Shown here piece after piece: positions 1 through 43,567 of a DNA stretch of 43,567 bases. The notes under the pieces were generated by a model. It was not told the origin of the DNA. It searched no databases and saw nothing but the letters and a program-made list of their open reading frames with translations. A program made the position numbers and the translations under genes. Source of the DNA: Pseudodesulfovibrio pelocollis (lineage in GTDB: Bacteria; Desulfobacterota; Desulfovibrionia; Desulfovibrionales; Desulfovibrionaceae); the NCBI RefSeq assembly GCF_030282845.1, contig NZ_JASTWE010000033.1, forward strand, positions 1 through 43,567, in the 5' to 3' direction. Position 1 is the first letter of the stretch; each line of letters starts with the position of its first letter.

Positions 1-607
1 TTATGCCGACGACTCCGGGATGGGGCCCAAGATCGGGACAGTCAAGCGGCTGGGCGGCATGCCCATGGACGAGGCGCGGCCGCGTCTTGGGGTGGTCTCG
101 CCCGCCCTCCAGGCCGGATACGCCCGGGAACTGGGCTGGGAGGTGTCCGCTCTGGAGACCGTGCTATCCGGGTTCCGGGGCAGCGTGGGCATGCTCGACG
201 AACCCACGGGCGAGGAGCTTGTCATGGCCCGCGAGTGGCTGGCGCGGGTGGGTCTGGCCCATCTGGCGGACCGTCCCCTGCGGCGCATGTCCTATGGGCA
301 GCAGCGCCGGGTGTTCCTGGCCCGGGCCATGGCCCCGGGGCCTGACCTGCTCCTGCTCGACGAGCCGCTGACCGGGCTGGACGCACCCTCGCGCACCCTC
401 ATGCGTCAAGTGTTGCAGCGGCTGGCCGGGGCCGGGGTGCCCTTCATCCTCGTCACCCACCACGCCAGCGACATGATCAACGCCGTGAACCGCGTCCTGG
501 TCCTTGAAGCGGGCCGCGTGGCCTTTTCCGGCACCCGCGAGGCCTACGAGGCGCGTCTTGCCCCTTTGGGCGGCGCGGACATTGCCAAGGATTCCGTCGC
601 GGGGTAG
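1..607 (+). CDS. ABC transporter ATP-binding protein (5' end outside window)
   Basis: C-terminal ~200 residues of an ABC-type ATPase; the reading frame is open at base 2, so the start and the Walker A loop lie before the window. Visible are an ABC signature in the variant form MSYGQQ (about 289-306), directly followed by Walker B LLLLDEP and D-loop GLD, then the H-loop VTHH. The variant signature and the short helical domain resemble the stand-alone YlmA/ModF-like ATPases rather than classical importer subunits; this family placement is by eye. No permease gene is visible, so substrate and partner are unknown. It ends 27 bases before the cold-shock gene on the same strand. Confidence 0.85.
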   Translation, partial: YADDSGMGPKIGTVKRLGGMPMDEARPRLGVVSPALQAGYARELGWEVSALETVLSGFRGSVGMLDEPTGEELVMAREWLARVGLAHLADRPLRRMSYGQQRRVFLARAMAPGPDLLLLDEPLTGLDAPSRTLMRQVLQRLAGAGVPFILVTHHASDMINAVNRVLVLEAGRVAFSGTREAYEARLAPLGGADIAKDSVAG

Positions 608-634
608 GGTGATTCACTGCATTGAAGGCGGCTC

Positions 635-883
635 ATGAAACCGGAGGTTCCCGTGCGGCGCGAAGGCAAAGTGACCTGGTTCAACGACAAGAAGGGATTC
701 GGCTTCATCACCGGCGACGACGGGATGGACGTCTTCGTCCATTACACCGAGATCGTGCGCGACGGATTCCAGAGCCTGGAGCCCGGCGAGCGCGTCAGCT
801 ACGCCGTGACCGACGAGGAGATCGCCCCCAAGGCCGTGGACGTGCATCTGGCCGAGGAAGGGGCGCGCCGGACGCTGCTGTGA
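635..883 (+). CDS. cold-shock domain protein (CspA family)
   Basis: A single cold-shock domain of about 70 residues. The two nucleic-acid-binding motifs are present: RNP1 as KGFGFI and RNP2 as VFVHY, preceded by the typical VTWFNDKKG strand. Family members bind single-stranded RNA/DNA and act as RNA chaperones in the cytoplasm. Two starts are plausible: ATG at 635 with GAAGG at 624-628, or GTG at 653 with the stronger GGAGG at 643-647. The latter gives a 76-residue protein closer to the usual family length. The C-terminal tail diverges from CspA. It is the last GC-rich gene before the AT-richer insert. Confidence 0.88.
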   Translation: MKPEVPVRREGKVTWFNDKKGFGFITGDDGMDVFVHYTEIVRDGFQSLEPGERVSYAVTDEEIAPKAVDVHLAEEGARRTLL

Positions 884-1063
884 TATGCGTGCATTATGAG
901 CCTGTTTAGGTGCAAGAAAATCAGTAGGCTATCCCGGCTATTATCTGGCATGTTTACCAACTACTGATATCAATTGATGCCAACCTTCTCATGATGAAAA
1001 GGCCACCATCGTTTTGGGGAGTAAGTAGCAACGGGTAATCATTTGGGATAAAGGGGAATCTTT
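884..1063 (+). other. AT-rich leader, left edge of inserted segment
   Basis: This 180-base spacer changes from GC-rich to AT-rich within about 20 bases of the cold-shock stop codon. It contains a perfect 10-base palindrome, ATCAATTGAT, at 969-978 and the ribosome-binding site of the OLD gene at 1051-1056. I see no convincing -35/-10 pair with normal spacing, no tRNA remnant and no direct repeat matching the right edge near 2918-3012. Confidence 0.4.
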
Positions 1064-2917
1064 GTGAAGCTTGTACGCGTGAGACTTAGAAATTTCAGAT
1101 GCTACAAAGAGGAAACAACGATTAAGTTGGGCAAGCTCTCAATGATCGTTGGGCGAAATGACGCTGGGAAGTCGACAATATTTGAGGCGTTGAATATTTT
1201 TTTTGGGGACGGGAAGATTGACCAAGATGATGCCAATAAGAGCGGAGACCCCACAGATGTCGCGATTGTCTGCGAGTTTGAGGATTTTCCAGAGCAGATA
1301 GTCATCGACAAAGACTACCCAACAAATCTCCAAAATGAGTTTCTTCTTAATAAAGAAGGCCGATTAGAGCTTCACCAAATTTGGGACTGCACGAAAAAGA
1401 CTCCCAAGGCTGCAATGTATGCAATGGCTAATCATCCATCTGCACAAAGAGTTGATGATCTGCTGGAGTTAAAGATAACAGACTTGAGAAGTCGTGCGAA
1501 AGAGCTTGGAGCGGATCTTTCTGATGTCGATCAAAAGGTGAGTTCACAACTCAGGGGAGCAATAAGGAGCACTGTTGACGACTTAGTCCTTTGTGACCGT
1601 TTGCTGCAATTGGACAAGGATTCCGGGAAAAAATTATGGGAACAACTCAAGCTTTCATTGCCAACTTTTGCACTTTTTAAGGCGGACCGCTCCAGTACTG
1701 ACACTGATCCCGAAGCTCAAGACCCCATGAACGCAGCAATGAAAGAGGCTTTCAAGGGATTGGAACCAAAGCTGAATGCCTTAGTTGATCAAGTTAAAAA
1801 TGAAGTCCAATCTACGGCGGACAAGACTGTAGAGAAACTCCGTGAGATGCATCCAGAGCTTGCAGGTGAACTCAAGGCACGTTTCACTGAGCCGAATTGG
1901 AGCAAGGTTCTCAAAGTTAGCCTTACGGGCGAAGAAGACATCCCACTCAATAAGCGCGGGAGTGGTGTTCGGCGGCTCGTGCTGTTGAATTTCTTCCGCG
2001 CCAAGGCAGAGTCCAATGCTTATGACCGAGGTGAGGATGTTCCAGTAATCTATGCCATCGAAGAGCCAGAAACAAGTCAGCATCCAGCTAATCAAAAATT
2101 GCTTCTCAACGCGTTGTTGGAACTTTCGGAAAATCCAGGTCGACAGGTGTTGTTGACTTCACACAATCCAGTGCTTGCCAGGAGAATTCCTAGTAGCTGC
2201 ATACGCCATGTATGTGACAATGGGGGGTGTCGGTCTGTTGAAGGTGAAGGAGGTGAGAGGGAGGTTTTGAATAAGCTTGCTAAAGACCTCGGTGTTCTTC
2301 CTGACCATGACGTGAAGTTGTTTATTGGTGTCGAAGGTGTAAATGACATCCATTTTCTGCAGAGTATGTCAACAATGTTGATTGCCAATGGGGTTGATGT
2401 CCCTGACTTAGTTAAGCTGGACGAGAAAGGTATAATTATATTTATCCCTTGCGGTGGCACAAATTTGTCCCTTTGGGCACATCGTTTGGCCGGGCTCAAT
2501 CGTCCGGAGTTTCATCTTTTCGATGGGGATAAACAACAAAATGAGATAACGGCTCAAACTGTTTCTGAGCGAGGAGAGGGGTGCATTGGACTATGCACCA
2601 AGAAATATGAGATGGAGAATTATCTCCACGTTGATGCAATTGTTGCAGTAAAGTCGGAACTTGTTGGGCTTGTGGAATTTGGAGATCGTGATGATGTGCC
2701 GACAATAGTTGCTAAAGCAGTTCACTTTGTCTCAGGAGCTCAAACAGGATGGGCTGAACTGGAACCCAAAAAGCAGAAAGAGAAAGGTAGTCGGGCCAAG
2801 AAGTGGCTTAACACGGAAGCTGTACGGGCAATGACTCCTGAACTTCTTGAAGCACGTGATCCTGGTGGAGAAGTGATGGGGTGGTTTAATGCTATTGCGA
2901 AACATGTGAATGTTTAA
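1064..2917 (+). CDS. OLD-family ATPase with TOPRIM nuclease domain (putative phage defence)
   Basis: A 617-residue protein with an SMC/RecF-like ABC ATPase and a C-terminal TOPRIM domain. Visible motifs are Walker A GRNDAGKST (30-38), an ABC signature around RGSGVRR, Walker B ending IEEPE (332-336), the H-loop TSHNP, then the TOPRIM glutamate in GVEGVND (E424) and the acidic pair FDGD (D487, D489). A YEMENYL segment follows, as often seen in OLD/GajA-type nucleases. Start is GTG with AAGGGG at 1051-1056. OLD proteins are ATP-regulated nucleases, many of them antiphage. No UvrD/GajB helicase is adjacent, which fits a stand-alone class 1 OLD rather than Gabija. Base and codon use are far AT-richer than both flanks, which indicates horizontal acquisition. 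Confidence 0.88.
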   Translation: MKLVRVRLRNFRCYKEETTIKLGKLSMIVGRNDAGKSTIFEALNIFFGDGKIDQDDANKSGDPTDVAIVCEFEDFPEQIVIDKDYPTNLQNEFLLNKEGRLELHQIWDCTKKTPKAAMYAMANHPSAQRVDDLLELKITDLRSRAKELGADLSDVDQKVSSQLRGAIRSTVDDLVLCDRLLQLDKDSGKKLWEQLKLSLPTFALFKADRSSTDTDPEAQDPMNAAMKEAFKGLEPKLNALVDQVKNEVQSTADKTVEKLREMHPELAGELKARFTEPNWSKVLKVSLTGEEDIPLNKRGSGVRRLVLLNFFRAKAESNAYDRGEDVPVIYAIEEPETSQHPANQKLLLNALLELSENPGRQVLLTSHNPVLARRIPSSCIRHVCDNGGCRSVEGEGGEREVLNKLAKDLGVLPDHDVKLFIGVEGVNDIHFLQSMSTMLIANGVDVPDLVKLDEKGIIIFIPCGGTNLSLWAHRLAGLNRPEFHLFDGDKQQNEITAQTVSERGEGCIGLCTKKYEMENYLHVDAIVAVKSELVGLVEFGDRDDVPTIVAKAVHFVSGAQTGWAELEPKKQKEKGSRAKKWLNTEAVRAMTPELLEARDPGGEVMGWFNAIAKHVNV

Positions 2918-3012
2918 CGATTCAAGGCTACCACTCCAATAAATATCGGCATAGTCTACGTGGAATCTCATTGCCCTGTGCTGTAACATCGGACCTTCAT
3001 AGCCTGACCCAC

Positions 3013-3336
3013 TTACATCCCGTGGTCGCGCATGTGGGCGTCGAGGACGTTGTCCACGAGGACGCGCTTTTCGTCTATCCTGCCCGGGGTGATGGTGTAG
3101 CGGATGACCACCCATTCGAGGTTGTCGATGTATTCCACGTGGCCGTAGCCGCCCTCGGGCAGCAAGTCGCGCATCAGTTCCAGAAAATCGTCGATCATCA
3201 GGTACACGCCCTCGTGGTCCAGGCGCAGCACGTCGCCATCGTACTCCACCTGATCAAAGGGGAGGGCGTCCTTGATCCGTTCGAACAGCTCCGGCGAGAC
3301 GCGGTGAAAATCGCCGTAGACCCTGACATCATCCAT
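3013..3336 (-). CDS. small acidic protein of unknown function
   Basis: A 107-residue protein I do not recognise. It is rich in Asp/Glu and hydrophobic residues, with no signal peptide, membrane segment or Cys cluster. Its predicted alternation suggests a small alpha/beta domain, with a YLMIDDFLELM helix near the middle. The ATG at 3336 is chosen because AGGAAGGGA sits just upstream; an in-frame ATG 30 bases earlier lacks such a site. It follows the glycosyltransferase gene on the same strand with 38 bases between stop and start, so the two are probably co-transcribed. It is GC-rich like the chromosome, so the AT-rich insert ends just beyond its stop codon. Confidence 0.72.
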   Translation of the reverse strand: MDDVRVYGDFHRVSPELFERIKDALPFDQVEYDGDVLRLDHEGVYLMIDDFLELMRDLLPEGGYGHVEYIDNLEWVVIRYTITPGRIDEKRVLVDNVLDAHMRDHGM

Positions 3337-3374
3337 GATTCCCTTCCTGTCCTGCTGATGGTTCAAACCCCGAA

Positions 3375-5111
3375 CTAAGCATCACGGCCAAGCCGGTCAA
3401 CCAGGGCGGCATGCTTTGTTTCGAGGTCGTCCCACAGGAGCCGGGTGGTGTCGCGGGCCAGGGCGGCCAATTCCTCGTCCGAGTATTTGGTGTCGAGCTT
3501 GAGCTTGTTGCCCATGATGTGGCCGGTCTGGCGCAGGGTCTGCGCCCTGGCCAGGCTCGAATGCTGGACATGGCGCACGGCCAGGGTTCCGGCATACAGG
3601 GCGGGCATTCTGGCCAGGGCCGAGCGCATGTCGCGGTCCAGGTCGTCGAACTGTGAGGGTGTGTAGCGCAGGTCGAAACCGCCCGCCTTGGCTATGGCGG
3701 CCATGGACACCAGATGACAGCAGCCCGAGACAGACAGGCAGGGCCGGACATAGGTGAACAGCCCGGTGTCCGGCGACCCGGCGCAGTTGTCAAAGACCGC
3801 CACCCGGTTGGGCAGCGCGCCCGGCTCCGGGGCCTTGGGCGGCCTGGGGAAGAGATTGTAGTCCGCCGATTGCTGCCCGTGGGGCGGCGTGGCCGAGGTG
3901 ATGCGGCAGCCCACGGCCCCGATGCGGTCCGCGCCGCCATGCTCCCGCGCCGCACCCAGCAGCCGGGTCAGCCAGTCGGGCGGCAGGACCACGTCGTCGT
4001 CCAGAAAGGCGGCCCAGGCGCAGCGGCGCACCTCGGGCAGGGAGAGCAGCCAGTTGCGCGCTGCCGGAGCGCCCACATTGACCGGCAGGGTGGTCACTTG
4101 CAGCCCGGCGCGACCGTTTTCTGGACCAAAGAGCCCGCGCATCCGCTCAAGCACCTGGGGTGTGTGGTCCGTAGACCCGTTGTCCAGGACGAACACGCCC
4201 GCCCGGCCCAGGTCGCTGGCGGCCAGGCTCTCCAGGGTCGCGGCCAGCAGGTCCGCCTTGTTCCACGAATAGAGGAGCACGGCCACGGAGGCGGTTTCCC
4301 CGTCCGTCGTCTTCGCTGGCGGCGGGGCGTACAGGTCGTGCAGCTTGAGGGTCAGGTTGACGTGCCAGGGCATGGCCTGCCAGAGCATGGCCAAACCGTC
4401 CCGGCCTCTTTCGATTTCTCCCAGACGCAGCAGCAGTTCGCCGCCTGCGTAGGCGCGCCAGAATCCCCACAGGGCGGGGTCCAGCCCGGCGACCAGGGGC
4501 AGCGCCTCGTCCGGCGGCCGGGTGTGAAAGGCCAGCTCGGCCGCGAGCCGTGCCTTGAGGGGCAGGGAGGGCGCGTCCCAGGGGATCATGTCCAGGGCGG
4601 CCCGGGCCAGTTCGGGCCGGTTCAGAAAGAGCAGATCCTGCCAGCAGTGGCGCAGCCAGGCGGGCCAGCGCAGCGGGTCGCGCAGGGTCAGGGTCAGGAA
4701 ATGCAGGGTCAGATCGTGGTCGTCGCCCCTGACCAGGGCGTGCCAGGTGGCGGCCGCCTCGGCGTCGGCCTGCTCGGGAGGCGGCGTATCGGCCAGCCGG
4801 GTCAGGAGAGCGGTCAGCCCCGGGTGTCCGGCCAGGGCGTCGGGAGGTATGGCCGCTGCCAGCGGGGCCGAGAGGGGATGCGCCTGCGCGCCCCACAGGC
4901 CCATGGCCCGGGCCGTGTCGCGGCAACCGAGGTCTTCCGCGCCCAGGGCGTTCAGGCCGCGCAGCAGCCCGCCCAGGACATCGGGCGTGCCCATGCCCAG
5001 GTGCCAGCCCGAGAAGCGCTCCCTGAAGGCGGGCAGGATTCCGGGCCACGCGGACGGGGGCAGGGCGGATTTGTCGAGGCGCAGGGGGGCGGGGATTTCG
5101 GGCGTGTCCAT
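3375..5111 (-). CDS. two-part protein with C-terminal family 2 glycosyltransferase domain (paralog 1)
   Basis: 578 residues. The first ~270 are an Ala/Leu-rich helical region resembling TPR-type solenoids. A GT-A fold follows, starting at the YSWNK strand near residue 274. It has the nucleotide-binding LDNGSTD motif, the NVGAPAARNWLL segment and a DDD metal-binding motif in FLDDDVVLPPDW near residue 370. Family 2 enzymes transfer sugars from nucleotide-sugar donors, here presumably in the cytoplasm since no membrane segment is visible. Start ATG 5111 is chosen over upstream ATGs because the family-like sequence begins there; the ribosome-binding site is weak. It is divergent from paralog 2 across a 104-base spacer. 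The acceptor is unknown. Confidence 0.85.
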   Translation of the reverse strand: MDTPEIPAPLRLDKSALPPSAWPGILPAFRERFSGWHLGMGTPDVLGGLLRGLNALGAEDLGCRDTARAMGLWGAQAHPLSAPLAAAIPPDALAGHPGLTALLTRLADTPPPEQADAEAAATWHALVRGDDHDLTLHFLTLTLRDPLRWPAWLRHCWQDLLFLNRPELARAALDMIPWDAPSLPLKARLAAELAFHTRPPDEALPLVAGLDPALWGFWRAYAGGELLLRLGEIERGRDGLAMLWQAMPWHVNLTLKLHDLYAPPPAKTTDGETASVAVLLYSWNKADLLAATLESLAASDLGRAGVFVLDNGSTDHTPQVLERMRGLFGPENGRAGLQVTTLPVNVGAPAARNWLLSLPEVRRCAWAAFLDDDVVLPPDWLTRLLGAAREHGGADRIGAVGCRITSATPPHGQQSADYNLFPRPPKAPEPGALPNRVAVFDNCAGSPDTGLFTYVRPCLSVSGCCHLVSMAAIAKAGGFDLRYTPSQFDDLDRDMRSALARMPALYAGTLAVRHVQHSSLARAQTLRQTGHIMGNKLKLDTKYSDEELAALARDTTRLLWDDLETKHAALVDRLGRDA

Positions 5112-5180
5112 GATGCCGACACCTAGCAGAAATCCGCACGCACAGGAAGGGGGCTGACCCGGGCTGACCGGGGCGCGCGG

Positions 5181-5210
5181 TTGACTTTTCGCCATGCGGC
5201 GCATAGGTGG
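5181..5210 (+). promoter_or_regulatory. candidate promoter and ribosome-binding site of paralog 2
   Basis: TTGACT at 5181-5186 is a 5/6 match to a sigma-70 -35 box. The -10 region is poor; TAGGTG lies 17 bases downstream. The same 13-mer, TTGACTTTTCGCC, recurs at 14327-14339 upstream of proA. AGGTGG at 5205-5210 would serve as ribosome-binding site for the ATG at 5216, so a start site this close would leave a very short leader. Confidence 0.3.
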
Positions 5211-5215
5211 TGAAC

Positions 5216-6841
5216 ATGGCTCATTCCAGCGATCTTGTTGCCCTTCCTGGCGATCTGCTGCGTCCGCTGCTGCTGGGCTGCACGGGCAGGGTGCATCTGC
5301 ACGCCACGGCGGCCACGGCCCTGGCCCACAGCCGCGCGCCGGGCGACCGATTCTCCATGATCGGGGCCGATCTGCTGCTGGCTGCCTGGGGCGAGAACCC
5401 GTTCGACGGCCAGTGCGCGGCCCTGCTCGCCCAGTCCGCAGGGCGTCTGCCTGCTCTGCCCAAACCGCTGGTCCCCATCCTGCGCTCGGTCATGGCCCAC
5501 TGGCAGCCCGAGGTCACGCCCGAGACGCGGCTGGCCATGGCCGGGCCGCCCCGGGACCAGCTGGCCTGCATCACCGGGCACTTGCGCCACGCCCCGCGCA
5601 ATCTCTTCTGGTGGCATCATCTCTACGAGTTCTGCCGCATCCGGGGCGACTGGTCGCTCTTCTCCACCGCTCTGACCACCACCCTGACCACGGTTGTCAC
5701 GCCCGAGGGGCTCGGTCCGCTCTTTGCTTACGCCCAGGCCAACGCCCTGCTGGTGTCGGGCGAGGCGCTGCCTGCGGCCGCAATCTACCGCCATCTGGAG
5801 GAATCGCTGCCTCTGCCCCTGGTGCGCGAGCGGCTGGCCACGGCCTGGCTGCGGGCGGGCAAGCGCGACGGGGGCACCGACCTGCTGCGCCAGTGCGCCC
5901 ATTCCCGGCCGTGGCACACGGGGTTGTGGCTGCGTCTCTTCGAACTGGCCGTGGACGGGGCGAATGATCTGCGCCCCCTGCCCGGGCGGGTGATGATCCT
6001 CGGCTACAGTTGGAACAAGGCAACCGATCTGGCCGTGACTCTCGACTCCCTGGCCCGCTCCGATCTGGGCGACGCCCAGGTGCGCATCCTCGACAACGGA
6101 AGCACCGACGACACGGCCGAGGTGGTGCGCCGCTTCATCGACAGGGTCGGTTCGGACCGGGCCGGGCTGGTCCGGCTGCCGGTCAACGTGGGCGCTCCGG
6201 CGGCGCGCAACTGGCTGATGCATCTGCCGGAAGTGGCTGCCAGCGACTTCACCGCCTACATCGACGACGACATTGCCCTGCCGCCGGACTGGCTGCTGCG
6301 CCTCGGCGGGGCTGTGGGCCGTTATCCCGAGGCCGGGGTGTGGGGGTGCAAGGTGGTGGATTTCGACGGACCGGCCCGGGTCCAGTGCGGCGAGCACAAC
6401 CTGACCCCGGACCCGGCCGGGCGCGAGCAGGCGCTGATGGCTACCCTGATGCTCCAGGAGGCGGACTTCGGCCAGGCGGACTACATCCGCCCCTGCGCCT
6501 CGGTCACGGGCTGCGTTCATCTCTTCAGGACGGCGCGGCTGCTGGACAATGGTCCCTTTGACCTGCGTTTCTCGCCCACCCAGTACGACGACCTGGAGCG
6601 CGACCTGCGTATGGTTCTTGGCGGCGGCTACGCCGTGTACCAGGGATTCCTGGCCGTGCGCCACAAGCGCGTCTCGGGCGCGCAGAGCGACGTGGGCGGC
6701 GGACAGGCGGCCGGGGCTGCGGCCAACATGCGCAAGCTTCTGGGCAAGTATGCGCCCGAGGAGTTCGAGCGCATGGCCGGGCTCATGGATCGCGTCCTGC
6801 TGACCGACCTGACCGTGAAGATGCAGGCGCTGGGGGAGTGA
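5216..6841 (+). CDS. two-part protein with C-terminal family 2 glycosyltransferase domain (paralog 2)
   Basis: 541 residues with the same plan as its divergent neighbour: a helical N-terminal ~255 residues, then a GT-A domain from GYSWNK (near 259). It carries LDNGSTDDT, NVGAPAARNWLM and the DDD metal motif in YIDDDIALPPDW (near 347). The ATG at 5216 is preferred over in-frame GTGs at 5207 and 5210 because AGGTGG at 5205-5210 is ideally spaced. The C-terminal half shares YDDLERDLR-type sequence with the other paralogs. Donor and acceptor are unknown; multi-copy enzymes of this kind often act on surface polysaccharide or flagellin, but nothing here proves it. Confidence 0.85.
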   Translation: MAHSSDLVALPGDLLRPLLLGCTGRVHLHATAATALAHSRAPGDRFSMIGADLLLAAWGENPFDGQCAALLAQSAGRLPALPKPLVPILRSVMAHWQPEVTPETRLAMAGPPRDQLACITGHLRHAPRNLFWWHHLYEFCRIRGDWSLFSTALTTTLTTVVTPEGLGPLFAYAQANALLVSGEALPAAAIYRHLEESLPLPLVRERLATAWLRAGKRDGGTDLLRQCAHSRPWHTGLWLRLFELAVDGANDLRPLPGRVMILGYSWNKATDLAVTLDSLARSDLGDAQVRILDNGSTDDTAEVVRRFIDRVGSDRAGLVRLPVNVGAPAARNWLMHLPEVAASDFTAYIDDDIALPPDWLLRLGGAVGRYPEAGVWGCKVVDFDGPARVQCGEHNLTPDPAGREQALMATLMLQEADFGQADYIRPCASVTGCVHLFRTARLLDNGPFDLRFSPTQYDDLERDLRMVLGGGYAVYQGFLAVRHKRVSGAQSDVGGGQAAGAAANMRKLLGKYAPEEFERMAGLMDRVLLTDLTVKMQALGE

Positions 6842-6901
6842 CCCGCCTCCCTGGCGGCCGGAAAAAGAATGGCTTTTTGGGGAAAAATGATGCACAGACT
6901 A

Positions 6902-6930
6902 TTGCTCCGTGTGCGCGGCGTGTGCATAAT
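6902..6930 (+). promoter_or_regulatory. candidate sigma-70 promoter for the SLOG-like gene
   Basis: CATAAT at 6925-6930 matches five of six -10 positions. It lies 17 bases after TTGCTC (6902-6907), a weak -35 match. The leader to the ATG at 7006 would be about 70 bases and ends in AAGGAG, a strong ribosome-binding site. The region is locally AT-richer than the coding sequence around it. Confidence 0.4.
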
Positions 6931-7005
6931 GAACACCGGTGAAGCCCGGGTCGTGTCGATACGGCCGTCAACGCCACGCATATCGACCCATACCAAGGAG
7001 AACGC

Positions 7006-7557
7006 ATGACCAAATTCGATTCCCACACGCTGTTCAGCGGCGGTGCGCAGGGCGCCGAGGCCGAGTTCGGCCGCTTGGCCGAGCAGTATGGCCTGGCCGA
7101 GGTCAACTATACCTTCGAGGGGCACAAGATCGAGCGCAGCCGGGGCATCCGTGTCCTGACCAACGAGGAGCTGATCCGCAAGGACGTCAGCCTCACCTAC
7201 GTCGCAAAGCTCCTCAACCGCAAGTTCACCAACGCGGAGAAGATGCGCAAGGTGCTCCAGACCATCATGTATCAGGTGGAGTCCTCCCATCAGGTCTTTG
7301 TTGTCGGCACCATCCAGGAGGATGGCACGGTCAGGGGCGGCACCGGCTGGGGCGCGGAGTTCGCCAAGATCTGCAACAAGGAGCTTTATGTCTTCGGTCA
7401 GGTGAAGAACGGCTGGTTCCGCTGGGAGTCCGGCCAGTGGGCGGCCGTGACCGATCCGCTGATCACCGAGACCCACTTCACCGGCACCGGCACCCGTTTT
7501 CTTGAGGACAACGGCCGCAAGGCCATCGCCGACCTCTTCGCCCGCTCCTTCAAGTAG
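7006..7557 (+). CDS. SLOG-like (Rossmannoid) domain protein
   Basis: 183 residues, cytoplasmic, no membrane segment. The N-terminus carries SGGAQGAE (11-18), resembling the glycine-rich SGGAxGAD nucleotide-binding signature of the YspA/SLOG superfamily. A second glycine-rich element, GGTGWGAE (111-118), follows a VFVVGTI strand, as expected of a ligand-binding loop in such a fold. SLOG proteins bind nucleotides or nucleotide-derived ligands and occur in nucleotide processing and in conflict systems; no enzymatic role can be assigned here. It has its own promoter-like region, an AAGGAG ribosome-binding site and its own terminator, so it is a monocistronic unit between glycosyltransferase paralogs 2 and 3. 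The family call rests on motif resemblance only. Confidence 0.7.
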   Translation: MTKFDSHTLFSGGAQGAEAEFGRLAEQYGLAEVNYTFEGHKIERSRGIRVLTNEELIRKDVSLTYVAKLLNRKFTNAEKMRKVLQTIMYQVESSHQVFVVGTIQEDGTVRGGTGWGAEFAKICNKELYVFGQVKNGWFRWESGQWAAVTDPLITETHFTGTGTRFLEDNGRKAIADLFARSFK

Positions 7558-7585
7558 GCTTGCACGCGATTCCACTGCCATCAGG

Positions 7586-7615
7586 GGCGGTCCGGGTTTC
7601 CGGGCCGCCTTTTTT
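7586..7615 (+). terminator. rho-independent terminator of the SLOG-like gene
   Basis: A 10-base stem (7586-7595 with 7600-7609, one G-U wobble) with a 4-base loop is followed directly by six T residues. It begins 28 bases after the stop codon. The T tract lies on the plus side only, so the converging gene at 7627 is not terminated by it. Confidence 0.85.
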
Positions 7616-7626
7616 CGCGTGGCGGC

Positions 7627-9276
7627 TCAGTCGGCCAGGGCTTCGAGGAGCAGGGGGTGGAGCATGCGCCAGAAGGCCCCGGCCGGGCCGTCCAGGGTGG
7701 GCAGGACTGTCCCCAGGGCGCGGGTGAAGTGGAGCCGGTCGGCCCGGGCCGTGGCCTTGTCCATGCGCAGCAGGTCGTCGTGGCTGAAGGTGTGCTCCAG
7801 CTTGTGGTGGTTGGCGTGGGCCTGGGCCAGGGAGGCCCGGGTGCGCGCTCCGCCCGTGTCCTGGAGGTGAACCACCGCGACCCCGCCGTCGTAGATCACC
7901 TGGCCGCCCGCCTTCCATATCTGCATGTCGTGCTCGATGTCGTCCACCTGGGACGGGGAGAAGCGCACGCCGAAGTCCGGCACGTTGAGCCGGTCCAGGC
8001 GCTCCCTGTGGAGCAGATGGCAGCAGCCCATGACCGTCAGGCAGGGGCGCGCCGCGTCGAACTGGCCCATGTCCATGAGGGTGGGCGCGTTGGGCGTGAA
8101 GCGGATTTTTCTCTCGCCGACCTCGGAGAGATTGCGGAAGGCGTACTGGATGGTCCGCACCCCCTGGTTGACGCACTTGCACCCTGCGGCGGCCGCCTCG
8201 GGGAAGCGGGCCAGCGTGGCCGTGAGACGGGACAGCCAGTGGGGCGGCAGGAGCACGTCGTCGTCCAGAAAGGCCACCAGCCGGGCCGCGCGCACCTCGG
8301 GCATGGCGAGCAGCCAGTTGCGGGCCGCCGGAGCGCCCACGTTGACCGGCAGATGGACAAAGGCCAGGGATGCGGCAAGTCCGGGCGCGGCCTCGCGTAC
8401 CCGCCGCTCCAGTTCGTCCGGCGGGCAGGTGGTGGTGCCGTTGTTCAGGATGGTCACCCGCGCCTGACCCAGCCGCGTGGCTGCCAGCGAGGCCACGGTG
8501 CGGGCCAGCATGTCCGGCTTGTTCCAGGAATAGAGGCAGATGTGGGTGTTTGGTCCGGGCGTGGGCCCGGGCCCGGCGTGGCCGTCGGCAAGCCCGGCCA
8601 ACTGCTCGATGGCGGCGGGCTGGAACGGCTCCGCGTCCAGGGTGGCCAGCAGATGGTCGCGGGCTCCCGCCGTGTCGCCTTGGTCCAGGGCCATGCGGGC
8701 GCGCAGGGTGTGGGCCGGGAAGGCCGTGACCGACTCGTCGAGGAGCATCTGCGCCAGCAGCGGTTCGCCCGCGCCGTAGGCACCCCAGGCGAGCATGGGA
8801 CCGGCCAGCAGCCCCGAGGGCGAGGCAGCCATGATCTCGATGGCCCGTATCAACTGCTCGCGCGCCCCTGCGCGCCACAGGGCGAGCAGCACCGGGTAGC
8901 GGTGGGCGTTGGCGGGCTGGGCCAGCACATGGGTCAGCAGGGCGTCCGGCGCGGCCGCGCGCGGGTCGGGCGGGTTGATGGCCTCGGGCACGGGTTCGGC
9001 GGCGGTCAGTCGTCGGGCCTTGGCCAGCCAGTCTCCCATGGGTGGGTGGCCCAGGGTGCGGTTGACGTCCTCGGCCAGGCGGAGCGTGTCGCGGTCAAAG
9101 GGGTCGAAGATGGCGGCGTGGCGGACCAGACCGCTGCCCAGGGCGGCCAGGGGCGGGGTCAGGGGCCGCGCTTCGAGCAGGGTGGCGGCCGCGGCCGTGG
9201 CGTGGTCCGGGGCGAGATACCCGCTGCTGCGGGTCAGGGTCACGAGGCGCGAGACGAGGTGGGCGGCGTTGTCCAT
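7627..9276 (-). CDS. two-part protein with C-terminal family 2 glycosyltransferase domain (paralog 3)
   Basis: 549 residues, third member of the local paralog set. About 235 helical residues precede a GT-A domain starting at CLYSWNK (near 242). The NVGAPAARNWLL segment and the DDD metal motif in FLDDDVLLPPHW (near 335) are present. The nucleotide-binding LDNGSTD of the other two reads LNNGTTT here, a possible change in donor binding or activity. A late VDDIEHDMQ segment matches the DDLERDLR region of its paralogs. It converges on the SLOG-like gene. The ATG at 9276 has only a weak ribosome-binding site. Acceptor and donor are unknown. Confidence 0.85.
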   Translation of the reverse strand: MDNAAHLVSRLVTLTRSSGYLAPDHATAAAATLLEARPLTPPLAALGSGLVRHAAIFDPFDRDTLRLAEDVNRTLGHPPMGDWLAKARRLTAAEPVPEAINPPDPRAAAPDALLTHVLAQPANAHRYPVLLALWRAGAREQLIRAIEIMAASPSGLLAGPMLAWGAYGAGEPLLAQMLLDESVTAFPAHTLRARMALDQGDTAGARDHLLATLDAEPFQPAAIEQLAGLADGHAGPGPTPGPNTHICLYSWNKPDMLARTVASLAATRLGQARVTILNNGTTTCPPDELERRVREAAPGLAASLAFVHLPVNVGAPAARNWLLAMPEVRAARLVAFLDDDVLLPPHWLSRLTATLARFPEAAAAGCKCVNQGVRTIQYAFRNLSEVGERKIRFTPNAPTLMDMGQFDAARPCLTVMGCCHLLHRERLDRLNVPDFGVRFSPSQVDDIEHDMQIWKAGGQVIYDGGVAVVHLQDTGGARTRASLAQAHANHHKLEHTFSHDDLLRMDKATARADRLHFTRALGTVLPTLDGPAGAFWRMLHPLLLEALAD

Positions 9277-9384
9277 GCCCCGGTGTAGCAGACTTGGCCC
9301 GGCAAGGGAAAGCCCCCGGCCAGGACCTCGCGGAGAGGCTTGTGCCAGGGGCTGAACAATGCTTCTTGAAGGCTGCCGACCGGA

Positions 9385-10965
9385 TCAGTTCTCCAGTTTC
9401 TTGCGCGGCTTCTTCTTGGTCTGCGAGAACTTCTTCACGTCAATGCTGTACTTCTTCACCTTGTAATTGACGATGCGGTAGGAAACGCGCAAATCGCGGG
9501 CGGACTGGAGCATGTTGCCGCCGGTTTTCTTGAGGGAATCCACCAGCAGCTCCTGCTCGAACTTGGCCACCGCCTCGCCAAAGGAGAGGTTGATGCCCGT
9601 GGCCGAACTCTCGGCCGACTGGAGGGTTGGCGGCAGGTGGTAGGTGCGGATGACCGATTCCTCGCACAGCAATACGGCGCGCTCGATGCAGTTCTTCAGT
9701 TCGCGCACGTTGCCGGGCCAGTGGTACATGACCAGCAGCTCGATGGCCGGAGTGGAGATGCGCTTGACCTCCTTGCCGTATTCGCTGGAGAAATCGCTCA
9801 GGAAATGCTCGGCCAGGGGCAGGATGTCCTCGCGGCGCTCGTGGAGCGGCGGGATGAAGATGGGGAAGACGTTGATGCGGTAGTAAAGGTCTTCGCGGAA
9901 TTTTCCTTTTTCGAGCAGTTCCTCCAGGGGCTGGTGGGTGGCGCAGATGAGGCGCACGTCCACCGTGATGGTCTGCTCGCTGCCCACGCGCTGGATTTCC
10001 TTCTCCTGGATGGCGCGCAGCACCTTGGCCTGGGCGTCCATGGACAGTTCGCCGATCTCGTCGAGGAACAGGGTTCCCTGGTCCGCCACCTCGAACAGGC
10101 CGCGCTTGGTCTGGAAGGCCCCGGTAAAGGCACCCTTCTGGTGGCCGAACAATTCGGACTCGATGAGTTCCGAGGGCAGGGCCGCGCAGTTGAGCCGGAT
10201 AAGGGGCTTGTCTGCCCTGGGGCTGGCCGAATGGATCGCCTCGGCCAGCAATTCCTTGCCCGTGCCGGACTGGCCGCGCAGCAGCGCCGTGGCCCGGCTG
10301 GGGGCCACCTGGCGTGATTGCCTGAGCACCAGGCGCATGGCCTTGCTGGCGGCCACAAAGTCCTTGGGCGGGGTGGTGTCCACGCTGCTCGCCATCAGAC
10401 CCTGGGTGAGCAGATGATTCTGGGCGGCCATCTCTTCCTGCAACTGGGCCACATGGCCCGCGATGATGCCGGCCACCACTTCGAGAAACTGGCGGTGGGC
10501 GTCGAGGTCCTCGGCCGGGATCAGGGGCACGTCCACCGAGAGGGCGCCGATGACCTCATGGTCGCTCGTACCCCGGTTGATGACCGGCACGCAGATGAAG
10601 CCGAGCTTGCGCAGCTCTTCCTCGCTGCGGCCAAAGGCCTTGTTGAGGAACTCCTTGTCGTCTGACATGCGCGGCACGGTGATGGACTGGCCCGAACCGA
10701 AAACTCTGCCGATGACGCCCCGGCCCGGCGAGTAGGTCACGTCGTCGGCCTGGGCCGGGCTGTAGGTGAGCGAGAGCTTCAGGTTCTCGGTCTTGGGGTC
10801 CATGATGACCATGAACGCCCTGACGTACTCCATGTCCTGAGCCAGTATCCTCAGGAGCTGGTTCAGGGATTCCTCAAGGGGCGCGTCCCGCTTGAGGGTT
10901 TCCTGAATGGTCTTGAGGGTGACCAGATAGCTGAGGTCGGAGTCGCCTTGTGTCGTGTGTGCCAT
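9385..10965 (-). CDS. NifA-like sigma-54-dependent transcriptional activator (GAF-AAA-HTH)
   Basis: 526 residues. An N-terminal GAF sensor domain (about 20-175) precedes the AAA+ domain, which has Walker A GQSGTGKE (231-238), the sigma-54-contacting loop GAFTGA (278-283) and Walker B TLFLDE. A Fis-type helix-turn-helix with a very Lys-rich tail ends the protein. Such activators use ATP hydrolysis to open promoters bound by RNA polymerase-sigma54; the GAF ligand is unknown. It starts 11 bases after the iorB stop codon and is therefore probably in the ior operon, where it may autoregulate or control ior expression. No -24/-12 promoter is visible upstream of that operon. A longer reading starting upstream would overlap iorB and is rejected. 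Confidence 0.92.
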   Translation of the reverse strand: MAHTTQGDSDLSYLVTLKTIQETLKRDAPLEESLNQLLRILAQDMEYVRAFMVIMDPKTENLKLSLTYSPAQADDVTYSPGRGVIGRVFGSGQSITVPRMSDDKEFLNKAFGRSEEELRKLGFICVPVINRGTSDHEVIGALSVDVPLIPAEDLDAHRQFLEVVAGIIAGHVAQLQEEMAAQNHLLTQGLMASSVDTTPPKDFVAASKAMRLVLRQSRQVAPSRATALLRGQSGTGKELLAEAIHSASPRADKPLIRLNCAALPSELIESELFGHQKGAFTGAFQTKRGLFEVADQGTLFLDEIGELSMDAQAKVLRAIQEKEIQRVGSEQTITVDVRLICATHQPLEELLEKGKFREDLYYRINVFPIFIPPLHERREDILPLAEHFLSDFSSEYGKEVKRISTPAIELLVMYHWPGNVRELKNCIERAVLLCEESVIRTYHLPPTLQSAESSATGINLSFGEAVAKFEQELLVDSLKKTGGNMLQSARDLRVSYRIVNYKVKKYSIDVKKFSQTKKKPRKKLEN

Positions 10966-10976
10966 GTGCTTGTTCT

Positions 10977-11573
10977 TTATGCGTCGAGCGCGGCCACGCC
11001 GAGTTCCAGCGCTTTGAGGTTGACGGCCTGGAGCTTGGCCGGGAGGTTTGCCTTGATGGTCGCCGCCAGGGCTTCGGGTCCGAAGGGCAGCGCGCCCGTG
11101 GCGCACAGGGCGCCGAGTAGGGCGATATTGCCGCTCTGGACCGCGCCCGCCTCGATGCCGATGGTCTGGCTGTTCATGTAGTGGGCCTTATCGGTGCAGG
11201 CGGCCACCTGGGTTTTGATCTCGTCGAGGCTCGGGCAGGCCTGCTTGCCCATGGCCACCGAGAGCGGGGGCATGAACTCGGTGCTGGAAAGCACCAGTCC
11301 GCCGCGCTTGAGGTAGGGCAGGGCGCGCACGGTCTCCATGGGCTCGAAGCCCAGCAGGATGTCTGCCTCGCCGTGGCCGATCTTGGGCGATTTGCAGCCG
11401 ATGAGCACGGTGGATTCCACCACGCCGCCGCGCTGGGCCATGCCGTGGATTTCGCCGGAGGTGACGGGCAGTCCGGCGGCGAGCACGGTCCTGGCAAGCA
11501 TGGTGGTGGCGGTCAGGGTTCCCTGGCCGCCAACGCCGGTCATGAATATGCGGATGGGCTTGATGTCGTTCAT
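10977..11573 (-). CDS. iorB: indolepyruvate oxidoreductase subunit beta
   Basis: 198 residues. The N-terminal MTGVGGQGTLTATTMLA segment is typical of the gamma/beta subunit of 2-oxoacid:ferredoxin oxidoreductases, and GEIHGMAQRGG is the usual second signature. With IorA it oxidatively decarboxylates aryl pyruvates (indolepyruvate, phenylpyruvate) to aryl-acetyl-CoA, reducing ferredoxin, in anaerobic aromatic amino acid breakdown. The ATG at 11573 lies one base after the iorA stop codon, so translation is coupled, with AGGGGCAG inside the end of iorA as ribosome-binding site. Length matches the family. Confidence 0.93.
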   Translation of the reverse strand: MNDIKPIRIFMTGVGGQGTLTATTMLARTVLAAGLPVTSGEIHGMAQRGGVVESTVLIGCKSPKIGHGEADILLGFEPMETVRALPYLKRGGLVLSSTEFMPPLSVAMGKQACPSLDEIKTQVAACTDKAHYMNSQTIGIEAGAVQSGNIALLGALCATGALPFGPEALAATIKANLPAKLQAVNLKALELGVAALDA

Positions 11574-11574
11574 T

Positions 11575-13410
11575 CTAGCTGCCCCTTTTCTTGGCTTTGA
11601 TGTGTCCGCACACCTGTAGGCAGAGCATGCAGCCGTTGCACAGGATGGGATTGACCGCCGCGTGGTCGCCGTCGCGGTACATGGCCGGGCAGGCCAGGGT
11701 GTCCAGACATTCGAACCGGCCGGTGCAGCTCTCGGCCACATAGGCCACCTGGGGCGCGACCTTTTTGTAGATCCGGCGGGTGAACAGCGGGCACGGCTCC
11801 TTGGCGATGAGCGCCCTCACGCCCTTCATGGTCTTGAGTTCCTCGAAGGCGGCGATGGTCTTCTTCTGGTTGAAGGGGTTGACCTCGCGCACCTCGGTCA
11901 CGCCGAGTCCGCGCAAAGAGGCCTCGATGTCCAGCCGGGAGTCGTTGTCGCCGAGGATGGTCTTGTCCACGCCGGGGTGGGGCTGGTGGCCGGTCATGGC
12001 TGTGGTCCGGTTGTCGAGCACCACGATGAGGACGTCGTGCTTGTTGAACACGGCGTTGGCCACGCCGGTGAGCCCGGAGTGGAAGTAGGTGGAGTCGCCG
12101 ATGAAGGCCAGCACGGTCTTGCCCGAGGCCAGGGCCGCGCCGCCGCCCGCCGAGATGGACGACCCCATGCACAGCAGGAAGTCCGCCGCCTTGAGCGGAG
12201 GCAGCAGCCCCAGCGTGTAGCAGCCGATGTCGGACGAGTAGATGGCGTCGTCGCCAAAGACCTTGCGCGCGGCGAAGTAGGAGCCGCGATGGGGGCAGCC
12301 TGCGCAGAGGTTGGGCGGCCGCATGGGCAGGGCGGCGGGCTGGCAGGCGTCGCGCACCGGGGCGGCCTCGCCTGTGAGCCGACAGATGGCGTCTTCGACC
12401 ATGCTCACGGTGAACTCGTTGCACCGGGGCAGCACGTCCTTGCCAAGAATCTCGACGTCCAGGCCGTTCTTCTGGGCCAGCACGCGCAGGTCGTTTTCGA
12501 GGATGGGTTCCAGCTCCTCCACCACGAGGAGCCGGGAGACCGACGAAAGGAAGTCGAGGCACATGGTCTCGGGCAGCGGGTGGCTGAAGCCGAGCCCAAG
12601 CACCTTGACCCTGTCGGCCAGACCGCTCTGGGCCAGGGCATCGGCCACATAGGCGCGGCTGATGCTTGAACAGACGATACCCAGCGAGCCGCTGCCGGTG
12701 ACGGTGTTGTAGGGGGAGTTCTCGGCCTCCTGGCGCAGGGCTTCGAGCCGCTCAAGCAGGGCCACGTGCATGGGCCGGGAGAAGGCCGGGATGGGGACGA
12801 ATTTCGAGGGGTTGCGCTGGAAGCCGTCGGGCTTGCCCGGGTCGGGCACCGGGCCGAACTCCACCGGGCCGCGCAGGTGGTTGACCCGGGTGGTGGTGCG
12901 CAGCATGAAGGGCGCGCCGTGCTTCTTGCTCAGGAGCAGGCCGTCGCGGGTCATGTCCTTGGCCTCCTGGGCTGTGGACGGTTCGAGGACCGGCATGCCC
13001 GCCAGCCGGGCGTAGTAGCGGTTGTCCTGCTCGTTTTGGCTCGAATGGCAGCCGGGGTCGTCGGCCGAGAGCAGCAGCAGACCGCCCGGGGTGCCGGTGT
13101 AGCACAGGGTCATGAGCGGGTCGGCGGCCACGTTGACCCCGACATGCTTCATGGTGCACAGCGTCAGCGCCCCGGCCAGGGTCGCGCCGCCCGCCACTTC
13201 AAGGGCGACCTTCTCGTTGACCGAGTATTCAAAGGAGTACCTGGCTTCTGGTGAGAGCCGGAAAAGGGTATCGGGTACCTCGGAGGAAGGGGTGCCGGGG
13301 TAGCAGGTGGCCACCTGCAGGCCTGCCTCGACGGCTCCGCGAACGATGGCCTCGTTGCCGAGCAGCAGGTCGATGTGGCCGGGCGCGTCGGCCAGGAGGG
13401 AATGTGCCAT
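11575..13410 (-). CDS. iorA: indolepyruvate ferredoxin oxidoreductase subunit alpha
   Basis: 611 residues. The N-terminal pyrimidine-binding domain opens with LLLGNEAIVRGAVEAG and contains CYPGTPSSE. The TPP-binding domain has GDSTYFHSG and a downstream LDNRTTAMTGHQPHPG loop. The C-terminus carries the ferredoxin-like Fe-S part: Cys 562, 568 and 574, then 591, 594, 597 and 601. That is slightly fewer Cys than two perfect 4Fe-4S motifs, so the first cluster may be variant. It is the catalytic subunit for aryl-pyruvate oxidation in the cytoplasm. Start ATG 13410 has GGAGAG upstream. It follows the TPR gene by 38 bases and precedes iorB by one base, forming one operon. Confidence 0.94.
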   Translation of the reverse strand: MAHSLLADAPGHIDLLLGNEAIVRGAVEAGLQVATCYPGTPSSEVPDTLFRLSPEARYSFEYSVNEKVALEVAGGATLAGALTLCTMKHVGVNVAADPLMTLCYTGTPGGLLLLSADDPGCHSSQNEQDNRYYARLAGMPVLEPSTAQEAKDMTRDGLLLSKKHGAPFMLRTTTRVNHLRGPVEFGPVPDPGKPDGFQRNPSKFVPIPAFSRPMHVALLERLEALRQEAENSPYNTVTGSGSLGIVCSSISRAYVADALAQSGLADRVKVLGLGFSHPLPETMCLDFLSSVSRLLVVEELEPILENDLRVLAQKNGLDVEILGKDVLPRCNEFTVSMVEDAICRLTGEAAPVRDACQPAALPMRPPNLCAGCPHRGSYFAARKVFGDDAIYSSDIGCYTLGLLPPLKAADFLLCMGSSISAGGGAALASGKTVLAFIGDSTYFHSGLTGVANAVFNKHDVLIVVLDNRTTAMTGHQPHPGVDKTILGDNDSRLDIEASLRGLGVTEVREVNPFNQKKTIAAFEELKTMKGVRALIAKEPCPLFTRRIYKKVAPQVAYVAESCTGRFECLDTLACPAMYRDGDHAAVNPILCNGCMLCLQVCGHIKAKKRGS

Positions 13411-13448
13411 GAAGTCTCTCCGTAATTGATTGAATCGGGTGAGCGGGA

Positions 13449-14102
13449 TCAGTTCGCTTCCGACTGGGCGATCCTGTGGTCGATGAAGGGCTTGTCGGAC
13501 ACCTGCTCCTCGGAAAGCCTGCGATAGGCCTGGAGGGCCTGGGCCGTGTCGCCCGCCTGCTCGGCCGCCGTGGCCAGCTGGCGCTGGACCGGCACGGCGA
13601 ACCCGGCCGGGGCGCTGGCCGCCAGGGCCTTGAGCACCGTCATCGATTCGCTGGCCTTGCCCGCCAGCAGCAGGCATTTGGCCTCGCCAAGGCGGGCCAC
13701 GACCTTCAACTCGTCGTTAGCCGCAGCCGCAAGGCGGCCCCAGGCGTCGGCGGCCCTGTCCCATTCTTCAAGGTTCATGGCCGACTGGGCCAGCTCCGCC
13801 AGCACGGCGGCCCTGGCCGACTTGGGTGCGGAGTCCAGCAGCCCTTCGAGCCTGTCGAGCTTGTCCTGGCCCGAGGCCTCGATGACGATGACACCGAGCT
13901 GGCTCTGGGCCTCGGCCAGCGCCCGGGCGGAGTAGCCGCTGTAGGCCGCGTAGGCCGCAGCGACGAGGATGATGGCCGCCACGCTCGCCATGATCACATT
14001 TCTGTGTTTGAAGGCCGCTTCGAGAACGGGGTGCAGGGACGAGGGAACCCGGGCCTCGATCTCGTCGAGGGCGGCCGGTCCGGCTGTCTTGTTTTCAACC
14101 AT
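13449..14102 (-). CDS. membrane-anchored TPR-like protein (YfgM-type)
   Basis: 217 residues. A short cytoplasmic N-terminus precedes one membrane segment (about residues 35-57, VIMASVAAIILVAAAYAAY). The rest is an Ala/Leu-rich periplasmic domain with tetratricopeptide-like helix pairs. This is the plan of YfgM (TPR_21 family), which associates with the Sec translocon and periplasmic chaperones; that role is from family knowledge. It is the first gene of the operon continuing into iorA, iorB and the sigma-54 activator, an unexpected partner for a soluble oxidoreductase. GGAGGA precedes the ATG with rather long spacing. Confidence 0.8.
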   Translation of the reverse strand: MVENKTAGPAALDEIEARVPSSLHPVLEAAFKHRNVIMASVAAIILVAAAYAAYSGYSARALAEAQSQLGVIVIEASGQDKLDRLEGLLDSAPKSARAAVLAELAQSAMNLEEWDRAADAWGRLAAAANDELKVVARLGEAKCLLLAGKASESMTVLKALAASAPAGFAVPVQRQLATAAEQAGDTAQALQAYRRLSEEQVSDKPFIDHRIAQSEAN

Positions 14103-14429
14103 TGGTGTCAGTTTCCTCCGTATGGATGTCTGGATGTCGTTCAGGTCAATGGCCTGACGGCGCAGAGGGCTTGATAAGCAAAATTGTAAAAAAGGTCAAA
14201 GCCTATTTTGTGGAAACAGGGATTTGCGGTCGTTTTTCGGGCAGAATTTCGGATGAACAGCTGGTCAAATGACAAAATGGGAAAAACGGTCTATTCGGCA
14301 TGGTCGCGAGAATGAGGCGTCAGGTTTGACTTTTCGCCGTGACCGGGGTTAGCAGGGTGGACCCGGTGGAGTGCCATGGGGCGGTCCCGGTTCTTCGGAC
14401 ATTTTCGACAAGTCTTGACGGGAGGGGGC
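14103..14429. other. divergent intergenic region between the ior operon and proA
   Basis: The longest gene-free stretch in the window, 327 bases, with an AT-rich core at about 14170-14290. It holds a good minus-strand promoter (14171-14199), the recurrent TTGACTTTTCGCC 13-mer at 14327-14339 on the plus strand, and the proA ribosome-binding site GGGAGGGGG just before 14430. I see no RNA gene, riboswitch-like hairpin set or sigma-54 site in it. Confidence 0.6.
14171..14199 (-). promoter_or_regulatory. candidate sigma-70 promoter of the TPR-iorAB operon
   Basis: Read on the minus strand, TTGACC (complement of 14194-14199, 5/6 to the -35 consensus) is followed after 17 bases by TATCAA (complement of 14171-14176, 4/6 to the -10). 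The spacer is T-rich. It would give a leader of about 60 bases to the ATG at 14102. Confidence 0.5.
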
Positions 14430-15689
14430 ATGGATATTCGCCAACAGATGATCGACATGGGCAGGCGCGCCAGGCGCGCGTCGCGGGCGCTGGCCAAGGC
14501 GTCGGGCAAGGCCAGGAGCGGGGCGCTGCTGGCCCTGGCCGACCTGCTGGAGGCCGAGTCCGGGGCCGTGGCCGAGGCCAACGCCCTGGATCTCGCCGCC
14601 GCTGCCGAACGCGGCCTGGACAAGGCCCGGGTGCAGCGGCTGACCATCAGCGACAAGGTGCTGCGCTCCATGATCGCCGGGTGTCGCGAGGTGGCGGCCA
14701 TGGCCGATCCCGTGGGCGGCATCGAGTCCATGACCAGACGGCCCAACGGCATGCTGGTGGGCCGCATGCGCGTGCCCCTTGGCGTGGTGGCCATGATCTA
14801 CGAGTCGCGGCCCAACGCCACGGTGGACGCGGGCATCCTCTGCCTCAAGGCGGGCAACGCGGTCATCCTGCGCGGCGGGTCCGAGGCGTTCCACTCCAAC
14901 GCCTGTCTGGCCGGGCTGATGCACCGCGCCCTGGAGCAGGCCGGGCTGCCGCGCGACGCGGTCCAGGTGCCCGCCACCACGGACCGCGAGGCCGTGGCCG
15001 AACTGCTCAAGCTCTCGGACTTCATTGACGTGGTCATCCCGCGCGGCGGCGAGGGACTGATCCGCGCCGTGACCGAGCAGGCCACCATGCCGGTGCTCAA
15101 ACACTACAAGGGCGTCTGCCACCTCTTTGCCGATGCCTCCTGCGACATCACCCGGGCCGTGCCCATCATCGACAACGCCAAGACCCAGTACCCCAGCGGC
15201 TGCAACGCCCTGGAATGCCTGCTGGTGCATCGCGATGTGGCAGAAGTGCTCCTGCCCCGGGTGGACAAGGTTTTGACCGCCAAGGGCGTACGCTTCAAGG
15301 CGTGCCCGCGCTCCCTGCCTCTGCTGGGCGATGGTGCCGAACCGGCCATGCCGGGCGACTGGGGATACGAGTTTCTCGATCTGGTCCTGGCCGTGCGGGT
15401 GGTGGATTCCCTGGACGAGGCCCTGGACTTCATCGCCGAGCACGGCTCCAACCACACCGAGGCCATCCTGAGCGAGAACTACGAGCACTGCATGCGCTTC
15501 ATCCGCGAGGTGGACGCCTCCCTGGTGGTGGCCAACGCCACCACCCGCTTCAACGACGGCGCCCAGCTCGGCCTGGGTGCCGAGATCGGCATCTCCACCT
15601 CCAAGCTCCACGCCTACGGCCCCATGGGCGTGCAGGAGCTGACCAGCGCCAAATTCGTCCTCCTGGGCGAGGGGCAGGTGCGGGAGTAG
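14430..15689 (+). CDS. proA: gamma-glutamyl phosphate reductase
   Basis: 419 residues, the family's usual length. It catalyses the NADPH-dependent reduction of glutamyl-5-phosphate to glutamate semialdehyde, step two of proline synthesis in the cytoplasm. The catalytic cysteine is C258 in PSGCNALEC. Other family blocks are RVPLGVVAMIYESRPN near 114-129 and the C-terminal HAYGPMGVQELTS. The ATG at 14430 is chosen for the strong GGGAGGGGG just upstream; an in-frame ATG at 14376 has none and adds 18 unconserved residues. proB is not in the window. It converges on the cysteine synthase fusion gene, with a long hairpin between them. Confidence 0.96.
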   Translation: MDIRQQMIDMGRRARRASRALAKASGKARSGALLALADLLEAESGAVAEANALDLAAAAERGLDKARVQRLTISDKVLRSMIAGCREVAAMADPVGGIESMTRRPNGMLVGRMRVPLGVVAMIYESRPNATVDAGILCLKAGNAVILRGGSEAFHSNACLAGLMHRALEQAGLPRDAVQVPATTDREAVAELLKLSDFIDVVIPRGGEGLIRAVTEQATMPVLKHYKGVCHLFADASCDITRAVPIIDNAKTQYPSGCNALECLLVHRDVAEVLLPRVDKVLTAKGVRFKACPRSLPLLGDGAEPAMPGDWGYEFLDLVLAVRVVDSLDEALDFIAEHGSNHTEAILSENYEHCMRFIREVDASLVVANATTRFNDGAQLGLGAEIGISTSKLHAYGPMGVQELTSAKFVLLGEGQVRE

Positions 15690-15730
15690 GACGGGCGGCT
15701 TCGGATTGTTGGCCGATCATATCTCTTACA

Positions 15731-15772
15731 AATCAAAGGCCGCTGTTCTCGTGGGAACGGCGGCCTTTGATT
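15731..15772. terminator. long bidirectional hairpin between proA and the cysK fusion
   Basis: A 13-base perfect stem (15731-15743 with 15760-15772), a T-G wobble and four further pairs enclose a 6-base loop, giving an 18-base stem. It lies 42 bases after proA and 24 bases beyond the stop of the converging gene. There is no clear T tract on either side beyond the T's of the stem, so termination may rely on the stem ends. The position argues for a shared terminator. Confidence 0.7.
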
Positions 15773-15795
15773 GGGCTGTCGGTCGTCGGCTCGAT

Positions 15796-18093
15796 TCACA
15801 TCCGAAACACCCTCGGCGCGCCCGCCGTGTCCTCCAGGCGGAATCCGGCCTCGGCGATCATGTCGCGCAGGGCGTCGGAGGCGGCGAAGTCGCGGGTTTC
15901 GCGGGCCTTCTGGCGGTCGGCCAGCATGCCTTGCACTTCCAGGGGCAGCTCGGAGAGGGTGAGCGGCATCTGGGTGTGGTCGAGAATGCCCAGGATGGAA
16001 TCCACGGCCAGCAGTTCCTCGAGGCAGGTGGCGGCCTCGGCCCCGGTCATGGTCGCGGCCGCTGCCCAGGCATTGACCTGTTTGACGAAGCGGAAGAGCA
16101 CGGGCCAGAAACGGTGCAGGGCGAGGTCCTCGCTCATGGCCGTCTTGAATCCGGCGCGCAGGTCAAAGGCGGCCTGGCTGACCTCGCTGGCCACGGCCTC
16201 GTCCCTGTCGGCGCGGCCGGCCATGAGGGCGGCGGCCGTCTCCTGCACACGCCGCCAGTTGCGCGCCCACATGGCGAGGTTCTCGGCGCTGGCGCACAGG
16301 GGCTTGCGGCAGGAGGACGAGAGCAGCCAGAACCGGGCCGCCCGGTAGCCGCCGAGCTTTTCGGCCACGGTCACCAGGGTCTCGTCGGCGCATTCCGTGG
16401 CCTGATGGTTGAGCAGCCACGCCTGCAATTCGCGCCCGGCCGCAGACCAGATGGCCCGGAGATTTTCCAGATGGGGGAAGCGATGCTTTTCGCTGCCGAT
16501 CATCACGTCGATGCGGGGCAGACTGGTCAGGGCCGTGGCCGCGTGCTGCAGGAACCAGGAGGGGCGCACATTGCCCCATTCGGTCTCCAGCACCTCGCCG
16601 CGCTTGAGGTCGAGCAGGGTGGCCCGCTTGAGCAGCGTGAAATCGAGCGGGTTGTCCTTGACGTAGGCGTCGAGGTCCACGGTGCGCCCGCCCGAGACCT
16701 TGTCCATGTCCATGGCCCCGATCTCGCCGTAGCGCTTGTCGCGAAAGACGTCGAAATAGACCGAGCGCAGCTTTTCGTAGGCCAGCCCCTTGCCGAGCAG
16801 CTTGCGGCAGAGTTCAAGGGCCTTGTCCTCGCCGCCCGACGAGAGGGGGAAGGCCACGCCCGGGTCGCCGTCTGCGGCCATTCCCACGCCCATGTCGCGG
16901 GCGCGGTCCACGATCATGGCCCGGCGGTGCAGGGCAAAGGCGGCCCGGTTGGCGTCCGTGTGCCGGGCTGCGGCCAGGGTGCGGTCGTCCATGTCGGTCA
17001 GGCCCACGGCGGCCTGGACATCCACCCCGCTTGATCGCAGATGCCGGGCCAGCACGTCGAGGACCACCACCCGCCGCCAGGCGTCGAGTCCGTCCGGGTT
17101 GTCCAGGCTCGGGCCCATGGAGTAGAGGCCCAGGCCCGTCTGGGTCCGCAGGGGCTTGGTCGCGCCCGAGGCCATGTCGAAGAGGGTGATGCCGCTGCCC
17201 GCCTGCTGCCGGTAGAGATGGGTGCTCAGGTAGCGCTCGCCCGAGTCCGGGAAGATGACCACGATGAGGCCTGATTCGAGCCGCTCGGCCAGCTGGATGG
17301 CCCCGCCCAGGGCCGCGCCCGAGCTCATGCCCGCGAAGATGCCCTCGGCCCGCGCCAGCCTGCGGCAGTTTTCGAAGGCGGTCTCGTCGTCCACGTGCAG
17401 GACCTCGTCGAGCCAGGTCTTGTCGTAGATGCCGGGGGGGTAGGATTCGAGCATGTTCTTCAGGCCCTGGATCTTGTGACCTGCGTAGGGCTCCACGGCG
17501 GCCACATGGACCCGGCCCATTTCGTGCAGCCGCTTGGCGATGCCCATGGCCGTGCCCGAGGTGCCCAGCGTCATGACGCAGTGGGTCACCGCGCCGCCGG
17601 TCTGCTCCCAGATTTCCAGACCCGTGCCGGTGTAGTGGGCGTCGATGGAGGCGGGGTTGTTGAACTGGTCCATGAGCACATAGGTATCAGGCTCTTCGCG
17701 GGCGTAGCGGTAGGCGCGCTCGATGGCCCCGTCGGTGGAGAGGTGGCCGGGGGTCAGCTCCAGCTCGGCTCCGTAGGCGGCCATGATCATCTTGCGCTCC
17801 TCGCTGGCCGTCTCGGGCATGAGCAGCTTGATGCGGTATCCCTTGATGGCCGCCACCATGGCCAGCCCCACGCCGGTGTTGCCCGAGGTGGCCTCGATGA
17901 TGATCTTGTCCCGGGTCAGTTCGCCCGAGCGCTCGGCCGCCTCGATCATGGCCGCGGCCACGCGGTCCTTGACCGAACCGCCCGGATTCTGCGCCTCGAG
18001 TTTGGCCAAAATCTTGACGCTCGGGTTCGGGTTGAGATGGCGAATCTCCACCAGCGGGGTGTTCCCGATGAGCGAAAGCAGATCGTTGTTCAT
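15796..18093 (-). CDS. cysteine synthase fused to a catalytically degenerate cysteinyl-tRNA synthetase
   Basis: 765 residues. Residues 1-300 are a fold-type II PLP enzyme: catalytic Lys 42 in GGSVKDRV, substrate loop TSGNTG (69-74), phosphate-binding GTSGT (177-181) and PDSGERY near 282-288. It should make cysteine from O-acetylserine and sulfide. Residues 301-765 follow cysteinyl-tRNA synthetase end to end: GLTDMDDR (364-371) for FTDIDDK, NPLDF (481-485), RFPHLEN (538-544) and a RDFAASDALRD C-terminal block (734-744). The HIGH and KMSKS motifs are gone. Three of the four zinc ligands are replaced: the first Cys lies in LYSMGP, the second aligns with H517 and the Glu with L545. Aminoacylation is therefore unlikely; the domain may sense cysteine or tRNA, or scaffold. 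ATG 18093 is chosen because CysK homology starts there, with AGGGA upstream. Confidence 0.93.
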   Translation of the reverse strand: MNNDLLSLIGNTPLVEIRHLNPNPSVKILAKLEAQNPGGSVKDRVAAAMIEAAERSGELTRDKIIIEATSGNTGVGLAMVAAIKGYRIKLLMPETASEERKMIMAAYGAELELTPGHLSTDGAIERAYRYAREEPDTYVLMDQFNNPASIDAHYTGTGLEIWEQTGGAVTHCVMTLGTSGTAMGIAKRLHEMGRVHVAAVEPYAGHKIQGLKNMLESYPPGIYDKTWLDEVLHVDDETAFENCRRLARAEGIFAGMSSGAALGGAIQLAERLESGLIVVIFPDSGERYLSTHLYRQQAGSGITLFDMASGATKPLRTQTGLGLYSMGPSLDNPDGLDAWRRVVVLDVLARHLRSSGVDVQAAVGLTDMDDRTLAAARHTDANRAAFALHRRAMIVDRARDMGVGMAADGDPGVAFPLSSGGEDKALELCRKLLGKGLAYEKLRSVYFDVFRDKRYGEIGAMDMDKVSGGRTVDLDAYVKDNPLDFTLLKRATLLDLKRGEVLETEWGNVRPSWFLQHAATALTSLPRIDVMIGSEKHRFPHLENLRAIWSAAGRELQAWLLNHQATECADETLVTVAEKLGGYRAARFWLLSSSCRKPLCASAENLAMWARNWRRVQETAAALMAGRADRDEAVASEVSQAAFDLRAGFKTAMSEDLALHRFWPVLFRFVKQVNAWAAAATMTGAEAATCLEELLAVDSILGILDHTQMPLTLSELPLEVQGMLADRQKARETRDFAASDALRDMIAEAGFRLEDTAGAPRVFRM

Positions 18094-18169
18094 GACAGTT
18101 CCCTGAAATAACGGAAAAAGGATTCGTGTTCGACCCAGGCACCGTATTGCAAAATCCCGGGGGGTGCAA

Positions 18170-18185
18170 CTGGCACGCATCATGC
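18170..18185 (+). promoter_or_regulatory. sigma-54 (-24/-12) promoter
   Basis: CTGGCACG at 18170-18177, four bases, then ATGCA at 18182-18186 fits the -24/-12 consensus with the obligatory 12-base offset between the GG and GC elements; the only deviation is ATGC for TTGC. It lies in the intergenic region about 110 bases before the DUF115 gene, whose motility-linked role fits sigma-54 control of flagellar genes. Confidence 0.75.
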
Positions 18186-18294
18186 AATTTCCTGTCCGAG
18201 CAGGCGGCCCGAATACGCGGCCCGAACACGCAGGCCGGGCGCGGACCCCGGCAGGCAGTCAGCACACCGCGCCCCGGCGCGAAAAGGAAAACCC

Positions 18295-20076
18295 ATGACC
18301 GCATATCCCTTTCTCAAGGACAACATCGAGTATTTGCAGGCCAAGGGGCATCCCGTCTTCCAGTGGCTTTCCACCCGCCCCTTCGGCGAGGAGGCGCTGC
18401 TCTCCAACCTGTTCATCAACGAATACGGCATCCACGACTGGCGCATGGAAAACGGCAAGGGCATGTTCGAGGCCCTGCCGCCCGTGGGGCTTTATTCCTC
18501 GTGGACCAATGGCGACAAGCCCGAGACCTCGGCCACCTTCATCGTGGGCTGCAACCTGGGCTACGGCGTCAACCACGTGCTCAAGAACACGCCCGACAGC
18601 CACAAGGTCATGCTGCTGGAACCCCGGCCCGAAATGCTCCTGGCCTGCCTGGGCCAGACCGACTACCGTCCCTTCTTCGAGGCCAGGAAGTTCCACATCC
18701 TGGTCCCGGACGAGCGCTACATCCACGAGGTGATTAAGAACCTCGACCTCCAGTTCGTCTACGGCCAGATTCATCTCAAGGGCGATCTGCCCAGCCAGCA
18801 GCTGGGGCCGGAGTATGCCCGCTGGGCCACCTGGATGCGCCACAAGCTGGAGAACTTCTCGCTGGAGCTTTCGACCCTGCGCTTTCGCCAGGACGTCATG
18901 GTCGCCAACGAGGTGCACAATTTCAGACGGGCCATGGCCGAGGGTTCCATCCGGGGCCTTGAGGGCCGGGCGGCCGGGCTGGGCGGCGTCATCCTCGGCG
19001 CCGGGCCGAGCCTTGAGGACGCGGCCCAGAGCCTGCGCGACAATCCGGGCCACGCCCTGTACATCTGCGCCCTGCAGACCGTGCCCACGCTCCAGGCCCT
19101 GGGCATCAGGCCCCATTTCTGCGTGGCCATTGACTACGACAAGTCCATGCTCAAACTCTTCGACCGGCTTGACCCCGACTTTGTGCAGGGCATCCCGCTC
19201 ATCTATTCCACCAAGGTCCTGCCCGAGGCCGTGGCCCGCTACGCCGGGCCGACCCTGCCCCTGTGGACCGTGGGCGGCATGGGTACTTACGTCATGAAGG
19301 AGCATGATCTGGTCATCGATGCGGGCGGCAACGTCTCGGTGACCATCTCGCGCCTGCTGCGCTGGATGGGGGTGAGCCACATGGTGCTCATCGGCCAGGA
19401 TTACGCCTGGCTCAAGGACCGCTCCCACGCGGCCGGGCACCACAACCACACCACCAGCACGACCCGCCGCAGCTACCACCAGACCACCCGCAACATGGAA
19501 GGCGAGGAGATCCTGACCACGGTCCAGTACATGACCGCCAAGCGCGAGCTGGAGGCCGATCTGAAGGAATCCCCGGTGCCGGTCTTCAACGTCTACGGCG
19601 GCGGCGTGCCCATCGAGGGAACCCGCGTGGTGGACCTGGAAACCGCCTACGCCGAGGGGCTGTTCGCCTCTGTCCCGGGCGGGGTGGAGCGGTTCATGGC
19701 CGAGCTTGCGGCCAGCCGGGGCACCATGACCCCGGTGCGCTTCGAGCCGCGCGGACCCGCCTGGTCCACCTCGCTGCGCAACATCGAGAAGCATTTGGGC
19801 AAGCTCTTTCGGAACCTTGCGGCCAACCAGACCGAGGTGCACGAGGCCATGGGCCGGGTCGAGATATTCCTGAACCAGGATCCGCTGTACACCCCGTATC
19901 TCTATAATGAACTGGTCGATCTGGCCGGGCTGACCCGGGCCAGGAAGCACTACGCGCAGCGCGATTTTCCGGAATTCCGGCGCATCGTGCGCTGCGTGCT
20001 CAAGAAGGTCCGCGAGATCGACCGGCTGGTCTGCATGGCCGAGTCCCGCCCGGACCAGGGGCAGGCCGTGGCCTGA
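18295..20076 (+). CDS. DUF115/Maf-type motility-associated glycosyltransferase
   Basis: 593 residues, cytoplasmic. It has the MAF/DUF115 (MptE-like) Rossmann core with the GAGPSLEDA nucleotide-sugar loop (about residues 236-244). The core is followed by IYSTK, GGNVSVTISRLLRWMG and GQDYAW segments typical of the family. Members modify flagellin with pseudaminic or related nonulosonic acids, or act as motility accessory factors. The ATG follows AAAAGGA. A sigma-54 promoter lies upstream at 18170-18185. No flagellin or nonulosonate gene is in the window, so the flagellar role is inferred. A GC-rich stem follows the stop codon. Confidence 0.88.
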   Translation: MTAYPFLKDNIEYLQAKGHPVFQWLSTRPFGEEALLSNLFINEYGIHDWRMENGKGMFEALPPVGLYSSWTNGDKPETSATFIVGCNLGYGVNHVLKNTPDSHKVMLLEPRPEMLLACLGQTDYRPFFEARKFHILVPDERYIHEVIKNLDLQFVYGQIHLKGDLPSQQLGPEYARWATWMRHKLENFSLELSTLRFRQDVMVANEVHNFRRAMAEGSIRGLEGRAAGLGGVILGAGPSLEDAAQSLRDNPGHALYICALQTVPTLQALGIRPHFCVAIDYDKSMLKLFDRLDPDFVQGIPLIYSTKVLPEAVARYAGPTLPLWTVGGMGTYVMKEHDLVIDAGGNVSVTISRLLRWMGVSHMVLIGQDYAWLKDRSHAAGHHNHTTSTTRRSYHQTTRNMEGEEILTTVQYMTAKRELEADLKESPVPVFNVYGGGVPIEGTRVVDLETAYAEGLFASVPGGVERFMAELAASRGTMTPVRFEPRGPAWSTSLRNIEKHLGKLFRNLAANQTEVHEAMGRVEIFLNQDPLYTPYLYNELVDLAGLTRARKHYAQRDFPEFRRIVRCVLKKVREIDRLVCMAESRPDQGQAVA

Positions 20077-20114
20077 TCTGCGGGCCGCAGGGCCTGGCAC
20101 CATTTTGCGACCGG

Positions 20115-20157
20115 ACTCGCGCATCCCGCCGGGGCGCGCGAGTTCGGTTGAATTTTT
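20115..20157 (+). terminator. possible terminator after the DUF115 gene
   Basis: An 8-base perfect stem (ACTCGCGC 20115-20122 with GCGCGAGT 20136-20143) has a 13-base loop. A five-T run follows ten bases later at 20153-20157. The gap before the T tract weakens the call. Confidence 0.4.
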
Positions 20158-20184
20158 CCGCGAAAGGTGAAAGAGTCCCCGTCC

Positions 20185-20496
20185 ATGGACAAGACCAAAC
20201 CCCATCTGGACGAGGACGGCACCCTGGTCATCCCCTTCGAGTGCGCCGACCACGGCTACAAATACTGGAAACAGGAGGGCCGCCCCCTGGCCGACATCCT
20301 GACCGAACTGGGCGTGGATGAAGCGACATGGGCCGCCTACACCAACCTTGCCCATCCGGCGTCAGGCGGGTTGGTCAAGGCGGTGGCCTTTGACGAAGAG
20401 CCGGACGAGCAGGGCGTCGAGTCTGACTCCGATGCGGACGTCGAGCCGCTGTCGCCCTCGGAAGCCGATCTTGCCCATCCGGCCCCGATGGCCTAA
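20185..20496 (+). CDS. small acidic protein of unknown function
   Basis: 103 residues, not recognised. The first ~70 residues look folded, with VIPFECADHGYKYW and a predicted helix around ADILTELGVDEATW. The tail (about 72-103) is an Asp/Glu/Ser/Pro-rich disordered stretch. No signal peptide, membrane segment or metal motif is seen. ATG 20185 is preferred; an in-frame GTG at 20167 would add six residues, and neither has a strong ribosome-binding site. It ends 9 bases before the PAP2 gene, so it is probably co-transcribed with it. Confidence 0.65.
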   Translation: MDKTKPHLDEDGTLVIPFECADHGYKYWKQEGRPLADILTELGVDEATWAAYTNLAHPASGGLVKAVAFDEEPDEQGVESDSDADVEPLSPSEADLAHPAPMA

Positions 20497-20505
20497 GAAA
20501 CCCGC

Positions 20506-21129
20506 ATGCGTCTTTCCCATCTGCGACATCTGGCCCTGCTTTCGGTCCCGCTTCTGGTGCTGCTTGCCGCCCTCTGGCTCGTGTTTCCGTCCGAGGAGGC
20601 GGTGGCCGGGTTCTTCCGCGACCATCGCGAGGCGCATCCCGGCCTGACCCGTGCCTTCACGCTGATCACCGACTGGTGCAACCCGGTCTTTTACGGCCTG
20701 TTCGGCTGGATATTGGTGCGGGCGTGGCGCTCGGGCGACCGCGAGACCCTGCGCTTCGTGTGCATCCTGCTGGCCGTGCAGGCGGTGGTGGCCGGGCTGG
20801 CCGTCCATTTCATCAAGCACACCGTGGGCCGTCCCAGGCCGGGCCAGGGGGCGTGGTTCGACCCCATCACCACCCGGGGGGCCTTCCATTCCCTGCCTTC
20901 GGGCCACACCACGGAATTCATGGGCTGGGCCACGCCCTTTGCCCTGCGCCTTGGCCGGACCGGCCTGACCGTGCTGCTGGGTCTGGCCGCCGCCCTGGTG
21001 GGGCTTTCGCGCATCTATCTCGGCTGGCATCATCCAAGCGACGTCTTCTTCGGCTGGCTCCTCGGCAGCTTCGGCGGGCTGGCCACCATGGTGCTGGCGG
21101 ATTCCTCACTGCTTCGGAAAAAGGCGTGA
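20506..21129 (+). CDS. PAP2-family membrane phosphatase
   Basis: 207 residues with about five membrane segments. The three-part phosphatase signature is complete: KX6RP (K104, R111-P112), PSGHT (131-135) and SRIYLGWHHPSDV (168-180), giving the catalytic histidines H134 and H175/H176 on the periplasmic face. PAP2 enzymes remove phosphate from lipid phosphates such as undecaprenyl pyrophosphate, phosphatidylglycerol phosphate or lipid A 1-phosphate. The neighbouring GT39 glycosyltransferase and lpxB nearby make a lipid-carrier or lipid A role attractive, but substrate cannot be read from sequence. It is followed 5 bases later by the GT39 gene. Confidence 0.9.
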   Translation: MRLSHLRHLALLSVPLLVLLAALWLVFPSEEAVAGFFRDHREAHPGLTRAFTLITDWCNPVFYGLFGWILVRAWRSGDRETLRFVCILLAVQAVVAGLAVHFIKHTVGRPRPGQGAWFDPITTRGAFHSLPSGHTTEFMGWATPFALRLGRTGLTVLLGLAAALVGLSRIYLGWHHPSDVFFGWLLGSFGGLATMVLADSSLLRKKA

Positions 21130-21134
21130 CACCC

Positions 21135-22775
21135 ATGGACCAAAACAACGCCCATCAGCACTTGGCCTCGCGCCTGTGGTCCCTGCTTCGGAACCATCCG
21201 TGGCTGACCATGATCCTGGCCGTGGCCGCCCAGACCTGGTTCACCCTGGGCAACCGCGCCCTGTGGTTCTCGGACGAGGTGCGCTACGCCAACGCCTACC
21301 AGAACCTCGTGGAGCGGGGGAAATGGTTGGTCCTCTCCCTCAACGGCCAGCCCTATCCGGACAAGCCGCCCGTGTATTTCTGGTTCCTGTGGCTCATCGA
21401 CACCCTGACCCCGGCAGACATGCCCGCCGTGTTCTTCCTGGGCGCGGCCCTGTCCGGGCTCTTCTTCGTGGTCTCGGCCCATGTGCTGGCCCGGACGCTG
21501 GGGTTCGACCGCTCCGTGTGTCTCGCCGGCGCGCTCATGCTCCTTGCCAACTTTTTTCTGGTGGGGTTGTTCCATTACTCGCGCATGGATTTGCTCTTTG
21601 CCGGGCTGATCATCCTGAGCCACGCCTGCCTGTTCCGGGCCGTGTCCGGGCCGAGGCAGGGAGCGTGGCCGCTGGCCGCCTTCGCTCTGGCCGGGCTGGC
21701 GACCCTGACCAAGGGACCCATCGGGTTCATCCTGCCGCTTTTGACCCTCACCCTCTACCTGCTCTGGCGGTGCGAGGTGCGCAGGCTCTTCACCCGGGCC
21801 ATGGGCCTGGGGCTCTTGGCCATGCTGGCCATGCTGGTCGCCTGGGTGGGCGGGGTCATGCTGGCCGAGGGGCCGTCGTTCCTGATGGACACGGTGCTGG
21901 GCAAGCATGTCCTGCAACGGGCCACCCACACCTTCCACCATCGCGAGCCCTTCACCTACTATTTCATCGCCCTGCCTCTGGCCTGGCTGCCGTGGACGCT
22001 CTTTGCCGTGGCCGCCCCGGCGCGGCGGCTTTTTTCCCTTGAGGCGTGGGGCGAGGCGTGGGGCGGGCGGCGCGAGGCCGGGCCCACCGTCTTCCTGTGG
22101 ATCATGGTCCTGTCCACCTTTGTCTTTCTCTCCAGCTTAAGCGGCAAGGTGCTCATCTACATCCTGCCCATGTTCCCGCCCCTGGCCCTGCTCACGGCCC
22201 AGGCCATGACCCGGCTCGACGTGGCCCGCTCGGCCCGGTTCTGGACCTGGGTGGCCGGGCTGTGGCTGGTGCTGGGAGCCGGGCTGCTGGTGGCGGGCGA
22301 TCTGCTGCCGTTCCCGGTGCCGGTGCGCGGGCTGGGCCTCTCGGCCTGTCTGCTGCTGGTCGGAGGGGTGGGACTTTTCCTGTTGCGCCGCCGGGGGAGC
22401 AAGACCTGCCTGCTCTGGTCGGTTCTGGCAGTGACCCTGTGGCTCTACCCCGTGGGCCTGATGGTGGCCCCGTCACTGGACGACGCCATGAGCCCCAAAC
22501 GGCAGGCGCAGATGATCGGCGAGCACGTCGACCAGGGCTACGCGCCCCTGGCCTACAAGGTCTACTCGGGCATCTTCACCTACTACGCCGGGCACGACAT
22601 CGAGGAGACGGGCGACTTCGACGAGTTGGCCGCCCTCATCGGGCAGCGGGACCGCGTGATCCTCGTCATCCGCGACAGGCACTGGGACGAGTGGCCCGAG
22701 CGCCCGGCCGGGCTGCGCGTCATCGACCGGCAGAATATCGCGGGTATGACCTACCTGCTGGCGGTGGGCGACTGA
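21135..22775 (+). CDS. GT39/ArnT-like polyprenyl-phosphate-sugar transferase
   Basis: 546 residues, a polytopic GT-C enzyme with about 11-12 membrane segments and a soluble C-terminal domain. The first periplasmic loop has WFSDEVRYA with the acidic catalytic pair D47-E48, followed by GQPYPDKPPVYFW, the usual GT39/ArnT block. ArnT itself adds aminoarabinose from undecaprenyl phosphate to lipid A; other members add mannose or other sugars to proteins or glycans, so the exact substrate is open. ATG 21135 is five bases after the PAP2 stop with AAAAAGGCG upstream. An open frame extending back across PAP2 is only shadow coding. Confidence 0.88.
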   Translation: MDQNNAHQHLASRLWSLLRNHPWLTMILAVAAQTWFTLGNRALWFSDEVRYANAYQNLVERGKWLVLSLNGQPYPDKPPVYFWFLWLIDTLTPADMPAVFFLGAALSGLFFVVSAHVLARTLGFDRSVCLAGALMLLANFFLVGLFHYSRMDLLFAGLIILSHACLFRAVSGPRQGAWPLAAFALAGLATLTKGPIGFILPLLTLTLYLLWRCEVRRLFTRAMGLGLLAMLAMLVAWVGGVMLAEGPSFLMDTVLGKHVLQRATHTFHHREPFTYYFIALPLAWLPWTLFAVAAPARRLFSLEAWGEAWGGRREAGPTVFLWIMVLSTFVFLSSLSGKVLIYILPMFPPLALLTAQAMTRLDVARSARFWTWVAGLWLVLGAGLLVAGDLLPFPVPVRGLGLSACLLLVGGVGLFLLRRRGSKTCLLWSVLAVTLWLYPVGLMVAPSLDDAMSPKRQAQMIGEHVDQGYAPLAYKVYSGIFTYYAGHDIEETGDFDELAALIGQRDRVILVIRDRHWDEWPERPAGLRVIDRQNIAGMTYLLAVGD

Positions 22776-22879
22776 CATCTTGTGTGTACGCTTCTTGCAT
22801 TGTGCTTGACCGAAGTGGAGACTTGAGGCAGAGGGTGTTAGAGAAAGTCCAGACAAGTCGCTCACGGCGCAGCCCAAGC

Positions 22880-23608
22880 ATGAAACGCAAGCCGACTCCG
22901 TTTGATCGATCCCCAGGCGCGGCCCCAGGCCGTGGCCGTGGTTCTGTCGTGGCCGTTACGGCCGCGTTGCTTGCCGTCCTCGCGTTGGCCTCCCTGCTCG
23001 GTGGGTGCGCCGTGTATCCTGCGGTCCAGGTGGCCAGCGGGGCCATGACCGGCTACGACGCCGTGGTCCTGGCCGACAACCACATCCCCAAGACCAGCGT
23101 GCAGGGCGGCCAGTTGGTCTGCGATTCCGACAGGATGCTTGAACGCCGTCTGCGCGAGCGGCTGGTCATGGGCGGCGTTCCCCAGCTCTCGGCCCACGTC
23201 ATCGGCGGCCACGCCTATCTCGTGGGCCGGTTGGACAGCCAGGTCCAGGCAGACAGGGCGATGTCCACGGCCCGGTCCGTGGAGGGGCTCAAACTCGTCA
23301 CCTGCAAGTTCTTCCCGCGCTCGACCCCTGCCGAGGCCAAGAGTGACGCCTCGCTGCTGTACACGGTCAGCAGGAAGCTGGCCGAGACCAAACGGCTTGA
23401 GAACATTGACCTGCGGGTGGAGGTCATTGGCGGCACGGCCATTCTCATCGGCTCCACAGTCGATCACAGTCAAAAAACCGCTGCCCTGGCCATTGCCGGG
23501 GAGGTCTGGGGCGTTCGGGATGTGGTGGACTACATCGCCGTGAACCCGGCCGTCCAGTCCGCCCATTCCGCCCAGCCGGGCCAGCCCGCCCGGGTGGCCC
23601 GCAACTGA
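22880..23608 (+). CDS. dual-BON-domain lipoprotein (DolP/OsmY-like)
   Basis: 242 residues. A signal peptide (hydrophobic core about 24-40) ends in lipobox LLGGC, predicting lipidation at the Cys near residue 42. Two BON domains follow (about 83-150 and 155-220). DolP-like outer-membrane lipoproteins with two BON domains bind anionic phospholipid and support envelope integrity and beta-barrel assembly; that function is transferred from the family. A Gln/Pro/Ala-rich tail ends the protein. The ATG at 22880 has no strong ribosome-binding site. It sits 104 bases after the GT39 gene and may have its own promoter, although none is clear. Confidence 0.86.
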   Translation: MKRKPTPFDRSPGAAPGRGRGSVVAVTAALLAVLALASLLGGCAVYPAVQVASGAMTGYDAVVLADNHIPKTSVQGGQLVCDSDRMLERRLRERLVMGGVPQLSAHVIGGHAYLVGRLDSQVQADRAMSTARSVEGLKLVTCKFFPRSTPAEAKSDASLLYTVSRKLAETKRLENIDLRVEVIGGTAILIGSTVDHSQKTAALAIAGEVWGVRDVVDYIAVNPAVQSAHSAQPGQPARVARN

Positions 23609-23628
23609 ATTTTCGCCGATAACGAAAT

Positions 23629-23661
23629 CGGCCCCGCCCTCCTTGACGGAGAGCGGGGCCG
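23629..23661. terminator. GC-rich bidirectional terminator
   Basis: A nine-base stem, CGGCCCCGC (23629-23637) with GCGGGGCCG (23653-23661), contains an inner CTCC/GGAG helix. A's flank it on the left and T's on the right, so it can terminate the BON gene on plus and the oxidoreductase gene on minus. Confidence 0.75.
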
Positions 23662-23682
23662 TTTGCATTCGGGGCGTGGGGG

Positions 23683-24600
23683 CTACCTGGCGCTGAAGAT
23701 GCGCTCGAAGACCCTGAGCACGGCCAGGCCGTCTTCGCCGGGAATGGGCACCGGGGTGTTGTTGCGCAGGGCGGCAAGGAACTGGGTCAGCTCCTCCTTG
23801 ACCGGTTCGCGGAACATCAGCGGCCACTCGCGCACCGAGTAGCTCTTGTCGTAGGTGGAGAAGGCAGAGTATTCCTTGACCTCCTGAGTGATCAGGTTGG
23901 CCTCGATGTATTTGGATTCGCAGGCCACCAGGATCTTGCGGCTCTTGTAGGGCGTGACCCAGTTGGTGGAGATGCTGGCCAGGGCGCCGTTTTCCATCTG
24001 GGCGGTGATCAGGGCGCTGTCCTCGTGCTTGCCCAGGGTGGTGGACATGACCGCGTTGACCGACCTGAACTCCGAGCCGGTGATGTGGCGGATGAGGTCG
24101 ATATCGTGGGAGCCGAGGTCCTTGACCACGCCCACGTCCTGGATGCGCGGCGGATAGGGGCCGACGCGTTCGATCTGGATGGAGATGACGTCGTCGCCCA
24201 CCAGTTCCTTGACCCGGGCCACGGCCGGGTTGAAGCGCTCCACATGGCCGACCATGAGGGCCACGCCCATGTCAGCGGCCCGGCGGACCAGTTCCTCGCC
24301 CTCGGCGGCGGTGGCGGCCAGGGGCTTTTCGATGATCAGGTTGATCTTTTTTTCTATGATCTTGAGGCCGGTCTCATGGTGCAGGCTGGTGGGCACGCAG
24401 ACGCTGATGGCGTTGAGTTCGTGTTCGAGCAGTTCGTCCAGGGTGGCGTAGGCGGTCACGCCGAACCGGGCGGTGACTTCCTCGCGCGCCTTGGGGTCCA
24501 CATCGACCACGCCGACGACCTCGACCCCGGCCATTTCGGTGTAATTCCGAAGATGGACGCGGCCCATCCAGCCCAGACCTACAACTCCGACTTTGAGCAT
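23683..24600 (-). CDS. Gfo/Idh/MocA-family oxidoreductase
   Basis: 305 residues. The N-terminal NAD(P)-binding Rossmann fold has GVVGLGWMG (5-13), then the family's EKPLA motif (about 93-97) and the DLGSHDIDL segment with the catalytic-region histidine. It oxidises or reduces a sugar or sugar nucleotide. It is divergent from lpxB across a 139-base spacer. In several Gram-negatives a member of this family (GnnA) makes the 3-keto precursor of UDP-GlcNAc3N for amide-linked lipid A, and the context invites that idea; no aminotransferase partner (GnnB) is visible here. ATG 24600 has AAGGA upstream. Confidence 0.88.
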   Translation of the reverse strand: MLKVGVVGLGWMGRVHLRNYTEMAGVEVVGVVDVDPKAREEVTARFGVTAYATLDELLEHELNAISVCVPTSLHHETGLKIIEKKINLIIEKPLAATAAEGEELVRRAADMGVALMVGHVERFNPAVARVKELVGDDVISIQIERVGPYPPRIQDVGVVKDLGSHDIDLIRHITGSEFRSVNAVMSTTLGKHEDSALITAQMENGALASISTNWVTPYKSRKILVACESKYIEANLITQEVKEYSAFSTYDKSYSVREWPLMFREPVKEELTQFLAALRNNTPVPIPGEDGLAVLRVFERIFSAR

Positions 24601-24739
24601 CGCATCAATTCCTTGTTGAGAGTTGGTGTTCGCGCCCGCCTTACTACCCGCTCGGTGCGCGCTTGGCAACCCCGGCATGAGCGGGCGACGCGGTGACACC
24701 CGCCTTGCCCCCAGGCCGCACATGGGATACTCAGCGGAC

Positions 24740-25879
24740 ATGCTGACGGACAATTCACACGCCCCCATCTGGATCAGCGTTGGCGAGGCCTCCGGCGACC
24801 TGCACGGGGCCGAGCTGATGAAACACCTGCGCGACCGGGACCCCGGCCTGCGCTTCACCGGCATTGGCGGCCCGGCCATGGGTGCCCAGGGGTTCGAGGC
24901 CCGGTACGATATGGGCCTCATCTCGCTGGTGGGCATCACCGAGATCCTTTCCGGCCTGCCGCGCATCCTGCTGCTTTTGCGGCGCATCCGGCTCGCGCTC
25001 AAGGCCGTGCGGCCCCGGGCCGTGGTGCTCATCGACTGTCCGGAGTTCAACTTTCGCGTTGCCAAGATGGCCCGGGCGCTGGGCATTCCGGTCTATTACT
25101 ACATCAGCCCGCAACTGTGGGCCTGGCGGCCCAAGCGTGTGGAATTCCTGCGCGAGCATGTCCGCCGGGTCATCTGCATCCTGCCCTTTGAGAAAGAATT
25201 CTACGCGCGCCACGCCATGGCCGTGGACTATGTGGGCCATCCACTCATGGACGTGCTGCCCCTTGAGCGGCTCGACGCCATGGCCGTGGACGACACCCTA
25301 ATAGGGTTGCTGCCCGGCAGCCGGACCCGGGAGGTTTCGACCCTGCTGCCCGAGTTTGCCGGGGCGGCCAGGCTGCTGCGCGAAAAGCGCCCGAATCTGC
25401 GATTTGTCATCATCCGCGCCCCGGGTATGGAGCGCCAGCGGCTGCTCTCGCTGTGGGACAGCGACATCCCGGTTGAGATAGTCGAGCCCGAGGCCCGGTA
25501 CGAGACCTTTCGCGCCTGCACCATGATGCTGGCCGCCGCAGGCACGGTCACGCTGGAGACCGCGCTCATCGGCACCCCGGTGGTGGTGGCCTATCAGGTT
25601 TCCGCCCTTTCGGCCATGGTGGGCCGGATGCTGGTCAGGGTGGCGCACATCAGCCTGCCCAACCTCATCGCGGGCCGCGAGATATATCCTGAGCACATCC
25701 AGGAGCGGGCCACGGCCCCGCATCTGGCCGCAGCCGCAGCCGCCTGGCTCGATTCGCCGGACAAGCTCGCCGCGGTCAGGCGCGATCTGGCCGGGCTGCG
25801 CACCATGGTGGGCGAGCCCGGGGCTGCCGCGCGGGCCGCCGGGGTCATCCTCGATGATCTGGCCTCCATGAATTCCTGA
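24740..25879 (+). CDS. lpxB: lipid-A-disaccharide synthase
   Basis: 379 residues, close to the usual ~382. LpxB joins UDP-2,3-diacylglucosamine and lipid X to form the lipid A disaccharide at the inner membrane. The N-terminal SVGEASGDLHGAELM, the central GLLPGSRTREV nucleotide-binding segment and the YYISPQLWAWR segment are diagnostic. The ATG at 24740 is chosen because homology begins right after it; an in-frame ATG 18 bases earlier is possible. No other lpx gene is in the window, so it is separated from the common lpxD-fabZ-lpxA cluster. A clear terminator follows. Confidence 0.95.
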   Translation: MLTDNSHAPIWISVGEASGDLHGAELMKHLRDRDPGLRFTGIGGPAMGAQGFEARYDMGLISLVGITEILSGLPRILLLLRRIRLALKAVRPRAVVLIDCPEFNFRVAKMARALGIPVYYYISPQLWAWRPKRVEFLREHVRRVICILPFEKEFYARHAMAVDYVGHPLMDVLPLERLDAMAVDDTLIGLLPGSRTREVSTLLPEFAGAARLLREKRPNLRFVIIRAPGMERQRLLSLWDSDIPVEIVEPEARYETFRACTMMLAAAGTVTLETALIGTPVVVAYQVSALSAMVGRMLVRVAHISLPNLIAGREIYPEHIQERATAPHLAAAAAAWLDSPDKLAAVRRDLAGLRTMVGEPGAAARAAGVILDDLASMNS

Positions 25880-25906
25880 TCTCTTTCGATTGCCCGCAAA
25901 GACGAA

Positions 25907-25938
25907 GGGAGCCTCGCGGCTCCCCTTTTTCTATTTTT
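25907..25938 (+). terminator. rho-independent terminator of lpxB
   Basis: A seven-base perfect stem, GGGAGCC/GGCTCCC (25907-25913 with 25918-25924), has a TCGC loop and is followed by CTTTTTCTATTTTT. It starts 28 bases after the lpxB stop codon and overlaps the end of the converging MscS gene. Confidence 0.88.
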
Positions 25939-26767
25939 CGGCAGGATAAAGGTGCACGTCGCGCTGCGGGAAGGGGATGGAGATGCCCTCCTGGTCGAAG
26001 ACGAGCTTCACCTTTTCGGTGATGGCGAAGTAGGTGGGCCAGTAGTCCGAGGTCTTGACCCACGGCCTGACCACGAAATTGACCGACGACTCGCCCAGTT
26101 CTAGCACCTCCACCACTGGCGCGGGGGCGGGCAGCACCCTCGGGTCTTCGGTGACGATCTTGCGGAGCAGTTCCTTGGCCTTGAGCAGGTCGTCGCCGTA
26201 GCCGATGCCCATGACCAGATCCACCCGGCGAGTCTCGTTGGCCGTGACGTTGACGATGGTGCTTGAGAGGATGGCCGAGTTGGGCACGATGACCACGCGG
26301 TTGTCGGCCGTGGTCAGGATGGTGTTGAATATGCTCACGGATGTGACCGTGCCCGATTCCCCGGCCACGGTCACCCAGTCGCCGCGCTTGAAGAACTTGA
26401 GCATGATGAGCATGACCCCGGCCGCGAAATTGGACAGGGAGTCCTTGAGGGCCAGGCCCACGGCCAGACCGGCGGCACCCAGCACGGCCAGGAACGAGGT
26501 CACGTTCAACCCGGCCTGCCCGATGGCCATGACCGTCACTGCGGCCATCAGGGCGTAGTAGATGATGTTGCGCAAAAAGGAGCGCAGGGTGTCGTCCACA
26601 TGGGCCTTGATCATCATGGCCCGGGCCAGGGCCGCGATCTTGTTGGCCGCTGCCCGGCCGGCAAAAAAGACGATCAGGGCGATGACGAGGTTGAGGCCGT
26701 GGATGGAGACAAGGGTCACGGCCTGTTCGAGCAGCGACTGGATGGTCTCGGGGTTGAAGAAATTCAT
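25931..26767 (-). CDS. mscS: small-conductance mechanosensitive channel (MscS family)
   Basis: 278 residues, E. coli MscS size. It has three N-terminal membrane segments; the third is the pore helix with GAAGLAVGLALKDSLSNFAAG (Gly/Ala-packed), followed by the beta domain (GDWVTVAGESGTV, VVIVPNSAI) and the alpha/beta C-terminal cage. It opens under membrane tension to release solutes on hypo-osmotic shock. The start is supported by AGGAGGCG seven bases upstream of the ATG. It is followed, 126 bases later on the same strand, by a glycosyltransferase gene. Confidence 0.95.
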   Translation of the reverse strand: MNFFNPETIQSLLEQAVTLVSIHGLNLVIALIVFFAGRAAANKIAALARAMMIKAHVDDTLRSFLRNIIYYALMAAVTVMAIGQAGLNVTSFLAVLGAAGLAVGLALKDSLSNFAAGVMLIMLKFFKRGDWVTVAGESGTVTSVSIFNTILTTADNRVVIVPNSAILSSTIVNVTANETRRVDLVMGIGYGDDLLKAKELLRKIVTEDPRVLPAPAPVVEVLELGESSVNFVVRPWVKTSDYWPTYFAITEKVKLVFDQEGISIPFPQRDVHLYPAEK

Positions 26768-26893
26768 GACGCCTCCTGAAGTGGGTGATGGTCGAGAGAT
26801 GGGTGAGAGCGCGCTGCGCCTTGCGCTATGGGAATCCCTATCACAAGACGGTGCGGTGCGGAATACGGCTGGCGAAATAATACGGGAAAGTGG

Positions 26894-27652
26894 TCAGTTG
26901 TCGCCCCACTTGCCGGTTTCCTCGATGCGGATGTATTTCTGGAAGGTGTAGTAGAATCCGGCCATGGCGTTGTAGAACCCGGCTTGGCCGTCGAGCAGGC
27001 CGAGCTTGAGCAGGTAGAGCTTGAGGAAGCGGGCCGCGCCGTGGAGCAGGGCAGTGACCGGGCCGCCCCGGCGTCCCTTCTCGCGCAGGGCCTTGGCCCC
27101 TTCCTCGGCGTAGTAGTTGATCTTCTCCATGTGCTGGCTGAAGGATTCGTAGGGGAAGTGGCGGATGTCGCCGATGAGCCTGCCGGTCTTGCCCCGCGGG
27201 GTGAAGTGGTAGTGCGCGCCGCTGGCCGAGACGTCCATCTGGCCGGTGCGGAACACGCGCAGCAGAAGATCCGGATACCAGCCGGAATGCTTCATGAATC
27301 GATCGAAATAAAAAGAACTGCGCGATACATGGTAGCCCGCCACCGGCTCCTGCATGGCCAGCCGTTCGATGATGGCGGCGCGCAGCTCGTCGGTCAGGTA
27401 TTCGTCCTGGTCCAGGGACACGATCCAGTCGGTGCGCACCTCGGCCAGGGCGAGTTTGAACTGGGCCACCGGCCCGGGCCAGGGGTTGACGATGACCCGC
27501 GCCCCGCAGGACTCGGCGATCTCGCGGGTGCGGTCGGTGGATTCGGAGTCCACCACCAGCAGCTCGTCGCAGAAGTCGAGGGACGTGAGGCATTTTTCGA
27601 GCAGCCGCTCGCCGTTGAGGGTCAGGACCAGTCCGGTCACGGTTTCGCGCAT
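26894..27652 (-). CDS. family 2 glycosyltransferase, WaaE/KdtX-like
   Basis: 252 residues. A compact GT-A enzyme: VTGLVLTLNGERLLEKCL at the N-terminus, the VDSESTDRT nucleotide-binding segment (34-42), a DQD metal motif in SLDQDEYL (79-86) and a C-terminal amphipathic region with FYNAMAGFYY. This is the layout of the WaaE/KdtX group, which adds glucose to the inner core heptose of lipopolysaccharide at the cytoplasmic membrane surface. It is unlike the three large paralogs at 3.4-9.3 kb. AGGGAG precedes the ATG. Donor and acceptor are inferred from the family. Confidence 0.85.
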   Translation of the reverse strand: MRETVTGLVLTLNGERLLEKCLTSLDFCDELLVVDSESTDRTREIAESCGARVIVNPWPGPVAQFKLALAEVRTDWIVSLDQDEYLTDELRAAIIERLAMQEPVAGYHVSRSSFYFDRFMKHSGWYPDLLLRVFRTGQMDVSASGAHYHFTPRGKTGRLIGDIRHFPYESFSQHMEKINYYAEEGAKALREKGRRGGPVTALLHGAARFLKLYLLKLGLLDGQAGFYNAMAGFYYTFQKYIRIEETGKWGDN

Positions 27653-27748
27653 TGTCGTCTCCCTTGGGTGGCTCGTTTCTCATATCGGGTTCGTGCGGTT
27701 CGGTCCAATGCAAAGATGCCGGCAATGGCCCGGGCCGCAAAACCGATA

Positions 27749-27777
27749 CGGCCGGAAACGTCGCGCGTTCCCGGCCG
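27749..27777 (-). terminator. probable terminator of the uracil permease gene
   Basis: An imperfect 12-base inverted repeat (27749-27760 with 27766-27777, one mismatch) starts 24 bases beyond the permease stop codon. The minus strand continues with only a short T run, so the call rests on the stem and position. Confidence 0.5.
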
Positions 27778-27800
27778 GTGGTGTCGAGTCGGATTGAGGC

Positions 27801-29171
27801 TTAGAGGTCGGTGCGGTGGTCAGGGCCTGCCGGGGAGATCTCGTCGGGCAAGGGGTCGTTGCAGTCCTTGCAGGGCAGGACGAGGTTGAGGACCACGCCA
27901 ACGATGCCCGCAAGGCCGATGCCGCCCAGCTTGACCACGACCATGTCAAAGGTCATGCCGCCGATGCCCACCACCAGGATGATGGCCACGATGGCCAGGT
28001 TGCGCGGCAGCATCAGGTCGTTGCCCGCGCGCACCAGGGTGTTGATGCCGATGACGGTGATGGCACCAAAGAGCAGGATCATGATGCCGCCCATGACCGG
28101 GGTGGGGATGGTGGACAGGATCGCGCCGAGCTTGCCCACAAAGGCGAGGACGATGGCCGTGATGGCCGCCCAGGTCATGATGGCCGGGTTGAAGGCGCGG
28201 GTCAGGGCCACCGCGCCCGAGACCTCGGAATAGGTGGTGTTGGGCGGCCCGCCCAGGGTGGCGGCCAGGGAGGTGGCCACGCCGTCGCCGAGCATGGTCC
28301 GCTGGATGCCCGGGTCCTTGACGTAGTCCTTGCCCGAGATGCCGCCGATGGCCAGGATGTCGCCGAAGTGCTCGATGGCCGGGGCGATGGCCACGGGTAC
28401 GATGAACAGCAGGGCTTCGGCGCTCCATTCCGGGAAGACGAAGTTGGGCACGGCCAGCAGCGGGGCCTTGGCCACCGCGTCGAAACCGATCAGGGCGGTC
28501 CCGGTCCAGTTGGGCAGCTGGCCGGGGTCGAAGACGGCCTGGGTGGCGGCGGTGAAGCCGGTGAAATCAAGAACCAGCGAGGTGGTGTAGCCCGCCACGA
28601 TGCCGAGCAGGATGGGGATGAGCTTGATCCAGCCCCGGCCGAGCAGGGAGGCGAAGACCGTGGTGACCAGGGCCACGCCCGCGATGATCATGGCCGTGGC
28701 GCTGGGCACGAGCCAGGCCGAGCCGTCGCCGGTGCGGCCCATGGCCATGTGCACGGCCACCGGGGCCAGGACCAGGCCGATGACCATGATCACCGGGCCG
28801 GTGACCACCGGGGGGAGGATGCGGCGCAGCATGCCCACGCCAAAGATGCGCACCAGCAGGCTGATGATCATGTAGAGCACGCCCGCGCCAAAGAGGCCGC
28901 ACATGGTGGCCGGGATGCCCCAGGTCTGCACGCCGTAGATGATGGGCGCGATGAAGGCAAAACTTGAGGCCAGGAACACGGGCACCCTGCCCCGGGTGAT
29001 GACCTGGAAGACCAGGGTGCCCGCGCCCGCCGTGAACAGGGCCACGTTGGCGTCGAGGCCGGTGAGCAGGGGCACCAGCACCAGCGCGCCAAAGGCGACG
29101 AAGAGCATCTGGGCGCCCAGCAGCGCGTCCTTGGGCTTGAAACTGTATTCAGTGGAATGAACGTCACGCAT
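27801..29171 (-). CDS. uraA: uracil/xanthine permease (NCS2 family)
   Basis: 456 residues with about 14 membrane segments. Family marks are the N-terminal LLGAQMLFVAFGALVLVPLL, the substrate-site stretch around APAIEHFGDI with the conserved Glu, and GGPPNTTYSE with its Asn-Thr. It imports uracil by proton symport in the inner membrane. AGGAGGAG precedes the ATG. It lies downstream of upp on the same strand with a strong terminator between, so expression is probably partly uncoupled. Uracil rather than xanthine is inferred from the upp neighbour. Confidence 0.93.
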   Translation of the reverse strand: MRDVHSTEYSFKPKDALLGAQMLFVAFGALVLVPLLTGLDANVALFTAGAGTLVFQVITRGRVPVFLASSFAFIAPIIYGVQTWGIPATMCGLFGAGVLYMIISLLVRIFGVGMLRRILPPVVTGPVIMVIGLVLAPVAVHMAMGRTGDGSAWLVPSATAMIIAGVALVTTVFASLLGRGWIKLIPILLGIVAGYTTSLVLDFTGFTAATQAVFDPGQLPNWTGTALIGFDAVAKAPLLAVPNFVFPEWSAEALLFIVPVAIAPAIEHFGDILAIGGISGKDYVKDPGIQRTMLGDGVATSLAATLGGPPNTTYSEVSGAVALTRAFNPAIMTWAAITAIVLAFVGKLGAILSTIPTPVMGGIMILLFGAITVIGINTLVRAGNDLMLPRNLAIVAIILVVGIGGMTFDMVVVKLGGIGLAGIVGVVLNLVLPCKDCNDPLPDEISPAGPDHRTDL

Positions 29172-29231
29172 CTCTCGACTCCTCCTCGTGGTTGCGGCCG
29201 ACGCCCCCGCCGGCCCCGATATGACTCCCCC

Positions 29232-29259
29232 AAAAAAAAGGCACGCCGCCCGGCGTGCC
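29232..29259 (-). terminator. strong rho-independent terminator after upp
   Basis: A nine-base perfect stem, GGCACGCCG/CGGCGTGCC (29240-29248 with 29251-29259), is followed on the minus strand by eight T's (A's at 29232-29239). It lies eight bases after the upp stop codon and 60 bases before the uraA start, so uraA transcription must either read through or start anew. Confidence 0.9.
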
Positions 29260-29266
29260 CGACTCC

Positions 29267-29893
29267 CTATTTGGTGCCGAATATCTTGTCCCCGGCGTCT
29301 CCGAGGCCGGGGATGATGTAGCCGATGTCGTTGAGCCTCTCGTCAACGGCGGCCACATATATCTCCACATCCGGGTGTTCGCTCAGGATGCGCTCGATGC
29401 CCTCGGGCGCGGCGCAGAGAAACAGCCCCCGGATGGACTTGCAGCCCGAGTCCTTGAGCAGCTTGATGGTGGCATTGAGCGTGCCGCCGGTGGCCAGCAT
29501 GGGGTCCAGGATCAAGGCGGTGCGTTCCTCCATCTGGCTGGCGAGCTTGACGTAATACTGGACCGGCTCCAGGCTCTCCTCGTCGCGGTAGAAGCCCACC
29601 ACCGAGGCCTTGGCCCCGGGGATCATGTCGAAGACGCCGTCCATCATGCCCAGCCCGGCGCGCAGGATGGGCACCACCGTGACCTTCTTGCCCTTGATGG
29701 AGTCCACCTCCACGTCACCGGCCCAGCTCTGGATGGTGATTTTCTCGGTCTCGAAGTCCTTGGTGGCCTCGTATGTCAGGAGCCGGGTGACCTCGTTCGC
29801 CAACTGGCGGAAGCGGCTGGTGGAAATGTCATGCTTGCGAAGAATGCCGATCTTGTGCCGGATGAGCGGGTGGTCAACCACGTGTAGGGCCAC
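29267..29893 (-). CDS. upp: uracil phosphoribosyltransferase
   Basis: 208 residues, identical in length to E. coli Upp. It converts uracil and PRPP to UMP, the key uracil salvage step in the cytoplasm. The PRPP-binding loop is [14 protein letters not shown], and the C-terminal [18 protein letters not shown] is the uracil-binding region. The start is a GTG at 29893, supported by AAGGGGAAG just upstream and by family length; an ATG start further upstream would add an unconserved tail. Its product is functionally paired with the adjacent uracil permease. Confidence 0.96.
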
Positions 29894-30070
29894 GAAACTT
29901 CCCCTTTGTGCGATGTGGGTTGGATATAGAACGACGGCTTCATGCCGCCTGCGCAAAACTTTCCTTTTCTAGTCCCCAGACCCGGTCGGGTCAAGGCCAA
30001 ATTGGCCGCCTGCGGGAACTCGCGGGAAAATGAATTTTACTTTCCAATGATTCCCGGTATATCGTGGGGC

Positions 30071-31849
30071 ATGAGCACGAAAGCGGAAAAACGAAGTTGG
30101 GAGCGCATGGCCGAGCCGTCCGATCAGGGGGTGCGGCTCGACAAGTTCTGGGCGCGCGAGCTGGCGGGCGAGGGCGTGTCGCGTGGCCGGGTCAGGGAGT
30201 GGATCGAGGCCGGGCTGGCCCTGGTGGACGGCGAGGCCGTGACCCGGGGCAAGCATGTCCTCACGGGCCGCGAGACCCTGCGCATCGGCGACGGCGGCGC
30301 GCCCGCGGTCGATGACGAGGCCAGGGCCGTGCCCGGCGAGGTGGCCATGGTCTTCGAGGACGACCATCTCATGGTCATCGACAAGCGGGCCGGGCTGACC
30401 ACCCACCCTGCGCCCGGCGAGCCGGGGCCGACCCTGGTCAATCACCTGCTGCACCGCTGGCCGGACATGGCGGCCGACATCTCGGGCATGGACAGGCAGC
30501 GGCCCGGCATTGTCCACCGGCTGGACAAGGACACCTCGGGCCTCATGGCCGTGGCCCGGACCGAGGCTGTCAGGCTGCGGCTGGCCGCCGATTTCGCGGC
30601 GCGCCGGGTGCGCAAGGTCTATCTGGCCATCGTCCACGGGCGGCCCGACCCGGCCAGGGGGAGTATCGACGAGCCCATCGGCAGGCATCCGAACCAGAAG
30701 ACGCGCATGGCTGTGACCCCCAGGGGCGGACGCGAGGCCCTGAGCGACTACCGGGTGCTGTGGACCGGCCCGCGCGGCCTGGCCAGCCTTGTGGCCGTGC
30801 GCATCCACACCGGACGCACCCACCAGATCCGGGTCCACATGGCCCACATCGGCCATCCCCTGCTGGGGGACGCGGCCTACGGTTCGCGCGAGAACGCCGA
30901 GTGGTCGCGCAGGCCGGACAGGCTGGCCGGGCTGGCCCCGCGCCAGATGCTCCATGCCTTTCATCTTGCCCTGCGCCATCCGGCCACGGCCGCGCCGCTC
31001 ATCCTGTGGCGCGAGCCGCCCGATGATTTTTGCTCCCTGCTGGCCGCCCTGCCCCGGGAGTGCCTGCGGGTGGGCATCGTGGGCATGCCGGGCAGCGGCA
31101 AGTCGGCCCTGCTCGGGTTCCTGCGCCGGGCCGGGCATCCCTGCTTCAGCGCGGACGAGGCCGTGGGCTGGCTCTACGAGCCGGGCGGCGACGGCGCATC
31201 CATGCTCGGCAGCCGGTTCGGCGGCGCGTACCTGCGCGAGGACGGCGGGGTGGACCGGCCCGCGCTCTTTGCGGCCATGCGCGGGTCAGGCGGGCTGCGG
31301 CGCGAGGTCATGGACATGATCCATCCCATGGTCCGCCACCAGTGCGAGATGTTTTTCCGCGCCCATCGCGACGCCCCCGTGGCCTATGCCGAGGTGCCGC
31401 TGCTGCTTGAAGGCGGCTGGCACACCGACGGGATGGTGGACATGGTGGCCGGGGTGCGCTGCCCGGACGCCCTGCGCACCGGCGAACTGCTCCGGGCGCG
31501 CGGCCTGGACGCCGAGACCCTGGCCGTGTTCGACTCCTGGCAATGGCCCGAAGCGGACAAGCTGGCCGCCTGTCACGTGGTTCTGGACAACGACGCCGGG
31601 CTGGCCCGGCTGGAGGCCGAGGCCGTCCGGCTGCACGGACTGGCCCTGGCCCGGTTCGAGGAGCGCATGGCCGGGACCGGAGCCTGGCTCGACGGCCTGT
31701 GGCCCGAGCTGGCCGCGACCATGGACCGCGAAGCTGCCGGAGAACTGGCCCTGATGGCCGAGGAGGCCGAGGGGGACGAGGCGGAAGAGGCGGACGGGAT
31801 CGGGGAGGGCGAATGGTCTGCGGACCCGGGTGAGGACGACGATCAATGA
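30071..31849 (+). CDS. RluA/RluD-type pseudouridine synthase fused to dephospho-CoA kinase
   Basis: 592 residues, two enzymes in one chain. Residues ~15-60 are an S4 RNA-binding domain (VRLDKFWARELAGEG). The pseudouridine synthase core follows, with catalytic D152 in HRLDKDTSG and the HTGRTHQIRVHMAHIG block. From residue ~333 comes a CoaE domain: P-loop GMPGSGKS (338-345), CFSADEAV for the usual DAD-type motif, EVPLLLEGG and the lid-region QWPEADK. It would both modify rRNA uridines and phosphorylate dephospho-CoA in the last step of CoA synthesis. The C-terminal ~50 residues are very acidic. Start is ATG 30071; ATG 30107 with GGGAG is an alternative. The stop overlaps the rhomboid start as ATGA. 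Confidence 0.93.
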   Translation: MSTKAEKRSWERMAEPSDQGVRLDKFWARELAGEGVSRGRVREWIEAGLALVDGEAVTRGKHVLTGRETLRIGDGGAPAVDDEARAVPGEVAMVFEDDHLMVIDKRAGLTTHPAPGEPGPTLVNHLLHRWPDMAADISGMDRQRPGIVHRLDKDTSGLMAVARTEAVRLRLAADFAARRVRKVYLAIVHGRPDPARGSIDEPIGRHPNQKTRMAVTPRGGREALSDYRVLWTGPRGLASLVAVRIHTGRTHQIRVHMAHIGHPLLGDAAYGSRENAEWSRRPDRLAGLAPRQMLHAFHLALRHPATAAPLILWREPPDDFCSLLAALPRECLRVGIVGMPGSGKSALLGFLRRAGHPCFSADEAVGWLYEPGGDGASMLGSRFGGAYLREDGGVDRPALFAAMRGSGGLRREVMDMIHPMVRHQCEMFFRAHRDAPVAYAEVPLLLEGGWHTDGMVDMVAGVRCPDALRTGELLRARGLDAETLAVFDSWQWPEADKLAACHVVLDNDAGLARLEAEAVRLHGLALARFEERMAGTGAWLDGLWPELAATMDREAAGELALMAEEAEGDEAEEADGIGEGEWSADPGEDDDQ

Positions 31850-32595
31850 TACCCATCCGGGACAACGTGCCCCGGGTGACCCTGCCCGTGGCGGTCACGG
31901 TCATCATCCTCCTCAATGCGGCGATCTTTCTATACAGCCTCGGGCTTGACCCGCGCTCCCTGGCCCATCTCTTTCATGTCCACGGGGTGGTCCCGGCCCG
32001 GTTCTTCGAGCCTTCCTGGGCCATGGGGGCCGGGTATCCCGAGACCCTGGGCTGGCCGCTGGTCTCCTACATGTTCCTGCACGGCGGCTGGGTCCATGTC
32101 ATTCTGAACATGTGGATGCTCTGGATCTTCGGCGACAACATCGAGGACGTCACCGGCCATTCCGGCTTCGTGATCTTCTATCTGCTGTGCGGGCTGGCCG
32201 CAGTCGGGCTACAGATGCTCTTCGGCCAGTCCTCGTCGGTGCCCATCATCGGCGCGTCCGGGGCCGTGGCCGGTGTCATGGGCGCGTACATCATGCTCTA
32301 TCCCCACGGCCGGGTGCTGACCCTGGTGCCCATCCTCTTCATACCGCTCTTCCTGCGGATACCCGCAGGCCTCTTCCTGGCCGTGTGGTTCCTGTCCCAG
32401 CTGGTGGCCGGGCTGATCTCGAGCGCCGAAGGTGCCCAGAACGTGGCCTGGTGGGCCCACGTGGGCGGCTTCGTGGCCGGAAGCGGCCTGATCCACTGGT
32501 TCCGGCGGCCCGGCCGCTGCCGCTACTGCTACAATCCGACCACCAAGGATTATGACCCGGAACTTGATGACGCCCCTGAGCTGGACGACGAGTAA
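31846..32595 (+). CDS. rhomboid-family intramembrane serine protease
   Basis: 249 residues with six or seven membrane segments. The catalytic dyad is visible: S139 in GASGA and H205 in AHVGG. The oxyanion-hole HxxxN is present as H84/N88 in WVHVILNMW. Rhomboids cleave single-span membrane proteins within the bilayer. After the last segment comes a short cytoplasmic tail with CRYC (225-228), a possible half metal site, and an acidic end. It overlaps the upstream fusion gene by four bases (ATGA), so its translation is coupled. Natural substrate is unknown. Confidence 0.93.
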   Translation: MIPIRDNVPRVTLPVAVTVIILLNAAIFLYSLGLDPRSLAHLFHVHGVVPARFFEPSWAMGAGYPETLGWPLVSYMFLHGGWVHVILNMWMLWIFGDNIEDVTGHSGFVIFYLLCGLAAVGLQMLFGQSSSVPIIGASGAVAGVMGAYIMLYPHGRVLTLVPILFIPLFLRIPAGLFLAVWFLSQLVAGLISSAEGAQNVAWWAHVGGFVAGSGLIHWFRRPGRCRYCYNPTTKDYDPELDDAPELDDE

Positions 32596-32671
32596 ACCGG
32601 AGCGGGGTGCCCGCTCTGGCCCGTGCCGCTTCATTCCACGGCTTTTCCCGCTGACGTCCGGCCTGTCGCGG

Positions 32672-33988
32672 CTAGGGTCGGACCAGGAAGGGGTCGTAGT
32701 CGCCGGGCCAGAATTCCTGGGCGTTGGGCGAGTCGTGTGTGCCGACCATGCGGGCTCGGTCCAGGTAGTTGAGGATCATGTGCATCATCTCGTCGCCGCG
32801 CAACAGGCCCAGCGCACCGCCCGCAACGCTCACCTCGTCGTAAGCGGCCACTGCATCGCGCCGCACGCCCTCGCCCGCGAACAGGACCGGCACCGGCTCG
32901 CCCGAGTGGATGAGCGTGCCCCGGCTCGGGGTGGAGTGGTCCGAAGTCACCACCAGCAGGACATCCTCGTTGGCCAGCAGCGGGTCCACGGTCTCGCCCA
33001 GGCCCCGGTCCAGGGCCTCGATGGCCTTGACCTTGCCCCGGGGGCTCTTGGTGTGGGCGGCTCTGTCGGCAGCCTTGTGGTGGATGTGGATGAGGTCGTA
33101 GCGGTCCACACACTCGGTGGCCAGCCGCACCCGCTCGGCCAGGTCGCGGGCCGGGTCGCGGCTGTCGCGCACCTTGCGGAAATCCAGGCCCAGATAGGCG
33201 GCCAGGCCCTTGTACATGAAGCCGCTGGCCATGGACAGGGCGCGCAGCCCGTAGCGGTCGCGCATCGTGACGCGGGAGGTGAGCCTGCCTGCGCGCTGGG
33301 TGACCAGCCCGTTGATGGGCGGCAGGGTCTGGCGCACCCGTTGTTTGTTCTGCGACAGCTCGCACAGCCGGGCGTAGGCCCAGCGCAGGTATTCGGCCAG
33401 GGCCCCGGCCGTGCGCACCGCGGCAGGGTCGTCGGCGTGGGAGGCCAGGGGCCGCACGGCCGCGACGAACCGGCCGTCGGCCATGGGGTTGCAGTCGGTG
33501 ATGTAGGGCGAAACATCGCCGCGCATGGTCAGCACGCTGGACATGCCGCCGGTGCGGTGCAGGTCGATGGCGATGCCGTCGCGCGAATAATTGGCCACGG
33601 CCGCGTGAAAGGCGTCGATCTCGTCCGGCGTGCCGCAGATGCGGTCGTGCTTGACGATGAGATGGCCCTCCAGGGATTCGAGCACGCAGGTGAAATAGGC
33701 GAGCATGGCGATGATGTCGTCGTCCAGGTCCACCCCGGCTCCCAGCGCCTCCAGCGGTCCGCGCCCGGGAAACTCCTCCCTGGGTGAGCCGAACATGGCA
33801 AAGTGGGCGTCCTCGCTGGGCATGGGGCGGCCCAGTTTGCCCGCGTGGTACAGCCCGGTGCTGCCCAGGGCTGCGAGGCGGTCCAGGGTCGGGGTTTCGG
33901 CCGCCTGCAAGGGGGTCTGGTGGCCGAGTTCTCCATGGGCCCGGTCGCCCAGGCCGTCAAGCACGATCATGACACAGGTCTTTGGCAC
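32672..33988 (-). CDS. cofactor-independent phosphoglycerate mutase-like (aPGAM) alkaline phosphatase superfamily protein
   Basis: 438 residues. It opens with a metal-binding VMIVLDGLGDR (D11), has the nucleophile-region MPSEDAHFAMFG (S58) and C-terminal VTSDHSTPS (metal-binding Asp/His), the layout of archaeal-type 2,3-bisphosphoglycerate-independent phosphoglycerate mutase. Such enzymes isomerise 3- and 2-phosphoglycerate in glycolysis and need two metal ions. Some family members act on other phosphates, so the substrate is inferred. The start is GTG 33988 with GGAGAG upstream. It is read toward the converging rhomboid gene. Confidence 0.85.
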   Translation of the reverse strand: MPKTCVMIVLDGLGDRAHGELGHQTPLQAAETPTLDRLAALGSTGLYHAGKLGRPMPSEDAHFAMFGSPREEFPGRGPLEALGAGVDLDDDIIAMLAYFTCVLESLEGHLIVKHDRICGTPDEIDAFHAAVANYSRDGIAIDLHRTGGMSSVLTMRGDVSPYITDCNPMADGRFVAAVRPLASHADDPAAVRTAGALAEYLRWAYARLCELSQNKQRVRQTLPPINGLVTQRAGRLTSRVTMRDRYGLRALSMASGFMYKGLAAYLGLDFRKVRDSRDPARDLAERVRLATECVDRYDLIHIHHKAADRAAHTKSPRGKVKAIEALDRGLGETVDPLLANEDVLLVVTSDHSTPSRGTLIHSGEPVPVLFAGEGVRRDAVAAYDEVSVAGGALGLLRGDEMMHMILNYLDRARMVGTHDSPNAQEFWPGDYDPFLVRP

Positions 33989-34047
33989 GGTCTCTCCGAA
34001 TGGATGTGGTTGGTTCGCGTGTAGGCTGTCGTGTGCCGGGCCTTGGG

Positions 34048-34605
34048 CTATCTGGGCGGGATCAGGTAGGAGGTCACCTTGCGCACGCCCTGAACACCCC
34101 GGGCGATGCGCACCGCCAGTTGGGCATCCTTCTCGCTGCGCACCATGCCGACCATGACCACCTCGCCGTTCATGGTCTCGGTTTCGATCTGGGTGGAACT
34201 CAGCGCCTTTTCCGCGATCAGGGCGGCGCGCACCCTGGCCGCGATCTCCAGGTCGGCGCTCATGGTGTCGGTCTCGTTCACCAGGTGGGTGTAGACTTGG
34301 GAGACACCCTCGGTCCCTTTGGCGGTTTCCACCGCAAAGTCGCGGAAGTCCCGATCATCAATGGCTCCCACCAGGTAGACGTGGCGCAGGAAGCAATAGA
34401 CGTGTATCTTGAGAGCCATCTTCGCGTCGCGGTCGGCCATGGCGCCCTTGATGGTCAGGGATATCTTCTTGTCCGCAGCCTGATCGCCGACGCTGCGCTC
34501 GTCTCGGGCGCTGCCGTAGATGGCCCCCCACGGGGTCCAGGCGACGCAGGCCAGGGCCAGGGTGATGAGCAGGACGCAGGGGATGGCTTTGGAGGCGTGT
34601 GTCAT
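34048..34605 (-). CDS. secreted dual-BON-domain protein
   Basis: 185 residues. A signal peptide (hydrophobic core about 9-22) is followed by two BON domains, roughly 48-110 and 115-183, each ending in the glycine-hydrophobic pattern of the fold. It is the second such protein in the window. A Cys at the end of the hydrophobic core (LALAC) is a poor lipobox, so it may be periplasmic rather than lipidated. BON domains bind phospholipid membranes; DolP-like roles in outer-membrane integrity are plausible. AAAGGA precedes ATG 34605. It is divergent from cbpA across a 149-base AT-rich spacer. Confidence 0.82.
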   Translation of the reverse strand: MTHASKAIPCVLLITLALACVAWTPWGAIYGSARDERSVGDQAADKKISLTIKGAMADRDAKMALKIHVYCFLRHVYLVGAIDDRDFRDFAVETAKGTEGVSQVYTHLVNETDTMSADLEIAARVRAALIAEKALSSTQIETETMNGEVVMVGMVRSEKDAQLAVRIARGVQGVRKVTSYLIPPR

Positions 34606-34673
34606 CGGACTGTTCCTTTGTCGGCTGTGGAAAAGATTGTGGAAAAAATGTCGGGTCAGGACCGGTTCCTTTC

Positions 34674-34706
34674 TTGACACGTTTTGAAAGCATATTACCT
34701 TACAAT
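34674..34706 (+). promoter_or_regulatory. promoter-like elements upstream of cbpA
   Basis: TTGACA at 34674-34679 is a perfect -35 box and TACAAT at 34701-34706 a 5/6 -10 box. The 21-base spacing is too long for a standard sigma-70 promoter. The stretch 34670-34730 is strongly AT-rich. I could not fit a clear heat-shock sigma-32 or CIRCE element, which would have been expected for a chaperone operon. Confidence 0.3.
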
Positions 34707-34754
34707 CCTGATTCAATAAAATGTTTTTTGACCAAGCAGAGGAATCTTTGCCCC

Positions 34755-35711
34755 ATGGAATACAAAGACTATTACAAGTTGCTTGGCGTGTCCCGGACCG
34801 CGACCAAGGATGAGATCGGCAAGGCCTTCAAGAAGCTGGCCCGCAAGTATCACCCCGATCTCAATCCCAACGACGCCGCGGCCGAGGGCCGGTTCAAGGA
34901 GATCAACGAGGCCTACGAGGTGCTCAAAGACGAGAAGAAGCGCAAGCTCTACGACCAGTTCGGCTCGGACTGGGAGCACGGGCAGAACTTCCAGCCCCCG
35001 CCGGGCTACGAGAACGTCAACTTCGAGGGTGCGGGCTTCTCGGACTTCTTCGAGACCATCTTCGGCGGGGGTGGCGGGAGCTTTCGCGGCGGCTTCCAGC
35101 AGGGCGGTTTCTCCCAGGGGTTCGGCGGCTCAGGCTTCCATTCGCGCCCCAGGCGCGGCAGCGATTCCGAGGCCGTGTACGAACTGACCCTGGAGGAGGC
35201 TTACCAGGGCGGCACCAAGTCCATCACCCTGCAGGAGCAGGTGGCCGGGCCGGACGGCATCCCGCGCATGACCACCAAGACCCTGGAGGTCAAGGTGCCC
35301 GCCGGGGTCAAGGACGGCCAGAAGATCAGGCTGGCGGGCCAGGGCAACCCCGGCCTGAGCGGCGGGACCAGGGGCGATCTGTACCTGCGCATCAGGCTCA
35401 TGCCGCACCACCTCTACAAGGTCAAGGACAACGACATCGTCCTCGACCTGCCCCTGGCCCCGTGGGAGGCCGTGCTCGGGGCCACGGTACGCATCCCCAC
35501 CCTGGACGGTCCGGTGGAGATGAAGATTCCGCCGGGCATCGGCTCGGGCAAGAAGCTGCGCATCAAGGGGCGCGGGCTGGGCAGCGGCGCGCGGCGCGGC
35601 GACCAGTACGTGCGCATCATGATCCAGTCGCCCGACAGGCTCTCGGGCGATGAGCGGCGACTGTGGGAGGAACTCAAGGAGGCTTCGTCCTTCACACCCA
35701 GGAATTTCTAG
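34755..35711 (+). CDS. cbpA: DnaJ-family co-chaperone CbpA
   Basis: 318 residues. An N-terminal J-domain with the HPD triad at 33-35 stimulates DnaK ATPase. A Gly/Phe-rich linker (about 75-135) follows, then the two C-terminal substrate-binding beta domains directly, with no Cys-rich zinc domain. That is the CbpA (class B) layout, not DnaJ. LPLAPWEAVLGATVRIPTL and the GSGKKLRIKGRGL block are typical. AGAGGA lies rather far (12 bases) before the ATG. cbpM starts 12 bases after the stop codon, and clpB lies further downstream. Confidence 0.94.
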   Translation: MEYKDYYKLLGVSRTATKDEIGKAFKKLARKYHPDLNPNDAAAEGRFKEINEAYEVLKDEKKRKLYDQFGSDWEHGQNFQPPPGYENVNFEGAGFSDFFETIFGGGGGSFRGGFQQGGFSQGFGGSGFHSRPRRGSDSEAVYELTLEEAYQGGTKSITLQEQVAGPDGIPRMTTKTLEVKVPAGVKDGQKIRLAGQGNPGLSGGTRGDLYLRIRLMPHHLYKVKDNDIVLDLPLAPWEAVLGATVRIPTLDGPVEMKIPPGIGSGKKLRIKGRGLGSGARRGDQYVRIMIQSPDRLSGDERRLWEELKEASSFTPRNF

Positions 35712-35723
35712 AGGATATCGACC

Positions 35724-36059
35724 ATGACCACCAAACGACTGGAACAGATCATGATGCGGCTGCCCGGCCTGAACCTGCCGGAGCGAAGCGAATACGTGGC
35801 CTGGGCGCAACTGGTGGAGTTGACCAGCATCGAACCGGCCCAGGTGGCGGAGCTGGTGGACCTCGGCTGGATCACCCCGGCCAGGACCGGGGCGGCGGAG
35901 TATCTCTTCCGGCTGCGCGATGTCTACCGCATCCACAAGCTGATGCGGCTGGTCAAGGACCTCGACATCTCCTTTGACGGCGGGTCCATCATCGTGGACC
36001 TGCTGGAGCGCATCGAGGAACTGGAAAAGGAAATAGAGGAACTCAGGCGGCTTGTCTGA
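35724..36059 (+). CDS. cbpM: CbpM-like chaperone modulator
   Basis: 111 residues with a MerR-like helix-turn-helix in the middle (VELVDLGWITPAR, then YLFRLRDVYRIHKLMRL) and a C-terminal coiled coil rich in Glu/Leu. CbpM binds the J-domain of CbpA and inhibits it. The pairing with cbpA, 12 bases apart, supports the call strongly, since such small proteins are otherwise easily confused with MerR-type regulators. Confidence 0.88.
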   Translation: MTTKRLEQIMMRLPGLNLPERSEYVAWAQLVELTSIEPAQVAELVDLGWITPARTGAAEYLFRLRDVYRIHKLMRLVKDLDISFDGGSIIVDLLERIEELEKEIEELRRLV

Positions 36060-36060
36060 T

Positions 36061-36098
36061 CCATCGGGCAGGGCCGGGCAGGGCCGGGCCATCGGGCA
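36061..36098. repeat. short GC-rich tandem repeat before clpB
   Basis: A ten-base unit, GGGCAGGGCC, is repeated two and a half times at 36066-36090. It is flanked by two copies of CCATCGGGCA (36061-36070 and 36089-36098). It lies in the 117-base gap between cbpM and clpB and probably reflects replication slippage; I see no regulatory motif in it. Confidence 0.6.
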
Positions 36099-36176
36099 TG
36101 ACCAGCCCGCCCGGGCACGATGTTTCGCTCCGTTGAGCCAGTCGCCACTTGAACAGGTGAACAAGGAGGACCACGC

Positions 36177-38774
<2,598 letters not shown>

Positions 38775-38803
38775 CGTTTCAAAATCTTGGGGCGTATCAG
38801 AAA

Positions 38804-38837
38804 GGCACCCTGTCGCGATGACAGGGTGTCTTATTTT
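38804..38837 (+). terminator. rho-independent terminator of clpB
   Basis: A nine-base perfect stem, CACCCTGTC/GACAGGGTG (38806-38814 with 38820-38828), extended by two more pairs, is followed by TTATTTT. It lies 30 bases after the stop codon and only 15 bases before the next gene start, so that gene needs its own or read-through transcription. Confidence 0.85.
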
Positions 38838-38851
38838 CAAGGATACCGCTG

Positions 38852-40030
38852 ATGCCGAACCTGCTCCTGCTTTCCATGCTCGCCGCCTTTCCGGCCCTTT
38901 CCACGGACATGTATCTGCCCGCACTGCCCACGCTACAGGTGCTGTGGGGCATCTCGGTGGTGGAGGCCAACATGTCGCTGGTGGTCTTCTTCATGGCCTT
39001 CAGCGTGTTCCTGCTGGTGCACGGTCCCCTCTCGGACCGCTTCGGCCGCCGCCCGGTGCTCCTTGGGGGCATCACGCTCTTCATCGTGGGCTGCGGCCTG
39101 TGCGCCGTGGCCGATTCCATCACCATGCTCGTGGTGGCCCGGGTGGTCCAGGCCGCCGGGGCCGCAGCCGCCTCGGCCCTTTCGCTTGCCCTGTCCAAGG
39201 ACCTGTACGAGGGGCCCATGCGTCAGAAAATCCTGGGCTATATCGGGGTCATCCTGGCTGTGTGCCCCATGCTCGCGCCCTTTCTGGGCGGGCTGATGCT
39301 CCAGGTGGCGTCGTGGCGGTGGATCTTCGCCTGCCAGGGGGTGCTGGCCCTGGTGGCGCTTTATGGCGCGGCGCGCCTCAAGGAGCCGCTGACCGAGTTC
39401 ACCAGCGGCGGTTTCCTGGCCGTCATGGGCCGCTACCGCATGGTCCTTGGCAACGGCCGGTTCATGGCCCTGACCCTGGCCTTCTCGATCATGGTCCTGC
39501 CCCATTTCGCCTTCATCGGCGGCTCGCCGGACATCTACATCACCGGATTCGGCGTGTCCGAGCACGCCTTTGGCACCTATTTCGCCGTCAATGCCCTGGG
39601 GATCATGCTCGGTTCCTTTGCCTGCACCCGGCTGACCGTGTCCGTCAGCTCGGTGCGCGTCCTGTTCGTCTCGCTCTTCGGGGTGCTGATCGCCGGGGCG
39701 GCCCTGGCCGTGTTCGGCGCGCCCTCGCCCGTCACCATGGCCGCGCTCATGTTCTGCATCACCTTCTCCATCGGCGTGTCTCGGCCCATCAGCAACAACA
39801 TGTGCCTTGAGCAAGTGCAAACCGACATCGGCGCGGCCTCGTCCATCCTGACCTTCATGATCTTCTTCGTCGGAGCCGGGTCCATGGCCCTCATCGGGCT
39901 CGACTGGCCCTCCAAGCCCGCCTTTGTCGGCCAGCTCGCGGTCATCGGCGCCCTGGTGCCCCTGACCATCCTCTGGGTCATGCTCCGGTTTTTTGGACGG
40001 CGGCCGGAGCGGGCGGGGTTAGGCGAATGA
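38852..40030 (+). CDS. Bcr/CflA-family multidrug efflux MFS transporter
   Basis: 392 residues with 12 membrane segments, no signal peptide. The N-terminal STDMYLPALPTL is the Bcr/CflA mark, and GPLSDRFGRRP (58-68) is MFS motif A. It exports drugs or small metabolites (bicyclomycin, sulfonamide and cysteine in known members) by proton antiport; the substrate is unknown. AAGGA lies before ATG 38852. Its stop codon overlaps the start of the next gene by four bases (ATGA), which links it to a small secreted protein. Confidence 0.93.
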   Translation: MPNLLLLSMLAAFPALSTDMYLPALPTLQVLWGISVVEANMSLVVFFMAFSVFLLVHGPLSDRFGRRPVLLGGITLFIVGCGLCAVADSITMLVVARVVQAAGAAAASALSLALSKDLYEGPMRQKILGYIGVILAVCPMLAPFLGGLMLQVASWRWIFACQGVLALVALYGAARLKEPLTEFTSGGFLAVMGRYRMVLGNGRFMALTLAFSIMVLPHFAFIGGSPDIYITGFGVSEHAFGTYFAVNALGIMLGSFACTRLTVSVSSVRVLFVSLFGVLIAGAALAVFGAPSPVTMAALMFCITFSIGVSRPISNNMCLEQVQTDIGAASSILTFMIFFVGAGSMALIGLDWPSKPAFVGQLAVIGALVPLTILWVMLRFFGRRPERAGLGE

Positions 40031-40419
40031 AGGGGATGCTCCTGATGGCTGCAATGATCCTTATGTGGTTGCTGACCCCAGCCAAAGTCACGTGGGCATG
40101 TGAAGCGAATGTGCCGTGCGAAAGCGTGGTGGCGATTGACGTGGGCAAAGGGAGGCGGCATTTGCCCGGGGGAAAAACAGAAACGCTGTATGTCGCAAGC
40201 GTGGTGGTGGATGCGACAAAGAGCGATTTGAAGGAAGTCCTTGCCGACTGTCCTCGTGACACAATTCTGATACATATTGAAGCCATAGCTCTCGAACTCC
40301 CCAAAGTTGCCATTTCCACAGGTGGAGACTGGTTTGCGATTGAGCGGGCAACACCGACAGAGGCTCTGGATGCGGCAATGAGCCTGTGTCCCGAAAAAGT
40401 CACATCGCATATCCCGTGA
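40027..40419 (+). CDS. small secreted protein of unknown function
   Basis: 130 residues with an N-terminal signal peptide (hydrophobic core about 4-17, likely cleaved after WAC or nearby). The mature part has four Cys (one close to the cleavage site, then CES, ADC and SLC), suggesting disulfides. No family recognised. Its start overlaps the MFS stop codon (ATGA). It is noticeably less GC-rich than its neighbours, a hint of recent arrival. An adjacent secreted protein follows. Confidence 0.7.
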   Translation: MKGMLLMAAMILMWLLTPAKVTWACEANVPCESVVAIDVGKGRRHLPGGKTETLYVASVVVDATKSDLKEVLADCPRDTILIHIEAIALELPKVAISTGGDWFAIERATPTEALDAAMSLCPEKVTSHIP

Positions 40420-40442
40420 AGCGGGGCAGAGCCTTGAGGATC

Positions 40443-40883
40443 ATGCACACAGGCACCCTGCCAAAGCTCTTTCTCCTCCTGGCCCTGGCTGCGGGATTTC
40501 CCGGTCTGGCGCAGGCAGACGAACCTGCGCCGTTCATCCTTGCCTGTGACCGGGTGGAGTCGATCCTGGTGGAGCTTTTTCCGGACATGGATGACCTTGA
40601 TTCGGAAAACCAGCGATGGGACATCGGCTGTCAGGTTCAGTTGACCTTTGCGGCCGCTGTTTCCTTCGAGGAGCATCGGCGCAGGCATGCTTCCCGGTGG
40701 CTGCCGATCCACGCAGATGGCCTGCTCATCACGATGTATGACGGCAATGTCCGCGCCATCCCGCAGACCTTCTTCTTTACCGAGCAGACCTGGGAGCAAG
40801 CGCGGCGCAAGCTCATGGCCATCTGCGCGGACAAGATTCCGCCCATCCCCAGGCGGGTGCTGGAGCACCGGCCTCGGGAGTAG
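40443..40883 (+). CDS. secreted protein of unknown function
   Basis: 146 residues. A signal peptide (core about 8-24, probable AQA cleavage) leads into a small domain with three Cys residues and an FFFTEQTWEQARRKLM helix near the C-terminus. No family recognised. The ATG at 40443 is chosen over an upstream in-frame ATG (40386) that overlaps the preceding gene, because the signal peptide begins here and GAGG sits upstream. It starts 23 bases after the previous gene on the same strand, so the two are probably transcribed together. Confidence 0.68.
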   Translation: MHTGTLPKLFLLLALAAGFPGLAQADEPAPFILACDRVESILVELFPDMDDLDSENQRWDIGCQVQLTFAAAVSFEEHRRRHASRWLPIHADGLLITMYDGNVRAIPQTFFFTEQTWEQARRKLMAICADKIPPIPRRVLEHRPRE

Positions 40884-40910
40884 CCGCGCCGCAGAAGCGC
40901 CGGGCGGCCC

Positions 40911-41891
40911 TCAGCCCAGTCCCAGCAGCTCGACCAGAAATCGGCGGGTGCGCGTTTCCGACCAATAGGCGTTGCCTGGGGCCACAAAGCCCACGTGGCC
41001 GCCGTAGCGGGGCATCTCCAGCAGCAGGGACGGATTGCGCCGGGCCTGGGCCACGGGCAGGCAGCGGCTGGTCAGGAAGGGATCGTTGCGGGCGTTGACC
41101 AGCAGGGCGGGCACGCGCACGTCGTCGAGGACGCGGGCGCAGCTTGACCGGGCGTAGTAGTCCTCGGCATCGGAAAAGCCGTTGATGGGCGCGGTGTAGC
41201 GGTCGTCGAAGCGGCGCAGGGAGTCGATGCCCCTGAGCCGCGACGCGTCGTAGATGTCGGGAAACTCCACCGCCTTGGCCCGCACCTTGGCCCGCAGGCC
41301 GCGCATGAAGTATTCCAGATAGATGCCCAGGGCGGCCCGGCTGATGACCCGCTCGGCCGACGAGAGATCGCACGGCACCGAGAAGACGGCTGCGCCCCTG
41401 ACCTGGGGCGGCACCCGGTCCGGGGCCTCGCCCAGATACTTGAGAATCTGGTTGCCGCCCATACTGAAGCCGATGAGCACCACCTCGTCGTACTGGCCGG
41501 TGCCCAGGCTGTGGGCGATCACCGTGTGCAGGTCGCCTGTCTCGCCCGAGTGATAGAGCCGGGGCAGCCGGTTTGGCTCAAGGCCGCACCCGCGCTGGGT
41601 CCAGCAGGCCGCGTCCAGGCCCAGGTCCGTGACCATGGCCGCCATGCCCAGCACGTACTTTCGGCGCGAGCTGCCCTCCAGCCCGTGACTGATGACAGCC
41701 AGCCTGCGCGTGGACCCGATGCGGCTCGGGTGAAAATCCACATCCAGAAAATCCCCGTCCGGGGTCTCGATGCGCTCGGGCCGAGGCGAGCAGGCCGGGA
41801 TGCGGCGCATGAGCGGCGGGTAGAGGGTGGCCAGGTTGCCGCTGCGAAAGGGGAGCGGGGGGCGGTAGTCAGGCGTGGGTAAAACAGGCAT
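40911..41891 (-). CDS. YheT-family alpha/beta hydrolase
   Basis: 326 residues. The alpha/beta hydrolase fold is clear: oxyanion-region SHGLEGSS (68-75), nucleophile elbow GFSMGG (S143), the acid in NARNDPF and the catalytic His in YGGHVGF near the C-terminus. YheT/ABHD1-3-type enzymes are esterases or lipases of poorly defined substrate. The N-terminal PPLPFRSGNLATLYPPLMRR segment is the usual start of the family. ATG 41891 fits this homology but has no good ribosome-binding site. It converges on the two secreted protein genes. Confidence 0.88.
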   Translation of the reverse strand: MPVLPTPDYRPPLPFRSGNLATLYPPLMRRIPACSPRPERIETPDGDFLDVDFHPSRIGSTRRLAVISHGLEGSSRRKYVLGMAAMVTDLGLDAACWTQRGCGLEPNRLPRLYHSGETGDLHTVIAHSLGTGQYDEVVLIGFSMGGNQILKYLGEAPDRVPPQVRGAAVFSVPCDLSSAERVISRAALGIYLEYFMRGLRAKVRAKAVEFPDIYDASRLRGIDSLRRFDDRYTAPINGFSDAEDYYARSSCARVLDDVRVPALLVNARNDPFLTSRCLPVAQARRNPSLLLEMPRYGGHVGFVAPGNAYWSETRTRRFLVELLGLG

Positions 41892-42016
41892 TTGAGAGAG
41901 GTACGTCCGAACCAGCCGGTTGTCAAAATCCGAGTGGCCGGGCAGAGTGTGTGGAACAGGGACGGCACGGGCCGCCCCGCAAGCCCCGGCAAGTATTCGC
42001 AAGCCAAGGAGTCTGT

Positions 42017-43222
42017 GTGCCGCTTTTCGACGCCGTTGATCTGGAGAACTATGCCGAGGTCATGGTCTGGGCGCTGGCGCAGACCCGGACCGCGCCCCTG
42101 CGCAATGGCGATGTGGTCCTCATCCGCTACGACATCCCGGGGCTGGCCCTGGCCGAGGCCGTGTACTCGCGGCTCATGGACGCCCACTTCATGCCCGTGC
42201 CCGTGGCCATGCCCACGCCCTACATGGAGATGGAGCGCTATCTCAACTCCAGCTTCGGCCAGCTTGTCTTCCAGCAGCCGGGCGTGGCCGAGCTCTATTC
42301 CCGGGCCGCCGGGGCCATCAACATCCTGGCCCCCGAAGACCTGACCCACCTCCAGACCGTGGACCCGCGCACCATTGCCGAGGCCCGCAAGGCCGACGGC
42401 CCCAATCGGCGCATCCTGGAGCGGCGCAGGCTCGCGGGCACCCTGGGCTGGACCACCTGTCTCTATCCCACCCAGGCCCTGGCCGAGGCATCGGGCATGG
42501 CCCTTGAGGAATACGCCCATGCCGTGCTGCGCGCCTGCTGGCTGAACATGCCCGACCCGGTGCGCGAGTGGCGGCGGCTGCATCGCGAGGTCAGTGAGAT
42601 TTGCGCATGGCTCGATGGGCTGGGCATCGCCCGATTGCACGTGGAGTCCGCAGACGTGGACCTGACCGTGCCAATGGGCGAGAACCGCCGCTTCGTGGGC
42701 GTGAGCGGGGCCAATATCCCCGGCTACGAGATATACTTTGCGCCCGATGCGCGCGGCGTGTCCGGCACCTATTATGCGGACCAGCCCACCCTGCGCTACG
42801 GCCATCTGGTCATGGGCGCGGCCCTCGAATTCACCGACGGCGTGGCCGCCAGGGTCGAGGCCGGGCGCGGCCAGGTCTTCCTGCAAAATCAGATGTATTC
42901 GGATTCCGGCGCGCGCCGGGTGGGCGAGTTCTCCCTGACCGACAAGCGCTTCTCCCGCGTGGACCGCTTCATGGCCCACACCCTGCTCGACGAGAACTTC
43001 GGCGGCCCAAGCGGCAACTGCCACCTCGCCCTGGGCGGCTCGGTCCTCGAAAGCTTCACCGGCCCCCCCGAGCTGCTCACCCCGGAGCTGGCCGCGACCC
43101 TCGGCTTCAACGCCTCGGACATGCATTGGGACCTGGTCAACACCCAACCCAAACGGGTCACGGCCATCTTGAGGACCGGCGAGCCGAAGCTGATTTATGA
43201 GGGCGGGGAGTTTCGGGTCTGA
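42017..43222 (+). CDS. M29-family metalloaminopeptidase (thermophilic aminopeptidase type)
   Basis: 401 residues, cytoplasmic. The expected metal ligands can be followed: E238 in PGYEIYF, E304 in VGEFS, H336 in CHLALG and the HWD pair H370/D372. The first two have the family's 66-residue spacing. M29 enzymes use two metal ions, usually Co or Zn, to remove N-terminal residues from peptides. The start is GTG 42017 with AAGGAG at 42006-42011; the resulting N-terminus fits the family better than upstream ATGs. It converges on the TPR gene, six bases from its stop codon. Confidence 0.88.
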   Translation: MPLFDAVDLENYAEVMVWALAQTRTAPLRNGDVVLIRYDIPGLALAEAVYSRLMDAHFMPVPVAMPTPYMEMERYLNSSFGQLVFQQPGVAELYSRAAGAINILAPEDLTHLQTVDPRTIAEARKADGPNRRILERRRLAGTLGWTTCLYPTQALAEASGMALEEYAHAVLRACWLNMPDPVREWRRLHREVSEICAWLDGLGIARLHVESADVDLTVPMGENRRFVGVSGANIPGYEIYFAPDARGVSGTYYADQPTLRYGHLVMGAALEFTDGVAARVEAGRGQVFLQNQMYSDSGARRVGEFSLTDKRFSRVDRFMAHTLLDENFGGPSGNCHLALGGSVLESFTGPPELLTPELAATLGFNASDMHWDLVNTQPKRVTAILRTGEPKLIYEGGEFRV

Positions 43223-43228
43223 ACCGAC

Positions 43229-43567
43229 CTATTCATGCAGCGCATCCACGAGTGCCTGCGCTTTTTTTGTGTACTCGTGGTCCGGGCCGAAAACCTTCGA
43301 GAAAGTGGCCAGGGCCGTCAGGGCCAGGGGTTTCGCCTCGGCAGGGTTGTTTTGGGCTGTATGGAAGAGCGCCAGATTGAGTTGGGTCATGGCTACATCG
43401 TAATGCTCCTTGCCGAAGACGCGCTCCTTGATATCCAGGGCTCTTTGAAAGAGCCCCTCTGCCTCGTCAAACCGCTGTTGTTGGTAGTAGAGGCCAGCGA
43501 GGTTGTTGCATGTGGCCGCCACCTCGTGGTGGTCCTTGCCGAGGACGCGCTCCTTGATATCTAGTGT
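43229..43567 (-). CDS. tetratricopeptide repeat protein (C-terminal part; 5' end outside window)
   Basis: 112 residues of the C-terminus are visible; the frame is open to the window edge. It contains kinesin-light-chain-type TPRs of 42 residues, recognisable by ALDIKERVFGKEH and NNLAGLYYQQQRFDEAE, ending in a degenerate last repeat. The nucleotide sequence of successive repeats is almost identical (43407-43438 and 43533-43564, 30 of 32 bases), so the array is young or homogenised. TPRs mediate protein-protein contacts; the rest of the protein, and thus the function, lies outside the window. Confidence 0.88.
   Translation of the reverse strand, partial: TLDIKERVLGKDHHEVAATCNNLAGLYYQQQRFDEAEGLFQRALDIKERVFGKEHYDVAMTQLNLALFHTAQNNPAEAKPLALTALATFSKVFGPDHEYTKKAQALVDALHE

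Follow-up and report, generated by a model that had tools for sequence, protein, structure and literature searches.

The window, a 43,567-nucleotide stretch of Pseudodesulfovibrio pelocollis DNA, carries a gene in which a cysteine synthase is joined to a second half derived from cysteinyl-tRNA synthetase (CysRS), and the catalytic signatures of the synthetase are missing from this half. The product is best read as a CysM-type cysteine synthase with a fused regulatory module that would not aminoacylate. A HisZ-like module recognising tRNA-Cys and controlling cysteine synthesis is the best explanation for the second half, put forward tentatively on the strength of sequence comparison. Such a module would most likely recognise tRNA-Cys through its retained anticodon-binding domain, and the segment spanning residues 436-516 may relay the state of tRNA-Cys to the active site of the synthase; cysteine output would then track the supply or charging of tRNA-Cys. 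The logic would be that of HisZ acting on HisG, but within a single chain and with tRNA recognition kept. We infer enzyme activity, tRNA binding, coupling to the active site, the direction of the effect and the regulation of cysteine synthesis alike. That the synthase is directly gated by its own tRNA-Cys reader, without a riboswitch, kinase or transcription factor, is possible but doubtful as judged from the sequences.

Architecture of the fusion and its CysRS motifs

The features of the gene and its surroundings are given in Table 1. An in-frame ATG also lies upstream at 18183 and would yield 795 amino acids, but the starts of close relatives agree with 18093. In the 765-residue protein, Pfam recognises PALP at residues 7-283 (E 9.6e-69) and tRNA-synt_1e at residues 318-554 (E 2.6e-22), and a CysS_C match at residues 715-755 reaches 20.1 bits, under its cut-off of 23. 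The NCBIfam model cysS (TIGR00435) aligns over residues 314-759, nearly to the CysRS C-terminus, and is missed at 132.3 bits against a cut-off of 340. The best solved-structure match of the CysRS-like half in a single-sequence search is E. coli CysRS (1li5/1u0b; 6.5e-29, residues 22-457 of the half). The half follows E. coli CysRS (1li5, 1li7, 1u0b) in the same order to its C-terminus, but the window protein is without HIGH, KMSKS and three zinc ligands. The initial annotation had described a PLP cysteine synthase followed by a CysRS-like part to the C-terminus, and the single 765-residue frame, with the Pfam, NCBIfam and E. coli CysRS alignments, bears this out. Its concern that a sequencing error might have joined two genes is ruled out: the fusion is not an assembly join, because several single-contig genomes show it.

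Table 1. Coordinates of the fusion gene, its parts and its divergent neighbour in the window
Feature	Position	Strand	Description
Fusion gene	15796..18093	minus	765 codons plus stop, one unbroken frame, ATG at 18093
CysM-like PLP cysteine synthase	17197..18093	minus	residues 1-299
CysRS-derived half	15799..17196	minus	residues 300-765, full length including anticodon-binding domain
GLDA at the HIGH position	17080..17091	minus	residues 335-338; followed by W339 R340 R341
Most constrained segment of the CysRS-like half	16546..16788	minus	residues 436-516, YEKLRSVYFDV...YVKDNPLDFTLLKRA...WGNVRPSWFLQ
Anticodon-binding domain	15799..15957	minus	residues 713-765; by alignment to E. coli CysRS
MptE-like gene	18295-20073	plus	divergent from and upstream of the fusion gene

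Motifs were compared across 21 true CysRS, E. coli CysRS 1li5/1u0b and 157 distinct full-length fusions. The latter comprise the window protein and 156 sequences from 178 loci (L007-L185 minus L136), the loci outside the 156 being duplicates, cut by contig ends or frame-broken; the 157 sequences are kin, and counts over them are not independent.

The cysteine-synthase half appears intact. The best PDB matches of the whole protein are CysM / O-acetylserine sulfhydrylase B (2jc3, 2bhs; 5e-77), which cover the N-terminal half and differ from the fusion in being entries of about 300 residues without a CysRS half. The cysteine synthase subfamily model TIGR01136 (cysKM) is passed at 350.3 bits (cut-off 344.15), whereas the cysteine synthase B equivalog TIGR01138 (cysM) is missed at 345.0 bits (cut-off 394.2); cysK (TIGR01139) scores 310.5. 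The catalytic residues K42, S70, N72, T73, Q143, T178, K212 and S257 are each present in 157 of 157 fusions. The mean pairwise identity of PALP is 0.63 over 78 non-redundant fusions, and its dN/dS is 0-0.11 in nine same-genus pairs.

In the CysRS-like half of the window protein, HIGH has become G335-L-D-A338 and the KMSKS stretch is a gap in the alignment. We take the zinc ligands of E. coli CysRS to be C28, C209, H234 and E238; the corresponding positions are M326, H517, H541 and L545, with three of four ligands replaced and the histidine retained. For this protein, alignment to true CysRS thus upholds the initial annotation, which had reported HIGH and KMSKS as missing and three of four zinc ligands as replaced. 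The description "lost catalytic and zinc motifs" does not extend to all relatives, since all four zinc ligands are found in 35 of the 157 fusions and a KMSKS-like K[MIL]S[KR]S in 14. Both zinc cysteines are gone in 108, and the replacements vary by lineage (MHHL, PMHL, PLHF and others). An intact HIGH (HxGH) occurs in none of the 157 fusions against 21 of 21 true CysRS, the first histidine being kept in 33 fusions and the second in four. The backbone motifs TDMDD, NPLDF, FPHLEN and DFAASD, already noted as conserved, are all found in the window protein. Residues specific to the fusions, relative to true CysRS and E. coli CysRS, are R341, K441, R490, L496 and K497; R341 is present in 157 of 157 fusions, where the 21 true CysRS have S, A or C.

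The other intact cysS, whose presence in the genome had been left to be checked, was found: a separate CysRS (G000:C38) has HIGH, KMSKS and the four zinc ligands all complete. It is very unlikely that the window protein aminoacylates tRNA. The earlier proposal of selection for something other than aminoacylation agrees, at the level of sequence, with the absence of HIGH from all 157 fusions, the purifying selection in nine pairs and the separate CysRS.

Distribution and family history

Recurrence in Desulfovibrionales had been suspected in the initial annotation; the fusion does recur there, and it spreads across the phylum. Among 60 relatives, it is present in 34 of 35 same-genus genomes (split over two contigs in G019; none in G029, which is 82% complete) and in 21 of the 24 other genomes of the order, 20 of them full and one cut by a contig end, with none in G042, G043 and G054. 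Of 297 genomes sampled from the phylum, 115 have it by a reading of the match list, and these represent 43 of 95 family codes; in that list a break in score and in frame length separates the fusions from true CysRS. Of the 115, 114 have long frames and E <= 8.9e-80; the remaining one, G073, has a broken frame and an E of 6.1e-67. Fifty were read as sequence, 49 with both halves in one frame, and the other 65 were assigned by score and frame length.

A contig scan for the fusion returned 518 stretches, 500 of which were confirmed. The titles of the best 80 of the 500 name Desulfovibrionales, Desulfobacterales and Syntrophaceae kin, together with five 'Proteobacteria bacterium' and four delta-proteobacterium entries. 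The scan under-counts, because its peptide is present in only 20 of 48 phylum-scan fusions. When 25 chosen genomes were searched with the PALP half, all eight fusion-type PALPs (59-75% identity) were part of long frames. Neither the PALP nor the CysRS-like half of the fusion is present in the seven g15-genus genomes; as far as these data show, the two halves therefore occur or are missing together. Plasmid records matching the CysRS-like half number 603 of 72,556, all with less than 60% identity; among the 15 matches listed (at most 29.5% identity), nine are annotated as cysS and six are without annotation there.

Several individual genomes depart from the common arrangement. G042, which is 95% complete, has no match to the cysteine-synthase half, and G305 has a weak match only (6.5e-5). 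At L182 (G073:C1), the frame breaks near window-protein residue 567 and the C-terminal part continues in another frame; this locus was not counted as full length. At L220 (G027:C8; also L054), a second fusion copy has its halves in different overlapping frames (2297-4606 and 2314-3822). G027 also has an intact fusion, and the second copy could reflect a genuine gene split, a frameshift or contamination (estimated at 3%).

A quick tree was built from 78 non-redundant fusion halves (of the 157) and 14 of the 21 true CysRS, with the root set by the latter. The CysRS-like halves of the fusions group on a single branch, separate from true CysRS (SH-aLRT 100), and a long stem of 1.26 changes per column leads to a clade of 38 rows that includes the window protein and its order. 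On this tree the complete set of zinc ligands changes five times or more, four of these changes being forced by well-supported branches, where a change is any departure from CCHE and the counts alone give no direction. Members such as those at L149-L153, L174 and L179 keep Cys/Cys/His/Glu together with HLGL, HLGI or a similar motif, and KMSRS in all but a few. In the simplest order, HIGH would have been lost at or near the root, and the zinc ligands and KMSKS later and repeatedly. If the CysRS-like half does read tRNA, the family would also retain intermediates on the way from synthetase to sensor. The graded states of zinc ligands, HIGH and KMSKS across relatives make the order of events open to experiment.

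Retained residues and the candidate functions

The CysRS-like half is under purifying selection (dN/dS 0-0.29 in nine same-genus pairs), and as a whole it evolves faster than PALP in seven of the nine. Segment 436-516, which we take to be CP1, sits just before the second zinc-ligand position; its dN/dS is 0-0.041 in these pairs, and its mean pairwise identity is 0.60 over the 78 non-redundant fusions, close to the value for PALP, against 0.26-0.37 in the other CysRS-like segments. The matching segment in true CysRS has an identity of 0.68, and the conservation of 436-516 may therefore be partly inherited. Within it, E440, K441, Y477, R490, L496 and K497 are found in most of the 157 fusions and are absent from true CysRS. 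For positions whose residue is shared by 95% or more of true CysRS, the mean fraction retained in the 108 zinc-lost fusions is 0.32 in the HIGH region, 0.30 in the zinc/KMSKS region, 0.36 in the helical region, 0.57 in residues 61-180 and 0.79 in the C-terminal domain (8 positions). W482 (the analysis's own numbering), conserved in true CysRS, is retained by 6% of these fusions.

The anticodon domain holds the other spared region. In E. coli CysRS, according to the available text of PMC12684709, which cites Hauenstein 2004, R427, D436 and W432 contact G34 of tRNA-Cys directly and R423 does so via water. By direct alignment, E. coli R423, R427, W432 and D436 correspond to R727, R731, F736 and D740 of the window protein, and R439 and D451 to R743 and D755. 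The equivalents of R423 and D436 are present in 157 of 157 fusions; that of R427 is R in 142, K in 12 and Q in three (R/K in 154 of 157), and that of W432 is aromatic in all 157 (F 104, W 34, Y 19). R439 and D451, to which we presume a role in E. coli CysRS, have equivalents in 157 and 156 of the 157, respectively. The G34-contact residues are invariant or nearly so in true CysRS as well, and they may be kept for folding, as conserved charged residues can be structural. Their enrichment is modest: of the 53 columns, the 10 with the highest conservation include three of the four contacts (P 0.018, computed on 45 non-redundant zinc-lost sequences). The domain overall evolves fast, with a mean pairwise identity of 0.35 and a dN/dS of 0.34-0.49 in three of the eight pairs having a value, all three in the window's nearest group.

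Given these two spared regions, segment 436-516 and the G34 contacts, a module reading tRNA-Cys fits best. The initial annotation had proposed sensing of cysteine or of tRNA, without choosing; in this lineage the sequences point more to tRNA than to cysteine bound through zinc, because 108 of the 157 fusions have lost both zinc cysteines and the G34 contacts persist; zinc-dependent sensing of cysteine is unlikely for the window's lineage. A changed small-molecule pocket is the main rival, because several residues of the old pocket also persist: G28, R41, D68, D70, D71, W204, H233 and N236 (own numbering), which we take to lie around the old cysteine pocket, are near-invariant in the 108 zinc-lost fusions (0.93-1.00). 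The half would then be an amino-acid sensor that regulates the synthase, its old pocket binding O-acetylserine, cysteine in a zinc-independent way or some other amino acid, with the anticodon domain being only structural. With four zinc ligands in 35 fusions, an early fusion may indeed have bound cysteine, and the rapid evolution of the anticodon domain outside its key residues points the same way; the variety of zinc-ligand replacements, however, is unlike one maintained ligand site, and the kept G34 contacts are left unexplained, so that we consider such a sensor rather unlikely. The fast divergence of most of the half outside 436-516 would also suit a scaffold that senses nothing, whether a domain for oligomerisation or stability or a docking platform handing cysteine to the true CysRS, and segment 436-516 could be its interface with the PALP domain. 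A scaffold would have no need for anticodon-contact residues, yet these are kept where, as an average of the remaining regions, about 60% of the CysRS-conserved positions are lost in zinc-lost fusions, and we hold it to be distinctly unlikely.

Chemistry on the tRNA itself, in which the protein makes or loads cysteine on tRNA-Cys like SepRS/SepCysS or basal members still activate cysteine, is very improbable. In its favour are the zinc ligands, HLGL or HLGI and KMSRS kept by some members, for example those at L149-L153, L174 and L179. Against it, no fusion has an intact HIGH, a true CysRS is encoded elsewhere in the genome, and free cysteine is apparently made in the ordinary way, to judge by a cysE-like match next to a cysK-like gene; PALP-fold enzymes are not known to us to act on tRNA. 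It is scarcely credible that the half is a dispensable relic in drift. The repeated changes of the zinc set would be compatible with drift, but the dN/dS values of the half and of segment 436-516, the full length of 157 distinct copies and the occurrence of long frames across 43 of the 95 family codes all speak against it.

Related systems and genomic setting

The nearest functional analogue of the fusion, if it reads tRNA-Cys as proposed, is HisZ with HisG, HisZ being a class II protein and a separate subunit. In the available text of PMC9437257, HisZ is a HisRS paralog without adenylation activity that regulates HisG, an enzyme making the same amino acid. The CysRS-like half resembles it as a non-catalytic synthetase paralog by motif, and would resemble it further in regulating its own enzyme; it differs in being class I, fused and in possession of its anticodon-binding domain. 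A catalytically silent synthetase regulating the synthesis of its own amino acid is thus already known, HisZ being the classic case. The fusion would, if the proposal is true, add a second, independent case, class I, in one chain, phylum-wide and with tRNA-reading residues kept, suggesting a repeatable evolutionary route from synthetase to regulator. It would also tie amino-acid synthesis directly, and in a way that can be tested, to the status of tRNA in sulfate reducers; these bacteria produce large amounts of sulfide and must control cysteine.

Two other CysRS relatives differ more. MshC, the cysteine:GlcN-Ins ligase, is described in the available text of PMC9437257 as a CysRS paralog outside translation. 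It is an active ligase, the alignment of its two PDB sequences to the half is confined to profile positions 3-305, and the MshC model TIGR03447 is missed by the fusion protein at 48.1 bits against a cut-off of 485.1. To our knowledge, no MshC is fused to PALP. The same text reports that CysRS* of Desulfobacterales has no anticodon-binding domain and charges SelC* (PMC9437257). It is likewise a second CysRS-like protein in the same phylum, but the fusion half keeps the anticodon-binding domain to the C-terminus of E. coli CysRS and is without HIGH. DVU0663, a putative cysteine synthase, is up in biofilm according to the available text of PMC3431258, and may or may not be the fusion gene. No description of a PALP-CysRS fusion was found in the available text of open-licence PMC literature, although one may still be in print, and fusion-related terms are absent from PMC10102598.

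By position, the fusion gene stands alone. Downstream and on the opposite strand lies an aldehyde-dehydrogenase-family gene, presumably proA. The window has no Rfam match at gathering thresholds and no tRNA gene, and therefore no known T-box or riboswitch by that test. The genome also carries a second, cysK-like cysteine synthase relative (G000:C1:150832-151749; L208, G000:C1:149500-153500), with a serine-acetyltransferase match about 0.4 kb downstream (G000:C1:152133-152621). The cysE match, at 172 bits, is under the curated cut-off of 210.65, as are those in all 31 genomes of that search. Together they suggest an apparently ordinary free-cysteine route beside the fusion. A missing serine acetyltransferase, considered as a hint of O-phosphoserine use, finds no support, given the cysE match adjoining the cysK-like gene.

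Across 120 loci, no neighbour gene is common to the whole fusion family. A homolog of the MptE-like gene occurs in 30 of them, and in all 20 that could be placed it lies upstream and opposite within 600 bases. An uncharacterised family was found at 17 of the 120 loci (for example L128:6304-7399, L174:986-2054 and L152:5311-6286, with 14 others); for three of its members, Pfam returned nothing above cut-off. It adjoins the fusion on the same strand, with a gap of -149 to 38 bases, at 16 of the 17 loci (one was not placed), and could be an operon partner in some lineages of the phylum.
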